A stretch of DNA of 64,000 bases from Halobacteriovorax sp. HLS (GTDB taxonomy: Bacteria > Bdellovibrionota > Bacteriovoracia > Bacteriovoracales > Bacteriovoracaceae). Below are positions 1 to 64,000 of this stretch, one piece after another. Location of the stretch: contig NZ_QOCL01000003.1 of NCBI RefSeq assembly GCF_004006665.1, positions 186,001 to 250,000 of the forward strand, written 5' to 3'. The notes beneath the pieces were generated by a model that saw only the letters and a list, made by a program, of their open reading frames with translations, searched no databases and had not been told where the DNA came from. A program made the translations under genes and the position numbers. Each line of letters starts with the position of its first letter. The first letter of the stretch is position 1.

Positions 1-563
1 CTAGTTAGCAGTTGAAAAGTTTTTGGTAATTGTTTAACGATTTGAGGGTAGTCATTTGGAAGTTTACTTTGAGTCAACTCAACAACAAAACTCATGACAC
101 TTTCAGCAATTTCACAAGTTGTGATAATTGAGCTGAGTCTCTTTTTTCTAACTTCACTTTTTACTTCAGATTGGGCCGATATTCTCTCAATTTTCTTAGC
201 AACAAGTTTGAACTCAGAGATAATCTCTTGCTCTCTTTTTCTAAAAACAGAAGATACAATAGATAGGCTATCCTCTTTGACTGTATGAACTTTTAGTCGT
301 CTGTCCACATTGTCTTTTTTAATATCTCTAGAAATAACAGCACCGTAATGAGTTAGTACTTTCAGTGCATTTGAAACTGCTGGCTGAGACAGATTAAGAG
401 TCTTTTCGATTTCAACACTTGTTAGCGCTACTGGAGAGAGAACGAGAAGACCGTAAACTGATCCTTCAACTCTTTTAAAACCTATTTGATTCAGAAATAT
501 CTCAAAAGCTGGTAGCTCTTTGAGTAGCTCTTCTTCAACAGGGGATTTATAATCCTGCGTCAT
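1..563 (-). CDS. GbsR/MarR-family transcriptional regulator (3' end cut by window edge)
   Basis: The reading frame is open from an ATG at 563 to the window edge, about 187 codons, so the C-terminus is missing. Residues about 40-60 read as a winged helix-turn-helix: a first helix with ALTSVEIEKTLNLSQPAVSN, followed by a wing containing the basic stretch DNVDRR. This arrangement is typical of GbsR-type members of the MarR superfamily, which repress transport or osmoprotectant genes. The ligand cannot be read from sequence. The rest is charged and helical, as expected for a dimerisation region. A 9+9 bp palindrome lies 23 bp upstream of the start and is a likely autoregulatory operator. The gene is divergent from the exported protein at 839. 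Confidence 0.75.
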   Translation of the reverse strand, partial: MTQDYKSPVEEELLKELPAFEIFLNQIGFKRVEGSVYGLLVLSPVALTSVEIEKTLNLSQPAVSNALKVLTHYGAVISRDIKKDNVDRRLKVHTVKEDSLSIVSSVFRKREQEIISEFKLVAKKIERISAQSEVKSEVRKKRLSSIITTCEIAESVMSFVVELTQSKLPNDYPQIVKQLPKTFQLLT

Positions 564-585
564 CTTAAGTCCTTGAAAATTAACT

Positions 586-607
586 TATATTACAAATATG
601 TAATATA
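586..607. promoter_or_regulatory. Palindromic operator candidate upstream of the GbsR/MarR regulator
   Basis: TATATTACA and TGTAATATA form a perfect 9-bp inverted repeat separated by AATA. It ends 23 bp before the regulator start, where the promoter should be. MarR-superfamily dimers bind palindromes of this size, so autoregulation is the simplest reading. The divergent gene at 839 lies about 230 bp away and may or may not be a target. Confidence 0.55.
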
Positions 608-838
608 TTTAATATTTTGAATAGAGATTAATGCTTAGACTTTAGAGAGTCAATCTGTTTTGAATAAGGTCTACAAATTATCAAAGCTCGATATTTCTAA
701 TTAATGTACTTTTGATTGATTTTTTGACAGTGGTGTATAAACCTAGACGATTTTTAATTAAATAAGTTACTGAAATCATGTAAAGCAAATGGTCTGATTT
801 TTGCTTTTATATCTCCATTCACTATTTTTGGAGACTCT

Positions 839-2050
839 ATGAATTATTTAATTATTATGCTGGTGGCACTCATGCCATTTAGTTCATTTGCAAAAAGTAA
901 TAAAGGTAATACCGCTAAGAAGATTGTGCACTTATTTGATAATGCAACTGTCGGTGCAGTACAGACTGTACTAGGTGCTTCTCATATCGTTTGGTATATG
1001 ATTTTTGATGATGGGCCAGAGTTTCAAGTTCATAATGATGAAGAAACAGAAGTTATTCAAATGGGAATCGAGAATTCACCGCCTTTTTTTAGTGGAGCTT
1101 ATTCTTTAGGTCTTTTCCAAGTGGGAGGCTATGCTCATAAACATGAGGGGGGTCACTCTGTAGCTAGTGCAACCTTAGGTCCTTTATACTTACCTACTGT
1201 AGGTCTGTCTTATTTGGCAGAAGGACATGGAGGAAGTTTTATTGAGGATTGGGCCGATTTAGAGGCCTATGCTGGCGGTAATTATAATGTAATGAATGAC
1301 TTCACTGTCTCGCCTGGAAAGATTAGCGTAAATGGTAAAGACTATAATGTTGTTGCCTTTAAATATAGTTTGAATGAAGAGCAAAATGCTAAAGGTTATG
1401 GACTGGAGTCGCAAAAGATTTATCGGTGGTTTAATACCAATGTGATTGTTCCTCTAGCAAATAAGAATAGTGATATTGAAAGTGTTCCAGTAGTTGAATT
1501 TGATCTTCTAAAAAAAGAGTTTAACTTAATTATTGATAATGTTGCCATTTATCTAGCAGGTGATCAGGATTTACGTTGGCAGATTAAAACCTCACAAGAG
1601 TACTTGAGTTATGATCAGAATAAATTTCATGATATCGTCAGAATGAAAGCGGCGTCTTGGCAAGCTAGCTATGGACTTATCTATAATATTAATGATCAAA
1701 TTCAAATGGACTTTAACGTAGGTGTTGGAGCTGCTGTAGAGTCATTAAAATTTGATTCTATTGATCAAGAAAGAAGAGGTATGTCTCTTGGAGCTAAATT
1801 TGATTTTAATATCTCTTTTGAAGAAAATTACAAAATGACATATGAGTATGAAAAATGGACTCTAGGTTCTAACACGACGATTACAGAAGAGTTTTTTGGA
1901 GCAACTTATCAAAGAAATCAACCGTTCAAGTTCTTGCATAAAAATAGTCAGCTTAAATTGAAACTTGGAAAAAAAGAGATAGAGTACGAGACTAATGGGT
2001 ACCAATTTGAAGAAGATAGAATCGACTTTGGTCTAGAACTAACTTTTTAA
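839..2050 (+). CDS. Exported protein with HExxH motif, putative envelope metalloprotein
   Basis: The 403-residue product starts with a clear signal peptide (hydrophobic core to about residue 18, cleavage near FAKS). Residues 102-106 read HEGGH, matching HExxH, and are followed by GPLYLPTVGL and, about 30 residues on, EDWADLEAYAGG. I recall similar HE-x-GH ... GP-Y-L-x-x-G ... W-A blocks in poorly described envelope proteins, but no assigned function. The last 120 residues have alternating strand character and the protein ends in Phe (ELTF), as outer-membrane barrel proteins do. A metal-binding or peptidase-like role is inferred from the motif alone. The gene stands alone and is followed by a hairpin terminator. 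Confidence 0.6.
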   Translation: MNYLIIMLVALMPFSSFAKSNKGNTAKKIVHLFDNATVGAVQTVLGASHIVWYMIFDDGPEFQVHNDEETEVIQMGIENSPPFFSGAYSLGLFQVGGYAHKHEGGHSVASATLGPLYLPTVGLSYLAEGHGGSFIEDWADLEAYAGGNYNVMNDFTVSPGKISVNGKDYNVVAFKYSLNEEQNAKGYGLESQKIYRWFNTNVIVPLANKNSDIESVPVVEFDLLKKEFNLIIDNVAIYLAGDQDLRWQIKTSQEYLSYDQNKFHDIVRMKAASWQASYGLIYNINDQIQMDFNVGVGAAVESLKFDSIDQERRGMSLGAKFDFNISFEENYKMTYEYEKWTLGSNTTITEEFFGATYQRNQPFKFLHKNSQLKLKLGKKEIEYETNGYQFEEDRIDFGLELTF

Positions 2051-2060
2051 TAAGATAAAA

Positions 2061-2093
2061 TGCCTTAAGATCACTTGATGTGAACTTAAGGCA
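2061..2093. terminator. Bidirectional terminator between convergent genes
   Basis: A 14-bp stem with one mismatch (TGCCTTAAGATCAC and GTGAACTTAAGGCA, loop TTGAT) lies between the converging exported-protein gene and paaZ. Reading leftward the stem is followed by TTTTATCTTA; reading rightward by ATTCATTATTT. It can serve both genes. Confidence 0.75.
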
Positions 2094-2098
2094 ATTCA

Positions 2099-4138
2099 TT
2101 ATTTAAGCTTAGCTACTAAAGTAAGAATAGTTGCAAGAGCTACTGTCTCATTAGTTTCATCAATAACATTGACTTGCCACTTAACAACTCCACGAGGGTC
2201 TTCTCCTTCGCGAGCTTCCTGATCAATCTTTTGCTTACAAGTAAGTTCTACTCTAATAGTAGAGCCTACATAGACTGGTTTTATGAATCTAAGCTCATCT
2301 AGTCCATAGTTGGCAAGAACTGGCCCTTTTCCTGGATCGACAAAGAGTCCAGCCGCTGCAGAGATCACAAAGTAGCCATGAGCACATCTTCTTTCAAAAA
2401 TCGTACCCTCTAATGAAGTGTCATCTGTGTGGGCGTAGAAATGGTCCCAACTCACATTTGCGAAATTTACTATATCTGTTTCGGTGACTGTTCTCTTATG
2501 AGTTGTAAGAGTATCTCCGATTTGAATCTCTTCAAAGTGTTTTCTAAATGGATGAATATCAGACTCTCTTAATTCACTTCCAGGTTGAAAAACATTTGTT
2601 ATCGATGTCAAAGTTGTAGGGTGTCCTTGAATTGCAGTTCTTTGCATATAGTGATGAACGCCACGAATTCCGCCCATTTCTTCACCACCGCCAGCTCTAC
2701 CTGGACCACCGTGAACAAGCTGAGGCATTGGCGAGCCATGACCAGTTGATTCTTTAGCGCAATCTCTATTGAGCACAAGTATTCGACCGTGACTTGAAGC
2801 TGTCTCTAAGACCATCTCTTTGGCAAAATCATTATCATTAGTGACGATTGAACTTACTAATGAACCTTGGCCTAAGTGGCTAAGTTCAGCGGCCTGTTCA
2901 GCGGTTTTATAAGGAATGATTGTACTGACTGGACCAAAGGCCTCAATATTATGAACGTCTAAATTCTCAAAAGGTTTGTCACAGTACAATAGAGTAGGAG
3001 CAACAAAACACCCTTTTTGAGGATCACCTTGAATAAGTGCTTTAGGAATATCTCCTCCAGTTATTAGCTCACAAGTTTTTCTTAGTTCTTGAATTTTAGA
3101 AAGTACTTCTTCTTTTTGAGCAATAGAAGCAAGTGGTCCCATGCGAACATCTTTATTTCTAGGGTCACCAATAGCGACGCTTTCTAGTCTCTTTGCTAAT
3201 GCTTTTTGAACATCATCTACAAGGGATTCTGGAACTATAATACGTCTAACGGCCGTACATTTCTGTCCAGATTTTATGGTAATCTCTTTGGCCGTTTCTT
3301 TGATGAATAGTTGAAACTCTTCAGTATCTGGAGTTGCATCAGGGCCTAGTATTGTCGCATTTAGTGAATCTGCTTCCATATTAAATGGAACATTTCGATT
3401 TAAAATATTCTCATGAGACTTAAGCATTTTCCCCGTCGAGGCAGAACCTGTGAATGTTACAATATCTTGGCTTGTCACATGGTCTAAAATTCCATTTGCA
3501 CTTCCACAAATGAGTTGTAAAGAGCCCGCTGGTAGTAGACCACTTTGAATAATTTCTCTAAAGACTACTTCCGTTAAATAACTTGTCGCTGTTGCCGGTT
3601 TAACAATCGCAGGAACCCCGGCCAGAATATTTACTGCAATCTTCTCAAGCATTCCCCATACAGGAAAATTAAATGCATTGATATGAACAGCACATCCACG
3701 CTTTGGTGTCCAAATGTGGTGACCTAAGAAAGTACCACCCTTACTAAGCATCTCAGGATTTCCATCTACTAGAAACTTCTCATTTGGAAGTTCCCTTCTA
3801 CCTTTAGAGGAGTAGACAAAGAGATTTCCAATACCACCTTCAATATCAATCCAACTATCAACTTTAGTGGCCCCTGTTTGATAAGAGACTTCGTAGAATT
3901 TTTCCTTCTTTTCCATTAAGTGCATTGCAAGCGCTTTTAAGGCCCTTGCTCTTTCATGGAAGGTCATATTTCTTAGATTTTTATTTCCACTCACTCTCGC
4001 AAAGTCGAGCATCTGTCCAAAATCAAGTCCCTTAGAACTCGCTGTATATATAGATTCACTTGTTGAAGCATCTAAAAGTTGGGCACCATCACCAGATCCA
4101 TCTACCCACTTATCCATTGCATAGTTTTGTAATTTCAT
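2099..4138 (-). CDS. paaZ: PaaZ-like bifunctional aldehyde dehydrogenase / MaoC-type hydratase
   Basis: The 679-residue protein has the two-domain architecture and length of PaaZ (681 residues in E. coli). Residues 1-525 form an aldehyde dehydrogenase domain with catalytic Cys294 in SGQKCTA and Glu255 in NMEADSLN. The C-terminal part is a MaoC/hot-dog hydratase with SWDHFYAHTDD carrying the Asp/His pair. In phenylacetate degradation PaaZ opens oxepin-CoA and oxidises the resulting semialdehyde. No paaABCDE, paaF, paaG, paaJ or paaK gene is in this window, so here it may act on another ring-derived or aldehyde CoA substrate. The ATG at 4138 has an AAGGATG Shine-Dalgarno that lies inside a hairpin stem. 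Confidence 0.88.
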   Translation of the reverse strand: MKLQNYAMDKWVDGSGDGAQLLDASTSESIYTASSKGLDFGQMLDFARVSGNKNLRNMTFHERARALKALAMHLMEKKEKFYEVSYQTGATKVDSWIDIEGGIGNLFVYSSKGRRELPNEKFLVDGNPEMLSKGGTFLGHHIWTPKRGCAVHINAFNFPVWGMLEKIAVNILAGVPAIVKPATATSYLTEVVFREIIQSGLLPAGSLQLICGSANGILDHVTSQDIVTFTGSASTGKMLKSHENILNRNVPFNMEADSLNATILGPDATPDTEEFQLFIKETAKEITIKSGQKCTAVRRIIVPESLVDDVQKALAKRLESVAIGDPRNKDVRMGPLASIAQKEEVLSKIQELRKTCELITGGDIPKALIQGDPQKGCFVAPTLLYCDKPFENLDVHNIEAFGPVSTIIPYKTAEQAAELSHLGQGSLVSSIVTNDNDFAKEMVLETASSHGRILVLNRDCAKESTGHGSPMPQLVHGGPGRAGGGEEMGGIRGVHHYMQRTAIQGHPTTLTSITNVFQPGSELRESDIHPFRKHFEEIQIGDTLTTHKRTVTETDIVNFANVSWDHFYAHTDDTSLEGTIFERRCAHGYFVISAAAGLFVDPGKGPVLANYGLDELRFIKPVYVGSTIRVELTCKQKIDQEAREGEDPRGVVKWQVNVIDETNETVALATILTLVAKLK

Positions 4139-4139
4139 T

Positions 4140-4168
4140 AATCATCCTTAGTTTTTTCTAGGATGATT
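4140..4168 (-). promoter_or_regulatory. Hairpin enclosing the paaZ ribosome-binding site
   Basis: On the minus-strand transcript AATCATCCTAG pairs with CTAAGGATGATT across an A-rich loop, with one bulged base. The right arm holds the AAGGATG Shine-Dalgarno of paaZ, ending 1 nt before its ATG. The stem could mask the ribosome-binding site in read-through transcripts from the upstream gene. It has no U-run, so it is a poor intrinsic terminator. Confidence 0.55.
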
Positions 4169-4209
4169 CTAGTTACTTAATGGCAGAGTTTCCAGAGATA
4201 TTGCGTCAT

Positions 4210-4914
4210 TTATTGCCAACTAAGATACTTCTTCACAATTCTTTGTCTATGACCATTTTGTTCAATGGTTTCAAGTCCTTTGTTGAACTTTCTTATGAGG
4301 TTAAAGCAGCTTGGATGGGATTTATGACATGCGAGATAGATATTCTCACTTCTAATACTTGGGCTGAAGAGAAACTCTAGGTTTTTGGCATCTGATTTTG
4401 TGAAATTATTCTTTAAATAATGTACGGCACTATAAAGTGGAACAGAAAAGAGGTCGAGTTTGTGATCTAATAACTCCTCCATACTCGTGATATCGTAAAG
4501 AGGCTCTTTTTGTGTAAACTTAAGGGAGTATTTTCTTAGATCACTTCTGTCATGAAGTTCAATATCTGAATCTATATGTTTTAAATAGATATAGGGACGT
4601 AGAACGATGGCCCTTGAATAGTACCAGTCTTTGGAGTTATCTTTATCTCTTTCATAGGAAAAGGTCGCACATCTTAAATCATCGACTGATCTCAGTATAT
4701 CCTCTTTTGAAGTGTAGATGATTTCTGTTTCAATTCTTTGAGTTGCAAAGGCCTGTTCGGCCAATTCATAAACCAGACCCTGCTTAGGAGAGTTCATATC
4801 TAACAAAGGAGGGTAGTGTTCAACTTTTAGCTGAAGTGAACTCTGGGCCCAAACACTAGGGGACATGAATAAAGTGAAAATTATAATAGTGAGGCCAGTT
4901 AAATTCATATGCAT
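4210..4914 (-). CDS. Periplasmic solute-binding-like protein (SBP family 3)
   Basis: The 234-residue product has an N-terminal signal peptide (LTIIIFTLFMSPSVWAQ) and then the pattern of family-3 extracellular solute-binding proteins: LKVEHYPPLLD near the N-terminus, a middle segment with a VPLYSAVHYLKN stretch, and a closing helix near KYLSWQ. No ABC permease or ATPase gene is nearby, so it may act as a sensor or stand-alone binding protein. The start is uncertain: a TTG at 4929 is in frame, but ATG codons at 4914 and 4908 give a better signal peptide. No strong Shine-Dalgarno is seen. It follows the ParB-like gene by about 30 bp and is probably co-transcribed with it. A similar orphan lies at 56582. 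Confidence 0.65.
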   Translation of the reverse strand: MHMNLTGLTIIIFTLFMSPSVWAQSSLQLKVEHYPPLLDMNSPKQGLVYELAEQAFATQRIETEIIYTSKEDILRSVDDLRCATFSYERDKDNSKDWYYSRAIVLRPYIYLKHIDSDIELHDRSDLRKYSLKFTQKEPLYDITSMEELLDHKLDLFSVPLYSAVHYLKNNFTKSDAKNLEFLFSPSIRSENIYLACHKSHPSCFNLIRKFNKGLETIEQNGHRQRIVKKYLSWQ

Positions 4915-4943
4915 AAATCTAACGGCCAATTGTTAAAAAAGTA

Positions 4944-5840
4944 TTAAGATTCTGATTCGTATGCTTGTAGAATTTCGTTGATACTATTTTTTAAGATAAT
5001 TAACTCATTTATAGCATCGTCTTTTTCAGTGCCTTTAGCAAATCTCTGTTCAGAAAGAACTTTTATTAAGCTTCTATTAAGTCTCTTTGAGGTATTCTTA
5101 ATGGCCTTAAAATCTGCCATAAGAGGATCTTTAGCTAAAATCTTTTCAATTGCTTCATTGGCACCATGAGTTTGAACTTCTTTTACAATTTCTCTAACTA
5201 CATTGGATGCTTTTTCTTTGATATATGGAAGAATCTCTTCCTGTACATCTTGCGGAAGCTTTATCAATTCATTTGCACCAGTAGCTCCGAGCTCACCATT
5301 AAGTCTAGCTGTTTTTACTCCATGGGCCGACTCGCGGTCTCTTAGAATTGCTGCTTTTATCGCTCTTTCACTTAAGCCAGTCTTGTCTGAAGTGTCTTTA
5401 ACAAATGTTCTTACTGCTTCTTCAGCTGGAGCTTCAATATCTACATTAGCTTCTTCAACCTTTTTCTTAGAAGGTCTTTTTAAGTCTTCTAGTTTGATAT
5501 CTTCAAATGCATCAGGGTTAAGCTTTTCAAAAATTTCCTTTCCACGTCTTAAGCAGTTTTCAAACTCAAGATCAGTGAGATTCTTTCTTACTAAGTTTTC
5601 ATCGATAGAAATCAGCTCTTCTTTTAGATCTCCTTCATCGACTTTAATTACTGGAGCTTCTTCGCGACCTAGTTTCTTTAGAGCAGAATATCTTCTTCCG
5701 CCAGCAATCAACTGATCTTTGCTATTTATAATAAGTGGATTAATGAGACCGATATTTTCAATACTCTCAACAAGAGTATCTACGTCAGTGTTGAATCTAA
5801 GATATTTATTATTAACTTTGATATCGCTCATAGGCATCAT
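4944..5840 (-). CDS. ParB/RepB/Spo0J-family protein, orphan
   Basis: The N-terminal 100 residues form a ParB-like domain: a VESIENIGLINPLIIN segment, the box LIAGGRRYSALKKLG, and ENLVRKNLTDLEFENCL, which corresponds to the ENxxRxxL box. The GGRRYSA motif is the CTP-binding and nuclease-like region of ParB proteins. The middle contains a likely HTH (TGLSERAIKAAILRDR), and the C-terminus is helical. No parA or parS-like site was found here, so this is probably not the chromosome-segregation ParB but a relative that regulates transcription or plasmid-like loci. A TTG at 5858 is in frame, but it overlaps its own GGAG; the ATG at 5840 with that GGAG upstream is preferred. Confidence 0.75.
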   Translation of the reverse strand: MMPMSDIKVNNKYLRFNTDVDTLVESIENIGLINPLIINSKDQLIAGGRRYSALKKLGREEAPVIKVDEGDLKEELISIDENLVRKNLTDLEFENCLRRGKEIFEKLNPDAFEDIKLEDLKRPSKKKVEEANVDIEAPAEEAVRTFVKDTSDKTGLSERAIKAAILRDRESAHGVKTARLNGELGATGANELIKLPQDVQEEILPYIKEKASNVVREIVKEVQTHGANEAIEKILAKDPLMADFKAIKNTSKRLNRSLIKVLSEQRFAKGTEKDDAINELIILKNSINEILQAYESES

Positions 5841-5985
5841 TTCCACGATTATCTCCAATGTAAAGGTTGTGAATGTGTGTAGGCGAATATTTGAGCAGAG
5901 TTGTCAGAAACTGGCCAGATAATCTACAGAAAAAATGCTAACTATCTAATTTTAGTATGAAAATTGTTGAATAATACAATTGATA

Positions 5986-6813
5986 TTATTTTGTAAGAGG
6001 AAAGAATTGGATATTTAACTGATAGACTTCATCACCGGGAGAAGATTCAATATCTTCGGAGAATTGGATTTGAAACTCTCTAATTAACTCTTTTGCTTTA
6101 GGAATATTTTCTTTCGTTAGTGATAGAGTTGTAGCGTGTAGTGATCTTTTATCCTTATCAGTTTTAATGGCCTCAAAGGAGTTTTCCATTAATCCTTTAT
6201 GATAGGCATGGGCACCACTAAGTGTTACTTCTTTAGTAGGTAGGATGGAGCTTGCTGCAACGATAACTTCTTTGCCATCTCTAAATTCTTTAATAAGAAA
6301 TTTCTTTTCAAGTAGAGCTTCAAGTAATTCAGATGCCTCCTCTTTTTTAATGAGTCCACCAGTTTTATTTTCAATCCATGCTCCGGTTGGAAAGAAATCT
6401 TTTAGTTGTGTTAGCTCTTTTACACAATGGGCCTTCCAATTAAAAAAGAGATCTATACTTGGAGTATTCTTTTCTCTTAATTGTTTGAGTTCATCATTTT
6501 GCTCTAGCATCAGGATCGTTAAATTGGGATCACTCTTGGTACTTTTGGCTATTTTTACGAGCTCTTCAAAGTAATAACTTTCTTTTGCATCGAACTTAAA
6601 AAAGTCGATAAGTGATTTTTGAATTTTCTTTCCAGCGTGTCTTTGGCCGTTAATAACCATGGTTATTGACGATATGGAGTTTAGACCCAATTTAGAAGAC
6701 CACAGTCCATATGACCATGAAGGATTTACACGCTTTTTCATTTCAAAAAAATCACGTAGAAATTCACGATAATCACTGTAGTCGAAAATATTTAGTTTCT
6801 TTTGTTCTTCCAT
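5986..6813 (-). CDS. TIGR02147-family protein (DUF4423)
   Basis: This 275-residue protein matches the TIGR02147 family in its opening (NIFDYSDYREFLRDFFEMKK), its SWSYGLWSSKLGLNSISSIT segment and its C-terminal lineage-typical ending (EIQFSEDIESSPGDEVYQLNIQFFPLT). The family is expanded in Fibrobacter and Bdellovibrio-type bacteria. The N-terminal part looks helix-turn-helix-like and a regulatory role is usually assumed, but I know of no established function. The ATG at 6813 is clear. It is a single gene on the minus strand. Its presence supports assigning the window to the Bdellovibrionota. Confidence 0.8.
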   Translation of the reverse strand: MEEQKKLNIFDYSDYREFLRDFFEMKKRVNPSWSYGLWSSKLGLNSISSITMVINGQRHAGKKIQKSLIDFFKFDAKESYYFEELVKIAKSTKSDPNLTILMLEQNDELKQLREKNTPSIDLFFNWKAHCVKELTQLKDFFPTGAWIENKTGGLIKKEEASELLEALLEKKFLIKEFRDGKEVIVAASSILPTKEVTLSGAHAYHKGLMENSFEAIKTDKDKRSLHATTLSLTKENIPKAKELIREFQIQFSEDIESSPGDEVYQLNIQFFPLTK

Positions 6814-6978
6814 AATTACATAAGCTTATCGGTAAATATATTTTATGCTTAAGTATTTTTCACATATTTTGCGAAGTATTCACAAAAAGTGCGTAGGGAA
6901 ACTTGACTAGTTTGCTTTTGAACCGTTGTTATTCCATTACTTTAATAATAGAAATCATTCATAAATTTGGAGACAAAA

Positions 6979-7395
6979 ATGAAGAAAGTTTTATCACTTA
7001 TTATATCGATGATTGTTATTAGCGCATTTGCTGATACGCAAGTTGTCTATAGATATTTGAATACAGACCTCGCTGGTAATTTTGATCTTAAAATGGAGAA
7101 GCTACTAAGTAAGACTATTGTAAATAGATGCTTTGGTGGTGACGTTGAATCAATCAACACTCAAATGGATATTCTAATGACTGATGCTATGACATCAATT
7201 ATTGAGATTCCAGAGAACTCTAAGACATCATTTGACACAAGAATTCTTGTCTCATTTGAGTTTAGAAACTTTGATGCAGAGACTGAAGAAGAAGCTTTCT
7301 ACACAGTTGATGTATTAATTGAGAAAAGCTCCAATCCAAATTTTAAAGATTTAATGAGAATTGATATCTCTTCTGCTTCTGGCCTATGCCATTAG
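6979..7395 (+). CDS. Small exported protein of unknown function
   Basis: The 138-residue product begins with a signal peptide (MKKVLSLIISMIVISAFA) and has only two cysteines in the mature part, C47 region (NRCFGG) and near the C-terminus (SGLCH), which could form a disulfide. No family is recognised. The ATG at 6979 is preceded by GGAG; an in-frame TTG at 6967 overlaps that ribosome-binding site and is rejected. A TTGAAC/TTTAAT-like promoter may lie near 6918-6946. It is a single-gene unit closed by a strong terminator. Confidence 0.6.
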   Translation: MKKVLSLIISMIVISAFADTQVVYRYLNTDLAGNFDLKMEKLLSKTIVNRCFGGDVESINTQMDILMTDAMTSIIEIPENSKTSFDTRILVSFEFRNFDAETEEEAFYTVDVLIEKSSNPNFKDLMRIDISSASGLCH

Positions 7396-7418
7396 CAAAA
7401 GATGTGTAGTGTGTGGGT

Positions 7419-7460
7419 GCCAGGTAACAAATTAATTTTTGTTACCTGGCTTTTGCGTTT
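7419..7460 (+). terminator. Intrinsic terminator after the small exported protein
   Basis: A perfect 13-bp stem (GCCAGGTAACAAA with TTTGTTACCTGGC) is followed by TTTTGCGTTTT. It lies 24 bp after the stop of the exported protein gene and faces the convergent DOMON gene. Confidence 0.8.
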
Positions 7461-7999
7461 TAGGGTTTTAGTTTTACAAAAGAGTCAAAGTGGTGAAAGT
7501 TAGGGCGCAGGTCTTGATGTGAAATGGCCCAGTAGCTAAGTTCTTCATTGCTCTTCAGTACGCTGGTTAAAGCAATCTTCATAAATTCTGGTTTAAGAAA
7601 TTCATTGTGAAAACTATCTGCATGCAACTTTACAGTAAGTTGATATGACTCATTTGTCTTAAGAGCTTCTGTTTCAATAGACTCAATCTGAGTATATTCA
7701 TTTAAGGGGTCTCCCTTTTTTGAAAAATAGAAACAGTTCCAGTCGCTACTTGGACTAAAGTTGAACTCGTAATAGTCTTTAGATTTTGTATTTAAGATAA
7801 AGAATTCGAAACAAGTCTTTTCCCAAAGACCAATAACTCTCTTTGCTACATTTAATTGTTCTAAATTGACTTTGCAATGGGGGTCTCTTAGTTCAAAACG
7901 AAGCTCTATTATTTTATCTTTTAGCAAAAACTCTGCCTGCAAGTGAACTTGCAGGTCAGATTCTTTATAAGGTTTAAGTTGAAACTTCTTATTGATCAT
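7460..7999 (-). CDS. DOMON-like domain protein
   Basis: The 179-residue protein is recognisable as a DOMON-like domain by the run GLWEKTCFEFFI, then YYEFNFSPSSDWNCFYF, and the final SYWAISHQDLRPNFHHFDSF. In the family this single beta-sandwich domain binds sugars or heme; which ligand applies here is unknown. No signal peptide is present, so it is probably cytoplasmic. Its ATG at 7999 overlaps the end of the slipin gene by 11 bp, suggesting translational coupling and a shared task with the slipin. It ends in the hairpin at 7419-7450. Confidence 0.7.
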   Translation of the reverse strand: MINKKFQLKPYKESDLQVHLQAEFLLKDKIIELRFELRDPHCKVNLEQLNVAKRVIGLWEKTCFEFFILNTKSKDYYEFNFSPSSDWNCFYFSKKGDPLNEYTQIESIETEALKTNESYQLTVKLHADSFHNEFLKPEFMKIALTSVLKSNEELSYWAISHQDLRPNFHHFDSFVKLKP

Positions 8000-8756
8000 T
8001 TTGCTGGTTTTTCCCAGGCATTACATTTGTTAGAAATTCAAGTGGAAGTGGGAAGAATGTTGTAGTCTTATCACTTCCTGTGGAGATTTCTTTCATTGTA
8101 TCTAAGTATCTTAGTATAATGGCGTGCTTTTGTTTTCCAAGAATCTCTGCCGCTTCAGATAATTTAATAGAGGCTTCAAGCTCACCTGATGCTGAAATAA
8201 CCTTCGCTCTCTTATCTCTTTCGGCCTCAGCTTGTTTTGCCATAGCTCTTTGCATTTCAATAGGTAAATCAATTGCTTTTACTTCAACTGCAGAAACCTT
8301 TATTCCCCAAGGCTCAGTTTGATCATCAAGAATAGTTTGTAGCTTTTGATTAATTGTGTCTCTATTAGAGAGAATCTCATCAAGCTCAAATTGTCCAATA
8401 ACAGAACGCAGAGTTGTTTGTGATATTTGTGCCGTTGCAGAAAGGTAGTCTTCAACAGCTATAATTGATCTTGATGGAACACTTACTCTAAAGTAAACTA
8501 CTCCGTTAACTTTTAATGTTACGTTATCTTTTGAGATAATGTCCTGAGATGGAATATCCATAGTAACTGTTCTTAAATCAACTCTTCTCATTTTTTCAAG
8601 TCCAGGAATGAGGATGATTAGTCCAGGTCCTCTAACTCCAGAAAATCTACCAAGTCTAAAAACAACAGCTCTTTCGTATTCATTAAGAACTTTAATTGTA
8701 TTAAATAGTAGAATTACTAAAATAACTATAAAGGGCAAGTAAGCGGTAAAATTCAT
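7989..8756 (-). CDS. Slipin (stomatin/SPFH family membrane protein)
   Basis: The 255-residue protein has an N-terminal membrane anchor (residues 5-22, AYLPFIVILVILLF) followed at once by the stomatin core: NEYERAVVFRLGRFSGVRGPGLIILIPGLE, then MDIPSQDIISKDNVTL, and the C-terminal AKQAEAERDKRAKVISASGE helix. Slipins form oligomeric membrane rings linked to membrane microdomains and are often degraded or controlled by a co-encoded NfeD protease. Here the neighbour is a DOMON protein, while NfeD lies 3 kb away on the same strand. The ATG at 8756 has GGAG upstream and begins the pair. Confidence 0.92.
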   Translation of the reverse strand: MNFTAYLPFIVILVILLFNTIKVLNEYERAVVFRLGRFSGVRGPGLIILIPGLEKMRRVDLRTVTMDIPSQDIISKDNVTLKVNGVVYFRVSVPSRSIIAVEDYLSATAQISQTTLRSVIGQFELDEILSNRDTINQKLQTILDDQTEPWGIKVSAVEVKAIDLPIEMQRAMAKQAEAERDKRAKVISASGELEASIKLSEAAEILGKQKHAIILRYLDTMKEISTGSDKTTTFFPLPLEFLTNVMPGKNQQNDQ

Positions 8757-9125
8757 AATTTCTCCATTTTTTTGTTCGTACTTATAGTAGAGGACTTTGC
8801 TTGAGCTGCAAATTATTATTGGTTAAATATTTGGTTTGCGGCCTTTATATAGCATTGCAAAATAACGGACGCCATTTGACTAAGAGTTGACAATCTTATG
8901 ACAACTCAGAGGTCTTATTATGTGATTATAATCTTGCAAGGCGATCAAAGGTTCTAAATTATTCCCTCCGCAACGAATATCTACTGAGCCCACCTAAACC
9001 GTCCCACCTAACTTTGAGCGTCTTGGGAGGGAAATTCTTCCCACATATACCTTAATTTTTCTTTGACTAAATGATCTGTGCATAAGACAGTTACCAATAT
9101 ATTGAACACACACAAAGGACTAGCT
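8757..9125. other. 369-bp gap between the slipin and MazG-like genes, with RNA-like structure
   Basis: No protein-coding frame is supported here. GAGTTG and CAACTC form a small hairpin at 8884-8907. A TATAAT at 8927-8932 could be a -10 element, though no good -35 sits at the right spacing. Downstream of it a C-rich, structured segment suggests a small RNA, annotated separately. Confidence 0.5.
8940..9061 (+). ncRNA. Candidate structured small RNA with C-rich unpaired motifs
   Basis: After the TATAAT at 8927-8932, an 8-bp stem (TTCCCTCC at 8962-8969 with GGAGGGAA at 9026-9033) encloses about 56 nt, and an outer pairing AAGGT (8948-8952) with ACCTT (9049-9053) closes the element before a T-rich tract (9056-9060). 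The enclosed region carries CCCACCTAA twice (8989-8997 and 9003-9011). Its base composition is far less AT-rich than other gaps. It resembles neither SRP RNA, tmRNA nor RNase P. A 6S-like RNA was considered, but the element is too short. Strand and ends are inferred. Confidence 0.35.
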
Positions 9126-9518
9126 ATGAACGCAAATGAATATGTTAAAAACGCAATTAAAACAGAATCCACTGACTTTAATGCAATGAATGATAGATTG
9201 AGTAACGATGGATTAAAGAGATTACTACATGCAGGAATTGGACTTTCGACAGAGTCGGGAGAGTTTTTGGATGCTCTTAAGAAACATATTTTTTATGGAA
9301 AAGAACTTGATAGAGTGAACCTAGCTGAAGAAGTTGGAGATCTCTTTTGGTATATCGCTATTGTTGCTGATGAACTTGGTTTAGATCTTGAAGACGTGAT
9401 GGATAAGAATATTGCTAAACTTAAAGCAAGGTATGGAGAAAAGTTTTCTGAAGAAAAAGCGGAAAATAGAGATTTAGAAACTGAAAGAAAGATTCTTGAT
9501 CAGCATAAAATGAACTAA
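9126..9518 (+). CDS. MazG-like nucleotide pyrophosphohydrolase
   Basis: The 130-residue protein has the all-alpha NTP pyrophosphohydrolase signature: GLSTESGEFLDALKKH, then LAEEVGDLFWYIAIVADELG, giving the two pairs of acidic metal ligands (ExxE and ExxD). Such single-domain MazG proteins hydrolyse (d)NTPs to monophosphates in nucleotide house-cleaning. The end reads KLKARYGEKFSEEKAENRDLETER, a common ending in this family. The start is the ATG at 9126 with AAAGGA 7 bp upstream; a GTG at 9078 is in frame but has no ribosome-binding site and would reach into the T-rich tract of the RNA candidate. Confidence 0.88.
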   Translation: MNANEYVKNAIKTESTDFNAMNDRLSNDGLKRLLHAGIGLSTESGEFLDALKKHIFYGKELDRVNLAEEVGDLFWYIAIVADELGLDLEDVMDKNIAKLKARYGEKFSEEKAENRDLETERKILDQHKMN

Positions 9519-9524
9519 TTTCAC

Positions 9525-9546
9525 GCGCTCCTTTTAGGGGAGCGCT
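9525..9546. terminator. Short bidirectional terminator between MazG-like gene and small protein gene
   Basis: GCGCTCC and GGAGCGC form a 7-bp GC-rich stem with a short loop, just after the MazG-like stop and just after the stop of the minus-strand 49-residue gene. Only short T-runs flank it. Confidence 0.6.
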
Positions 9547-9547
9547 T

Positions 9548-9697
9548 CTATAGACCAATCTTAATTAACTTTGCATTCGCCCAGTCAAATAATTCTCTTC
9601 TAAGCCACGAGATATCTTCAAGTGTCGTGACGCCATTGGTGTTAATTGCTAGAGCAAGAGTAAAGATTTGTGAAAGAGTTTTGTTTGTAATCGACAT
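9548..9697 (-). CDS. Small protein of 49 residues, unknown function
   Basis: An ATG at 9697 preceded by AGGA at a 7-bp spacing opens a 49-codon frame ending in TAG at 9548. The product starts MSITNKTLSQIFTLALAINT and continues with a WLRRELFDWANAKL helix. It looks amphipathic, with a charged C-terminal half containing two Trp residues, and has no obvious signal peptide or transmembrane helix. The good ribosome-binding site, the adjacent terminator and otherwise unexplained space support it as a real gene. No family is recognised. Confidence 0.55.
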   Translation of the reverse strand: MSITNKTLSQIFTLALAINTNGVTTLEDISWLRRELFDWANAKLIKIGL

Positions 9698-9819
9698 AAT
9701 AATCCTAAAAAATTCTATTAGTTACTTTTAATTGATTAGAATATTAAAATCAAGTCTAGAATACTTGAGAAAATTTCTTTTTTCTTTCAGTTTGCTCATT
9801 TAATTGACGATAAGAGTAT

Positions 9820-11070
9820 ATGAATAAAGTTTCAAATATTTTCTTATTTAAGCTATTTATTTCTTTTTCGGCGATTGGTCTTCTAAATATCGATGCTGAT
9901 TCGCTTTTAACTAAAGATGAATTCTTTAAGGTCGCCAAAAAAGCATATAAAGAATTAAAAGTCGAAAGAAAAGAAGAGGCAAGGCTTGAAAGAGAGCATC
10001 AGATAGAAAAGCTCGATCTTTGTGTTGGTTGCTTAGAAACGAAGAAGCTAACTTTTCAGGTTAATAAAATATTGCATGTTCTGGCCAGGGATATAGATAG
10101 AGCTGATCCTAGTCAACGTTCAATCGAAAAAGTTGAGTCACTAGATGCTATGTATCACTATGTAATGGATAATAGTGATAGCGATCAGCCAAAGTGTTTT
10201 AAGTTTCAAGACGGCTTTAATAGATCTTTTATGCAATATAACTTTGCTCGTTTTGATGAGGAGAGTTCAGATCTTATCTTCGATAATTCGATTCCTTTAA
10301 GTACAGTTCAATCGATTCATTTTCGTGACAATAAAAGACGAATATATTTTTACAGAGCTGCACCTCCAAATAGAGATACAGTTGTTAAGATTGAAGTTAA
10401 TGGGAGTGAAAAGGCCATAGTCAGCTACTATAAAGTTAAAAAAGATGCTGACTTTATTAGAGCAGAAAAAAATGAAAAAGAACTTAAAGAGCTAGCGAGT
10501 AGATCAAAACCTAGTAAAATTGAAGTTAGTGAGTGGGGTCTTTGGGATGATGACGATACTCCGAATAAGAGTGACTATGTAAACTATGGCCTAGGTCTTC
10601 GTTATGAGCAAAAAGATTATGTTCCAAGGAGCTTAACTTTAATTAAAGGTGAGTCCCTCACTCCAATTTCAGAACTTTTTAGTCTCAAAACGAAAACGGA
10701 AGTTAGTTCGAAAAAAGTTAAATCTAGTTTGGCGTTAACTAATGAAAGAGGTAAGGAATACTTTGAAGTTGAAGTTGATCCTAAGAAAGCTGAATTAATA
10801 GTTCCAGGAAAAATAGATCTTTTTTCAAGTCAGTATAAGTTAAAAAGTGAATTAGTTTTAAATACAGACAACGAACAAAAAATAAATTTTGAAGTACTTG
10901 GGGATAAAAGGCATCGAAATAAAATTTCAATAATTAATACAACTAGAGGTACGGCCTATAGCGTGGAGTCTCTCCATGAACTAAGCGAAGGTCAGACTTT
11001 CTCTATTCAGTTGCGTGATGATCCAGATAGTGAAGAGTCGATTATGCTTCGCTATGAGCTACGCCTTTAA
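9820..11070 (+). CDS. Exported protein of unknown function
   Basis: The 416-residue protein has an N-terminal hydrophobic signal (NIFLFKLFISFSAIGLL). A charged helical stretch follows, then CVGC at about residue 67, which with the lone Cys in KCFKF could bind metal or form disulfides. The C-terminal half alternates in strand-like segments. No family is recognised. The ATG at 9820 has only a weak AAGAG ahead. Its 3' end overlaps the convergent NfeD gene by 12 bp, leaving no room for a terminator between them. Confidence 0.55.
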   Translation: MNKVSNIFLFKLFISFSAIGLLNIDADSLLTKDEFFKVAKKAYKELKVERKEEARLEREHQIEKLDLCVGCLETKKLTFQVNKILHVLARDIDRADPSQRSIEKVESLDAMYHYVMDNSDSDQPKCFKFQDGFNRSFMQYNFARFDEESSDLIFDNSIPLSTVQSIHFRDNKRRIYFYRAAPPNRDTVVKIEVNGSEKAIVSYYKVKKDADFIRAEKNEKELKELASRSKPSKIEVSEWGLWDDDDTPNKSDYVNYGLGLRYEQKDYVPRSLTLIKGESLTPISELFSLKTKTEVSSKKVKSSLALTNERGKEYFEVEVDPKKAELIVPGKIDLFSSQYKLKSELVLNTDNEQKINFEVLGDKRHRNKISIINTTRGTAYSVESLHELSEGQTFSIQLRDDPDSEESIMLRYELRL

Positions 11071-12375
11071 AGTTAGTCCTGTTATTGACTCGATAATTAC
11101 TTCTTCATTAACTTCTTTTGGACTAAGTGTTTCTAGCTTCCACACTTCTCCGTGTACTTTTACTTGGTATGTATAGTGCTCTCCATGCTTCTCTAGCTCT
11201 TGGATGATTGTCGCCCTTTGACCAATAATTGGATTGAAAACTTTCTTACCAATGTACTTTTGATCTCGCACCATCATATAGAAAACTAATCCCATAAATA
11301 CTGTTATGGCACCAGCACTGGAGTAGATTATTTCTCTACTAACGGAAATATAGGCATTATCAGTTCTAAAGAGAAACAGTGATCCTGAGACAAGACTTGC
11401 AAGTCCGCCTAAGGACAGTATTCCATAACTGGTTATATACATCTCTAAAACAAAGAGAACGAAACTTAATGCAATAAGGGCGAGGGCCCCAAAGTTAAGC
11501 GGTAGTACTTGAAACCCTATACCGGCAAAGACAAGAAAAATAACACCAATAGAGCCCGCAATAAAACCACCTGCCGCTTGAAATTCTAAATAAAGTAGAG
11601 CTGCTCCAATGAGAAAGAGAATATATGAAGTATTTGGATCGCCTAAAATATTAAGAAGTTTTTGGCCAAGGTCCATATCATATTGAGTGAAGCTTAAAGA
11701 TTCCACAGCAAGTGTTAATGGTTCACCTTTAACCAAAATTTCTCTGCCATTAATTTGTTTAAAGAGCTCTTCTTTAGAGTTTGCGATACCGTCAATTAAT
11801 TGATTCTTTAGAGCAGAGCTCGATTCGAAGCTTGACGCCTTATCAATCATATCTGCATAGAGGACAGTATTTCTATGTCTCGTTTGTGCAAAGCCAGTAA
11901 CTAATGCAACTAGGTCATTTACAGCTTTATTTCTCACATCTCCTTTATCCAAATCACCACTCATTTGAATAGGTGTGGCCGCGCCAATATTCGTTGCAGA
12001 ACTCATATAGAGAAGGTGAGAGGCCGAAGCTATAATTGCGCCTGCACTGGTTGCACTGGCTCCTTCAGGTGTGATCCATATCGCGACAGGAATATTACTA
12101 TCACCAATCAATGATAAAATTTCTTTAGTCGTTGAAAGAAACCCTCCGGGAGTATTCATGCGAATGAGTATGAGAGAGTACTTTCCTTCATCGGCCTTTT
12201 TAAAACCTTCTTTGGTATAATTAAGGGTTGCCGCTCCAATGGCAGAGTCAATATTTAGTTCTAAGACTTTATTTATCTTGTGGTTACTGGCCAGGGAATT
12301 ATTGCAAAAAAATAAGAAGACCATTGTTAAGATAAGCGTGATCTGATAGGTTTTGCTATTTTTTGAACTAATCAT
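11059..12375 (-). CDS. NfeD-family membrane-bound serine protease
   Basis: The 438-residue protein is a long-form NfeD. It has a signal peptide (to about residue 29), a ClpP-like protease domain with IRMNTPGGFLSTTKEI, the catalytic Ser110 in GASATSAGA and probable catalytic Lys150 in RNKAVNDL, four to five membrane helices from about residue 245, and a C-terminal OB-fold (KVFNPIIGQRATIIQELEKHG ... GEVWKLETLSP). Family members cleave stomatin/slipin proteins. A slipin gene lies 3 kb away rather than next to it. The ATG at 12375 is only 12 bp from the start of the divergent guanine deaminase gene, so its promoter must lie inside that gene. Confidence 0.9.
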   Translation of the reverse strand: MISSKNSKTYQITLILTMVFLFFCNNSLASNHKINKVLELNIDSAIGAATLNYTKEGFKKADEGKYSLILIRMNTPGGFLSTTKEILSLIGDSNIPVAIWITPEGASATSAGAIIASASHLLYMSSATNIGAATPIQMSGDLDKGDVRNKAVNDLVALVTGFAQTRHRNTVLYADMIDKASSFESSSALKNQLIDGIANSKEELFKQINGREILVKGEPLTLAVESLSFTQYDMDLGQKLLNILGDPNTSYILFLIGAALLYLEFQAAGGFIAGSIGVIFLVFAGIGFQVLPLNFGALALIALSFVLFVLEMYITSYGILSLGGLASLVSGSLFLFRTDNAYISVSREIIYSSAGAITVFMGLVFYMMVRDQKYIGKKVFNPIIGQRATIIQELEKHGEHYTYQVKVHGEVWKLETLSPKEVNEEVIIESITGLTLKA

Positions 12376-12387
12376 AGGAGATTCCCG

Positions 12388-13695
12388 TTGTTGCCATTAT
12401 ATAAAATTATTCTTTGTCATATTTTAAATCCTAAATCTGATAAGTCATGTGAATTTATTAAAAATGGAGCACTTGTCTTAAAAAGGTCGAAAGATGGCTA
12501 CAAAGTTCTAGAAATTGGTAAGGAAAAATCAATACTTCCAAAATATAACGCTAAAAGATCAATTGAAGTTATGGATACATTAGGCAAGGTCTGTATGCCA
12601 AGCTTCTTTGACACACACTTTCATTGGGTGCAGGACGATGTGAGGCTAATGCCTAAGAAGAATCTACTACAATGGCTTATAAACTACACATGGCCTTATG
12701 AGGCCAAGTTTAAGGATAAGGGCTACTCAAAGGATAAGGCACAAAAATTTGCTAATGAGCTGGTTTCTGTTGGAACTCTGGGAGGAGCTTGCTATGCGTC
12801 AATACATGCTCATACTGCAGATGATGCATTAAAGTATTTTGTAGGAGATTTCGTTGTTGGGAATGTTCTGATGACAATGGAGTCACCGGACTACTTAACA
12901 CAGACGAAGAAGCAGGCCATCGCTCTAGTTAAGAAGCAAACTGAAAAATTTAAAAATAAGTATGCTCTTACTCCTCGATTTGCACCTACAACTCATCCTG
13001 ATGTTATGATTGAGAGTTCTAAATTTGCTAAGAAGAATAAGTCATTTATTCAAACTCATTTAAGTGAAACCACAAATGAAATTGAGTATGTACTAGGTCT
13101 TTATTCTAAGATTAAAGGCTATGAAAAAATTAAAACTTACACAGATATTTATAAGAAGGCCAAAATGCTCGGTCCTAAGACAATCATGGGACATGGGATC
13201 TATTTAAGTGATGCTGAGTTAAAGACTTTATCTAATACAAAGACTTCTATTGCTCATTGTCCTACTTCTAATGCTCCTGTTAAGCAACTTGGACTTGGTT
13301 CGGGACTTTTTAATTTTAAAAAGGCAGAGAAGTATAAGATTCACTGGTCTTTAGCTAGTGACATTGGTGGTGGCCCATTCGTTTCTATGTTTGATGTAAT
13401 GCAATCATTTGTTTCTCAAAATGCGAAAGCAAAGGTCTCTGGCGCCACATATACTAAGGCCCTATTTAGAGCGACAGTTGCTGGCGCTCAGGCCTTAAAG
13501 TTGTCAAAAACTCACGGATCACTGGATTCTGGAAAGTTTGCAAACTTTATCTTAGTTAATGCACCTAAGAATCTAGGTGATAAGAGTGAAGAAGTTCTCT
13601 CTCAGATCATTTCTAAGAATAAGAATAAGCGCGCAAGCTACGATAATATGGTGGAGCAAACTTTTTATAAAGGTGAGTGTGTTTTTATACGTTAA
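12388..13695 (+). CDS. guaD: Guanine deaminase (amidohydrolase family)
   Basis: The 435-residue protein carries the metal-dependent amidohydrolase pattern of guanine deaminases: DTHFHW (His77, His79), FAPTTHPDVM, QTHLSETTNE, GHGIYLSDAEL, AHCPTSNAPVKQLGLGSG and the metal Asp in SLASDIGGG. It would convert guanine to xanthine and ammonia in purine salvage or catabolism. The start is taken as TTG at 12388, with AGGAG 7 bp upstream; no ATG occurs before the conserved core. No other purine gene is adjacent. The first 60 residues form the small beta domain usual in this fold. Confidence 0.88.
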   Translation: MLPLYKIILCHILNPKSDKSCEFIKNGALVLKRSKDGYKVLEIGKEKSILPKYNAKRSIEVMDTLGKVCMPSFFDTHFHWVQDDVRLMPKKNLLQWLINYTWPYEAKFKDKGYSKDKAQKFANELVSVGTLGGACYASIHAHTADDALKYFVGDFVVGNVLMTMESPDYLTQTKKQAIALVKKQTEKFKNKYALTPRFAPTTHPDVMIESSKFAKKNKSFIQTHLSETTNEIEYVLGLYSKIKGYEKIKTYTDIYKKAKMLGPKTIMGHGIYLSDAELKTLSNTKTSIAHCPTSNAPVKQLGLGSGLFNFKKAEKYKIHWSLASDIGGGPFVSMFDVMQSFVSQNAKAKVSGATYTKALFRATVAGAQALKLSKTHGSLDSGKFANFILVNAPKNLGDKSEEVLSQIISKNKNKRASYDNMVEQTFYKGECVFIR

Positions 13696-14024
13696 AAGTT
13701 TTCACATCTCTAAAAATTTAGTTGATAAAATTACTCAAAAGCCTTAAGCTTGTTTTAAGATTTATATTATAAGTTATTGTTTTTTAATTAAAATGGTCTT
13801 AAGATAAGCTATAGGTTAGCCGATTAGCTTTTAATCCATTTCACAATTTTGAAATGTGAAAAGGGACTTTATTTATTTTCAAGAGCTTAAGTTGTTGAAA
13901 ATAAACGTTAGTTAATTTAGGTAGCTTTAAATATAACCAAAAGTTGTTTGGAATTAACCACACTTCTTTGATATTTTATTTATAGAAAATTGTGAAGATC
14001 AACAAGACACAATAGGAGAATATA
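13696..14024. other. 329-bp AT-rich gap with two dyads
   Basis: No coding frame is supported. TTTCACA with TGTGAAA (13839-13861) overlaps a second pairing, CATTTCA with TGAAATG (13837-13856). A perfect 11-bp inverted repeat (TTTATTTTCAA with TTGAAAATAAA, 13872-13905, 12-nt loop) follows. These may be guanine deaminase terminators or operators for the HTH gene. TTGGAA and TATTTT near 13950-13975 could form its promoter. Confidence 0.45.
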
Positions 14025-14348
14025 ATGCGCTGCTTTGAAAACATTGCCAAATTAATCAGAACTAAGAGAATCAATCACCCAAAGGGTTACTCTCAATCTG
14101 AACTTTCACACTTACTTGGTTACAAAAATGGACAGTTTATTTCTAACGTAGAAAGAGCTCTTTGTAACATCCCTCTTAAAATGCTTAAGAAGGTTTGTGA
14201 AGTTCTAGACATTAACTCTTTAGAGTTAAAAGAAGCGATCTTAAAAGATCATGATCAAACTTTAGATAATTACTTAAAGCTTGAAGGTGCTTCGGAAATG
14301 ATGCCTAACTCTGTAAAGAGAGCGTCAGAAGTAAGTGTTGCTCTTTAA
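14025..14348 (+). CDS. XRE-like helix-turn-helix DNA-binding protein
   Basis: The 107-residue protein has an N-terminal cro/C1-type HTH, with KLIRTKRINHPKGYSQSELS as helices one and two and LLGYKNGQFISNVERALCNI as the recognition region, followed by IPLKMLKKVCEVLDINSLEL as the usual fourth and fifth helices. The C-terminal 35 residues are unassigned. Such small proteins usually regulate nearby genes or themselves. The ATG at 14025 has AGGAG at good spacing, and the long dyad-bearing upstream gap suggests regulated expression. It is a single-gene unit with a strong terminator. Confidence 0.82.
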   Translation: MRCFENIAKLIRTKRINHPKGYSQSELSHLLGYKNGQFISNVERALCNIPLKMLKKVCEVLDINSLELKEAILKDHDQTLDNYLKLEGASEMMPNSVKRASEVSVAL

Positions 14349-14378
14349 TCACTTATTAATTAATGACATTTTAAGTAT

Positions 14379-14410
14379 AAAAAAAGGTCTTTTCTAAGAC
14401 CTTTTTTTTT
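14379..14410. terminator. Bidirectional terminator between HTH gene and basic protein gene
   Basis: A-rich stem AAAAAAAGGTCTT pairs with AAGACC followed by nine T, with a 4-nt loop. The mirror layout gives a U-run in both directions. The stop codon of the minus-strand gene lies inside the T-run. Confidence 0.85.
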
Positions 14411-14981
14411 ATACTAAACCTTTATACTTTTTGTAGTCTTCGATGCTGCCCATACTTTCTTCAGTATCGTCAGCGTATTTAGCTTCTTTTTGCATTTCTA
14501 GGTAGTGAGGATCTTCGAATTCTTCTTGGTGAGATACGTGCTCTGGCTCAGGTGGAAGATCATGATTAGTACTGTATTGATAATCAGGCTTTAGAGAATC
14601 AAAGTGTTTCTTAAAGAGTTCTTTTTTCTCACCTGTAAGAGTCATCTCAAACTCTCGAAGTTTACTTGCTGTATTATAGTAAATTCTCTCTAGCTTGGCC
14701 TTTTGGTTAGGGTCAGCTCTATGAAATAGGGCAAAGTACTTCTTTCTAGCAAGTAGATGTTGCTCTAGGAGGTTATTGTATTTAAGGGTAATAAGCTCTT
14801 CGGCAGAAAGTCTTGGACCTTTTTTAAAGAACTTCTTTTTCTTATTATTGTTATTCTTGTTGCCGTTGTTAGAAGGACCTTTGCCTCCAGACTTATTATC
14901 AAAAGACCGAGGCTTTTTCTTTCCTCTATATTTTCCCTTGGATTTTTTCTTATGTTGTGGCTTTGCCTGATTTTCTGACAT
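14409..14981 (-). CDS. Lysine-rich, partly disordered protein of unknown function
   Basis: The 190-residue protein has a disordered N-terminal 60 residues rich in Lys, Asn and Gly, a central helical domain (about 60-130, LSAEELITLKYNNLLEQHLL ... ) and an acidic, disordered tail. The basic region suggests RNA or ribosome contact, though this is inference from composition. No family is recognised. The ATG at 14981 is preceded by GAGGA. It sits alone, divergent from malate dehydrogenase, in the same kind of low-complexity design as other nucleic-acid-associated proteins of this lineage. Confidence 0.55.
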   Translation of the reverse strand: MSENQAKPQHKKKSKGKYRGKKKPRSFDNKSGGKGPSNNGNKNNNNKKKKFFKKGPRLSAEELITLKYNNLLEQHLLARKKYFALFHRADPNQKAKLERIYYNTASKLREFEMTLTGEKKELFKKHFDSLKPDYQYSTNHDLPPEPEHVSHQEEFEDPHYLEMQKEAKYADDTEESMGSIEDYKKYKGLV

Positions 14982-15167
14982 TCATTCCTCATAGATTCTA
15001 TAATCTAAATCATTTAAAATGTATTTTCTAAAGTGTAAGTTTAAGGTTCATGCAGGTATTAGTCAATTTATGAGGCCATTTAGTTTCATTTTGTTAACAC
15101 GGCAAGACTTTGAAAAATGTTTAAAAGTGATTAAAAATATAGTGATTTATTAATGAAGGAGAAATTA

Positions 15168-16154
15168 ATGACAACTAAACGCGTTAGAGTGGCCGTAACA
15201 GGTGCAGCAGGACAAATTGGTTATGCAATTTTATTTAGAATTGCATCGGGACAAATGTTTGGAACAGATACAGAGGTCGAACTGAATCTATTAGAACTTC
15301 CTCAAGCTCTTGGAGCACTTGAGGGTGTAAAAATGGAATTAGACGATTGTGCTTTTCCATTATTAAAGAATATTGTTTGTACTGATAAAATGGAAGAGGC
15401 CTTCAGTGGTTGTAATTGGATCTTGGCCATTGGTGCAGTTCCAAGAAAAGATGGAATGGAAAGAGCAGATCTTCTTAAAGTAAATGGTGGAATTTTTGGA
15501 CCACTTGGAAAAGCAATGGCCGCACATGGTGCAGACGATTGTAAATTATTTGTTGTAGGTAACCCTTGTAATACAAACTGCTTAATCGCAATGGAAAATT
15601 CTGGACTACCGAAAGATAGATTCTTTGCAATGACTACTTTAGATGAGAATAGAGCGAAAACTCAACTTGCTATGAAAGCAGGGGTTGATGTTACTGAAGT
15701 TAAAAATATGACTATCTGGGGAAATCACTCCGCTACTCAATATCCAGATTTTTACAACACAACTATTTCTGGAAAACCAGCTGCAGAAGTAATTACTGAT
15801 AGCGATTGGTTAAGTGGAGAGTTTATTTCTACTGTTCAAAAAAGAGGGGCTGCAATTATTAAAGCTCGTGGAGCAAGTTCTGCTGCGTCTGCTGCAAATG
15901 CTTGTGTTCAGGGTGTTTATAATCTAACACACGACACAGCTCCTGGTGAGACATTTTCAATGTGTCTATCTTCAACAGGTCAGTATGGCGTAGATGAAGG
16001 TCTTATCTTCTCTTTCCCATGTAGAGTTGAAGGCGGGAAGTTAATTGTAGTTGAATCTGTTAAGCACAATGATTTTGGTTCTGAAAAATTTGCTAGTACA
16101 CTTGAAGAGTTACGTGCAGAGAAGAAATCAGTTGCCGAAATGAAACTGATCTAG
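15168..16154 (+). CDS. mdh: Malate dehydrogenase (NAD), cytosolic type
   Basis: The 328-residue protein matches the long MDH type: [18 protein letters not shown] at the NAD-binding N-terminus, [43 protein letters not shown] with the substrate Arg, [10 protein letters not shown], and the catalytic His in [12 protein letters not shown]. It interconverts malate and oxaloacetate in the TCA cycle. The start is the ATG at 15168 with AAGGAG ahead; the ATG at 15153 contains that ribosome-binding site and is rejected. It has its own terminator and appears to be a single-gene unit. Confidence 0.96.
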
Positions 16155-16165
16155 TTTTTTTATGA

Positions 16166-16191
16166 GCGGGGAAGTCTTCCCCGCTTTTTTT
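16166..16191 (+). terminator. Intrinsic terminator after mdh
   Basis: GCGGGGAA and TTCCCCGC form an 8-bp GC-rich stem followed by seven T. The convergent cNMP-binding gene also ends here, but no U-run is present in its direction. Confidence 0.88.
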
Positions 16192-16663
16192 ATTCTTCTT
16201 TATCAATTAATCCATTTTCACTTTTATAAGCTTGCAAGTATGAATAATATTCTCTTTGTTCTTCGATAGATAGAGAAGGCATCGTTTTAACATTCTTCTT
16301 TCTAATTCCTTTTTTGGCGAGAAGTTCATCGGCAACTCTTAGTCTTGCTGTAATACTTGTGGCAAGAGTTTCTAGCCAGTCTGGAAACTGATTGGAAACT
16401 TCTTCAACGGGAACTTTTATGACAGTAGTATCTTCGAGACAAACGGCGCTCGCACTGCGACTTTTTTTGTCAAAGAAGCTAAGTTCTCCTAAGTATTCTC
16501 CTGCTTCTATGTGCGCCAGGGGTGTCACCTTAGTACCACTAGTCACAAAGATTAAAATTTTTCCGGAGTGAACTATGAATAGGTCATATTCATTTTCGCC
16601 TTCCGCGCAAATGATATCGCCTCGTTTTAAATTTAATGTTAAAGGTCCACTTAGTTGATTCAT
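16190..16663 (-). CDS. Cyclic-nucleotide-binding domain protein without a DNA-binding domain
   Basis: The 157-residue protein is a single cNMP-binding beta-roll: GDIICAEGENEYDLFIVHSG and the phosphate-binding cassette GELSFFDKKSRSASAV with the RSA arginine. It stops after one long helix and a 35-residue tail, with no Crp-type HTH. It may therefore act as a binding subunit or sensor that controls a partner. The start at 16663 has AGGA upstream inside the end of the preceding gene, 7 bp apart, so the two are co-transcribed. Confidence 0.8.
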   Translation of the reverse strand: MNQLSGPLTLNLKRGDIICAEGENEYDLFIVHSGKILIFVTSGTKVTPLAHIEAGEYLGELSFFDKKSRSASAVCLEDTTVIKVPVEEVSNQFPDWLETLATSITARLRVADELLAKKGIRKKNVKTMPSLSIEEQREYYSYLQAYKSENGLIDKEE

Positions 16664-16670
16664 AATAGTC

Positions 16671-17798
16671 CTATATCTTTAAAATCGTTTTAATTGTAGA
16701 AATAAATTCTTTCGACAGCTTTTGGTAATAGACGTCTTGAGCGTAAATATCATCTTTAAATGTAATATCTCTTCCAAGTCCACTTTCAACAATATTTGCA
16801 AAGTCGATTATTCTATGACCATTTTCTTGAAAATGTTTAGTTAGAATTTTATTGAATATTGGATTTGATCTCCAGTTTTCGCAATCAAAAGCACTGGCAA
16901 GAGAGAGATTCTCTTTTGCTTTTGAAAGATCACCCTCTAAGAGATAAGCTCTTCCAAGTTGGTAATACGTTCTTGCATTTCCTGTAGAGTTGGCGACAAG
17001 AGCTTTTGATCTTTTTAAAGCTTCTTTACTCTTTCCACTTTTAAGGAGCTTTTCAATATCATTTTGCTCTATCATAATCGTATTTGTCTCTGCGTTGTCA
17101 CAAACTAGTCTTGGAGCAACCTCTAAATTAATCGGAGTCGTTACAGCAATAAGTGTTGATCCTCTCTCTCTCATAAGACTTGTAAGTTGCTTAAGTTGGA
17201 GTTGGTAATACTTATAGATATATTCGGCTCTCGTTTGAGAAATAAAAGATGTCTTTGCTCTATTAAAGGGAACGACTTTATCATCAAGAATAAAGTACTT
17301 TGATGGCTTCTGATAGATGAATTTGCTCAATATAGGAAAGCTCATGATGGCAGAAGAAAATCTCTCATCTTCAAAAAGGGCCAAATTTGCATCATACACT
17401 TTTCTATCTGCTACCATCAGGCGTTTTTCAAGAAACTCTTGCGTTGAACCAATATAGATAACAATAGGGGGAGTTTTTTTTAATTTTCTAAGCTTGATTA
17501 ATGTTCTGTGTAGCGCAGCTTCAGATTCCGACCAATTATAAATCTTTAACTCTGTTCTTAGATTCTTAGATAGGGTTGAAATAATCTCGGGTAAGAAACG
17601 GTTAAGGGATACGCCCAAGGCATCACCAACGATGAGAACGTCAGCATTTTCAATTTCATTGACCTCTTTTGGAAGTTCATACTTCACAAAATATGGATAA
17701 GGGTAGACTGTTGCGATAGTATTTTTATATTTAATATAAATAAATCCAGCGCCACCAAGAGTAATAATTGTAAGTAGTATTAGTATTTTTTTTATCAT
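16671..17798 (-). CDS. Membrane-anchored SGNH-like pseudoenzyme with TPR repeats
   Basis: The 375-residue protein has one N-terminal membrane helix (residues 4-22). Residues 53-60 read VLIVGDALGVSL, the SGNH block I in which the nucleophile Ser of GDS is replaced by Ala. The closing block (QDVYYQKL) lacks the usual DxxH His. A TPR region (NARTYYQLGRAYLLEGDLSKAKENL) is inserted near residues 270-305. It therefore probably binds rather than cleaves. Related SGNH/TPR proteins accompany alginate-type O-acetylation systems, but none is seen here. It forms an operon with the downstream cNMP-binding gene. Confidence 0.55.
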   Translation of the reverse strand: MIKKILILLTIITLGGAGFIYIKYKNTIATVYPYPYFVKYELPKEVNEIENADVLIVGDALGVSLNRFLPEIISTLSKNLRTELKIYNWSESEAALHRTLIKLRKLKKTPPIVIYIGSTQEFLEKRLMVADRKVYDANLALFEDERFSSAIMSFPILSKFIYQKPSKYFILDDKVVPFNRAKTSFISQTRAEYIYKYYQLQLKQLTSLMRERGSTLIAVTTPINLEVAPRLVCDNAETNTIMIEQNDIEKLLKSGKSKEALKRSKALVANSTGNARTYYQLGRAYLLEGDLSKAKENLSLASAFDCENWRSNPIFNKILTKHFQENGHRIIDFANIVESGLGRDITFKDDIYAQDVYYQKLSKEFISTIKTILKI

Positions 17799-17899
17799 TA
17801 TGTAATTTCAGTCACTTGTTCAGGTAAAAAATTCTTTCTTCCTTTATTGTATATAAAAACTTTGCTACATAAAACTCTTAAATTTAAATAGGATAACTA

Positions 17900-19111
17900 A
17901 TGACACACTGGGTCCCTGAATTACTTGCTCCAGCTGGTTCGCTCGAAAAACTGAAAGTCGCCGTTTTGTATGGTGCTGATGCCGTATACCTTGGAGGACA
18001 AAAATTTGGTCTTCGTACTGCTGCTGATAATTTCACTTATGCTGAATTAGAAGAAGGAGTAGAATTTGCTCACGAAAGAGGCGCTCAGGTTTACGTGGTT
18101 CTCAATAGTTTCTTACATGATAGTGATCTAGAAGAGTTGCCAGAATTTCTTTCTTATATTGAGAAAATAAAAGTGGACGCCGTAATTGTTTCTGATCTTG
18201 GTGTGGTTGAAACAGTTGCCCAAAACTGTTCTATCGATATTCACTTATCTACTCAGGCAAGTTGTTTAAATTCTCAGGCCGCACTTCTATGGAAAGAGAT
18301 GGGTGTCACTAGAATCGTCCTGGGTCGAGAAGTTTCTGTTGCTGAGGCAGCAAAGATTAAAGAAGTCAGTGGGCTTGAAGTGGAAATGTTCATTCATGGT
18401 TCCATGTGTATGGCCTATTCTGGAAACTGTGTCATTTCAAATTTTACGCAGGGTAGAGATAGTAATCGTGGAGGTTGTGCTCATAGTTGTCGCTTTGAAT
18501 ACTCACTTGATTTTTCAAATATTGACAGTGCGACTCATGAACAGAAGAATGCATACTTTATGAGTTCAAAAGATTTAGAGGGAATAAGAGTTCTTCCAGA
18601 GTTTATTAAAGGAAAGATTGACTCTTTGAAAGTCGAGGGGCGTATGAAAAGCCCTCACTATGCAGGGACTATAAGTAAGGTTTACTCTAGTGCTCTAAAA
18701 TATTACCGTGAGCATGGCCACGTCCTTTCAGAACAAATGCTTGAATGGGAAAGAGAGCTTCGAAAAATCACTCATCGTGAGTACACCCAAGCGAGTCTTA
18801 TTAAGCCCGCTGATGCGACTTCCATCTATTCTGATCGAGAGCATGAGCAAGGCGACTATACCATCGCAGGAGTCGTTTTAGAGGTTGTTGAGAATGATTT
18901 TCTTCTAGTCGAAGTAAGAAGTGCCTTTGAGGAAGGGGATGATCTAGAGCTAGTTCCTTTTGATAGAGATAGTGTCGCTTTTAAGGCAGACTTCTTAATT
19001 GAGACGGATGGAGAAAGAACGAATCGTTCACGACCAGGAATATTGCTTAAGATTCCTTATGTTGAAGGGGCAAAGCAGTGGAACCTCTTAAGATCGAGGG
19101 ATTCTAGATGA
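17900..19111 (+). CDS. U32 family peptidase-like iron-sulfur protein (TrhP/UbiU type)
   Basis: The 403-residue protein has the U32 opening (PELLAPAGSLEKLKVAVLYG), the signature EMFIHGSMCMAYSGNCVIS, and four clustered cysteines, C170, C177, C193 and C197. In the characterised families these bind a 4Fe-4S cluster and support hydroxylation of tRNA uridine-34 (TrhP) or of a quinone precursor (UbiU). VEGRMKSPHYAGTI and the C-terminal domain agree with the TrhP group. Proteolysis is not established for most members. The ATG at 17900 has AGGA upstream. It overlaps the next gene by 4 bp (ATGA), so the two are coupled. Confidence 0.87.
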   Translation: MTHWVPELLAPAGSLEKLKVAVLYGADAVYLGGQKFGLRTAADNFTYAELEEGVEFAHERGAQVYVVLNSFLHDSDLEELPEFLSYIEKIKVDAVIVSDLGVVETVAQNCSIDIHLSTQASCLNSQAALLWKEMGVTRIVLGREVSVAEAAKIKEVSGLEVEMFIHGSMCMAYSGNCVISNFTQGRDSNRGGCAHSCRFEYSLDFSNIDSATHEQKNAYFMSSKDLEGIRVLPEFIKGKIDSLKVEGRMKSPHYAGTISKVYSSALKYYREHGHVLSEQMLEWERELRKITHREYTQASLIKPADATSIYSDREHEQGDYTIAGVVLEVVENDFLLVEVRSAFEEGDDLELVPFDRDSVAFKADFLIETDGERTNRSRPGILLKIPYVEGAKQWNLLRSRDSR

Positions 19112-20283
19112 AGATAATTAGTCCTGTTGATACGATTGAACAAGCTATGGTTTTAAAAGAAAACCAAGTTAAAGAAGTTATTGTTGGTCATATGTTATTT
19201 TCTCGTTTTGGAAAAGTTTCTCCAAACCGATACAATGAATTTACGGCCCAATTAAAAGAGATGGGTTTTAGAGTCATTTTTGATTGGGATATCTTAATGA
19301 CTGAAACTATCTTTAATCAAAGAATTGATCAGATTGCACAAGTCGATTTCTCTAATATTGATGCTGTAAGAGTTCAAGATGCAGGTGCCTTGAATTGGAT
19401 TAAGAATAATAAGAATTTAGCAATACAGTTAGTTCTGGAAAATGGAAATCATAACCTCATTGGAATCAAGAAGTGGATTGAGCTGGCAGGAAATAATCTT
19501 GAAAGAGTCGTTCTATCAATTGAACTTCCTAAGAATATTCTAAAAGAGTATATTCAAGAAATTAATATTCCGATAGAGTTTCTAGCATTTGGAAGAATTT
19601 TACTTTTCTATACGCCAAGAAGTCTTGTGTCTCCCTTTATTTTAAATAATGAAAAAGAGCAAAAGGTTTCTAATCAAAGCTATATCGAATTAGCAGGATC
19701 AAGTGAAGAGAGTCCACATAAAGGGTTTCCAATTGTAGAGAATATTCATGGAACTTTTATGTTTAATACTAAAGACCACTATCTTTGTGAACATATAGAA
19801 GAACTCATGGATATTGGAATTGATACTGTTAGAATTGACCTTCGGCATGTGCCTTTTTCAGAGCTTGTTTCACTAACTACCAAACAACTAAACAACCCTT
19901 GCGATGAAAATGCTCGTAATCTAAAAGAAGCATATCCTGGGACCATTATTCGTGGCTTCTACCATGTTAATAAATCGGATATTCTTTTTAAGAAACTTAA
20001 AAACCAAATAACTCAAAGAACTGATAAGTGTTATATCGGTGAAGTTCTCGATGTTAAAAAGAAGAAGCATATTGCAATTATGGTCAAGAGTAGAGATCTT
20101 GGAGTTGAACAAGGTTCAGTACTTATTCTCAAAACACCCGATGGTAAAGTCAAAGAGATTTTAATAGATTATCTTTTAAACTCTAAGCATGAACAAATAA
20201 CAAAGGCATCTACTAATGAAATTTGTTTTATTAAACATGTCTCTGGTGTGAGTGTGAAGACAGCTGTTTATTTAAAAGAGTAA
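19108..20283 (+). CDS. Divergent U32-like protein lacking the cluster cysteines
   Basis: The 391-residue protein follows the U32 gene with an ATGA overlap and shares its layout. EFLAFGRILLFYTPRSLVSP lies where the signature should be, in the manner of UbiV (FGRLPL), but without cysteines. IIRGFYHVNKSDILFKKL and CYIGEVLDV match C-terminal U32 blocks. Four Cys remain, scattered, and none clusters. It is probably a partner subunit of the first U32 protein, as UbiV is of UbiU, or a degenerate copy. The start at 19108 overlaps the upstream stop by 4 bp. Confidence 0.6.
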   Translation: MKIISPVDTIEQAMVLKENQVKEVIVGHMLFSRFGKVSPNRYNEFTAQLKEMGFRVIFDWDILMTETIFNQRIDQIAQVDFSNIDAVRVQDAGALNWIKNNKNLAIQLVLENGNHNLIGIKKWIELAGNNLERVVLSIELPKNILKEYIQEINIPIEFLAFGRILLFYTPRSLVSPFILNNEKEQKVSNQSYIELAGSSEESPHKGFPIVENIHGTFMFNTKDHYLCEHIEELMDIGIDTVRIDLRHVPFSELVSLTTKQLNNPCDENARNLKEAYPGTIIRGFYHVNKSDILFKKLKNQITQRTDKCYIGEVLDVKKKKHIAIMVKSRDLGVEQGSVLILKTPDGKVKEILIDYLLNSKHEQITKASTNEICFIKHVSGVSVKTAVYLKE

Positions 20284-20528
20284 AATTGCCTAAATAAAGA
20301 GCTAGTGTATTTTTTATTGAGCTTAGAAAAATATGAAAAGCTCATTAATTAGAAATTATTGTTTATTACCGTTAAGTCTCCAAAAATTCATACTAACTTA
20401 AAGAAGAATTATTTTTGTTAACTTTTATTTACCTGTATTCACTACATTTTAACCATGATTTAACTGTAAAATTACTTAAGTAAAAGGCTTCGTATCACGA
20501 TAGTCAGATATAACGAGGGTAATAGAAA

Positions 20529-23402
20529 TTGAAAACAATATTATTTCTTTTCACATTTAGTATCTCTAGCTCATGGGCCTTACCAGGCATGACAAATGTT
20601 CAGATGAACTTTAGCAATCTAGAGGGCTCTCTTTCAACTGAAGCTCTAAAATGTGTAAAAGCAAACTCTTCTGAAAAAGGGCTCGCTGTTCTTTCGAATT
20701 ACCTTAATAAAATTGACTGTAATAGTAAGAGTGATCCGAAAGAGTTTTGTGAATGTATTGCCATAATTTCAAAAGATAAATTTAATCTATCTGCAGAAAA
20801 AGAAATTAAAGTTGTGGAATATGTAAAGAATATGATTGCACAGAGAAATATTTTAAAAGCTAAGGAGCACATATATAACTCTGATAGTTTTTTGAATCTC
20901 TCAATGACTATTTCTGGAACTAACCTTGTTGATAAATGTTTAAGTCCCTCTGTCTCTAATCAGAATATTCAAGAAGTTAATAATTCGAGATCAGACGCTA
21001 AGGCCTCAATTAATCAGCAGGCAAAGGTTACGGCATTTGATGATATCGTAAATGAATTAAAGAATACTCACTTTGATAGAGGTGAAGAGCTTATTCAACT
21101 GAATGCCTTAATGATTAGCTTAAAAGAGACTAAGTCTGAAGCAATTGACTGGGAAAGATTATCAACTGTTTCACCGTATTTTAAAATGATGTCCAAAAAC
21201 AAAAGAAGAAATTTTCTTTTGAGTAAGCAGTTAAGCGCATATCCAGAATTTGAAGATATCAGTTATGCTGTACCTAATGTTAGCTTAAGAGGGGTGTCTT
21301 TAGATCAGCGTTCAGTGTTTAAATTAGGATTACAGAAACTTAAGAGTGATCAAAATAAAATGCTCACAAAGAACTTTGCAAATAAAATTGTTGAAGGTGA
21401 ATGTAGAGAGTTTCGAAAAGTTGTAGATAATGCATTAAGCTTTAATTTAGATGAGCAGTATGATGTCATGATGAAAAGTGTTATTAATCCTGAGACTAAA
21501 GAGGATTTTGCTACTCTAGAAAAAATTGAAAGCTTCTTAGCTAAAAATCTTGCAGATGATGACATTACGAAAAAGCTTCTTTTATTTGATATTGATAAAC
21601 TCTATTGTTCAAAAAAAGAACTAACTCATGTTTTTCAGTCTCTTGAAATTAATGAAGAAATTATAAAATCTAAGTCTGCAACATTTAAGACATTTGATGA
21701 CTCTCTTAAACTTCTTCATGGGTCTATAGAAGAGGCCTCTAATGAGTTGGAAGCAATTAATAATGAGCTTGCTTATGAGCAAGAGTCTTTAGAGAATTCT
21801 CATGTTGAGCAAGCAGTTTTTACTTCTCTTAGTAAAGGGGAGTTTTCAAAAGTTGTTGATGGAATAAAAGTTATTGATCTTGAGAATGAAGATTTAAGAA
21901 ATTTACTAAATAATTGTGATTCACAAAGGTGCGATCCTCTTTTAACAGCGGTAGGTCTTGTTCCTCATATCAGCTATGATGAGTTTAAGCCAGAGCTTGA
22001 TATGATCCTTAAAGGCTATGAAGAGACTTCAGTTGAAGACAGACAAAAGAAGATTGATGTCTTGACCACGAGACAAAAAGATGTTCAAGCTAAATTATCT
22101 CGTTTGAACCAAGGTTATAGTGATTTAAATAAAGGTAGAAATGCATTTATTGCTGACTTGAAAAAGGAGTTCGGAGACCAAGGGTATAGCGAAATCATTG
22201 CTTCTTCTGAAGTTGGTAGACAACATATGAGATCATTCAACCAAAACGTTGGCCTGACGACTAGTAGAAAGAGTCGTAGACAGAGAGTTCAGGACGCTCT
22301 TTCTAAGCTTAATTTTGAAGTAAATGAAAAGGCTTATGTGACAAGTACAAATTCCACTCCTAAGAAATTAGTTCAAGACTCACTACCAATCCAGAAACCA
22401 AGTATTATTAAAAGTGAAGGTGTCATTTCAAGCTTAGGGAAGTACTTTAAAGCTCCTGGGGCAGTTACTGATAATACACAAGTTAATACAATTGTATCTA
22501 AAGTCGAACAAGAAGATCAGCAGCAAAAGAAGAGCGAGATTGAGGATGCTATTGCTAGGCTAGAGAAGCTAGTTAGTGAAAACTCGGAAAAAACGAAACT
22601 CAGCTCGTCTTCGCAATCAGCTGAAGACAAAGAAATTGAAAATCTAAAAAATAAAATTGAACTTGAAAAGTTAAATATTGAAAAGGCAAATCTTGAAAAG
22701 AAAATTGCTCAAACTAAAAGTGAAAAGAGCAATTTACAGCAAAAGAAGGCACTCGCTAAATCAAATGATACGAACTCTCTTGTAGACCCAGCTTCAAAAA
22801 ATAGCTCAAGACCAGCTAGTTTTGAAACTCTAAGTGCGAGTACTGGAGCTTCTTTTAACTCTAGCAAGTCAGCATCAAGCTCATTACCAGTTTCTAGTGC
22901 CGTGCCAAGTGCTCCTGCTGCAAGCTCAGGTGCTGTAAGCTCTTCAAGCGTATCTGCTGAGAGTATCTCTGCAAGTACTACAGGTTCGGAAGCTAGATCA
23001 AGCAGAGCACCAGCTAGCTCAAGCTTCTCTTTATTAGAAGATAGTAGCTCTAGTTTTGAAATTGTAAACCTATCTGATCTTAATAATACTCAAAGGGCCA
23101 GTGACTCAAGAGTTGTCAAAATCGATTTTATGTTTAATAAGATTGATTCATCTGAAAGAGAGGCCTTTATCAAAAATCTCTTTTATAGTGGAGAAGACTC
23201 TTTAATCTTAGAGCTACCTGATGGAGAGAAGCTATTTGTTGAAAATAATCAAGTCGCCAAAACTGAGAAGACTGGTCAGTTAAAGAGAGCTGTAAAAGAT
23301 GAGAAAGAGCAAAGGCCAAAAAGAAGTAAGGATGACCGAAAGAGGTATGTTGACCTTAAAAAACTTCTAAAGGTTGGCACTTCACAGCAAGAATTTGAAT
23401 AG
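20529..23402 (+). CDS. Large exported protein, first of a tandem paralogous pair
   Basis: The 957-residue product begins with a signal peptide cut near SSSWALPGM. The start is TTG at 20529, with GAGGG about 10 bp upstream. The N-terminal 130 residues hold several Cys (for example ALKC, KIDC, FCEC). Helical and coiled-coil segments dominate to about residue 780. A Ser/Ala-rich linker follows (about 790-860), then a conserved C-terminal domain opening DSRVVKIDF and containing SLILELPDGEKLFVEN, and a Lys/Arg-rich tail. The next gene encodes a similar protein. No known family is recognised; it is likely periplasmic or surface-associated. Confidence 0.65.
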   Translation: MKTILFLFTFSISSSWALPGMTNVQMNFSNLEGSLSTEALKCVKANSSEKGLAVLSNYLNKIDCNSKSDPKEFCECIAIISKDKFNLSAEKEIKVVEYVKNMIAQRNILKAKEHIYNSDSFLNLSMTISGTNLVDKCLSPSVSNQNIQEVNNSRSDAKASINQQAKVTAFDDIVNELKNTHFDRGEELIQLNALMISLKETKSEAIDWERLSTVSPYFKMMSKNKRRNFLLSKQLSAYPEFEDISYAVPNVSLRGVSLDQRSVFKLGLQKLKSDQNKMLTKNFANKIVEGECREFRKVVDNALSFNLDEQYDVMMKSVINPETKEDFATLEKIESFLAKNLADDDITKKLLLFDIDKLYCSKKELTHVFQSLEINEEIIKSKSATFKTFDDSLKLLHGSIEEASNELEAINNELAYEQESLENSHVEQAVFTSLSKGEFSKVVDGIKVIDLENEDLRNLLNNCDSQRCDPLLTAVGLVPHISYDEFKPELDMILKGYEETSVEDRQKKIDVLTTRQKDVQAKLSRLNQGYSDLNKGRNAFIADLKKEFGDQGYSEIIASSEVGRQHMRSFNQNVGLTTSRKSRRQRVQDALSKLNFEVNEKAYVTSTNSTPKKLVQDSLPIQKPSIIKSEGVISSLGKYFKAPGAVTDNTQVNTIVSKVEQEDQQQKKSEIEDAIARLEKLVSENSEKTKLSSSSQSAEDKEIENLKNKIELEKLNIEKANLEKKIAQTKSEKSNLQQKKALAKSNDTNSLVDPASKNSSRPASFETLSASTGASFNSSKSASSSLPVSSAVPSAPAASSGAVSSSSVSAESISASTTGSEARSSRAPASSSFSLLEDSSSSFEIVNLSDLNNTQRASDSRVVKIDFMFNKIDSSEREAFIKNLFYSGEDSLILELPDGEKLFVENNQVAKTEKTGQLKRAVKDEKEQRPKRSKDDRKRYVDLKKLLKVGTSQQEFE

Positions 23403-23482
23403 TTTAGCTCACTTATACTTTAAAATTAAGTTTTCACTCAAGTATTCCGATTATTGTATATAAATTTACGATATAGGATGCT

Positions 23483-26350
23483 TTGAAGAAATTATTACTT
23501 TCAATATTTTTAGTGACATGTATGGCGGAGGTTTTTGCACTGCCTGGAATGGTTTCTGTGCAATATGATTTCTCAAAGTCTCAAACGCTATTTAGCTCTG
23601 AAGCAATTCAATGTCAGAATCAATTTACTCAAGGTATCTCACCACTAGAGCAATTAAGTAATAATATGATGAAGTTCAACTGCAATAATCAAGTTGAGCA
23701 TGTTCCTTATTGTAGGTGTGTGAAAAAAATCTCCAGTAATGGGCTCACTTTAACTGCTGAAGATGAGGCATTGGCCAAGGAAACGCTTAATAATGTTTCT
23801 GACACAATACTGTTAGACTCTTTTCATAACGACCTAAAGTCTAATACAACTTCATATCGGGAATTTATGGGTTCATCTCACTTTGATGAACTATTTGATA
23901 AATGCTTTTCTGGAAAAGATGGTGTCTTTAAAGAGATAGATACACTTAAGAAAAAGAAGGATAGTGAACTATCGAGTTTAGAAAAGGCAAAATTAGAGTA
24001 TTATCACACATTATTAAAAGATTATGATACTTACTCACCAATTTATAAAAACGTGCCTTTTGATATGGTCATGGGAAGGCTTCTCCTAGAGAAATCTAGC
24101 TCTAAGAATAGAGAAATTACTGAAAAAGACTTATCGAGTTTTGAACATATTCCTTTGTTAAATATCCTTAATGAAGAAGATAGGGTTGAGTTTGTCACTC
24201 AAAGGTCTAGTATTGAAATTTCGAATAAGAATATAAGGAATATTCTCACAGACTCTAAGCAAAGACTTCTGAAGCACTTTGACAATAGATGTCTTGAAGT
24301 ATCGAATCAGATAGAGTCTCAAATGGACTCATATAAACCACAAAAAGAAGCAATCTTTCAAAATATTTTAGATACTGGTGGGCAAGACTTTAATGATGAA
24401 AATGATAGCTTTTCTAAACAACTTAGAATCGCTGCGCAGAAGGTGGTCTTAAGAAAATATCCAGAAGTTATGAGTAATGAAGATACTAAAGAAAAAGTAT
24501 TCAAAGAGCTTGTAGATGAAGTTATATTCAATGTTGATAAGTATTTCTGTAAACATAATAGAAGAGTAGTTAGTCCTCCAACTTATGAAAACTTAGATGA
24601 GCAAGAAGCTTCGAATAATATGGTTAAGTTATATGCTAGTAGAGAAGAAGTCGTTCCTGAGATTCTTGAGCTTGATAGAAAGATTGAAGGTCTTAAAGGG
24701 GAAGTCGTAAGCCTTATTGACACAACAAGAGAAGACAAAGAGTCTTTAGAGTTTCTGATTGAAATTGAAAATCTAATCAATCCTGAAAATAAAACAGAAG
24801 ACGGCCATTTTTTAAATCTAGATAATGTCAGTGAAGAATTCACTAGTAAACTCAAATCAAATCCATTTCTAGATGAGATCTCTGTTAAGCATATCGATGA
24901 AAACGGAAAGAGTCACAGAATTGTTAATCTTGAGAGTCTAAAAGATTTTAAGGACTACTTTAAGATGTCTGTTGATGCTAATAAGGAAGTTAATGATAAG
25001 AATTTGACTCTATTAGCTGAAAAAGAAAAAGAAAGAGCAAAACTAAAAGAAAAGCTTCAAGCTATAGATGATGAAATAAATAAAACTTTTAGAGGACTTG
25101 AGGTTAGAGTGGGGACTTCGCGAGCTGAATTCATACGCGATCGAAGTAAGGAAAATGCAAAGACAAATCATCATCTTGGTAGAGTCTTAAATATTGCTAA
25201 AACGTATAAAGATACTCAAAGAACTAATACGATAGATGATTTAACCTATATGAGATCTAGAGAGAGAGGATTAAAGACCTACTTTAAGGAGTTGTCTGCA
25301 AGTGAAACTCTTGTATCTAGTGCGACAGAAATTAAGAAAAAAGAGAATACACAGAAATCTGTAAGTTCTGAATTAATAAATAGAGATGATCGATCTGAGG
25401 TGATATCAAAAGTGCCTAAAAGTGATCCGTACTTTAGTATAGGGAAACGCCAATCAAGTTTAGACTTTAATAAGGTGAAAATTCAAGATTCAGTTAAGTC
25501 TGATACGCCTTCTAAACGTGAGACAGAGTTATTAAAGCAGCTTGATCGCTTAAAGAAGTACATTGAAGATAACAATAAGAATGAAGAAGTAGTAAAAACA
25601 AATATTGAAGATAAGTCTATCGATGCGCTAAAAAAAGAAGTCGAGTTACAAAAAGTTAAGAACGAAAAAATACGTTTGGAAAATGAGTTGCAAGCTCTTC
25701 AAAGTAAACCCGCTACTGGAGTTCAAAACGATGAGGGGGCCACTAAGGTTAGTACTAGAGAGAGCTTTGATCGTGAACGGGTTAGTGAGTCCGAGGACTT
25801 TAAAATAAGTAGACCTAGTGTTACTAATGGAGAGCGGACGAGTAGTTCAAAAACAGAAGTTGCAGGTAGTAAAATAGTTGCTCCTGCTAATACTTCTTCC
25901 TCTTCGAGTCTAGCTAACAATGATAACTCTAAAATTAAGAGTACATCTGGAGCCGTGTTGTCAGGTAGTAATGTTGAAGCAGATAGACTGAACCTACTAG
26001 GGATTGTTGATTCAAGTTCCATTTCATTAAGGAAGTCTACAGGAGTTGAAGCAACACAGGATTCTCGTGTAGTAAAATTGGAATTTGATCTTGATACGAT
26101 ACCAGTTAGTAATAGAGAGGTTTTCTTGGAAAGTTTACTTCTTGAAGGTGAGGATTCAATTGTCATTGAATTACCTGATGGAGAAAAATTAATTTTAGAA
26201 AACAAGAAAGAAGATTCTCGCTTTGTTGGTCCAATAATGAAGAGTAATGAAAGAGAGCTTGCATCAAAGAAGAAAGCTCATCCTCGCAGAAGTAGGATAT
26301 TATATAAAGATTTACAGAAAATTCTTAATTCTAGTTTAATTTCACAATAA
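23483..26350 (+). CDS. Large exported protein, second of a tandem paralogous pair
   Basis: The 955-residue product shares with its upstream neighbour a signal peptide ending ALPGMVSVQYDFS, N-terminal SSEAIQC and FNC/YCRC cysteines, long coiled coils and a C-terminal DSRVVKLEF...SIVIELPDGEKLILEN domain. The linker before it is Ser/Thr-rich but less extreme. The start is TTG at 23483 with AGGA 5 bp upstream; an overlapping ATG CTT TGA out of frame is just ahead. The gene lies 80 bp downstream of the first and is probably in the same transcript. It overlaps the convergent methylase gene by 20 bp. Function is unknown. Confidence 0.65.
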   Translation: MKKLLLSIFLVTCMAEVFALPGMVSVQYDFSKSQTLFSSEAIQCQNQFTQGISPLEQLSNNMMKFNCNNQVEHVPYCRCVKKISSNGLTLTAEDEALAKETLNNVSDTILLDSFHNDLKSNTTSYREFMGSSHFDELFDKCFSGKDGVFKEIDTLKKKKDSELSSLEKAKLEYYHTLLKDYDTYSPIYKNVPFDMVMGRLLLEKSSSKNREITEKDLSSFEHIPLLNILNEEDRVEFVTQRSSIEISNKNIRNILTDSKQRLLKHFDNRCLEVSNQIESQMDSYKPQKEAIFQNILDTGGQDFNDENDSFSKQLRIAAQKVVLRKYPEVMSNEDTKEKVFKELVDEVIFNVDKYFCKHNRRVVSPPTYENLDEQEASNNMVKLYASREEVVPEILELDRKIEGLKGEVVSLIDTTREDKESLEFLIEIENLINPENKTEDGHFLNLDNVSEEFTSKLKSNPFLDEISVKHIDENGKSHRIVNLESLKDFKDYFKMSVDANKEVNDKNLTLLAEKEKERAKLKEKLQAIDDEINKTFRGLEVRVGTSRAEFIRDRSKENAKTNHHLGRVLNIAKTYKDTQRTNTIDDLTYMRSRERGLKTYFKELSASETLVSSATEIKKKENTQKSVSSELINRDDRSEVISKVPKSDPYFSIGKRQSSLDFNKVKIQDSVKSDTPSKRETELLKQLDRLKKYIEDNNKNEEVVKTNIEDKSIDALKKEVELQKVKNEKIRLENELQALQSKPATGVQNDEGATKVSTRESFDRERVSESEDFKISRPSVTNGERTSSSKTEVAGSKIVAPANTSSSSSLANNDNSKIKSTSGAVLSGSNVEADRLNLLGIVDSSSISLRKSTGVEATQDSRVVKLEFDLDTIPVSNREVFLESLLLEGEDSIVIELPDGEKLILENKKEDSRFVGPIMKSNERELASKKKAHPRRSRILYKDLQKILNSSLISQ

Positions 26351-27461
26351 TAAAAACCACTTCGATGCCACCATTACTGAATTCAGTTTTAAATTCAATT
26401 ATTTCATTCTTTAGAGACGAGATGGCCCACTTGGGAAATACCATCGCTAGGTGGCGGGCCTTTTTTAGGGATTTACTCTTAGTAATAATTTTAGTTAGAA
26501 GATCTTGTAGACCTTCATCAAGCTTTATTCTCTTACCATAAGGAGGATTAAGAATAATTGAGTATTCCTCTTCGCAATCCTCTAGTTTAAAGAAGTCTTG
26601 GACATCAATGCACTTCAGTTTAGTGGAGTTTAATTTCTTTAGATTCTCCTTACTTGCTTTTACGGCCTTTGCCTCTTTATCACAGTAAATAATCTCTTCG
26701 AAAGTACTCTCTTGGATTTGAACTCTTTTTTGGAGAGGTAGGCCGGTATAAAATGGAGCATACTGATAATCATAATCCCTATGTTTGTTATACATAAATA
26801 TAGTGGCGGCCTCAAGGGAGAAACTTCCTGTACCGCACATAGGATCTAGGAGTCTTTGCTTTTCAAATTCTCTTAGTTTCCAAACCATTGCCGCTGCAAT
26901 ACTCTCTCTCAGAGGAGCCTGGTCGGTATTCTTCTTTAATCCCCTTCGGTCTAACCTTTCTCCTCCGAGATTAAATTCAATCTTCACAGTATCTTGATAG
27001 ATATCAATGTGAACTTTATTTTTGAGTTCACTTTTCTCTTTCGGAGCTCCTTTTATCGGAGAATGTTTGGCCGAAGCTAAGAATGCTTTTTGCGCTTTCT
27101 CTTTGATCATTGCTGTATTTATTAGTTTTGATTCTTTAGCACTCGCTGTAAAGAGGGGTGTTTGACCTCTTACTATTTTTGACCAGTCTATTTTCGAAAT
27201 TTTATTAAATAACTTTGGTGTATCCTTGCAAACGAAAGTGTCAATTAGCATTAGGGCCTGAGTAGGAACTCTTAAAAATGGAATTATTTTACAAAATAGA
27301 GAGATATCAGCTTCTAAATAGAGCTTTCCTTTCTTTCTTTCTATGGCCGGAGCTTGAGAAGTATTTACTAATCTCCATAGGGTGTTGAATTCATCTATGG
27401 CAATTTCTTCTAGTCCAGGTATTATGGTTAAGCTAAATTGAGATATACTGTTTGTTGTCAT
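26331..27461 (-). CDS. THUMP-domain class I RNA methyltransferase (RlmL/Trm14-like)
   Basis: The 376-residue protein has an N-terminal THUMP-containing part (PGLEEIAIDEF ... TASAKESKL), then a Rossmann methyltransferase: KNTDQAPLRESIAAAMV, LLDPMCGTGSFSLEAA (SAM site) and the catalytic motif LNPPYGKRI. This is the UPF0020 pattern of N2-guanine methylases such as RlmL-type 23S rRNA enzymes, so an rRNA or tRNA guanine target is expected. The ATG at 27461 has no good Shine-Dalgarno. It is divergent from the PAP2 gene. Confidence 0.88.
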   Translation of the reverse strand: MTTNSISQFSLTIIPGLEEIAIDEFNTLWRLVNTSQAPAIERKKGKLYLEADISLFCKIIPFLRVPTQALMLIDTFVCKDTPKLFNKISKIDWSKIVRGQTPLFTASAKESKLINTAMIKEKAQKAFLASAKHSPIKGAPKEKSELKNKVHIDIYQDTVKIEFNLGGERLDRRGLKKNTDQAPLRESIAAAMVWKLREFEKQRLLDPMCGTGSFSLEAATIFMYNKHRDYDYQYAPFYTGLPLQKRVQIQESTFEEIIYCDKEAKAVKASKENLKKLNSTKLKCIDVQDFFKLEDCEEEYSIILNPPYGKRIKLDEGLQDLLTKIITKSKSLKKARHLAMVFPKWAISSLKNEIIEFKTEFSNGGIEVVFIIVKLN

Positions 27462-27505
27462 TGTGCCAATATATAGTCAATCAGTTAAGTGAGCAAGAGC
27501 AAGTC

Positions 27506-28438
27506 ATGTTTGAGTACAAATTACAGAAATCATGGGACAATTATAGAGACGACTTCGGACTTGGCCGTATCTCTTTAATTATTTGCTTCTTTTGTCTCTT
27601 CATTTTTATCTATTCTTTGGTTTTTTTAAACGATGCTCGCTTTAGTAGCTTGATACCAATTGTGATTGTTTATTGCATGACTCTTTTTGGAGCAAAGATT
27701 AAGAGTTCGTCTCATTTCGCTAAATTTTTGATTAATGTAATTTTTCTGGGATCTATGATTCCTTTTTTATATGACCAAACAGGAATTCTTGATGAAACAG
27801 GTCATGGTCTGCAAAGATTTGACGAATTCTTTGCTACTTTCGACCAGAAGCTTTGGGGTGATTCCATTGCAAATATTATTCAACGTTTGGCCGGAACTAG
27901 CTTCTTTGCTACTCTTTATTATGATTGGATTCAAACTGCTTATCTCTTTTATTTCCTATTTCCCTTTTATATGTGCACTGTCTATTATTGCTCTCTACCT
28001 GAGAAATTAAAGTTTAAAGTCGCAAGACCTATGGCCAGTGTGACCATCTTTTTTTGCTTTAATTATTTTCTCTACATTGTTATCCCCGTGACTGGCCCGC
28101 AGTTCTTTATTCCTTCTGCTTTTGTAGAGCCATTACCTCTATCTAGTTACGGATATTTTTTGAATTCTATCGTTAAAAATGGTCAACCTACATTTATAGA
28201 TTGTTTTCCTAGTGGTCATACTGGTATCTCTTTGCTTATGAGCCTGTGGTTTTTTAAAATGAAATCAAAGCATTTCTATTTTTCATGCTTTATGGGAATT
28301 AGTATTATTCTTGCGACAGTTTCATTAAGATATCACTATACATTAGATTTAATTAGCTCAATTCCACTTGTGATCTTCAGTTACAAATTTTCTGCAAGTG
28401 TAATTCCTGTTTCTGTAAGGAGAATTTATGAAAGGTAA
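27506..28438 (+). CDS. PAP2-superfamily integral membrane phosphatase-like protein
   Basis: The 310-residue protein has about six membrane helices, for example ISLIICFFCLFIFIYSLVF. Its C-terminal half carries PAP2 motifs: CFPSGHTGISLL and SLRYHYTLDLI, with the two His and Arg of the phosphatase core. The family removes phosphate from lipid or sugar phosphates, or transfers head groups. The start is taken as ATG at 27506; TTG codons at 27452 upstream lie within the divergent methylase start and lack a ribosome-binding site. It overlaps the next gene by 11 bp. It lies close to the isoprenoid genes, so a polyprenyl-phosphate substrate is conceivable, but this is inference. Confidence 0.72.
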   Translation: MFEYKLQKSWDNYRDDFGLGRISLIICFFCLFIFIYSLVFLNDARFSSLIPIVIVYCMTLFGAKIKSSSHFAKFLINVIFLGSMIPFLYDQTGILDETGHGLQRFDEFFATFDQKLWGDSIANIIQRLAGTSFFATLYYDWIQTAYLFYFLFPFYMCTVYYCSLPEKLKFKVARPMASVTIFFCFNYFLYIVIPVTGPQFFIPSAFVEPLPLSSYGYFLNSIVKNGQPTFIDCFPSGHTGISLLMSLWFFKMKSKHFYFSCFMGISIILATVSLRYHYTLDLISSIPLVIFSYKFSASVIPVSVRRIYER

Positions 28439-29126
28439 GTTAACTCTTATTCCTACTCCCATCGATGAGTCTAGTCCTCTAGAGCAAACTGCTTTCAATC
28501 TCTTAAGTGAAGCCGCTAGTGACCTTTCAAAGAATACGCTCGCCATTGAAGACCTTAAACCAGGAAGAAGGAGATGGCTCCACTTTGGTCTTACTCGTGA
28601 TGTAGTAGAAGACTTTGTCTTGTATAATGAACATACGAAGAAAGAGGCATGTAAGGCCTTACTAAAAGACTTGAAGTCTGGAAAGAATGTCTTTCTAATG
28701 AGCGATGGTGGACTACCAGCTTTTTGTGACCCAGGTGTTGACTTGGTTAGGGAGTGCCATTTAAGTGGTATTGAAGTTTGTTCAGCACCTTTTTCAAATT
28801 CAATTTCACTGGCCCTTGCAATGAGTGGCCTAGATCACAACTCGTTTAGTTTTGCAGGTTTCTTGCCTATTAAGTCTCCTGAAAGAGAGTCGCAATTAGA
28901 TAAATTTCTCAAAAGAGGTGAAACCACTATTTTCATGGATACTCCCTATCGCATGAAAAAGCTCTTACAAGAAATTCAATCCCATAGTTCAGGGCGAATA
29001 GCTTTTTTGGCCATGGATCTAAACTGCGAGACGCAAGAGTGTTACTTTGGAAAGATTTCTTCTTTTATTAACAATATCAGTGACTTCAAGCGTGAGTTCA
29101 TTTTAATAATTGGCCCATCAAACTAG
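28428..29126 (+). CDS. RsmI-like tetrapyrrole-methylase-fold methyltransferase
   Basis: The 232-residue protein has the fold and motifs of the RsmI/YraL family: LTLIPTPI at the N-terminus, FLMSDGGLPAFCDPGVDLV as the SAM/substrate loop, then SNSISLALAMSGLDHNSFSFAGFLP. RsmI 2'-O-methylates C1402 of 16S rRNA; this form is shorter than typical RsmI (about 280 residues), so it may be the smaller SAM methylase paralogue. The ATG at 28428 follows TAAGGAG and overlaps the PAP2 gene by 11 bp, indicating coupling. Confidence 0.85.
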   Translation: MKGKLTLIPTPIDESSPLEQTAFNLLSEAASDLSKNTLAIEDLKPGRRRWLHFGLTRDVVEDFVLYNEHTKKEACKALLKDLKSGKNVFLMSDGGLPAFCDPGVDLVRECHLSGIEVCSAPFSNSISLALAMSGLDHNSFSFAGFLPIKSPERESQLDKFLKRGETTIFMDTPYRMKKLLQEIQSHSSGRIAFLAMDLNCETQECYFGKISSFINNISDFKREFILIIGPSN

Positions 29127-29158
29127 ACTGGCCATAGGAACTATGTTAATTACGCTCT

Positions 29159-30157
29159 ATGGTAAATATAGCTGATAGAAAATTTGAACATATAGTTCTG
29201 GCAGAGAAGTCTCAAACAGATATCTCCTTCCTTAATCAACATTTTGATTATGAACCATTATTTAGTGCTCATCCAAGTGAAGTGGACTTGTCTCTTGAGT
29301 TCTTAGGTAAAACTATGAAGGCCCCTTTGTGGATCTCTAGCATGACTGGTGGAACTGGTAGTGCGAAGATAATTAATGAAAATCTTGCTAAGATTGCTGG
29401 TGAGTATGGATTAGGGATGGGGCTAGGTTCTTGTCGTCCTTTACTAGATAATTCGAAGGACTTTAGTGACTTCGACCTAAGAAAGTACTTAGGGGAGCAG
29501 TGTCCTTTTTATGCGAATTTAGGGATAGCTCAACTCGAAGAAATTATTGCTGATGGAAAAGTATCTTTAATCAGAGATATGCTTACTCGGCTAGATGCAG
29601 ATGGATTGATCATCCACGTAAACCCACTTCAAGAATGGTATCAGCCTGAAGGTGATCGTTTCAGATTATCTCCTATTGAGACTATTAGTACCATACTCAA
29701 TTCGCAGATTCCTGTTGTCGTAAAAGAGGTGGGTCAGGGAATGGGGCCTAGGTCTATTAAGAAGCTCTTAGAATTACCCATTCAGGGGTTAGAACTTGCT
29801 GCTTTTGGTGGTACTAACTTCTCTAAGTTAGAGAAATTACGTGAAAAAAGTCACAATCTAACTAGGCCTGAAGACTTAATGTTTGTTGGACATAGTGCAC
29901 TAGAGATGGTAGATCAGATCAACCTTTTTATTAATGAATTAAATAATAAATGCTTGTGTAAGAATATTATTATCTCAGGTGGAATTAGCAATACACTTCA
30001 TGGCCTGTGGCTGAGTGAAAAGCTTAATTGCTCGAGTGTTATAGGAAGGGCCAAGGGTTATCTTGATCATGCTTCAAATATTGCAGATCTTAGAGCTTTT
30101 GTGCAAGGACAGATAGACACACTAAAAATGGCCAAGGCTTACCTGGTCGCTAAGTAA
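29159..30157 (+). CDS. fni: Type 2 isopentenyl-diphosphate isomerase (FMN-dependent)
   Basis: The 332-residue protein matches IDI-2: ADRKFEHI at the N-terminus, PLWISSMTGGTG, GLGMGLGSCRPLL, DGLIIHVNPLQEWYQPEGD with the catalytic Gln region, VVKEVGQGMG, GLELAAFGGTNFSKLE, and IIISGGISN for FMN phosphate. It interconverts isopentenyl and dimethylallyl diphosphate using reduced FMN. It opens the mevalonate cluster. The ATG at 29159 has only a distant AGGA. The next gene starts 9 bp after its stop. Confidence 0.95.
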   Translation: MVNIADRKFEHIVLAEKSQTDISFLNQHFDYEPLFSAHPSEVDLSLEFLGKTMKAPLWISSMTGGTGSAKIINENLAKIAGEYGLGMGLGSCRPLLDNSKDFSDFDLRKYLGEQCPFYANLGIAQLEEIIADGKVSLIRDMLTRLDADGLIIHVNPLQEWYQPEGDRFRLSPIETISTILNSQIPVVVKEVGQGMGPRSIKKLLELPIQGLELAAFGGTNFSKLEKLREKSHNLTRPEDLMFVGHSALEMVDQINLFINELNNKCLCKNIIISGGISNTLHGLWLSEKLNCSSVIGRAKGYLDHASNIADLRAFVQGQIDTLKMAKAYLVAK

Positions 30158-30166
30158 GGGGGAGAG

Positions 30167-31489
30167 TTGAATCGAATTAGCGGTTTCTCTAGACTTTCGA
30201 AATTAGAAAAAATTAATTACCTTGTCGAAAACTATTTAGAAAATAATCAATTCTCTAAGAATAAGATCCAAAGCTATTGGCATGATAATGCTAAAGAGCA
30301 ACAAGTGTTCGATGATTTTTCTGAAAATACAGTAACTAACTTCTATTCTCCATATGGTGTTGTTCCTAATTTTTTACTCAATGGTAAATTACACTGTATC
30401 CCTATGGTTATTGAGGAGAGTTCAGTCGTAGCAGCTAGTGCTAAGGCGGCTAAGTTTTGGCTTGATCGTGGTGGTTTTAAAGCTGAAGTCGTCTCAACAA
30501 CAAAAGTTGGGCAAGTTCACTTTATTTGGAGCGGACAATTTGAAGAACTCGAAAAGTTCTTCAATGAAAAAAAGAATGAATTAATCGAAGCTGTTTCTCC
30601 TCTTGTTCAAAATATGAATAAAAGAGGAGGAGGAATAAAGTCTGTTCAGCTAAAAAACTGCACGGATTTAGAAACTGACTACTACCAAATCCATGCTGAG
30701 TTTGAAACTTGCGATGCTATGGGTGCAAATTTTATTAATAGTGTACTTGAAGGATTTGGAAAAAAGCTTGAGCAGCTCATTAATGTAGAAGATAGTTTTG
30801 ATGAAGCTCAAAGAAATGTTCAAATTGTTATGTGCATTCTCTCTAACTATACACCAGACTGTTTGGTTAAGTGTTGGGTAGAGGCGGATGTTAAAGATCT
30901 AGCTGATAAAGGGCTAGGAATGAGTGGTGAAGATTTTGCTTCAAAGTTTGCTCGAGCGGTTAGAATTGCTAGGGCAGATGTGAGTAGAGCAGTCACACAC
31001 AATAAAGGTATCTTTAATGGTATTGATGCTGTCATTCTCGCTACCGGGAATGACTTTAGAGCAATTGAGGCCTGTGGTCATGCATACGCGGCAAGAGATG
31101 GCCAATATAGAAGTCTTACAACTTGTGAAGTTAAAGATGGAAAGTTTAAATTTGAAATTGAGATACCTTTGTCTCTTGGAACAATAGGTGGCCTAACTTC
31201 TTTACATCCAATGGCGAAGATTTCTTTAGATATGCTTGGTCATCCTAAAGCAAGTGAGCTCATGATGATAACTGCGGCCATTGGACTTGCTCAGAACTTT
31301 GGAGCTGTTCGTTCATTGGTGACAACTGGAATTCAAAAAGGGCACATGAAAATGCACTTGATGAATATACTTAATCATCTAGAGGCCAATGATGAAGAGC
31401 GGGCCTTGGCGAAGAAAGAGTTTGATACTAAAGTCATAACTTTTAATGGTGTGCGAGACTATATTGCGGCCCTTAGGAACTATCAGTGA
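30167..31489 (+). CDS. mvaA: Hydroxymethylglutaryl-CoA reductase, class II
   Basis: The 440-residue protein is a bacterial class II HMG-CoA reductase: ENTVTNFYSPYGVVPNFLLNG, CIPMVIEESSVVAASAKAA with the catalytic Glu, NKGIFNGIDA with the catalytic Lys, TGNDFRAIEA with the Asp, GTIGGLTSLHP, and the His flap GHMKMHL. It makes mevalonate from HMG-CoA using NAD(P)H. The start is TTG at 30167, with AAGGGGGAG 7 bp upstream. It overlaps the following kinase start by 4 bp. As the committing step it likely sets flux through the cluster. Confidence 0.95.
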   Translation: MNRISGFSRLSKLEKINYLVENYLENNQFSKNKIQSYWHDNAKEQQVFDDFSENTVTNFYSPYGVVPNFLLNGKLHCIPMVIEESSVVAASAKAAKFWLDRGGFKAEVVSTTKVGQVHFIWSGQFEELEKFFNEKKNELIEAVSPLVQNMNKRGGGIKSVQLKNCTDLETDYYQIHAEFETCDAMGANFINSVLEGFGKKLEQLINVEDSFDEAQRNVQIVMCILSNYTPDCLVKCWVEADVKDLADKGLGMSGEDFASKFARAVRIARADVSRAVTHNKGIFNGIDAVILATGNDFRAIEACGHAYAARDGQYRSLTTCEVKDGKFKFEIEIPLSLGTIGGLTSLHPMAKISLDMLGHPKASELMMITAAIGLAQNFGAVRSLVTTGIQKGHMKMHLMNILNHLEANDEERALAKKEFDTKVITFNGVRDYIAALRNYQ

Positions 31490-32520
31490 TTAATCAAAAT
31501 ATTACACCTGAGTATATAAAGAACATTCGTAAAAATGCAGATATAGACAATAACAAGTCTGATCACTTCTTTTATGGACATGGAAAATTGTTACTTACTG
31601 GAGAATACTTTGTTCTTGATGGAGCTAAGTCATTAGCTCTTCCAACGACAGTGGGGCAGTCATTAAATGTTAAGTATTCCCCTTCATTTTCTCCTAAATT
31701 ATATTGGAAAAGTTATGATGTCGCTTCGAATCTTTGGTTTGAGTCGGTATTTGAGTTTTGGCGATTTGAGATTATCAGTGACGACCCAAGACCTGAAGAA
31801 TTTGTTCTTCAGAATATTTTACGTCAAGCAAGAAAACAAAATCCTCATTTTCTAAGAGATAATGTGGATGTGCACGTTGAAACTAATCTTGGTTTTCCAA
31901 TGGAGTGGGGACTTGGCTCTAGTTCAACTCTAGTTCATAATATGGCCCAGTGGGCATATGTAAGCCCTTTTGAGCTTCTTTTTAACACATATGGTGGATC
32001 TGGATATGATGTGGCCTGCGCTCAATCTGAGGGGCCTATTTTCTACTCTAAGAACTCTCATGGGCCAAAATGGTCTCCAACAGTTTTTAATCCAAGCTTT
32101 AAAGATAACCTCTATTTTGTCTATAGAGGAAAGAAGCAAGACTCTAGAAAGGCGATAGAGTATTATAACTCTCTTAGGCCAATAGATAATGGTATTATCT
32201 TGAGCATCTCAGATATTACTGAAGAGATCTCAACAACAACTAGCCTGAAAGAATTTGAGTTCCTTATTGGCGCTCACGAGAAGATTGTTGCTCAAACACT
32301 AGATTTGAGACCAGTTAAGGATGAGCTATTCTCAAACTATTGGGGAGAAGTTAAGTCTCTTGGAGCATGGGGAGGAGACTTCCTTCTTGTTACGAGTGAT
32401 AGAAGTCCTGAGGAAACGAAGAAATACTTCTTTAATAAGGGTCATGATGTTTTCATTCCATATGAAGACTTAATACTCGGTGCCATAGGGGACGAAACAA
32501 AGAATGAACTCTTTCATTAG
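31486..32520 (+). CDS. GYDIA-type GHMP kinase, probable phosphomevalonate kinase
   Basis: The 344-residue protein is a GHMP kinase with GKLLLTGEYFVLDGA, the P-loop-like WGLGSSST (residues 141-148) and GSGYDVACA (171-179), the motif that names the GYDIA subfamily seen next to mevalonate genes in Bacteroidetes. A separate mevalonate kinase and a decarboxylase are present downstream, so phosphomevalonate kinase is the missing step and the simplest role. The start is GTG at 31486, overlapping the reductase stop (GTGA), with AGGA ahead. It overlaps the next gene by 17 bp. Confidence 0.78.
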   Translation: MINQNITPEYIKNIRKNADIDNNKSDHFFYGHGKLLLTGEYFVLDGAKSLALPTTVGQSLNVKYSPSFSPKLYWKSYDVASNLWFESVFEFWRFEIISDDPRPEEFVLQNILRQARKQNPHFLRDNVDVHVETNLGFPMEWGLGSSSTLVHNMAQWAYVSPFELLFNTYGGSGYDVACAQSEGPIFYSKNSHGPKWSPTVFNPSFKDNLYFVYRGKKQDSRKAIEYYNSLRPIDNGIILSISDITEEISTTTSLKEFEFLIGAHEKIVAQTLDLRPVKDELFSNYWGEVKSLGAWGGDFLLVTSDRSPEETKKYFFNKGHDVFIPYEDLILGAIGDETKNELFH

Positions 32521-33592
32521 AAAATTTAAAAAGAAAGATATAGTGGATGATTCAGGGAGAATCTCTTGGATTAGTCCCTCAAATATTGCTCTAGTAAAGT
32601 ACTGGGGAAAATTTGGTGACCAACTGCCTTCAAATCCTTCTATAAGTTTAACTCTTAATGAAGCAAAGACTACAATGGATTTTTCTTGGTCTCCTAAGGA
32701 CAAGGACTCTACTGAAGTGCAGTTAGATTTCTATTTTGAAGGCAAGAAGAATGAAAGCTTTCAAGAGAAAATATCCAAATACCTCGTAAAGCATTTTGAT
32801 TATTTTCCATTTCTTCGCTATATCAGCTTAGAGATAGAATCTACTAATACATTTCCTCATTCTGCAGGAATTGCTTCAAGTGCATCGAGTATGAGTGCTC
32901 TCGCCTTAGGTTTATGTACAATAGAAAGTGAGGTCTTTGGCCTTGACTTATCTCAAGAAGAAATAAAAAGAAAAGCAACTTTCATGGCAAGATTAGCATC
33001 AGGTAGCGCGTGTCGTTCTATTTATGGTGGTGTTGTAAGTTGGGGGGATTTTGAGCATCAGCTTATAAATTCAACTAATGAGATTGCAGGAGAAGTTTTA
33101 GAACTTGATGAAGTATTTAAAACTTACCAAGATACTATTTTGATCGTTGATAGTGGACAGAAGGCCGTTAGCTCAAGAGCAGGTCATGCTCTTATGACTG
33201 AGCATCCTTTTTCTCAGATTAGGTTTTCTAATGCTAGAACTAATATCGAAAAAATCATTAAAGCGATGCAAACTGCAGACCTATTAGAGTTTTGCAATAT
33301 CGTTGAGTCTGAGGCCTTAGAGCTTCATGGGTTAATGATGAATTCAAACCCTAGCTTTATTTTAATGAGGCCTAACACCTTGGCCATCATTGAAAGAATA
33401 AGGGACTTTAGAGAACGAACATCCTTGCCAGTTTGTTTCACTTTAGATGCTGGACCAAATGTTCATATTCTGTATCCAGAAAATATTTCTGAGCAAGTTA
33501 AGGAATTTATCATTTCAGAGCTTTCGAGTTTTACTGAGTCTAATAAGATTATTTATGATCATGTTGGAACTGGACCTGAAAGGTATCTATAG
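32504..33592 (+). CDS. mvaD: Diphosphomevalonate decarboxylase
   Basis: The 362-residue protein has the decarboxylase pattern: SPSNIALVKYWGKFGDQLPSNPSIS, TFPHSAGIASSASSMSALA (118-135), ASGSACRSIYGGVVSW (165-180) and the catalytic Asp in FTLDAGPNVHILYP. It converts diphosphomevalonate to isopentenyl diphosphate. The ATG at 32504 overlaps the upstream kinase by 17 bp, and the next start follows its stop by 2 bp, so the cluster is tightly coupled. It is about 30 residues longer than many bacterial forms at the N-terminus. Confidence 0.95.
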   Translation: MNSFIRKFKKKDIVDDSGRISWISPSNIALVKYWGKFGDQLPSNPSISLTLNEAKTTMDFSWSPKDKDSTEVQLDFYFEGKKNESFQEKISKYLVKHFDYFPFLRYISLEIESTNTFPHSAGIASSASSMSALALGLCTIESEVFGLDLSQEEIKRKATFMARLASGSACRSIYGGVVSWGDFEHQLINSTNEIAGEVLELDEVFKTYQDTILIVDSGQKAVSSRAGHALMTEHPFSQIRFSNARTNIEKIIKAMQTADLLEFCNIVESEALELHGLMMNSNPSFILMRPNTLAIIERIRDFRERTSLPVCFTLDAGPNVHILYPENISEQVKEFIISELSSFTESNKIIYDHVGTGPERYL

Positions 33593-33594
33593 TA

Positions 33595-34497
33595 ATGAAA
33601 TCCTTCTATTCTAAAGTACTTCTCTTTGGAGAGTATTCCATAATAAGAAATTCCATGGCACTTGCCGTGCCATATTCCTTGTTCGAAGGAAAGTTGACCT
33701 TTCCTAGAGATAAGAATTTTCGTATTGATAGTGAGCTAAAGGCATTTTGTCAGTATCTAAAGAAACTGAGTTCGAAAGATGAACTCTTGTGTCCTATGGA
33801 CCTCTCTAGTTTTGAATTTGATGTTGGACAGGGGATATTTTTCGATTCGTCTATTCCGCAAGGATATGGTGTAGGATCTTCCGGTGCAGTAGTTGCTTCT
33901 ATTTTCGAAAATTACAAAACTTGTGAAGACAATCACTTAAGTGATTTGTCTTATTTAAAAACAGTATTTGCTCAAATGGAGTCTCACTTTCATGGTTCAT
34001 CTAGTGGAGCAGATCCACTAATAAGTTATTTAAATGCTCCTATTTTGATCGATGGAAAAACTAGTTATAAAACAGTCGATATACCTAAGACTTCGGGGGA
34101 AGGAGCGATCTTTCTTCTCAATACTGGTCGTCCTAGAAGAACTGAACCTTTGGTAAATCTCTTTTTAGAAAAATGTAAATCGAAGTCCTATTCAAATCTG
34201 TGTGACAATGTCCTGGCCCCAATAACCAATAATTGCATTAACTCATTTTTAAGTGGAGATAAAGAAAGCCTTTTCGAGTTCTTTCGAGAACTTTCGGACT
34301 TTCAATTCAGACACTTTGGTCCAATGATTCCTACACTGTATAATGAATTATGGGAAAATGGTCTAAAGTATGAAAATTTCTATCTTAAGCTTTGTGGTGC
34401 TGGAGGTGGAGGCTTTCTATTAGGAATGACTCCTAATATAAAAGAGGCCATGGCCGAATTGGATCAATATGAGATTCGGCCACTGTATCGTTTTTAA
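33595..34497 (+). CDS. mvk: Mevalonate kinase
   Basis: The 300-residue GHMP kinase carries SKVLLFGEYSIIRNS, the phosphate loop GYGVGSSGAVVAS (90-102), ESHFHGSSSGADPLISY with the catalytic Asp, and the C-terminal KLCGAGGGGFLLG. These fit mevalonate kinase, and the HGSSSGADP box is the usual HGxxSGxD signature of that family. It is the last gene of the mevalonate cluster and ends 4 bp into the convergent crotonase gene. The ATG at 33595 lies 2 bp after the decarboxylase stop. Confidence 0.88.
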   Translation: MKSFYSKVLLFGEYSIIRNSMALAVPYSLFEGKLTFPRDKNFRIDSELKAFCQYLKKLSSKDELLCPMDLSSFEFDVGQGIFFDSSIPQGYGVGSSGAVVASIFENYKTCEDNHLSDLSYLKTVFAQMESHFHGSSSGADPLISYLNAPILIDGKTSYKTVDIPKTSGEGAIFLLNTGRPRRTEPLVNLFLEKCKSKSYSNLCDNVLAPITNNCINSFLSGDKESLFEFFRELSDFQFRHFGPMIPTLYNELWENGLKYENFYLKLCGAGGGGFLLGMTPNIKEAMAELDQYEIRPLYRF

Positions 34498-35321
34498 TTA
34501 CTAAGCTGTTCGGCCTTTTCTCTTTTTAGTCTTGTCGCAAATTCTTTTACATTTGTTAGTTTTGCACCTTCAGAGTTCTTGGCGATATTTCTCCAATCAC
34601 CAGTGCACATCCCTGCTATGCTAAATCTCTTTTCCCATTTTATCGTTCTATCTAGTTCAGGCATAATAGATTCTAGTAAGCTTCTCTTAGTCTGAATCCT
34701 TGCAATATCTGATTGGTTTGAAATATTTTGTAAGTAATTCTCATACGTACTTTGTTCAGAGTACGCTTCAACAATCGTTTGTGTCGCAAGTAATTCACTA
34801 GAGTTTACTTTCTTAGAAGATAGTAACCACTGTCTTGCTATGGCATTTCCAAATAGGGCAGTTGTAAAACCAACTCCTCCACAGCTTGGAACAATTCCGT
34901 TTAATAAATGATCAAAATGAACTTGGGTTTCTTTAGAAGCGATTCTTATATCTGCGCCCATTGATAATTCGACACCTAAACCACTACACCCACCTTTAAG
35001 ATCGGCAATGATTGTTTGAGGAAGGTAGAACATACTGTAGATAATCTTTTGAACCTTATCAAAGTTCTTTTGTCTTTTCTCATCACTCCAAGTTGCTAAT
35101 TCTTCAGAATCAAGGCCTTTACAGAAGTAATCTCCCTTACCAGTAAGATAGACGGATTTTATTTCAATGTGAGTTGAGAGCCATGTGAAAAGTGTTTCAA
35201 GTTCAAAGATCATCTCTGTATTTAGAGCGTTCTTTAGTTCAGGTCTGTTTAGTTCAATAAGAATACTTCTTGTATTTTTATTCAAACTAACACTTAGTGT
35301 GTTGTAGTTGAACAGTGACAT
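34494..35321 (-). CDS. Enoyl-CoA hydratase/isomerase (crotonase) family protein
   Basis: The 275-residue protein follows the crotonase pattern: RSILIELNRPELKNALNTEM, the oxyanion block ADLKGGCSGLGVELSMGADI and GIVPSCGGVGF. The first catalytic Glu (VELS) is kept. The second Glu of hydratases appears to be replaced in FDHLLNGIVP, so the reaction may differ from simple hydration. A fatty-acid or CoA-ester substrate is expected, not identified. The ATG at 35321 has AAGGATAA. It stands alone. Confidence 0.78.
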   Translation of the reverse strand: MSLFNYNTLSVSLNKNTRSILIELNRPELKNALNTEMIFELETLFTWLSTHIEIKSVYLTGKGDYFCKGLDSEELATWSDEKRQKNFDKVQKIIYSMFYLPQTIIADLKGGCSGLGVELSMGADIRIASKETQVHFDHLLNGIVPSCGGVGFTTALFGNAIARQWLLSSKKVNSSELLATQTIVEAYSEQSTYENYLQNISNQSDIARIQTKRSLLESIMPELDRTIKWEKRFSIAGMCTGDWRNIAKNSEGAKLTNVKEFATRLKREKAEQLSN

Positions 35322-35462
35322 TTATCCTTCCTTGGTGTCTTTTTGAAATCGATCCTTGATTTCATAAATAAATTTTTTCAATTATGTAAAACTCTGTCAA
35401 AAAAAAGTTGGTAATAGGACCATAAAACTTCAAAAAAAAAGTAATTCCAGTAGTTTAAGACT

Positions 35463-36035
35463 TTAATTTGTCATAAGAAATTTCAGATCTTCTTCTAGTT
35501 CCTGATCGGTAAGCTCGGTTGAATTTCTGATTTTAAGAACTTGCTCTTTCTTTCTAGATTGAGATTTGAGCAGAGAGATTTTAGATAGCTTCCCTGAGAA
35601 ACTGGTTAGGCTTTTGAGCTCTTTTGTGTACTGGATTTCAAAATGCTCCCCAAGGTAGGCAGTAGAGTTTTCTCTTATATTTATAAGAAGACCAGATCTC
35701 TTTTTTAGCTGATCTTTTTGTTTAAAAAATCTTAGATGTCCTTCTATTAAACTTAATAGTCTAACTCCATGAGAGTTTGTTTTCCTGAGTAAGACTTTAG
35801 AATTTGGTGCAACAACTACAGTGCCGATAACCTCATCATTAAAGTCGATTAGAACAATTCCATTGTTTGAAGTTACAATAATATCATTACTAGAGATTCT
35901 ATCCATGGTTGTTACTTTGGTAGGAGTGTTCGTACCTTGAAAGATAAAAGAATTTCCTTTTATAGAACTAACAAAAATCTCGGCCTTTAGATCAATTGAT
36001 AAAACGAATAGAAGAATTAAAAAGATGCTTTTCAT
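35463..36035 (-). CDS. Exported FecR-like protein
   Basis: The 190-residue product has a signal peptide (SIFLILLFVLSIDLKA), then a FecR-type beta domain: NGIVLIDFNDEVIGTVVVAP followed by SKVLLRK, LLSLIEGHLRFF and NSTAYLGEHFEIQY, which parallels the LGVRGTEF block seen in the FecR protein at 63092. FecR domains sense or bind at the periplasmic face in regulatory systems. Its ATG overlaps the PilZ-GAF-AAA+ gene by 4 bp (ATGA), so it is coupled to that regulator-like protein. The C-terminus is short and charged. Confidence 0.55.
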   Translation of the reverse strand: MKSIFLILLFVLSIDLKAEIFVSSIKGNSFIFQGTNTPTKVTTMDRISSNDIIVTSNNGIVLIDFNDEVIGTVVVAPNSKVLLRKTNSHGVRLLSLIEGHLRFFKQKDQLKKRSGLLINIRENSTAYLGEHFEIQYTKELKSLTSFSGKLSKISLLKSQSRKKEQVLKIRNSTELTDQELEEDLKFLMTN

Positions 36036-37747
36036 GAAGCTTCTTTCTTAGAATTGAGCTGCTCAAGTAGCTCAAATAGTTTATATGGATGAATACTGTA
36101 ATCACAATGATCTGCGATAACTGATTCAATCTCTTTGGGTGATTGCGCTAGGTCGCTACTTGCCTCTATCAAGTGTATTTTACTTTCTTGATCCGCACGA
36201 ACCATAAATGCTTTTATAATACTCTTTTCTAATTGTGTAATATTACCTGGCCATGAGTATGTTGTTAGATAACTAAGGCTCTCTGGAGAGAGTTCAATAT
36301 TAGATAAATTTCTTTTTTTGCACTCCATCTTAATAAAATACTTTGCTATTGGAAGAATGTCTTCACTTCTATTTCTTAGAGGAGTTATATGAAAGAGAGA
36401 GTGTGATAATTTCTTATAGAGTAATTTGTTAAATTTTGCTGTCTCTACCTTATAATTAAGATCTTCTGTGGTCGTAGATATAATTTGACACTCGTGAAAT
36501 TGAGACCAATTGAATAACTCATTTTGTTCTTTTTCCGTCAAATAATTAATATTCTTTAGAACTATTGAAACACTCTTGGCCAAAGGAGTAGATGTTTCAA
36601 ATAACTCTTTTAGCTTTTCTTTGTCTTTACAGTTGTAGATTTCAGTCTTGCTCGTATTTGCTAATTCTTTTGCAAAGAAGGCCTTTCCTAGTCCAACTTC
36701 TCCAACAATGTGAATATTATTCCTTCCATACTTAAGCTTTCTAAGTGTGGATCGTATGGCGGCGGACTTTTGACCAGAGCCGAAGTAGATAAAGTCATCT
36801 TCAAGCTCTGGGTTTAGATGAGCAATTCGAGTTGATTTAGATTTAGGGCTAAAACTTAGAAAGAACTTTGACATCACCATGCTAAGAAAACTTGCTGTGA
36901 CTTCATCTTGTAAGCTAAATCTGCTCTCAGATTTATTAATAAATTGATAAACCCCAACACATTTCTGTTCTTTGTTTAAGATAGGTAGACATAAAATGCT
37001 TTTTTCGACAACTTCATCTTGTTTTCTTTTTCTACCATCTTTAAGAACTTTGTTAATACATTGAGAAGTGGTAAAGGACATTCCAACTTCTTGCATCGAA
37101 AAGTTCTTCTCTTTTAGAGTCGTTGAGCCCGTACTTGAATAAATATTTTCAAGCTTATCATTATCAACATTTATCTTCCATAACCTTACTTCTTCACAGT
37201 TTAGAAGGTGTTTACTTTCATCTATAATTTCAATAATACTTGATTCGTTAAACTCTTTATAAAGAACATTAAGTAGGCTAAATAGTTCAATCCCATCGGA
37301 GATACTTATTTCTCTGGCCGATAGGGCAGACTTTATAAGAAACTTCTTTAACTTACTACCAGAGAATCCAGCTACGTAATCTGTGATAAAGTACTTAAGT
37401 TCGGAGTCATTATTTTGATTAAGTAGTTCAACGCCATAGTTATACAGCTTTGAGTCCTTACTCTCTGAAAAAGATCTTATCACTCTGGCATTTACTTCGA
37501 AGTCCCATTTGTTAAATATCTTTTTGGTATATAGCTCTAGCTTTAAATGGGTATCAATTTTAATTTCAATATCTGTCTTAAAGGACATACTAAATAGGTT
37601 GAAGTCAATTATTGAAACATTTTCATGAATGATCTGACCTCTGTTTTCCCCATCTAAGACTGTAATTTTTATGAAAACCTTGTCTTTTTCGTCGGTTTTA
37701 ACTCTAAATGATCTATAAAATTTGAAATTTGTTAGTCCTATGCTCAT
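36032..37747 (-). CDS. PilZ-GAF-AAA+ protein, degenerate sigma-54 activator type
   Basis: The 571-residue protein has an N-terminal PilZ-like domain (FYRSFRVK, ENVSIIDFNLFSMSF; the usual Gly of the second motif is replaced), a GAF domain (about 165-295) and an AAA+ domain (about 320-515). Walker A reads GEVGLGKAF (350-357), with Ala where Ser/Thr is normal. Walker B (SIVLKNINYL) lacks both acids. PLRNRSEDILPIAKYF and YSWPGNITQLE (497-507) match sigma-54 activators, but the GAFTGA loop and a C-terminal Fis helix-turn-helix are absent. ATP hydrolysis and sigma-54 contact are unlikely. The ATG at 37747 is 86 bp from its divergent paralogue. Confidence 0.7.
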   Translation of the reverse strand: MSIGLTNFKFYRSFRVKTDEKDKVFIKITVLDGENRGQIIHENVSIIDFNLFSMSFKTDIEIKIDTHLKLELYTKKIFNKWDFEVNARVIRSFSESKDSKLYNYGVELLNQNNDSELKYFITDYVAGFSGSKLKKFLIKSALSAREISISDGIELFSLLNVLYKEFNESSIIEIIDESKHLLNCEEVRLWKINVDNDKLENIYSSTGSTTLKEKNFSMQEVGMSFTTSQCINKVLKDGRKRKQDEVVEKSILCLPILNKEQKCVGVYQFINKSESRFSLQDEVTASFLSMVMSKFFLSFSPKSKSTRIAHLNPELEDDFIYFGSGQKSAAIRSTLRKLKYGRNNIHIVGEVGLGKAFFAKELANTSKTEIYNCKDKEKLKELFETSTPLAKSVSIVLKNINYLTEKEQNELFNWSQFHECQIISTTTEDLNYKVETAKFNKLLYKKLSHSLFHITPLRNRSEDILPIAKYFIKMECKKRNLSNIELSPESLSYLTTYSWPGNITQLEKSIIKAFMVRADQESKIHLIEASSDLAQSPKEIESVIADHCDYSIHPYKLFELLEQLNSKKEAS

Positions 37748-37832
37748 AAAACTTTGTCGGTATAAAGATGATATATATTTAAGGAAAAAGCTAAAAATCC
37801 CGATATGTTATTAGCACTTTTATGGAATTAAA

Positions 37833-39692
37833 ATGGAAAATATCGCAAAATTAAAGTCTTACAGATCTTTTAGAATACCAGTTAAGAGTACTGATAATAT
37901 TTATCTTAGCTTGATGAAATGTGACGGTATTCTCCTCAGTGATGAACATGTAAAGTGGGAGCTTCAAAATGTAAGCTTAACAGGCGTTGCCTTTCAAAGT
38001 AGTGCCAAGTTTGACGAGTCCGCAGTACTTGAGATTGAGTTGAAATATAAGCGATTCCGTTTTAATGCGAGTGCTAAAATAATTCGTATTACTCCTCTAT
38101 ATAATGAGTTTTCTGAAATTGTTAATTACTTATACGGAGTAGAGTTTTTTACGCAAGACCAAGAAAATGGCCGAGATTTTATTTCTCATTTTATCTCAGG
38201 ATTTAGCTCTAAAAGACTAAAGAGGCATTTAATTAATCTTCTCATTAACGAAAGTAATATAAATACTTTTTCAGATGGTCAAAAATTAGCTCTTTCTATG
38301 AATCTGTTTCAAGATATGAAGCAGTTTAAAGGGATGGAGTCTTTTCTTTCCATGATATTTAATGAGTGCTGTCGTATCTCAAACTCTGAGTGTGCCAATA
38401 TTTTTATTCTAAATAAGAAGCGTGACAAATTGTTAAAACTTGATATTTCGGATAATTCTAGGCGTGAATTTTGTTCTTTAGAAGGGCAAGATCTCATTAA
38501 CGAAGTTCTCTCAAAGAAGAGGTATAAGATAATTAGAACAAGTGGACACTTGAGTTTAAGGACTTTTCCAAGTCTTGCTGTAGACTCCAAAGGTCAAGAC
38601 TTTAAACATGCTTTATTTTTTCCCATGTTGGATTCTCAAAAAAATGTGTGTGGATTTTTTGAGTTTATTAACTTTCAGTCTGAGCGTGGTTATACTGATC
38701 GCGACCTTGGAGTAATCGAGATTTTCAGTAGCATTTTTACGATGTGTTATGAAAATCTTGATAAGAGTGAGTATGTTGATCACCTCGTTGAAAATTTCGA
38801 ATTTACGAATAATGGTGAAATTGTTGCCACTCAGAAAAATGGTGATAAAATATCTGAGTTTATCGAATCTACGAAATCCTCTAGAGATAATATACTTATT
38901 CAGGGAAGCCATGGTGTGGGAAAAATTCACTTGGCAAAGAAAATACATGAACAAAGCGATAGTGCTAATATGTCTTTTGGACAGATCCATTGTGAGAGTA
39001 TCGGCAGTAATGATATTCGCCTTCTTTTACTTGGTGATGATGAAAATGTTGGTAGACTTGAGCTTTACTCTGGTGGAACTCTTCTAATTCATGAGCCTAC
39101 AAAACTAAGTCTTGAAAACCAAAAAGTACTTCGTGAAGAATTGTCTAAAAGAGAAGATATAAGAATAATTGTAACCACTGTATTTAATCTTGAAAAGCTC
39201 TCTTTAGCTGGTGAGTTTGATACACCACTTCTAGATATTATTAGTGTGAATGACTTCTTCTTAGAAGATCTAAAGGAAAGAAAGAGTGATATACCTTATC
39301 TGATTAATCACTTCCTTGATCTTTACTGCCATAATTATGGACTTCCGGCCAAGAGGGTTAGCCCTCAAGTAATGGAAGTTCTTAAAAATTACACTTGGCC
39401 TGGAAATGTAGGCGAGTTAGAAAGGACAGTAGAAAGACTTGTAAATTATTATCCATATATCAGATTCATTGATGAACTTCCTCAAAAGGAATTTCCTGTT
39501 ATTGGACAATATGCTCGTCAGTTTGGTCTTTTTAGAGACCTTGAAATTGACTTTTCTAAAGTTGATAACGATAAATTGAAGTCCGTAATTATTTCTAGAT
39601 TTTGTGATTCACACGGTTTAACTGAATCTGAATTCTTAGAGCTCTATCCTGAGCTAGAGCAAAAACTTGAAGATCTAGAAAACGTCTCATAA
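37833..39692 (+). CDS. PilZ-GAF-AAA+ protein, degenerate sigma-54 activator type (divergent paralogue)
   Basis: The 619-residue protein mirrors the gene at 37747: PilZ (SYRSFRIP and LQNVSLTGVAFQS, which retains N-x-S-x-x-G), GAF (about 165-310), and AAA+ (340-545). Walker A is GSHGVGKIH (358-366). Walker B reads GGTLLIHEP, with His replacing the catalytic Asp but the Glu kept. LKERKSDIPYL and TWPGNVGELERTV are classic activator motifs, yet GAFTGA and the DNA-binding C-terminus are missing. The intact PilZ motif suggests c-di-GMP or a PilZ-type partner input. The ATG at 37833 has a weak GGAA. The two genes diverge from an 85-bp gap. Confidence 0.72.
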   Translation: MENIAKLKSYRSFRIPVKSTDNIYLSLMKCDGILLSDEHVKWELQNVSLTGVAFQSSAKFDESAVLEIELKYKRFRFNASAKIIRITPLYNEFSEIVNYLYGVEFFTQDQENGRDFISHFISGFSSKRLKRHLINLLINESNINTFSDGQKLALSMNLFQDMKQFKGMESFLSMIFNECCRISNSECANIFILNKKRDKLLKLDISDNSRREFCSLEGQDLINEVLSKKRYKIIRTSGHLSLRTFPSLAVDSKGQDFKHALFFPMLDSQKNVCGFFEFINFQSERGYTDRDLGVIEIFSSIFTMCYENLDKSEYVDHLVENFEFTNNGEIVATQKNGDKISEFIESTKSSRDNILIQGSHGVGKIHLAKKIHEQSDSANMSFGQIHCESIGSNDIRLLLLGDDENVGRLELYSGGTLLIHEPTKLSLENQKVLREELSKREDIRIIVTTVFNLEKLSLAGEFDTPLLDIISVNDFFLEDLKERKSDIPYLINHFLDLYCHNYGLPAKRVSPQVMEVLKNYTWPGNVGELERTVERLVNYYPYIRFIDELPQKEFPVIGQYARQFGLFRDLEIDFSKVDNDKLKSVIISRFCDSHGLTESEFLELYPELEQKLEDLENVS

Positions 39693-39859
39693 TTGTTGAT
39701 ATTGCCAACTTATTAATGCAGTCATTTTTTACAAATTCTATTAAGTAATAGAGTTAAGTGTCCGAAAATATATAAGTGCAATCCTATTAAATATATTTGA
39801 TTAGCTGATGGTCTTTTTACGAGAGATAATAAGATATAAGGCGATACAAAGAGACTTTT

Positions 39860-41674
39860 ATGAAAACAAAGAGATTAATACATTTTGTTATAAGTTACTT
39901 TCTTCTGATGTTGCATGCTCCTGTTGGGCTTGCCAGTCAAGAAGGAGCTGCCTCAAATACTACTACAGAAGTCAAAGAAGAACCTCTTGAGGTTTGTGAG
40001 CGCCCTCTCTTTTATAATGAATATGCAAAGGTATGTGTAAACCATAAAGATAATACTATGCTTAATAATAAGCATATAGAATGTCAGCATACACCAGAGG
40101 GGCCAGGAAGAGACGAATGTAATAAACAACTACGTGAATTTGCCGGAGACAAAATTAAGGGTAGCGCCGTAATGAAGTCTCGAAATTCAAAGTTAGAAAA
40201 AACAGGAAAGTTTAATACTGTTTCATCTTTGGTTTCAACTGGTTCAGCTATTTATTCCTTAGTTAAGGCCAAGGATGCAATCGATATTTGTTATGCCGGA
40301 ATTGCTGAAGCGGAATCAGGTTTTTGTTATGCTGCGATTCTTGGTCTTGGTGCTTATGTGATGGGTACCTATAATCAGATAAAAATGAATAAAGAGGTAA
40401 AGAAGGATTTACGAGAGTCGACTGAAAAGCTTAATAGATTGATTGCAGAGAATAAGAGATCTAAAGGTAAATCATTTGAAATGCAGATTAAGCTCATGGA
40501 AGCTTATAGAGATGCTCTAGTTGCGGCCTCAGCAGCTGCTGGCAAAAGAGAAAATGGCTATAAACAAGAAATTACTCTTCATACTCTTGTTATGGCCGTG
40601 GCCGCAGTAGAGTTTGTTGTATATATGAGTACAACTCCTGCAGCAAATTATCCAGGAGCAAAGTGTGCGGCATGGGCAGGAGTATCTTCTGGTGTTACGA
40701 TTGGCTTCAGTATGCTGCTCAAGAAAGGAGCCGCAGATGCTAAGAAGAAGTATAACGATGAAGCAGCAAAGCTTACTCAAATTCTAAACAAGTATAGAGA
40801 ATTCTTTTCTAAGCAAATTATTAGCTCTCATAAACTTCCGGGAGCAGAGACTGGACAGGTTATTGGTAGTGGAAATGCACCTGTAAATGTGCAGGTTAAC
40901 TCCGACGCTGATGGAGATAGCTTTGCGAATAAGAATCTAACTGAAGCTGAAAAAGGACTATGTCGTGAGTTGCCTGAAACTGGTTGTTGTAATGATGCTG
41001 GAAAACAGTGTCCAACTTTCAGTTTCACTTCAGCCCCGGCCTCTGTAGGAGATATGTTCACAGGTTCTGGTGTTGAGGATATCGTTTCAAATACAGATGC
41101 TACGTTACAAGGGGATTTAGATTTCGGTTCTCCTGATGTAAGTACTGCTCTTAGTAGAGATTTATCAAGAGCACGTCAAATTAAGAAGAGAATTTTAGAT
41201 CACCTTGATAAGTCTGGAAAGCTTACTAAAGCAGACGCTGACTTCTTTGATGAAAATAAAACTTTTGCAGCGCTTGTTAAGAGTGCAACAAGAGATGGGA
41301 AGTTAAACTTTAATAATTCTCCGGACTTTGGTATTGGAGATATGTCGAATGTTAAGGGGGTCATTGAAGATACCGAGGTTCCAAAAGAATTGAAAAAAGA
41401 AAAGCAGAAACTATTAACCTCAATTGAAGCTCCTGTTATTAAAATCAAAAAGTTTAATCTTGATGATTTAGATGATGAAGATAGTTTGAATTCAAATAAT
41501 AATATAAGTGGAGATTATTCAAATTTAAAGGCAGGTCTTGGAAAAGATGAAGAGTATGTGTATGAAGATGAAGATATTGTTAAAAAGCCTGAGGTTTCAA
41601 TTTTTAACGTAATTAGTAATAGGTATAATATAATGAGAATTAAAAAAGGCTTTGGTCAAAAGAAAGCGAAATAA
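39860..41674 (+). CDS. Exported or membrane protein of unknown function, 604 residues
   Basis: A signal peptide (residues 1-26) precedes a Cys-bearing N-terminal region (C46, C59, C75, C87). Three hydrophobic segments (about 153-172, 238-257 and 267-287) are linked by a charged helix (175-215). A second Cys cluster appears near residues 372-387 (LCRELPETGCCNDAGKQC), and the C-terminal 200 residues are acidic and low in complexity. No family is recognised. The ATG at 39860 has AGAG upstream, and the gene ends in a strong terminator. It may assemble into an envelope complex, but this is only inference. Confidence 0.5.
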   Translation: MKTKRLIHFVISYFLLMLHAPVGLASQEGAASNTTTEVKEEPLEVCERPLFYNEYAKVCVNHKDNTMLNNKHIECQHTPEGPGRDECNKQLREFAGDKIKGSAVMKSRNSKLEKTGKFNTVSSLVSTGSAIYSLVKAKDAIDICYAGIAEAESGFCYAAILGLGAYVMGTYNQIKMNKEVKKDLRESTEKLNRLIAENKRSKGKSFEMQIKLMEAYRDALVAASAAAGKRENGYKQEITLHTLVMAVAAVEFVVYMSTTPAANYPGAKCAAWAGVSSGVTIGFSMLLKKGAADAKKKYNDEAAKLTQILNKYREFFSKQIISSHKLPGAETGQVIGSGNAPVNVQVNSDADGDSFANKNLTEAEKGLCRELPETGCCNDAGKQCPTFSFTSAPASVGDMFTGSGVEDIVSNTDATLQGDLDFGSPDVSTALSRDLSRARQIKKRILDHLDKSGKLTKADADFFDENKTFAALVKSATRDGKLNFNNSPDFGIGDMSNVKGVIEDTEVPKELKKEKQKLLTSIEAPVIKIKKFNLDDLDDEDSLNSNNNISGDYSNLKAGLGKDEEYVYEDEDIVKKPEVSIFNVISNRYNIMRIKKGFGQKKAK

Positions 41675-41701
41675 AAAAAGCTCCCTTCGGAGCTTTTTTT
41701 T
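41673..41701. terminator. Bidirectional terminator between the 604-residue protein and trxB
   Basis: A-rich arm then GCTCC pairs with GGAGC, loop CTTC, followed by eight T. The layout is symmetric, so it can end both the plus-strand gene at 41674 and trxB. Confidence 0.88.
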
Positions 41702-42626
41702 ATTCTTGATCTTCTAGAAAACGTTCTGCTCTGATGGCTGCCTGGCAACCACTACCAGCGGCACTTATGGCCTGACGGTAGTAACTATCTTGCACATCAC
41801 CACAAGCAAATACACCTGCTACATTTGTATCAGGATGTTCTCCAGTTATAATAAATCCGTGATCATCTACTTTAATTTGTCCATTTAGGAAACCAGTGTT
41901 TGGAGTATGACCAATTCCCATAAAGAGTCCATCAGTCTTTCTCTCAGTAGTTTCACCTGTCTTTAAGTTCTCTACTTTTATACCAGTAACACCTGTTTGG
42001 TCGTGAATAATTTCAGTAACTGCACTATCCCAAACCATTTCAATTTTTTCATTCGCAAAAGCTCTTTCTTGCATTGGCTTAGATGCTCTTAGAGTATCTC
42101 TTCTGTGAACAATATAAACTTTAGAAGCAAATTTAGTTAAAAATGTTGCTTCTTCCATTGCAGTATCACCTCCGCCAACAACGTGAACAATCTTGTCTCT
42201 ATAGAAGAAACCATCACATGTTGCACAAGCACTAACACCTTTACCAATTAGCTCTTTTTCATTTGGAATTCCAAGGTACTTTGCACTAGCTCCTGTTGAA
42301 ATAATCAATGTTTCAGCATGTAGCTCAGTTCCATTTTCACATGTTACTTTAAATGGACGCTTAGAAAGGTCAACAGCAGTAACATGAGTTTGTAAGTACT
42401 CAGTTCCAAAGCGAAGCGTTTGCTTCTTCATATTTGCCATGAGTTCTGGACCCATTATTCCTTCTGGGAAACCTGGAAAATTATCAACATCAGTAGTAGT
42501 TGTTAATTGTCCACCTGGCTCATGTCCTTCAATAACTAAAGGATTTAAATTTGCTCTAGATGCATATAGGGCCGCCGTATATCCAGCAGGTCCTGATCCA
42601 ATGATAACAAGCTTTCTTTGTTCCAT
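41700..42626 (-). CDS. trxB: Thioredoxin-disulfide reductase
   Basis: The 308-residue flavoprotein has the FAD motif IIGSGPAGYTAALYASRA, the active site CATC at residues 134-137 (GVSACATCDGFFYR), the NADPH motif VVGGGDTAMEEATFL and the C-terminal GVFACGDVQDSYYRQAISAAGSG. It reduces thioredoxin with NADPH. The ATG at 42626 shares a base with the stop of the upstream small gene (TAATG), so they are co-transcribed and translationally coupled. Confidence 0.97.
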   Translation of the reverse strand: MEQRKLVIIGSGPAGYTAALYASRANLNPLVIEGHEPGGQLTTTTDVDNFPGFPEGIMGPELMANMKKQTLRFGTEYLQTHVTAVDLSKRPFKVTCENGTELHAETLIISTGASAKYLGIPNEKELIGKGVSACATCDGFFYRDKIVHVVGGGDTAMEEATFLTKFASKVYIVHRRDTLRASKPMQERAFANEKIEMVWDSAVTEIIHDQTGVTGIKVENLKTGETTERKTDGLFMGIGHTPNTGFLNGQIKVDDHGFIITGEHPDTNVAGVFACGDVQDSYYRQAISAAGSGCQAAIRAERFLEDQE

Positions 42627-42829
42627 TATATCAATTCCTTCGCCTCAGCTTGTTCTTGAATTTCTTTCAAGATATGTTCTGGTCTGTCTTCTTTTTCAGG
42701 GTGCATCTCATAGTATGCTGCAACAGAGACAAGCTCATCTGGGTTCTTAGCTTTTTTTGTAGTTTTAAATGACTCACCTGTAAGCGAACATTCGTAACGA
42801 AAAATCTGTTTCTTTTGTTTTCTGGCCAC
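42626..42829 (-). CDS. Small protein of 67 residues coupled to trxB
   Basis: The start is GTG at 42829, with AAGGA 6-7 bp upstream. The product begins MARKQKKQIFRYECSLTGES, has a single Cys (C14), and ends in an acidic helix (EHILKEIQEQAEAKELI). No known domain is recognised; the opening faintly resembles small zinc-ribbon or ribosome-associated proteins, but only one Cys is present. The TAATG stop-start overlap with trxB suggests a shared redox-related function. Confidence 0.6.
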   Translation of the reverse strand: MARKQKKQIFRYECSLTGESFKTTKKAKNPDELVSVAAYYEMHPEKEDRPEHILKEIQEQAEAKELI

Positions 42830-43009
42830 TGTTTTTCCTTATTTTTGTATTTCCAGACTGTTATAGGTCAGATTTGCTCATTATTCAAGTAATGACGCGT
42901 TGTGAATGGTGGACAAAGTGGCGATTTTTTCCAAAATTTGAGTAAAAAGAGCACTATGTGTTAAAATACTTAAGTAATTAATCTTAAAAAGGAATTTAGG
43001 ATATCTGAC

Positions 43010-44575
43010 ATGAAGTTTGATCTCTTTTTGGTGAAGATCTTTATTATCTCTCTGATTAGCATAAATGCCTTTTCTAATGGACTTGAAAGCTCAGAAATTA
43101 TCTTAGCAAGCTCTTCGGGTAAGAGTATCGTCATCTCAAATGGTCGGTTACACGGCCTAAAAGATGGTCAGGTCGCAACATTCTTTATTCAGTCGGGAAG
43201 TTTGGACTTTCCAAAGCTCGAAAAGTTAGCAGAAGGTGAACTGGTCCGCTCATTAGATAATAAATCCTATTGGTTCTTGCACAAAGTTTTTAATCCTGGA
43301 AAAATTAATAAGTCAGTAAAAGTTGTAATGGATATAAAATCTAAACATATGATGGGAAATCGTAAGTTTAAAGTTGTGAATCGTAAGCGCGTTTACCCTG
43401 AATCCACAACAAATAGTGAAGTCACTTATGAAAATGAAAATGGTATACCTCAAAATTTAGTTCACGCTGAAGATGACTATGTTGTTTCTAAGAAAATAGT
43501 AGATACTAAAGTAACGAAAGAACACGATATTGAAATTCATCAATTCGATACTTGGGCGAAACGGAATGGACTTACTAAGGTCGATGATTTTATGCGTGAG
43601 TTTGAGCGTAAATACGTTGATGAGAATTTTAAAGATAGCTCTGTAGCTCAACAAGAAAGCGATAGAATAAAGAGAACTATTTATCGTGCGCAAATCGATG
43701 GCTTTCTTTCTAAAGTTAATAATATGAAATATGGGCTCACAGGCTTTTACTACGATCAAGAAAAAGATAAGAATATGATTTTTCTAAAAGAGCGTCTTGA
43801 TGTTCAAAATGTCTATGAAACAGCTAGACAGGATAGAAAGCGTAAACGTGTTTTAAGTGAGACTAAGGCCAGAAAGATTGATCGTGATGGTGATCTGTGG
43901 TCAGCAGACTTCAGTGATGATGGTCTTAGAAGATATATGGTTCAAAGTGGTATTGAAGAAGAAGAGCGAAGACAATATGAAAGCCTTACTCAAAAATCTG
44001 GAAATGAACTATCTATTCGTATTTCTAGTGGTCTAGTTAGTCACTCATCTTCAGAAGATCTTAATCATCAAAATAAGGGTTATTCTCTTAGTTTAGGTTA
44101 TGAGTATCACCTTATGAGAACTTCAATGTCTCTTTTAAAATATTCGATAGAGATCTTTGCGCAAAGAAGTATTGAAAATATTGATTTGGGTGGCATTAAT
44201 GGACGGTTTGCAACAGGTTCATTTGGTGGGCAGCTTCTTTATTATTTCTATAATAACCCTGCTTCAATACAAAAATGGGCCTGGTATGGAGGTCTTGGCA
44301 TGAGACGAGGTAATGCTGAAGTAAGTTCAGTTGAGCTTAGTATTCCATATGAATTTCAAGTGACTGGTCTTCCAATCTGGTCTGTAGGAACCAAGTATAG
44401 ATTTAGAACAGGTGACTCTTTTGAGGATGATATTCCAGTTGGAGCCGGCTTTAATATTAGGCTTTCTGGAGAAAGAATGCAGCTCTCTTCAATAACATCT
44501 GTGGAAGACAATATAAATTCAAGTTTAACATTAAATGATATCAAGCTTACCGTAGGGATGAGCTTTTATTTTTAG
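43010..44575 (+). CDS. Exported beta-barrel-like protein, first of a paralogous pair
   Basis: The 521-residue product has a signal peptide (VKIFIISLISINAFS), an N-terminal domain (25-125) with SGKSIVISNGRLHGLKDGQVATFFI shape repeated in the next gene, a charged coiled region (about 140-330) and a C-terminal 190-residue beta-barrel-like part ending in aromatic Phe (KLTVGMSFYF). Outer-membrane location is likely. The ATG at 43010 has AGGA 10 bp upstream. The gap to the next start is 8 bp, so the two form an operon. Function unknown. Confidence 0.58.
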   Translation: MKFDLFLVKIFIISLISINAFSNGLESSEIILASSSGKSIVISNGRLHGLKDGQVATFFIQSGSLDFPKLEKLAEGELVRSLDNKSYWFLHKVFNPGKINKSVKVVMDIKSKHMMGNRKFKVVNRKRVYPESTTNSEVTYENENGIPQNLVHAEDDYVVSKKIVDTKVTKEHDIEIHQFDTWAKRNGLTKVDDFMREFERKYVDENFKDSSVAQQESDRIKRTIYRAQIDGFLSKVNNMKYGLTGFYYDQEKDKNMIFLKERLDVQNVYETARQDRKRKRVLSETKARKIDRDGDLWSADFSDDGLRRYMVQSGIEEEERRQYESLTQKSGNELSIRISSGLVSHSSSEDLNHQNKGYSLSLGYEYHLMRTSMSLLKYSIEIFAQRSIENIDLGGINGRFATGSFGGQLLYYFYNNPASIQKWAWYGGLGMRRGNAEVSSVELSIPYEFQVTGLPIWSVGTKYRFRTGDSFEDDIPVGAGFNIRLSGERMQLSSITSVEDNINSSLTLNDIKLTVGMSFYF

Positions 44576-44583
44576 GATTTTTT

Positions 44584-45633
44584 ATGAAGTTAATTTTTAC
44601 ATTTATCTTTTTATCTCTTACTTGGAGTAGTTTAGGCCTAGAGTTAGATGAGAAGCTCACTGTTCGTGTTCTAGGACTTTCTTCAACGAAGAAGACCTTA
44701 TTAACTAATAGAGGGATTGAAGATGGATTAGTAGTTGGTGATCATGCAAAGTTCTTTTTAACGACAGGTGTTGTTGCAAGAGGCGTCGTTATTAAGGCCT
44801 CTCCTAGTCGTTCTATATGGTCTATTTATAGAATAATTGACGCCGACAGTATTACCAATGATAAGGTTATGAATATAAAAATCTCTTCTGCATTGAAATT
44901 AACAGAAGATGCTTCTAGAGCGTTAAAAGTTGATGATATGAGTAGCTCAATACCTGTTATGGCAAGAGGGGGCACAGAAAAGATTAGTGAGCTTTCCAAC
45001 GAGGATAGAAAAGAGCTTGATGGTATGATCGATGAGCAAGCGCCAGTTGTTATGTCAGGTACATCAAAGAAAACATTGGAAGTTTTTGGTGTCTTGTCTC
45101 TAAATAGCCTTTCAGGAAGTTATGAACAAGGTGATACATCTGGGGATTCAAGTATCGGTAATTTAGATTTCTCCTTAGGGATGGAGAAGTACTTTGATAA
45201 GCCAGGTTCTTTTCTAGAAGATATTTCTATTTTTGCTCTCATAAATAGTCGTAGTTCAAGCTCGGGAGTTTTTGCAAACTCTACGACTTCGTGGTTTGAA
45301 TACGGCGCCGGTGTTAATTGGCACTTTTATAATAAACCTTTGACATACTCAAGACCTATAGGATTTGTGACAGCTGGAGGTGGAATTGGAACGGCTTCTA
45401 GTGAGACGACTATTGCATCTTCTACAACTAGTTCTGGTGATCCACTTTCTGGGTCTAGTAATTTTATATTTCTTGGCGGTGGAGCGAAGTACTATCTAAG
45501 AAATGGTTTTGGTGCAAGAGTTACGGCCGATTACTTTAGCTCTGGATCTACTTTTGAGTTTGACTCTGATGAAAACCTGACCGTGGCCTTGAGTGGTTTT
45601 AGAATTAGAGTAGGTTTCTCGTATAGATGGTAA
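44584..45633 (+). CDS. Exported beta-barrel-like protein, second of a paralogous pair
   Basis: The 349-residue product repeats the layout of the preceding gene with the charged middle shortened: a signal peptide, then LLTNRGIEDGLVVGDHAKFFL with TTGVVARGVVIKASPSRSIWS (matching the SLDNKSYWF block upstream), and a C-terminal strand-rich domain ending in Trp (IRVGFSYRW), typical of outer-membrane barrels. The Ser/Thr/Gly-rich loops fit surface loops. The gene starts 8 bp after the first. A strong terminator follows. Function is unknown. Confidence 0.58.
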   Translation: MKLIFTFIFLSLTWSSLGLELDEKLTVRVLGLSSTKKTLLTNRGIEDGLVVGDHAKFFLTTGVVARGVVIKASPSRSIWSIYRIIDADSITNDKVMNIKISSALKLTEDASRALKVDDMSSSIPVMARGGTEKISELSNEDRKELDGMIDEQAPVVMSGTSKKTLEVFGVLSLNSLSGSYEQGDTSGDSSIGNLDFSLGMEKYFDKPGSFLEDISIFALINSRSSSSGVFANSTTSWFEYGAGVNWHFYNKPLTYSRPIGFVTAGGGIGTASSETTIASSTTSSGDPLSGSSNFIFLGGGAKYYLRNGFGARVTADYFSSGSTFEFDSDENLTVALSGFRIRVGFSYRW

Positions 45634-45641
45634 AGTGTGAT

Positions 45642-45667
45642 GGCCCTAAAATTAGGGCCTTTTTTTA
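45642..45667 (+). terminator. Intrinsic terminator after the paired outer-membrane-like genes
   Basis: GGCCCTAA and TTAGGGCC form an 8-bp stem with a 2-nt loop, followed by eight T. Convergent GlpD-like gene ends inside the T-run. Confidence 0.85.
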
Positions 45668-47065
45668 TAGAGTATGTTTTTGATAATACTTCTGCATCAC
45701 TTCTTTAAAGTCATTAGTTAGCATTCTTCTTTTTTCAATATCTTCATATGTTCTTGGAAGCTCATTACTGATTATATCTTCAAGGACTTCGACTGTTACT
45801 TCAGGTCTATTAAAGAAATTATGCTGGCATTTTTTCCTAAGCGGCTGCTTTGTCTTGTTAGGATTGTAGCTAAGGTGTTGCCTTCTAATAACTTGGGCCG
45901 TGATATCCTGGGCCATTGTTCTAAAGGTTGTATACTTACCTCCAACTATTACAAACATACCATTATCTGGTTGAATAACTTTATGTTCTCGAGCGGTTTT
46001 ACCTTTATTAAGTGTAGAATCTTCTTTTACAAGTGGCCTTATGCCTGCAAAGCTTCCTAGAATTTTATCTTTAGTGATATTTGCATCTGGAAAAAAGTCC
46101 ATCAAGTTCTCTAGAAGATAGTCTATTTCTTCTTGCGTTGGTTTAACATCAAAGTAATCTTCTTCAACAGCAACTTCAGTAGTACCTACAAGGACTCTGT
46201 TGTCATGAGGTATCACGAAAATAACTCTGCCATCATTTGGTGTTAGAAGCACAGGAGAGTGGAGATCAAAGTCTTTACGATCTAGCCATATATGACTGCC
46301 CTTAGAAGGAAGTAAAACATCCTCCCACTCTAAGAAGTTAATCTTATTCATGAAATGATCGGTAAAGGGACCAGTTGCTATAATTAAGTTTTCACATGTT
46401 AAAACTTTTTGGACACCAGTTAATTCATCTGTGGCAAGACACTCATAGTGACCATCACTTAGCTTCTTTGTAACTGATACATCTATATAGCTAATGGCCA
46501 AAGCATTTGGACATTCAAGGGAGTCCATTATTACTTCTAAAGTGAGTTTGCCATCATCTACTATGGCATCTGAGTATATTCCAGCTCCTTTGAGTCCCTT
46601 TGAACGGATAAACTTAAGAGCATCTAGCGTTTCATCCTTAGTTGCAAAACCTCTAGACAGGTTTTGAAAGCTCGATAGGAAATCATAAAGAAAAATACCG
46701 GCGCGAACCATCCATAAAGGTCTTAAGGAGTCACTATAGACAGGCAAATAAAACTTTTCGGCCTTAGCTAAGTGTGGAGCTAGCTTTATCCATAGATTCT
46801 TCTCATGAAGAGCTTCATAAACTAGCGCGAAGTCTAAGTTCTCTAAATACCTAATTCCTCCGTGAAGCATTTTTGAACTACTCTGAGAAGTCTGACTTGA
46901 AAAATCTTTTTTTTCTAATAGGAGAGTATCTACATCATGGAGTGCGAGGTCTCGTAAAATACCTGCACCAACAATACCGCCGCCAACAATGAGACTGTTA
47001 AAGTGAGACTTTGAAAGCTCATCTAGTGGTGATATATTGTGAATTAATTGAGATCCATCACCCAT
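45665..47065 (-). CDS. glpD: FAD-dependent glycerol-3-phosphate dehydrogenase (GlpD-like)
   Basis: The 466-residue protein has the FAD signature SLIVGGGIVGAGILRDLALHD, SSKMLHGGIRYLE, ATGPFTDHF, SKGSHIWLDRKDF, VLVGTTEVAVEEDYFD and FAGIRPLVKEDS with VVGGKYTTFRTMAQD, as in GlpD. It oxidises glycerol-3-phosphate to dihydroxyacetone phosphate at the membrane. It lacks the longest C-terminal domain of aerobic GlpD and is slightly short. The ATG at 47065 with AGGAAG is preferred over an in-frame TTG at 47083. It overlaps the acidic/YbjQ gene by 22 bp. Confidence 0.9.
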   Translation of the reverse strand: MGDGSQLIHNISPLDELSKSHFNSLIVGGGIVGAGILRDLALHDVDTLLLEKKDFSSQTSQSSSKMLHGGIRYLENLDFALVYEALHEKNLWIKLAPHLAKAEKFYLPVYSDSLRPLWMVRAGIFLYDFLSSFQNLSRGFATKDETLDALKFIRSKGLKGAGIYSDAIVDDGKLTLEVIMDSLECPNALAISYIDVSVTKKLSDGHYECLATDELTGVQKVLTCENLIIATGPFTDHFMNKINFLEWEDVLLPSKGSHIWLDRKDFDLHSPVLLTPNDGRVIFVIPHDNRVLVGTTEVAVEEDYFDVKPTQEEIDYLLENLMDFFPDANITKDKILGSFAGIRPLVKEDSTLNKGKTAREHKVIQPDNGMFVIVGGKYTTFRTMAQDITAQVIRRQHLSYNPNKTKQPLRKKCQHNFFNRPEVTVEVLEDIISNELPRTYEDIEKRRMLTNDFKEVMQKYYQKHTL

Positions 47066-48579
47066 ACTGCACTTCCTGAACAAGTTATCTTATATTGATC
47101 ACCATTATTAATTGGAGTTATTTGAAAGTTAATACCAACAACGGCATTTGCATTGAGTTTAATACAGTTAGGTTTTAATCTTTCTAGTAAATCATTGTAT
47201 ACGTCGCTATGGCCTAGAGTTATTTCAGCAATTGGCTCTTCCTCGATGTCATCTTGAGAGATAGCATCTAAATGTCCCTTTGCTTCTCTTGCATGGGCCT
47301 CACTTAATTGTGAGTCTGCCGTAAGCTCGTCTTGTGAGACTATTGTGAACTCTGATATAACACCTAGATATTCTAAGATCTTATAATCCTCAAGCGACGG
47401 AGTAGTTGATAGAATAATAGAATCTACATCAACTTTAGACTTTTCAAGCCTGACACTTTCCGATTTGTTTTGATTAGTTCTATATTTAGATACTAGTCCT
47501 ACACTGTCACGATCGTATGATTTTGAAGGATGTAGCTCATCAGATAATCCCATCTGAATATCGAGTTCAAAGCGCCTAAACTTATGAGTTAAATAAATTG
47601 CAGCAAACTCTGAAATCTGTGAGATTAATAAGCTACCACCCTCAACTGAGTCCCTCATGCTTTGTTCATTTTCTGGATCAACTAGACCATGCTCGTTTAG
47701 AAGGATCATAATATCATCTGCATCTTCTTCAAATTTTATATTTCTAAGAATAATACTATAGGCCGGATTTCCTCCATGAGCGATTTTTCCATATGTGATA
47801 TTTTGGGCAAACTTTTTAACATCATCAAATTTTTCAGATTTATCAATATACGTTCTTGTTAGAGTTGGAGAAGTCGCTGCGGCTTGAGTAACTTGTTCAT
47901 TTGTATTAGTTGAAGAATCGAAGTGTCCTTGTGTGGTTTCTTCTTCTTGCTCAGGATATGAGTTGTCTTCATCATCTTGGTCATCATTATCTTCGTCTGA
48001 ATCGTCTGAATCATCTGAATCGCTAGAAAAGGAGGTTACCTCTTCATTATCGTCATCAAGGTCTTCAAGATCTTCGGAAAAAGAGTTGAATTCTTCATCA
48101 TCTTCTTGCTCTTCATCGTCTTGAGAGGCGAGAAAGTCTGTTGAGTCTTCTTCCTCTTGGTCTGAAAAGCTATCAAAGCTATTATCGTCATCAGAGGTTT
48201 CTTCTATGTCGTCTTCGTTGTCTTCTTGGGAATCGAAAGATGGAAATTCATCTTCAGAGTCATCTTCACTATCAGAATTAGTAAAGTCTGTTTCTAAATC
48301 CGGTTGTGTGGATTCATCAAACTCACTGTTCTCACTTTCAAAGTCTGCGAATTGATCATCTTGTTCAAGCTCTTCAGAACCAAAAGCTTCTTCATTCTCA
48401 TCTTCTAGATCATTTAGATCAGATAGATCTTCGAAGGGAGGAGGCGTATCTTCTTCATCATTTCCTAGTGGCGAGTCTAGTTGTGCATCAATTTCTGGAT
48501 CATTTTGATGTAGAAATTCAGAAAGGTCCTCGATTCTTGTTAGATCTGTCTTTTCTCCGATATCGTCGTCACCACTCAT
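47044..48579 (-). CDS. Acidic low-complexity protein with C-terminal YbjQ-like domain
   Basis: The 511-residue protein opens with about 230 residues almost entirely of Asp, Glu and Ser, for example repeated DDSDD and EEDEE runs, which should be disordered and strongly acidic. A mixed middle section (about 230-370) follows. The C-terminal 120 residues match YbjQ (UPF0145): SIILSTTPSLEDYKILEYLG, then NANAVVGINFQITPINNGDQ and GSAVWV. YbjQ domains form oligomeric rings of unknown role. The acidic arm is unlike any family member I know. The gene is followed, with 22-bp overlap, by glpD. Confidence 0.7.
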   Translation of the reverse strand: MSGDDDIGEKTDLTRIEDLSEFLHQNDPEIDAQLDSPLGNDEEDTPPPFEDLSDLNDLEDENEEAFGSEELEQDDQFADFESENSEFDESTQPDLETDFTNSDSEDDSEDEFPSFDSQEDNEDDIEETSDDDNSFDSFSDQEEEDSTDFLASQDDEEQEDDEEFNSFSEDLEDLDDDNEEVTSFSSDSDDSDDSDEDNDDQDDEDNSYPEQEEETTQGHFDSSTNTNEQVTQAAATSPTLTRTYIDKSEKFDDVKKFAQNITYGKIAHGGNPAYSIILRNIKFEEDADDIMILLNEHGLVDPENEQSMRDSVEGGSLLISQISEFAAIYLTHKFRRFELDIQMGLSDELHPSKSYDRDSVGLVSKYRTNQNKSESVRLEKSKVDVDSIILSTTPSLEDYKILEYLGVISEFTIVSQDELTADSQLSEAHAREAKGHLDAISQDDIEEEPIAEITLGHSDVYNDLLERLKPNCIKLNANAVVGINFQITPINNGDQYKITCSGSAVWVMDLN

Positions 48580-48687
48580 GCAATAAAACCTTTTATATTA
48601 TAATAATTATAAGAAAATTATATCAGAGTTATGAATTTGCGGGTAGGTAAAATATCCACCTCTTCTGAGCGAAGAGGTGGTATGTGA

Positions 48688-51243
48688 TTAAGCACCGTGA
48701 CAGTGTTTAAATTTCTTTCCAGAACCACATGGGCAGGCATCATTTCTACCTACTTTTTGTGATCTTCTTGCTATTGGAGCAGCGTCACTTTGTTCTTTCT
48801 TCTCTAAAGCTTCTTGTTGCATTTTTGCTTGCGCAAGTTGTTGCTCAAGCATTTCTTGCTGTCTTTGCTTCATTATCTCAATTTCTTCTTCAGTATAGAG
48901 ACGAACCTTGAAGATATTTTCAACTACAGACTTCTTTACATCCATTCGCATATTTTCGAATAGGTTGAAAGACTCTCGCTTGTACTCAGTCAGTGGGTTT
49001 TTCTGAGCATAAGAGCGTAGGTTAACACCTTCTTTAACGTGATCCATTGAGAGGAGGTGATCTTTCCAGTGTTGATCAAAAATTGTTAGAAGTATTTCTC
49101 TTACTGCCAACTTTACTTGCTCTGGATTGTACTCGTTTAGTTTCTTTGCAAGAATTTCTTTTGCAATGGAACCAAAGTATGCCGAAATTGAACCATCAAA
49201 CTTTTGATTGCACTCCTGAGCTGACACTTCATATTCACAATTAAAAGTTAGCTGGAATCCCTTAACCATATCTTCCCACGGCCATGATTCGATCTGAACT
49301 TTTCTCTCTGGAGTATAAGTGTTGGCCAATACGTCTGCAACGTCCTCAACCATTTCGTTGATAAATCCAAGGTTATCAACATCACCAAGAATGTCTTTTC
49401 TTACTCTATAGATAACTCTTCTTTGTTCATTCATAACGTTATCATATTCAAGTAAATGCTTTCTTATTTCAAAGTTATGAGTCTCTACTTTCTTTTGGGC
49501 CTTAGCGATAGCATTTGAAATCATCTTGTGCTCTATAGGCTCATCTTCTTCCATACCAAGAGTATTCATAAATCCTTTGATTCTATCTGAACCAAAAATT
49601 CTCATTAAGTCATCTTCTAAAGATAGGAAGAATTTTGATTTTCCTGGATCTCCTTGACGACCTGAACGACCTCTTAGCTGATTATCAATACGTCTTGATT
49701 CGTGTCTCTCAGTTCCTAGGATGTAGAGACCTCCTAAGTTCTTTGTTTCTTCTGTGAGTTTGATATCAGTACCACGGCCGGCCATGTTGGTGGCGATTGT
49801 TATCGCACCCTTTTTTCCTGCATTAGTGATAATTTCAGCTTCTTTACCATGTTGTTTCGCATTTAAAACATTATGTGGAATATTTGCTTTTGTAAGTTCA
49901 GCAGCGAGTTCCATAGATCCATCAATAGAGATTGTCCCTACTAAAACGGGCTGACCTTTGGCATGAAGTTCTTTGATAAGTTTTACGATGGCCTTTTTCT
50001 TAGCTGCATCAGACTTATAAATTACATCTGCTTCATCAACTCTTTGGATAGGAACATTTGTAGGGATTACAACAACATCTAAGTTGTAAATCTTGCTAAA
50101 TTCTTCAGCTTCCGTATCGGCCGTTCCTGTCATCCCAGCTAAAGTTCCATAAAGTCTGAAGTAGTTTTGAAATGTAATTGATGCAAGAGTCTGGTTTTCA
50201 GACTTGATTTCAACACCTTCTTTTGCTTCAACAGACTGGTGAAGACCGTCAGACCATCTTGAACCATCTTTAAGTCTTCCTGTAAATTCATCAACGATAA
50301 TGACTTGACCTTCTTTTACAACGTAGTCCACATCGATTTTAAATAATTGGTGGGCCTTAAGAGCTTGGTTTAAATGATGAAGAGTTTCTGAATGTTCAAT
50401 ATCATATAGGTTCTCAATTTTAAGAAGCTTTTGAACTTCCATTACACCATCTTCAGTAAAGATTGCGCCTCTTGTTTTTTCATCAATTGTAAAGTGCTTA
50501 TCTTTGGTAAGTTTAGGCATGATTTCATTGGCAACATGATAGAGATCAGTTCTACCTTCACTAGGGCCAGAGATTAGAAGGGGAGTTCTTGCTTCATCAA
50601 TTAAAATTGAGTCAACCTCATCCACAATACAGTAGTGATGACCTCTTTGAACATAATCTTCTAGATCAAACTTCATATTATCTCTTAGATAATCGAAGGC
50701 AAATTCATTATTTGTTCCATAGGTAATATCTGAACGATAAGCAGCTTTTCTATCTTCATCATCCATATCGGCGATAATACATCCAACACTAAGCCCTAGC
50801 CAGTTAAAGAGAACACCCATTTCTTGTGCATCTCTTGAAGCAAGATAGTCGTTAACCGTTACAATGTGAGCACCTTTTCCTTCAAGAGCAATTAGGTAAA
50901 GTGAAAGTGTCGAACAGAGAGTTTTACCTTCACCTGTTTTCATCTCTGCAATAGTATTCTTTGTCAGAACAACACCACCCATCATTTGGACATCGTAGTG
51001 TCTCATCCCAAGAACTCTTACTGAAGCCTCTCTGACTGTAGCAAAAACTTCAGGGATTAATTGTTCACGAGTAGCACCATTTTTGATCATCTCCTTAAGT
51101 TTAGGAGTTTGGGCCTTGAGCTCTTCGTCAGTCATAGACTTCATTTTCTCTTCAAGCTCTGCAATTTTTTTGACAAAAGGCACTAGTGCTTTTAGGTCAC
51201 GAGTATTCTTAGTTCCGAATATCGCTTTTATAGGGTTAAACAT
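48688..51243 (-). CDS. secA: SecA, preprotein translocase ATPase
   Basis: The 851-residue protein has all SecA landmarks: AEMKTGEGKTLCSTLSLYL (Walker A, 99-117), VDEVDSILIDEARTPLLISG, NMAGRGTDIKL, RGRSGRQGDPG and the C-terminal zinc motif CPCGSGKKFKHCHG (about 838-850). It drives Sec-dependent export, including the many signal-peptide proteins here. The ATG at 51243 has AGAGGAG upstream. It is slightly shorter than the E. coli form (901). The M23 peptidase gene upstream is likely co-transcribed. Confidence 0.98.
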   Translation of the reverse strand: MFNPIKAIFGTKNTRDLKALVPFVKKIAELEEKMKSMTDEELKAQTPKLKEMIKNGATREQLIPEVFATVREASVRVLGMRHYDVQMMGGVVLTKNTIAEMKTGEGKTLCSTLSLYLIALEGKGAHIVTVNDYLASRDAQEMGVLFNWLGLSVGCIIADMDDEDRKAAYRSDITYGTNNEFAFDYLRDNMKFDLEDYVQRGHHYCIVDEVDSILIDEARTPLLISGPSEGRTDLYHVANEIMPKLTKDKHFTIDEKTRGAIFTEDGVMEVQKLLKIENLYDIEHSETLHHLNQALKAHQLFKIDVDYVVKEGQVIIVDEFTGRLKDGSRWSDGLHQSVEAKEGVEIKSENQTLASITFQNYFRLYGTLAGMTGTADTEAEEFSKIYNLDVVVIPTNVPIQRVDEADVIYKSDAAKKKAIVKLIKELHAKGQPVLVGTISIDGSMELAAELTKANIPHNVLNAKQHGKEAEIITNAGKKGAITIATNMAGRGTDIKLTEETKNLGGLYILGTERHESRRIDNQLRGRSGRQGDPGKSKFFLSLEDDLMRIFGSDRIKGFMNTLGMEEDEPIEHKMISNAIAKAQKKVETHNFEIRKHLLEYDNVMNEQRRVIYRVRKDILGDVDNLGFINEMVEDVADVLANTYTPERKVQIESWPWEDMVKGFQLTFNCEYEVSAQECNQKFDGSISAYFGSIAKEILAKKLNEYNPEQVKLAVREILLTIFDQHWKDHLLSMDHVKEGVNLRSYAQKNPLTEYKRESFNLFENMRMDVKKSVVENIFKVRLYTEEEIEIMKQRQQEMLEQQLAQAKMQQEALEKKEQSDAAPIARRSQKVGRNDACPCGSGKKFKHCHGA

Positions 51244-51276
51244 TTGTATATATCTCCTCTTAGTAAATAAGAAATT

Positions 51277-52359
51277 TTAATCTAAAATATAGTAGAATGG
51301 ATCGACTGGTGTTCCGTTAACTCTAATCTCATAGTGTAAATGAGGTCCGGTCGAGTTACCAGTATTTCCTACTTTGGCAATTAATTGCCCCCGGCTTACA
51401 ATATCACCTTTACGAACATGGTTTGATGAGTTGTGAGCGTATACAGATTCTATTCCATAACCATGATCAATTTGAACGAAGTAGCCAAAGCCTGCCTTTT
51501 GTCCCGAGAAAGTAATAGTTCCATCTGCAGGAGAAAGAATTGGAGTTCCAATAGTTGCACCAATATCTAGGCCTTCGTGCATCTTAAGACGATTCGAGTA
51601 TGGAGATATTCTTGGTCCGTAGTAAGAAGTTACCCATCCACGAGCAGGCAAAAGTGTCGGAGTAGATCTGAGAAAACTCTGACGGTCTAGTAGAAATTGA
51701 TCAAGGTCGTGAACACTTAATTCTAGCTCTTTAACATGTCCTTTAATTATATTGAATTTATAATCAAAGTCGGCGAAGTTTTCTGCTAGGGCGAAACTTT
51801 GCTTTGTTAAGGCTGACCACTCTTTTGTAAAGTTGTAACCAGTTTGTAAACCAAAGTTTGTTGCAATCTTTTGCTCATAAAGATCTTTTAGCTCTACGTA
51901 CTTATCATTTTTTTTTTCATCTTTAAGTTTGTCACGAATAGTGTCGTGACCATTAAAGAATGTTTGTATTTTTTCTGTGTTCTTGTCTGTTTTCTTTAAG
52001 GCCTCTGGAGTCGTTTCATCCTTAATTACAGGATTAGTTTGATCTATCTTTTCAAACCCAGAAATAACTCGCAGCTTTTTTTCAAAGACTTCAATTCTTT
52101 CAATATCACTAGTTAAAGTGTTAATTTTCATTTGAAAAAGCTGTATCTGCTCTTTAAGCTGTCGATTCTCTAACGTTAGATGTTTATTTTGATGAACTTG
52201 CCTTAGAATTTTCCAATAATCATAGGACAAAATACCAAGCGCAAATATTGCTAAAACACATAGAAAAACTATTGCATGAAAGGCCAGTTTTGGGATTCTA
52301 AAAGACTTAACGCCTTTTTCCCTTTCTGGAACAACCATTACTGTAAAATACCTATCCAA
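51277..52359 (-). CDS. Membrane-anchored M23 family metallopeptidase
   Basis: The 360-residue protein has a short cytoplasmic N-terminus, one membrane helix (residues 25-46), a coiled coil (50-110), a variable linker and a C-terminal M23/LytM domain with MHEGLDIGAT (zinc His and Asp), GYGIESVYAHNSSNHV and GPHLHYEIRVNG (HxH). It should cleave or regulate peptidoglycan crosslinks at the periplasmic face. The start is TTG at 52359, with GGAG 7 bp upstream. The gene is followed at 34 bp by secA. Confidence 0.92.
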   Translation of the reverse strand: MDRYFTVMVVPEREKGVKSFRIPKLAFHAIVFLCVLAIFALGILSYDYWKILRQVHQNKHLTLENRQLKEQIQLFQMKINTLTSDIERIEVFEKKLRVISGFEKIDQTNPVIKDETTPEALKKTDKNTEKIQTFFNGHDTIRDKLKDEKKNDKYVELKDLYEQKIATNFGLQTGYNFTKEWSALTKQSFALAENFADFDYKFNIIKGHVKELELSVHDLDQFLLDRQSFLRSTPTLLPARGWVTSYYGPRISPYSNRLKMHEGLDIGATIGTPILSPADGTITFSGQKAGFGYFVQIDHGYGIESVYAHNSSNHVRKGDIVSRGQLIAKVGNTGNSTGPHLHYEIRVNGTPVDPFYYILD

Positions 52360-52473
52360 CTAAAACTCCATGGATTCGTGTAAAATTATCTCACAATTTT
52401 AATGGTCTACAGTCTCTATGGCAAATGCCAGAAGCATTATCTGACATTTTTATTTTGGGACGTGCGTCAATGT

Positions 52474-53769
52474 CTACAGCGTTATATTTCGTCGCTCCAT
52501 TGTTTTTTGCACAATAAGAGCTCCAATTATATCTCCTTCGACATTTACAGCAGTTCTGAAAGTGTCTAAGGGCTTTTCTATAACCAGTAAAATTCCAATG
52601 GCCTCTAGGGGGATACCTGCGGCCAAAAGGACCATTTGCATACCTGACATGGATCCACTTGGCATTCCTGGTGCTCCAACGCTTGATATCATACTCATAA
52701 AGAAAATTGAGAAGATAGTGAAGTTTGTTAGTTCGATACCGTATAGGTGAGCAAGAAAGACTGCGGCTATACCTTCAAATAGCGCTGTTCCATCCATATT
52801 CATCGTCGCACCAAGTGGGAAGACAAATCCACTAACGGCCTTAGATACTCCTAGTTCTTCTTCACAAGTTCTCATTGTTACTGGGAGAGTGGCAGATGAC
52901 GAGCTCGTTCCCAGAGCAATTAAAAGAGGATTGGCAATCTTTTTAAATAATTGAAGAGGAGATATTCCTGCGAATATTCTTGCAAGAGTCGGTAGGACTA
53001 TCGCTCCATGAATAAGTGTTGCACCAAGAACAACAAGTGCAAACGAAAGTAGTTGAGAAAAGATATCTCCGGAGACTTTTAATTTGAAATCGAAGACGAT
53101 GGCAAAGATTCCTACGGGACTAAACAGTATAAACCAACCGAGAATCTTTGCTAAGATTCGATTGATATCCTCAATGAGTAGAAAAAGAGGGCTGTCTCCA
53201 CTCAAAGACGTAATCATGGCCAGGCCGATGAGCATTGCTGCCATTACAATCCCTAATATATTATTACTGGCCAATGAGGCAATCGGGTTCACGAACGAAG
53301 TTTTCAAAATCTTGTGAACCACAGTGATAACTGAGTTATCTTTAGCATCAATGATTTTGTTAGGCTTTTTATAACTGAGATCTGTAGAGATTGTAGAATC
53401 TTTCGTGACATTTATTTTTACGCCTGAGTTTTTCCAAGGATGAACAAAGAACACAGCGGCCAGGCCAATCAGTATCGCTATAAAAGTTGTTGAAAGATAG
53501 TAGCTAATTGCAACAGAGCCGAGGCTTTTAAGTTTGGTTGCCTCTTTGATACTGGCCAATCCACCAATTAGAGAAAAGAAGATCAGTGGCGCAACTAACA
53601 TCTTAAGTGATTGTATGAAAATATCTTTTACCAGAAGTATCAGTTTGTAGAACTCAGGAATTTCTTCAGATGTAGTCCAATTACTGTCACCAAATACTGT
53701 AGCACTTATATAACCAAAGACTCCAAATATAGCGACCCAAACTGCTAAATTTAGTTTAAGTTTTTTCAC
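52474..53769 (-). CDS. Dicarboxylate/amino acid:cation symporter (DAACS family)
   Basis: The 431-residue integral membrane protein has eight membrane segments, the reentrant serine-rich loop LGTSSSSATLPVTMRTCEEE, and NMDGTALFEGIAAVFLA, the motifs of GltP/DctA transporters for glutamate, aspartate or C4-dicarboxylates. Cation coupling (H+ or Na+) cannot be told. The start is GTG at 53769, with AAGGA upstream. A TATAAT-like element lies at 53798-53803. It is probably a single gene. Confidence 0.9.
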   Translation of the reverse strand: MKKLKLNLAVWVAIFGVFGYISATVFGDSNWTTSEEIPEFYKLILLVKDIFIQSLKMLVAPLIFFSLIGGLASIKEATKLKSLGSVAISYYLSTTFIAILIGLAAVFFVHPWKNSGVKINVTKDSTISTDLSYKKPNKIIDAKDNSVITVVHKILKTSFVNPIASLASNNILGIVMAAMLIGLAMITSLSGDSPLFLLIEDINRILAKILGWFILFSPVGIFAIVFDFKLKVSGDIFSQLLSFALVVLGATLIHGAIVLPTLARIFAGISPLQLFKKIANPLLIALGTSSSSATLPVTMRTCEEELGVSKAVSGFVFPLGATMNMDGTALFEGIAAVFLAHLYGIELTNFTIFSIFFMSMISSVGAPGMPSGSMSGMQMVLLAAGIPLEAIGILLVIEKPLDTFRTAVNVEGDIIGALIVQKTMERRNITL

Positions 53770-53800
53770 AATTTTTCCTTTTTATAATTTGTGTAAAATT

Positions 53801-53830
53801 ATATCTGAAAAAACTTTTTTTGGCAGATAT
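53801..53830 (-). terminator. Terminator after the Cti gene
   Basis: On the minus strand ATATCTG pairs with CAGATAT around an AAAAAA/TTTTTT inner stem, immediately after the Cti stop, and is followed by AATTTT. Its right arm overlaps the TATAAT -10-like box of the downstream symporter gene. Confidence 0.55.
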
Positions 53831-53831
53831 T

Positions 53832-56144
53832 TTAGTTATACCTGTTTAGGTCAAGAATACCCGCTCGTTTTGGTTCAATACTTTTATACTTATTAAAAAA
53901 CCAGTCTGAATATTTCCAAAAATTAGACTGTGTTCTTCGAATTCCATATTTCGAGATAAACTCATTGTAATCTTTCTCACTTACAATTTTTGCCATATCG
54001 AATATAAATTTTGAAAGTTTCTCAGAGGGAACATCGATAAATAAATTCGGATAGGTTCCCTCAATACCACTGACTACAGTTAGAGTATCATTTTTAATAT
54101 CTTCAAGCTCTCTGTCTTTTGCGTCAGATAAGAATGAGTCGACATGTCTATAAGTCTTGTTATGAACAAGAGTGAAAACATTATTATCTACTTTTAGAAA
54201 AATTGTCTCAGGGAAGAATTTAAAGAATTCCCCTTGCATGAGTTCTATTTTTGCTAATTCTTTTGGAATCTTGTTATGAGTGCTTCTGATTGCTCTCGCT
54301 ACACGCTTTGACAGGTTTTCAAGTAACTCTCGTTCTTTGTCTTCTTTTTTGTAGCCTTGAACAAACTCTTTATTAAGCCACGTTAAATCTTCATTACTAA
54401 AGAACTTTAAGTGGTTGCGATTACCTCCAAACCACTTAGTATGCATTTCTTTACGTTGCATGGGAGGTAGAAAACTTAGAAAGATTTCTTCTCCCTCCAT
54501 TCTTAGAAAGTCCATATAGATTCTCGTTTTAAGCTGATGGCTAACATTTCCATAAACATTAAAACCTGCAACGAGTAGGTAGTGTATTCTTTCAAAAATA
54601 GGGTAATTCAAGACCCAAGTTGTATCGGGCTTTGTTCCTATGAGCCCTTGCCTAACTGAAGCACTATCGAGATGTCTAAATATAGTAAGCGCTGCATTTG
54701 GATTGTGAGTATCTCCATCCCATATGTAGTTCATGGCACCATCTAGAGATGTTTTAGGAAGTTTTACGAAGTGTTTGTTTCTTTCGGTTAGATAAGCTTT
54801 TTGTTGTGACCAATACTTTGACCATAAGCTAATAAACTCAAAGGAGCTTTCCTTAGCAGCAGGAAGATCAAGGTATTTGTCTAAGTGTGTAAGCAGTTTA
54901 TCGCTACTTGAAAAGCCTGTGTTATTTGGATCTGTAAAGAAAACCCAAAATCTATCTTCTATTACGTTGAGTGCAATTTGACCTCTGCATACAGGCCCTT
55001 TAATAAAACCTTCGATAAAGAATCGAGCGTCATCCAGCAGAAATTGATACTTAGACTTTATAGGTATTTCGATAAAAGTTTTAAAAGGATTAGAGGCAAG
55101 TTCAGCTTGATAGCTAGGAAATTTTGTTACGGCGTATTTTTGTCTAATAAATAGATCTTTAAATCTCTCAAGCTTTCTATCGCTTAATTCATAAACGTTA
55201 TGTGACTTGGCAACTATAGATGGGGTGTAGATTTTAAATCGATAATAAATCTCTTGCTTAGGGTCGTCATAAGGTCGAATTGCTGTATTTTCTTCGATCT
55301 CTCCTTTTGCTGTATTAGAGCGCACAAGACGATAGAAGTTTTTAAATTTGTCATTTTTAAAGTGAATATGACCAAGAAAGAGATGTTCATAAATATATCT
55401 AGCGACAAGTCTATGTTTAAGGTCTTTATTATTTAGAAATTTCTCAAACTTTCTAATTTGACTCAGAGTGGATTGGTCTTCATCTTTAGAATCATCCCCA
55501 TGACTTCCTTGGGCGATCCAGTGTCCTAGAGTGAAGAATTCGTCATGGGTTAGGTTTGGCATAGCAAAAGGCATTCCAAGAGCTTTGTGCTTACTTGCAA
55601 AGTCGTCGAAGTCCTCTCGCTCTGTGCAATATTGCTCACGTGAAATAGAAGTGTCTATCTCATAAGAGATCAGTCCAGATCTTGGTTGAGGGTAAATTTG
55701 TTTGAGTTGTAAAAACTTATAGAGTAGGGAGTTTTCTAAGTTGTCTTCAACTCTTTCTACAGGACCTTCATTGACAATCGGAAAGAATTTATTGTCTCTC
55801 CACTGTTTTGTAGACTTATGATCGACTTCAAGTCTTGTTGGGGGAACTGCTGTAATGCGTGCTCCATCGTATACAACTTCCTTGGTAGCACCTCTTTTTA
55901 TTCCTTCCATGCTGGAGAGCTTTAGCTGGCAAGGAGCATCATAGCAACCGTGACAAACTACACACCTGTTGTCTAAGATAGGTCTCACTTTCTTATTATA
56001 ACTTACTTTCTCGGTAGGTATAGAACTGAGTACATCAGTGTTTATAATGTCATTATTTAAAATATTGAACTTCTTGTCCTGTCCAACAGAACAAGAGGTC
56101 ATTATCATTAGCAGTGGTAGAATTATCAGATATATTATTTTCAT
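53832..56144 (-). CDS. cti: Fatty acid cis/trans isomerase (Cti), c-type heme protein
   Basis: The 770-residue protein matches the CTI family by length and by its heme region KKVRPILDNRCVVCHGCYDA, with the heme motif CVVCH at residues 61-65 and the family-typical PCQLKL after it. Later blocks (MPFAMPNLTHDEFFTLGHWI) agree. Cti acts in the periplasm and converts cis- to trans-unsaturated membrane lipids under solvent or heat stress. A lipoprotein-like signal (LLMIMTSC) precedes. The start is taken as ATG at 56144; a TTG at 56174 is in frame, and neither has a clear Shine-Dalgarno. It follows the thioredoxin-like gene by 45 bp. Confidence 0.9.
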   Translation of the reverse strand: MKIIYLIILPLLMIMTSCSVGQDKKFNILNNDIINTDVLSSIPTEKVSYNKKVRPILDNRCVVCHGCYDAPCQLKLSSMEGIKRGATKEVVYDGARITAVPPTRLEVDHKSTKQWRDNKFFPIVNEGPVERVEDNLENSLLYKFLQLKQIYPQPRSGLISYEIDTSISREQYCTEREDFDDFASKHKALGMPFAMPNLTHDEFFTLGHWIAQGSHGDDSKDEDQSTLSQIRKFEKFLNNKDLKHRLVARYIYEHLFLGHIHFKNDKFKNFYRLVRSNTAKGEIEENTAIRPYDDPKQEIYYRFKIYTPSIVAKSHNVYELSDRKLERFKDLFIRQKYAVTKFPSYQAELASNPFKTFIEIPIKSKYQFLLDDARFFIEGFIKGPVCRGQIALNVIEDRFWVFFTDPNNTGFSSSDKLLTHLDKYLDLPAAKESSFEFISLWSKYWSQQKAYLTERNKHFVKLPKTSLDGAMNYIWDGDTHNPNAALTIFRHLDSASVRQGLIGTKPDTTWVLNYPIFERIHYLLVAGFNVYGNVSHQLKTRIYMDFLRMEGEEIFLSFLPPMQRKEMHTKWFGGNRNHLKFFSNEDLTWLNKEFVQGYKKEDKERELLENLSKRVARAIRSTHNKIPKELAKIELMQGEFFKFFPETIFLKVDNNVFTLVHNKTYRHVDSFLSDAKDRELEDIKNDTLTVVSGIEGTYPNLFIDVPSEKLSKFIFDMAKIVSEKDYNEFISKYGIRRTQSNFWKYSDWFFNKYKSIEPKRAGILDLNRYN

Positions 56145-56188
56145 AACTACGAAGTATATGAAAAAAATAATCAAACTTAAATAAAAAA

Positions 56189-56479
56189 CTACTTAACGAG
56201 ATCGTTTAAACTTGAACTTAGTTCATTATATCCCTGATGGCTGTGACCAATAACGAGTTGCTCAATATTTGAGAAGTCTTTAAAGTCTTCTGAATTAAAC
56301 TTGTATAAGCTTGGGACTCCCTTAACATTAAATACCTCAATTAAGTGCGGGGCCTGGGACAAGTCAACTTCAAATATTTCCAGCTCATCTTTAAACTTTT
56401 TAATTTCTTCTTTAAAGATAGGTTCAAAGATCACGCAGTGAGGACAATTGGGTTTTGTAAATTTCACTATTTTGTTCAT
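56189..56479 (-). CDS. Thioredoxin-like protein with CPHC motif
   Basis: The 96-residue protein has the redox motif CPHC at residues 12-15 (KPNCPHCVIF), cis-Pro in GVPSLYKF, and one domain. It has no signal peptide, so it is cytoplasmic. It sits immediately upstream of cti and is likely co-transcribed. It could protect or reduce the heme cysteines, but export would be required, so a direct role is unproven. The ATG at 56479 has a strong GGAGG ribosome-binding site. Confidence 0.85.
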   Translation of the reverse strand: MNKIVKFTKPNCPHCVIFEPIFKEEIKKFKDELEIFEVDLSQAPHLIEVFNVKGVPSLYKFNSEDFKDFSNIEQLVIGHSHQGYNELSSSLNDLVK

Positions 56480-56505
56480 ACTTACCTCCTATATAAAGGA
56501 TAAAT

Positions 56506-56522
56506 CAAATGAAAATGATTTG
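56506..56522. promoter_or_regulatory. Dyad in the divergent thioredoxin-like/solute-binding-like promoter region
   Basis: CAAAT and ATTTG flank GAAAATG, giving a short inverted repeat that resembles half of a Fur-type box. Match to the consensus is weak. It is mid-way in a 102-bp divergent gap, so could control both genes. Confidence 0.25.
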
Positions 56523-56581
56523 CTAATAGCAATAATTGATGGTGAAATAGATTAAATCGATAACATTATACGGATTTTTTT

Positions 56582-57307
56582 ATGTTCAAAATTGGAATTT
56601 CCCTACTATTTCTTTTCACGCTTAATTCATACTCGGCTTCTTTACCACTTGGAATTCATGAGTTTCCACCATTTGTATCAACTACCTTTAAAGGTAATGG
56701 TTTAATAGGCTTCTTTGTTGATTATATTTTTAAAAAAGGTGGAGTAGATACTGCAATTAGCTCTCATAGAAGGGGTGCACTTCAGGGGGATTTGATTGAC
56801 TCAGGGAAATACTTCGGTGTATTTCCATTTCTTAAAAATAGCTCCCGCAGTACTGATGTTGTCTATAGTAATTCTCTTTTAACGGCCCAGTACGTATTCA
56901 TTCATCGCAAAGGTCTTGATACAAAGGGAGTAAATTTTCAAACCTACGAAGGGCTTAGTAAGTTTAAAATTGGGATTCTAACTTCTGATTTAGTTTATAA
57001 CCAGGTAAAGGCCGTTCCAAAGCTAAACCTAGAAACAGTTCGTGGTGCAAAAGAACTTGTTTCAAAAATCTCTAGTCGAAGCCTAGACATCATCGTTTTT
57101 GAAAAAACATCTTGGAATTATTTGGCCAGAGAGAGTAATGTGGTAGGTCTTGAAGATTATGTTCTTTCAAATGGTCCGTGGCCATCATTTGATGTTTATA
57201 TGATTATTTCTAAGAAATATCCTGACTACGAAAAATATCTTAATATTCTTAATTCGGGTATTGCTCAATATGATCTAAACAAGATGATCATTGATCACTT
57301 TTATTGA
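56582..57307 (+). CDS. Periplasmic solute-binding-like protein (SBP family 3)
   Basis: The 241-residue protein has a signal peptide (ISLLFLFTLNSYSAS), then the family-3 opening LGIHEFPPFVSTT, a two-lobe layout and an ending KYPDYEKYLNILNSGIAQY. No transporter subunits are adjacent. It may be a stand-alone sensor, as with the gene at 4914, which has a similar size and opening. The ATG at 56582 lacks a strong ribosome-binding site. It overlaps the convergent phosphatase by 7 bp. Confidence 0.65.
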   Translation: MFKIGISLLFLFTLNSYSASLPLGIHEFPPFVSTTFKGNGLIGFFVDYIFKKGGVDTAISSHRRGALQGDLIDSGKYFGVFPFLKNSSRSTDVVYSNSLLTAQYVFIHRKGLDTKGVNFQTYEGLSKFKIGILTSDLVYNQVKAVPKLNLETVRGAKELVSKISSRSLDIIVFEKTSWNYLARESNVVGLEDYVLSNGPWPSFDVYMIISKKYPDYEKYLNILNSGIAQYDLNKMIIDHFY

Positions 57308-58044
57308 GCAACCACAACAATTACTGAAATATTATCGTTACCACCATTGGCATTTGCCTGAGCAACAAGTGTCGTGGCCGTTTGCTGTACTGATTCTGCC
57401 GTAGCTTTAGCCGGGTCCGGTATATACTTATTAATTATATAAAGAATGTCAGCATCTGAGACTTTTCCATGAAGTCCATCAGAGCAAATGAGAAAAATAT
57501 CATTCTTACTTACTTTATATGTAAATAAATCAATCTCAATATCATCTTCAAAACCAACTGTTCGAACAAGGACATTCTTTTGCGGATCCGCTGCTGCCTG
57601 ATCTCTGTTATATATCCCTAGATTAAGTTTCTCTTGTACAAGAGAGTGGTCTTTAGACATTTGGTAGAGTTTATTTCTATTCACTAAATAAGCTCTAGAA
57701 TCTCCAACATTAGAAATATAAAGTGTGTCTGCTTTAAAATAGAATCCAACAACTGTCGTACCCATTCCATGGAGTAGTTGATCTTGCATTGATCGTTCTT
57801 TAATTTTCTTATTCGCGTGTTGAACAGATTGAGGAAAAATATTTTTAGGATCTTTGTCTAAGTTCTGTAGCATAAACTCTGGAATGCATTCAACGGCCAT
57901 TTGAGAAGCAATATCACCTCCATTATGACCACCCATACCATCAGCTACAACAAATAAGTTCTTCTCTGGGTTTAGATAAATTGAATCTTGATTGGTTTTT
58001 CTCTTTCTACCAATATCAGTTAGTCCTGAAGAAATTAGACCCAT
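57301..58044 (-). CDS. PP2C-family serine/threonine phosphatase
   Basis: The 247-residue protein has all PP2C motifs: RKTNQDSIYL, VVADGMGGHNGGDIAS, GMGTTVVG, NVGDSRAYLV, ICSDGLHGKVSD and GGNDNISVIVVV. The two metal-binding Asp are present. It removes phosphate from Ser/Thr residues; a PrkA-type kinase lies divergently 230 bp away, so the two may oppose each other, though this is inference. The ATG at 58044 has AGGAG. The gene is closed by the convergent end at 57307. Confidence 0.93.
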   Translation of the reverse strand: MGLISSGLTDIGRKRKTNQDSIYLNPEKNLFVVADGMGGHNGGDIASQMAVECIPEFMLQNLDKDPKNIFPQSVQHANKKIKERSMQDQLLHGMGTTVVGFYFKADTLYISNVGDSRAYLVNRNKLYQMSKDHSLVQEKLNLGIYNRDQAAADPQKNVLVRTVGFEDDIEIDLFTYKVSKNDIFLICSDGLHGKVSDADILYIINKYIPDPAKATAESVQQTATTLVAQANANGGNDNISVIVVVAQ

Positions 58045-58204
58045 TAAAAAACTCCTAAATAATTAAGTATTAGTTAAATTCTAAAAGGTTCAAAATATTT
58101 GTCAAATTTTAGTTGATAGGAAATCAATGACATACAAAAATATACCAGAGTGCTGGGGTCAAGTTAGCACTATGTAAATTCTTGTAATTTCTCAATATAA
58201 TTCT

Positions 58205-58233
58205 TTCACTTAAGTGCAAGCTAGGGATATAAT
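58205..58233 (+). promoter_or_regulatory. Predicted promoter of the prkA operon
   Basis: TTCACT (58205-58210) and TATAAT (58228-58233) are spaced by 17 bp. A CACTTAAGTG palindrome (58207-58216) overlaps the -35. No other promoter-like pair stands out in the 231-bp gap. Confidence 0.5.
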
Positions 58234-58275
58234 ATAAATAAGATTGGACCCAATTTCTAAGGATGGGAGTAAATT

Positions 58276-60339
58276 ATGGCCCAAATAAACATCAAAGATT
58301 TCATGCAGAACAACTACAAGATTGAGGACTTCACTCATTTAACTTGGAGTGGTTCTTTTCAAGATTATTTAAACATTGTTTCAGAAGATCCTCGTGTCGC
58401 CAGAAATGCATTTCAACGTGTTCACGATATGATTATGTCTTTTGGAACTTCTAATTACACTGAATACAAAAAGGATATTGTTAGATATCACTTTTTTGAT
58501 GATCCTATCAATAATGGTAAGGACGCTGTATTTGGAATAGACGTTCATTTGATGAAGTTTGTAAACTTCTTTAAGGCAGCATCTTCTGGTTATGGTACTG
58601 AAAAAAGAGTTCTTTTACTTCATGGTCCAGTTGGGTCAGCAAAGTCATCGATTGCTAGAAATCTTAAAAAAGGTTTAGAGCATTATTCTAAAACTGACGA
58701 TGGAAGAATGTTTACTTTCGAATGGTATGATGAAAATGAATCAGACATTCTTGGTGGTCAAAAAATATTTCCTTCACCAATGCATGAAGAACCGTTCAAA
58801 CTAATTCCTGTCGAAGTAAGAAAGCAGTTCTTCGAAGACTTTAATAAAGGTCGAAAAGACGGTGAATTAAAAATAAGTGTTAAAGGCGAAGTAAATCCAG
58901 CTGATAGATATATTCTAAATCAATATATGATTAAGTATAACGGTGACTGGATGAAGGTGATGGAAAATCACGTAAGAATTAAGAGATTAGTTCTTTCTGA
59001 AAAAGATAGAATTGGTATTGGTACGTTCCAGCCAAAAGATGAGAAAAACCAAGATTCGACTGAATTAACAGGTGATATCAATTATAGAAAAATTGCTCAA
59101 TATGGTTCGGATTCTGATCCTAGAGCTTTTAACTTTGATGGAGAATTTAATATTGCCAATAGAGGTATTGTTGAATTTATCGAAATGTTAAAGCTTGATG
59201 TTGCTTTCTTATATGATCTTCTTGGAGCATCTCAGGAACATTCTATTAAGCCTAAGAAATTTGCACAAACTGATATTGATGAAGTTATTCTTGGTCACAC
59301 AAATGAGCCTGAATTTAGAAAGCTTCAAAATAATGAGTTTATGGAAGCCCTTAGAGATAGAACTGTAAAGATTGATGTCCCTTATATTACAAGACTAGAT
59401 AATGAAGTTAAAATCTACGAAAGAGATTTTAATGCTGAAAAAATTCCTCATGTTCATATTGCACCTCATACTTTAGAGATGGCCGCAATGTGGGCCGTAC
59501 TAACAAGAATGGAGGAACCTAAGAAAGCTGATTTAACGAAGATTCAAAAACTAAAATTGTATAATGGTAAAACATTGCCAGGTTATAATGAAGAGAATGT
59601 TAAAGAGCTTAGAAAAGAAGCTGTTAGAGAAGGTTTAGAAGGTATTTCTCCTAGATATATTCAGGATAAATTATCAAATGCTTTAGTTAAGTACGGACAT
59701 ACTGGTTCTTTAAATCCATTTATGATCTTTAATGAGCTTGAGTCAGGATTAAAGCATCATAGTTTAATCAATAGTTCTGATCAATTAGATCATTACAGAG
59801 AGATGCTTGCTGTTACGAGACAAGAGTATGAAGATATCGTTAAAAATGACGTTCAAAAGGCCATCTGCCTTGATGAAAGTGCAATTGAAACTCTATGTTC
59901 GAACTACATTGATAACGTAAAGGCCTATACTCAAAAAGAAAAAGTTAGAAATAAGTACACTAACAAACTAGAAGACTCTGATGAAAGATTCATGAGAAGT
60001 ATCGAGGATAAAATTGATATCGCTGAATCAAGAAAAGATGATTTTAGACGTGAGATCATGAACTATATTGGTGCACTTGCAATCGAAGGAAAGCAATTTG
60101 ATTATAAAATGAATGAGAGACTTCATAGAGCTCTAGAGCTTAAGTTATTTGAAGATCAAAAAGATTCAATCAAGTTATCAAGCATAGTTTCAAAAGTTGT
60201 GGACAAAGAGACACAAGAGAAAATTGAAGTTATCAAATCAAGACTAATTAAGAGTTATGGATACTGTGAAATATCAGCAACAGATGCCCTTAATTATGTG
60301 GCCAGTATCTTTGCAAAAGGTGACTCGGCCAAGTCATAA
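58276..60339 (+). CDS. prkA: PrkA family serine protein kinase (AAA+ type)
   Basis: The 687-residue protein is PrkA/YeaG: an N-terminal AAA+ domain with Walker [16 protein letters not shown] (116-130), [28 protein letters not shown], and a C-terminal helical domain. It acts with YeaH and SpoVR in starvation and stress adaptation in other bacteria. The family was named a kinase but may work as an AAA+ protease-like ATPase. The ATG at 58276 has GGGAG. It is followed 52 bp later by the YeaH gene. Confidence 0.94.
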
Positions 60340-60346
60340 AATTATA

Positions 60347-60368
60347 AGCGACCAGATTTCTGGTCGCT
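60347..60368 (+). other. Intercistronic hairpin between prkA and the YeaH gene
   Basis: AGCGACCAGA and TCTGGTCGCT are a perfect 10-bp stem with a 2-nt loop, 8 bp after the prkA stop and 24 bp before the YeaH start. No U-run follows, so it is likely an mRNA stability or processing element rather than a terminator. Confidence 0.75.
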
Positions 60369-60391
60369 CATAACTCCCACTAGGAGACTCC

Positions 60392-61507
60392 ATGGATCAT
60401 CCTGTAAAACGTGATCACGCTAGATTTAGAAAAATTGTTAAAGGTCGTATTCGCGAGAACCTAAAAAAATACGTCTCTGGTGGGGAAATGCCCATCCCAA
60501 AGGGAAAGGAAGTTTTTAAAGTTCCTATGCCCCAAATTGAAACTCCAAGATTTAAATTTGGTGGAAAGCAAGAAGGTGGAACTGGACAAGGTGACGGTCA
60601 GCAAGGTGATCCTGTAGATGGACAACCAGGCGAAGGTGAACCTGGTCAAGGTGAGGCCGGTGAGGGTGAAGGTAAGAAAGAGCTTGAGGTTGAACTTAGC
60701 ATTGAGGAGCTAGCAAGCATTCTTGGGGAGGAGTTAGAGCTTCCAAATATTGAGCCTAAGGGTAAGAAGAGTATGGAGTCTACTACTAACAAGTATACTT
60801 CTATAGGTACAGTTGGCCCCAACTCTCTGAAGCATTATAAGAGATCGTATCGTGAAGCCCTTAAAAGACAAGTTGCCACAGGGAACTACGATTTTAATAA
60901 TCCTGTTGTTGTTCCGATTAAAAGTGACATGCGCTACCGAGCTGCAAATACTACTGTAACATATGAGAACTCAGCTGTTGTTATCTATATGATGGATGTA
61001 TCAGGATCTATGGGTGATGAACAAAAAGAAATTGTAAGAACAGAGAGTTTTTGGATCAATTTATGGTTGAAGTCTCAGTATAAAGATATTGAAGTTCGAT
61101 ATATTATTCATGATGCTACAGCTAAGGAAGTTGATGAGGATGTTTTCTTTAGAACACGTGAAAGTGGTGGAACATTGATTTCATCTGCTTTCAAATTATG
61201 TAAAGAAATTATCGATGCTGATTATAATTCAAGTGAGTGGAATATATATCCTTTTCATTTTTCTGATGGAGATAATTGGTCAACCGATGATACAAAACTT
61301 TGTTTAGATATTTTAGATAATGATATTTTACCAAACTCAAATGTTTTTTGTTATGGACAAGTTGAGAGTCGTTACGGTTCGGGTCAGTTTTATAAAGATT
61401 TAGACCAAAAGTATGGAACTGATAATGATGATGTCATTCTCAGTAAAATAAAAAATAAAGAAGCGATACTAGATTCTATTAAAGACTTTCTAGGGAAGGG
61501 GAAATAG
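60392..61507 (+). CDS. YeaH/YhbH family protein (DUF444, von Willebrand-like MIDAS)
   Basis: The 371-residue protein has the DUF444 opening ([20 protein letters not shown]), a Gly/Gln/Glu-rich low-complexity linker (57-95), and a MIDAS-like metal site DVSGSMG at 202-208. It is the middle gene of the prkA-yeaH-spoVR operon. The linker is longer and richer in GEG/GQG repeats than I expect for YeaH. The ATG at 60392 has AGGAG. The stop abuts the SpoVR start. Confidence 0.92.
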
Positions 61508-63022
61508 ATGAATAGAACAAAGGCCTTGTCTGGCGAATTACTTCGCTTAAAAGAAGAAATTGAACAATATGCGATCAATTTTGGATTAACTTATTATCCA
61601 GTAGTATTTGAAGTGTGTAATTACGATACTATTTGTATTCTTGCCGCTCAGGGCGGTTTCCCTTCTAGGTATCCCCACTGGAAATTTGGGATGGACTATG
61701 ATCAGCTCTCAAAAGGAAATACTTATGGTTTCCAAAAAATTTATGAGTTGGTTATTAACACTGATCCTTGTTACGCCTATCTATTAAGTTCTAATAGAAT
61801 CGTTGATCAAAAACTTGTTATGGCGCATGTTTATGGGCATGCTGACTTCTTTAAAAATAATGCATGGTTCAGAACTACTGATAAGCGCATGATGGATGTA
61901 ATGGCAAATCATGGGACTAAGATTAGAAAGTATATGAACCGTCATGGGCAAGATAAGGTTGAAAGCTTTATTGATGCTGCCTTATCTCTTGAAAACCTCT
62001 TAGATGTGAATGTTCTATTTGAAACAGCTGAAGTTAGAAGAAAGAGAGAAGAGTTAGAGAAAACTGCTGTTGAAGAAGCTTTACGTGGAGATGACGATGA
62101 TGGTCGTTCAACTGCTCTTAAGTCATTTATGCGTTCAAAGAAAAGAAATGAGTTTTCAGATGATCTAACGGGTGACGAAGTTGTTGGAGATTTTGATTAT
62201 AAAGCGATTGATGAAAATGTAGATGGAACTCGTGACATTATGAAGTTCCTTATGCAGAACGCACCACTAGAAGATTGGCAGGCGGATATTATTGGTTGCC
62301 TAAGAGAAGAAGCTTATTATTTTCTACCACAACGTATGACTAAGATAATGAATGAAGGGTGGGCAAGCTATTGGCACTCTAAAATCATGACTGAAAAGGC
62401 CTTGAAGTCTAGTGAGATTATTGACTTTGCAGATGTTCACTCTGGGGTGATGGCCATGAGTCCAAAGAATATCAATCCTTATAAAATTGGTATTGAGCTC
62501 TTTAGAGATATTGAACATCGTTGGGATACGGGAAAGTTTGGGAAAGAATACCAAGACTGTACTGACATGAATAAGAAGCACAATTGGGATAAGAAACTTG
62601 GTCTTGGAAGAGAGAAAATTTTTGAAGTAAGAAAATCTCATAATGATATTACATTTCTAGATGAGTACTTTACAGAGGAGTTTTGCGATAGACAGCAAAT
62701 ATTCACTTACAAGTTTAACCCAAGAACTGGTCGTAATGAAATTGACTCTAGAGAGTTTAAAGAAATTAAAGAAAAGCTATTAAATCAACTTTCTAATTTT
62801 GGTCAACCATTGATAGAGATTGAATCTAGTAATCATAATAATAGAAGTGAACTCTTGTTGCGCCACGTTCATAGAGGAGTTGATCTTGATATGAACTTTG
62901 CAACGGCAACGATGAGAAATATCTATCTTATATGGAAAAGACCTGTAAACATCAAGACTATCGTTGAAGAAAAAGAAGTATTTTACTCATACGATGGTAA
63001 TGAATTAAAAGAAGTTAAATAG
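61508..63022 (+). CDS. SpoVR family protein
   Basis: The 504-residue protein matches SpoVR/YcgB: EIEQYAINFGLTYYPVVFEV, GFPSRYPHWKFGMDY, YELVINTDPCYAYLLSSN, VYGHADFFKNN and WASYWHSKIM. It is the third gene of the conserved PrkA-YeaH-SpoVR set found in starvation and sporulation responses. Biochemical function is unknown. The start ATG follows the YeaH stop with no gap. It ends about 30 bp before a hairpin. Confidence 0.95.
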   Translation: MNRTKALSGELLRLKEEIEQYAINFGLTYYPVVFEVCNYDTICILAAQGGFPSRYPHWKFGMDYDQLSKGNTYGFQKIYELVINTDPCYAYLLSSNRIVDQKLVMAHVYGHADFFKNNAWFRTTDKRMMDVMANHGTKIRKYMNRHGQDKVESFIDAALSLENLLDVNVLFETAEVRRKREELEKTAVEEALRGDDDDGRSTALKSFMRSKKRNEFSDDLTGDEVVGDFDYKAIDENVDGTRDIMKFLMQNAPLEDWQADIIGCLREEAYYFLPQRMTKIMNEGWASYWHSKIMTEKALKSSEIIDFADVHSGVMAMSPKNINPYKIGIELFRDIEHRWDTGKFGKEYQDCTDMNKKHNWDKKLGLGREKIFEVRKSHNDITFLDEYFTEEFCDRQQIFTYKFNPRTGRNEIDSREFKEIKEKLLNQLSNFGQPLIEIESSNHNNRSELLLRHVHRGVDLDMNFATATMRNIYLIWKRPVNIKTIVEEKEVFYSYDGNELKEVK

Positions 63023-63051
63023 AATCTATTATTGACGAGAATAAGTCTTTG

Positions 63052-63082
63052 AAGGAAAATATTAGTAATTAATATTTTCCTT
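63052..63082 (+). other. Long stem-loop between the SpoVR gene and the FecR-domain gene
   Basis: AAGGAAAATATTA and TAATATTTTCCTT form a perfect 13-bp stem with a 5-nt loop, 30 bp after the SpoVR stop and ending 9 bp before the next start. No U-run follows. It may partly end the operon or control the next leader. Confidence 0.55.
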
Positions 63083-63091
63083 GGATTCTTA

Positions 63092-64000
63092 ATGAAATTT
63101 TTATTTCAGCTTATTCTCTTTATCTCAACATTTTCATTATCACAAAACTGTTTCGCTAAAACATATATTGCAAAAATTGTTAAATTAAGAGGCGAGGCCA
63201 CTCAGCTTGTTCCGGGAAAAGTCAGCGCTGTTAAGTTGAAGTTTGGAGACCAGCTTGTCGAAGACACTTCTATTGTTACTAGAGATAAGAGTTTTGTTCG
63301 AATAGAATTCTTTGATGGATCAAATATCTCCCTTGGCCCTAATGGTAAAGTTGTCGTTTCTAAAATGAATCAAGCAGGTAGTGGTATTTTAACTCTTTTA
63401 AAAGGGCAAATGAGATCTAAGATTAATGGGGCCTCAGCAGAAAAAACGAAGAATCATAAGTTCTTAGTAAAAACAAAGTCTGCTGCACTAGGAGTTCGTG
63501 GAACTGAGTTTCAAACAATTTATAATCCAGAAAATAATATAACGAATTTACTTACGTATAATGGTGAGGTGGCCATTGCTAAAATCGACTCTGTAGGGAG
63601 TAAGGATTTAAACTATGAAGAAGTCGTTGATAATATTTCTTCAAATAAACTTAGTAAGTCTTCATCTATTAGAATAAAGAATAATCTACATATTGCTATG
63701 GAAGATGCTTTGGCAGACAAAAATGCAGTTGTTGTTAAAACAGGGCAATTCTCTGGAGCACTTGATAGTGTTGACAAGGCAACCTTGCCAGTAAATATCT
63801 CTCCTTCACAGTTAAATGCACTTTATTCTAATGTAGATTTACAAGATGTTGATAGAAAGACATTAAGGCCAAGTAAGTTAAATGCACTGGAAACTAAGAA
63901 AAACTTTTTGGAGCCAATTGTCTCAGATACACCTTCAGAAGGTGTCTATAACTCTGATACGGGAGCATATGCTCAAAAGTCAGGTGGTTTCATTGATGTA
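63092..64000 (+). CDS. Exported FecR-domain protein (3' end cut by window edge)
   Basis: The frame is open for 303 codons to the window edge. A signal peptide (LFQLILFISTFSLSQNCFA) precedes a FecR domain: DKSFVRIEFFDGSNISLGP, then ILTLLKGQMRSKIN, and the signature KSAALGVRGTEFQTIYNP. Beyond about residue 160 the sequence is charged and shows no known domain. FecR domains in exported proteins bind peptidoglycan or sense envelope state. A similar FecR-like protein lies at 36035. The ATG at 63092 has a short TTGGA upstream. Confidence 0.8.
   Translation, partial: MKFLFQLILFISTFSLSQNCFAKTYIAKIVKLRGEATQLVPGKVSAVKLKFGDQLVEDTSIVTRDKSFVRIEFFDGSNISLGPNGKVVVSKMNQAGSGILTLLKGQMRSKINGASAEKTKNHKFLVKTKSAALGVRGTEFQTIYNPENNITNLLTYNGEVAIAKIDSVGSKDLNYEEVVDNISSNKLSKSSSIRIKNNLHIAMEDALADKNAVVVKTGQFSGALDSVDKATLPVNISPSQLNALYSNVDLQDVDRKTLRPSKLNALETKKNFLEPIVSDTPSEGVYNSDTGAYAQKSGGFIDV

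Follow-up and report, generated by a model that had tools for sequence, protein, structure and literature searches.

Two divergently arranged genes in the window, by which we mean the whole 64,000-nucleotide stretch of Halobacteriovorax DNA that was analysed, encode paralogous pseudo-AAA+ proteins that, judged by their sequences, are ancient divergent derivatives of NtrC-type activators and belong to the same clade as a third, HTH-bearing paralogue, C. Protein A (571 aa) is encoded at 36032..37747 on the minus strand and protein B (619 aa) at 37833..39692 on the plus strand. The 85-bp intergenic region between them (37748..37832) contains two facing sigma-28-like sites with overlapping -35 boxes. 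On the A side, the minus-strand gene of an exported protein of 190 aa, F (35463..36035), putatively a FecR-like remnant of a FecR-domain barrel protein, overlaps A through the ATGA at 36032..36035 on the same strand, the F frame beginning at the A stop. This layout, from the coordinates and protein lengths to the divergent gap and the overlap, is just as the first-pass annotation had described it.

In A, a degenerate PilZ domain (residues ~10-130), a GAF domain (~168-296), a pseudo-AAA+ core (322-457) and a lid (458-528) are followed by a short C-terminal tail with no HTH. B has PilZ at ~10-122, GAF at ~148-305, the pseudo-AAA+ core at 332-480 and the lid at 481-539, and ends in a helical tail with no HTH match. 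Pfam detected the sigma-54-activator AAA+ core and lid in both proteins, with E values of 6e-24 and 2e-13 for A and 4e-11 and 7e-19 for B, and the PilZ domain in B (E 4e-6). The PilZ domain of A had no Pfam match and was assigned from homology to B and C and from predicted beta strands; the GAF domains of the window's A and B were assigned from homology and models, and some other members match Pfam GAF. The shared architecture put forward in the first-pass annotation is borne out, with the PilZ of A and both GAF domains resting on homology or models and not on Pfam. NCBIfam models for bEBPs also match the AAA+ region of A and B, far under their cut-offs. The AlphaFold models have a mean pLDDT of 78 for B and 76 for A and a pTM of 0.42-0.43, so that the domain arrangement is unreliable. 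By Foldseek they resemble the solved AAA+ domains of the bEBPs FlrC, PspF, NtrC1 and VpsR, with best E values of 3e-18 for B and 1e-12 for A. Both proteins have the sigma-54-activator-type AAA+ fold, comprising core and lid.

The functional motifs were counted in 16 A, 17 B and 78 C proteins, nine further bEBP-like proteins encoded by the window's genome serving as controls. The GAFTGA loop is deleted throughout (0/16 A, 0/17 B and 0/78 C keep it); GAFTGA and the Walker B DE are kept in seven of the nine controls. Walker B reads KN in the window's A and HE in its B, as the first-pass annotation had noted in describing A as having no acids there and B as having His for Asp, and the Walker B Asp is present in only 2/16 A, 0/17 B and 8/78 C. 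The first arginine finger is absent from all 111 proteins, the second from every A and B and from at least 76 of the 78 C, and the sensor II Arg is missing in the window's A and B. On these motifs the ATPase centre of both A and B is predicted to be dead. No HTH family match was found among the 16 A or 17 B, and the B tails of some relatives are faintly like the Fis region (G098, E 0.011). The loss of GAFTGA, the Walker B Asp and the Fis helix from A and B, which had been proposed from the window alone, is confirmed by these counts, and a profile check of the two proteins turned up neither GAFTGA nor a C-terminal HTH. The view that A and B would make no sigma-54 contact and no recognised DNA contact is upheld.

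The Walker A motif fared differently from what had been claimed. An Ala in it had been taken as a defect of one protein; it is not a lesion, because sister species have Glu, Asp or Ala at this position and the other bEBPs of the genome mostly have Glu, and both proteins retain an intact GxxGxGK (GEVGLGK in A, GSHGVGK in B). The suggestion that one partner binds nucleotide and the other does not is consequently weakened for the window. Its direction nevertheless fits the family, in which A loses the P-loop in two other genera (wholly gone, with a collapsed AAA+ domain, in genus g55, and with the Gly preceding Lys lost in four of five species of genus g12) and the GxxGxG glycines are retained in 17/17 B. 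The P-loop Lys itself is kept in 13/16 A, in 15/17 B, the other two having Arg, and in 78/78 C.

The third paralogue places these losses in an evolutionary context. C is a protein of 647 aa encoded elsewhere in the window's genome (G000:C12:147475-149415; L076:7476-9419), in which Pfam detects PilZ, GAF, AAA+, lid and a Fis HTH (HTH_8, E 6e-10). The Fis HTH is kept in 78/78 C, 63 by a strict pattern and 15 by eye. A match to the C family was found in 114 of 129 Bacteriovoracaceae genomes and in 72 of the 73 good ones, a few of the matches being partial; among 241 genomes drawn from the phylum, no full-length C with PilZ was found outside the family, and only GAF-AAA-Fis parts match. Phylogenetic trees resolve A, B and C as three clades nested in a larger one, with SH-aLRT values of 97 for A, 98-99 for B together with the D genes described below, and 100 for C; the identity of C to A or B is 27-31%. 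The GAFTGA and motor losses are common to all three, so that the loss of the HTH alone sets A and B apart. Most of the losses noted earlier are thus no hallmark of the pair. A genome devoid of sigma-54 was considered and rejected, as rpoN is present. In several genomes C lies 5' of diadenylate-cyclase-like, YbbR-like and glmM-like genes. The window's genome also encodes another GAFTGA-less bEBP-like AAA+ protein of 314 aa (G000:C4; L206:7609-8553), directly 5' of genes that look flagellar by their sequence starts (flgB, flgC, fliE, fliF and fliG).

The divergent A/B pair was found in 16 genomes from five genera, and a 17th genome, G074, has A truncated where the contig ends. The locus is syntenic, lying among mevalonate-pathway-like, crotonase-like and trxB-like genes. 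Among three close species the synonymous sites are saturated (pS 0.75-0.82) and the amino acid identity of the pair is 74-82%, as compared with 92-94% for C. The saturation made dN/dS not computable for A, B and F; conservation of the protein in the face of it indicates purifying selection on the pair. A chance pairing was rejected for the same reason and because the arrangement is conserved in five genera. The frames are open in all 16 genomes except for one internal TGA in the B match of G078, where the gene call is nevertheless 646 aa. The distances of A and B are correlated given those of C (partial r 0.83, 12 genomes, permutation p 0.0005), a co-variation above the C background to which shared rates at one locus could contribute. 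The next gene downstream of B on its strand in genus g10 (L074:6562-7851 and L085:6259-7572) encodes an exported protein bearing a lipase-like HGIAS motif.

The gap between A and B holds a promoter-like site for each gene. On the B side, TTAAG-N16-CCGATA (37779..37805, plus strand) scores 11/11 against the attack-phase consensus of Bdellovibrio, and on the A side TTAAA-N17-CCGACA (37755..37782, minus strand) scores 9/11. That consensus, TTAAG-N16-CCGATA, is carried by 92 of 140 mapped promoters (PMC3627812) and comes from a different family of predators from Halobacteriovorax. TATCGG...CCGATA or a near variant occurs in the gap of most A/B pairs, and we read the sites as back-to-back sigma-28 (FliA) promoter-like elements with a common TTAA -35 core. 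Scores of at least 9/11 were found in 15/16 B, 11/16 A and 27/35 C leaders versus 9% of 421 others (Fisher p 4e-14 for B, 3e-8 for A and 6e-19 for C, the sequences being related and the events not independent). With the enteric FliA consensus, 75% of A/B leaders scored versus 1.5% of 197 controls. The B-side sites of genus g55 are weak in two of three species (9/11 in G097, 6/11 in G099). The window's genome encodes fliA and has 15 exact attack-phase sites versus four for the reversed pattern; one of the 15 lies 5' of a short gene resembling a type IVb pilin, and the targets of FliA in Bdellovibrio include genes for TAD pilins (PMC5430801). In Halobacteriovorax the -10 box of A is just 7-8 nt 5' of the start codon, so that the mRNA would be nearly leaderless. 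Taken together, A and B may well be expressed in the attack phase.

Similar sites were observed elsewhere in the window. Another of the 15, an exact TTAAG-N15-CCGATA at 6827-6852, is just upstream of a minus-strand gene for 275 aa (5986-6852). An exported protein of 604 aa with no Pfam match (39860-41674), 3' of B and similarly placed across the genus, has a TTAAG-N16-CCGAAA site near 39741-39767. Each of two neighbouring exported proteins of 957 and 955 aa (20529-26350), alike in length and start, has a 10/11 attack-phase-like motif upstream.

The neighbourhood of A in relatives offers a reading of F. In G097, G098, G099 and G136, A is followed by a LolA_like gene and then by a protein of 594-688 aa whose N-terminus is FecR-like and whose remainder is barrel-like; PF17131 matched with E values of 2e-49 and 4e-55 in the two cases tested. 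F aligns with the FecR-like N-terminus of the barrel protein (hhalign probability 99%, E 3e-18) and is therefore best read as the surviving FecR part of such a protein, which agrees with the earlier description of a FecR-like exported partner of A. Each of the five Halobacteriovorax genomes has the F frame starting at the stop of A, with CTG replacing ATG in three of them (CTGA), which argues for translational coupling, and F is probably coupled to A. The apparent CTG start, a rare start codon kept at the coupling site, is that of L077, L078 and L080; in a fourth sister species, L079, there is no ATG, GTG or TTG at the start of F either.

The rest of this module is variably present. The Halobacteriovorax A/B locus keeps the FecR part alone, and in genera g10 and g12 the locus has the pair but neither a FecR nor a LolA-like nor a barrel gene. 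LolA_like and FecR-barrel genes occur together in eight genomes that have no pair, and Pfam places an RND/MMPL gene next to them in four of these genomes, as position and sequence do in another three; no RND gene was found beside an A/B pair. In G094 and G039, a divergent pseudo-bEBP, D in the trees, flanks an RND - LolA_like - FecR-barrel operon. The best tree groups D with B; a firm grouping was rejected, since the AU test, completed for G039 only, leaves C or other bEBPs possible. The first gene of these two RND operons was rejected as an A homologue, the similarity not being significant. The idea of a complete exporter at another locus of the window's genome as the partner was likewise rejected: the genome's single LolA_like gene has another kind of outer-membrane-like protein as its neighbour, no RND gene adjoins it, and nothing connects it with A or B. 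In one genus, RND-type transporters with an extra N-terminal domain (L126:8814-11858, L132:7446-10451 and L130:3367-6207) are faced by a small divergent gene (126-147 aa) at the position taken by the pseudo-bEBP in G094 and G039.

What, then, would such a pair do? The full explanation that we prefer, tentatively and at somewhat short of a balanced judgement, is that A and B are attack-phase partner subunits that do not bind DNA and signal through protein contact. The sigma-54 loop and the ATPase centre would have been lost by the time of the split of A, B and C, and the Fis helix would then have been lost in A and B. Back-to-back sigma-28 promoters would drive both genes in the attack phase, a signal would enter through GAF/PilZ, and the output would be an AAA+-mediated protein contact that touches neither sigma-54 nor DNA. 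The assembly would most likely be a mixed one of A and B, possibly with C too, and the target of the contact could be C or an envelope component; the hetero-oligomer, its contact partner and its ligand are what we infer here. Against this contact model, the Fis-like tail of the G098 B makes some DNA contact by B possible, and the pair is dispensable for C, because most genomes with C have no A/B pair. The latter point weighs also on an unlikely but serious alternative, in which A, B or both are negative subunits whose mixed assemblies with C bind DNA poorly and so tune the C regulon in the attack phase. The three proteins share fold and clade, the C leaders also carry the attack-phase motif, so that all three could coexist, and the bEBP partners FleQ and FleT of Rhodobacter sphaeroides have been cited as an unequal pair (PMC9542535); however, the pair has no genetic linkage to C, and their identity to it may be too low for mixing. 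Rather unlikely is that A and B are dedicated controllers of the FecR/LolA-like/barrel envelope exporter, directly or via F. The operon of A in the four relatives, the divergent pseudo-bEBPs by the RND operons of G094 and G039 and, in five species, an F frame that starts at the stop of A speak for such control, but the g10 and g12 loci manage without these genes, Halobacteriovorax retains only the FecR part and the pair has no adjoining RND gene, the exporter is present elsewhere in the family without the pair, and the G094 and G039 genes are not placed exclusively with B. Sequence alone does not tell whether A and B form a sensor on their own, inhibit C or control an exporter.

An improbable combination of these ideas has a dead AAA+ heteromer acting post-transcription, with GAF/PilZ input switching an envelope machine (FecR/LolA-like/barrel, sometimes with RND) and with the sigma-28 promoters, which share a -35, competing and so setting the A:B ratio. 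The proposal of the first-pass annotation, that PilZ binds c-di-GMP and the pair organises partners as a scaffold, we consider quite improbable. The PilZ fold is there, D/NxSxxG is kept in 17/17 B and 78/78 C, a shifted RxxR occurs in 17/17 B, predation in Bdellovibrio is governed by c-di-GMP (PMC3271064), and VpsR, likewise without GAFTGA, binds c-di-GMP according to the title of structure entry 7v2b; but a c-di-GMP response is weakened because the first Arg of RxxxR is missing in 111/111 A, B and C, and A has also lost D/NxSxxG (0/16). A literature search on PilZ-GAF-bEBP proteins in Bacteriovorax returned nothing relevant. That the pair is a decaying relic with no present role is very improbable: its faster change than C between close species, the motif losses and the collapsed AAA+ domain of the g55 A would suit decay, whereas the open frames, the protein conservation under synonymous saturation and the retention of both promoter-like sites do not.

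On the preferred reading, in which A and B signal through protein contact, a family of transcription activators has shed its motor and then its DNA-binding helix, yet persists as a conserved pair. The pair also points to C as a nearly universal regulator of Bacteriovoracaceae that has no sigma-54 loop, and the Bdellovibrio-like attack-phase sites to which A, B and C are tied offer testable handles on the control of hunting in other predators. The relation to C, these sites and the FecR/LolA-like link are of greater interest than the motif losses alone. New here are the pairing in 16 genomes, the promoter-like sites in the gap, the operon of the relatives and the A-B co-variation.

Comparison with known systems sets A and B apart from each of them in some respect. 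They share with NtrC-type bEBPs such as FlrC, PspF and NtrX the AAA+ core and lid and the LRxRxxDI and WPGN motifs, and with NifA-type proteins a GAF domain ahead of AAA+; they differ from the NtrC type in lacking GAFTGA, the Walker B Asp-Glu, the arginine fingers and the HTH, and in having an added PilZ-like domain. Other bEBPs without GAFTGA act at sigma-70 promoters and, in the cases described, do so without needing ATP hydrolysis (PMC10274813). The sigma-54 loop is deleted in A and B as in VpsR and the NtrC proteins of Rhodobacter and Caulobacter (PMC10274813), but those keep a DNA-binding HTH and A and B do not, and it is C that comes closer to them. Hetero-oligomers of paralogous bEBPs are represented by HrpR-HrpS, FleQ-FleT and VnfA1-VnfA3 (PMC9542535). 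FleQ-FleT and HrpR-HrpS resemble A and B as paralogous bEBPs with separate roles and a proposed working as pairs, whereas they activate sigma-54 promoters; A and B have no sigma-54 loop and their assembly is putative. The relatives' loci recall AmeABCD (PMC6394551) in combining a LolA-family periplasmic protein, an outer-membrane barrel and an RND pump, and differ in that the relatives' barrel protein bears a FecR domain, of which the window keeps a FecR-like fragment only. With the FliA regulon of Bdellovibrio (PMC3627812, PMC5430801), the window has in common the full match of the B site, the near match of the A site and the presence of fliA, while Halobacteriovorax belongs to a different predator family and the membership of A and B in such a regulon is suggested by their upstream sequences.
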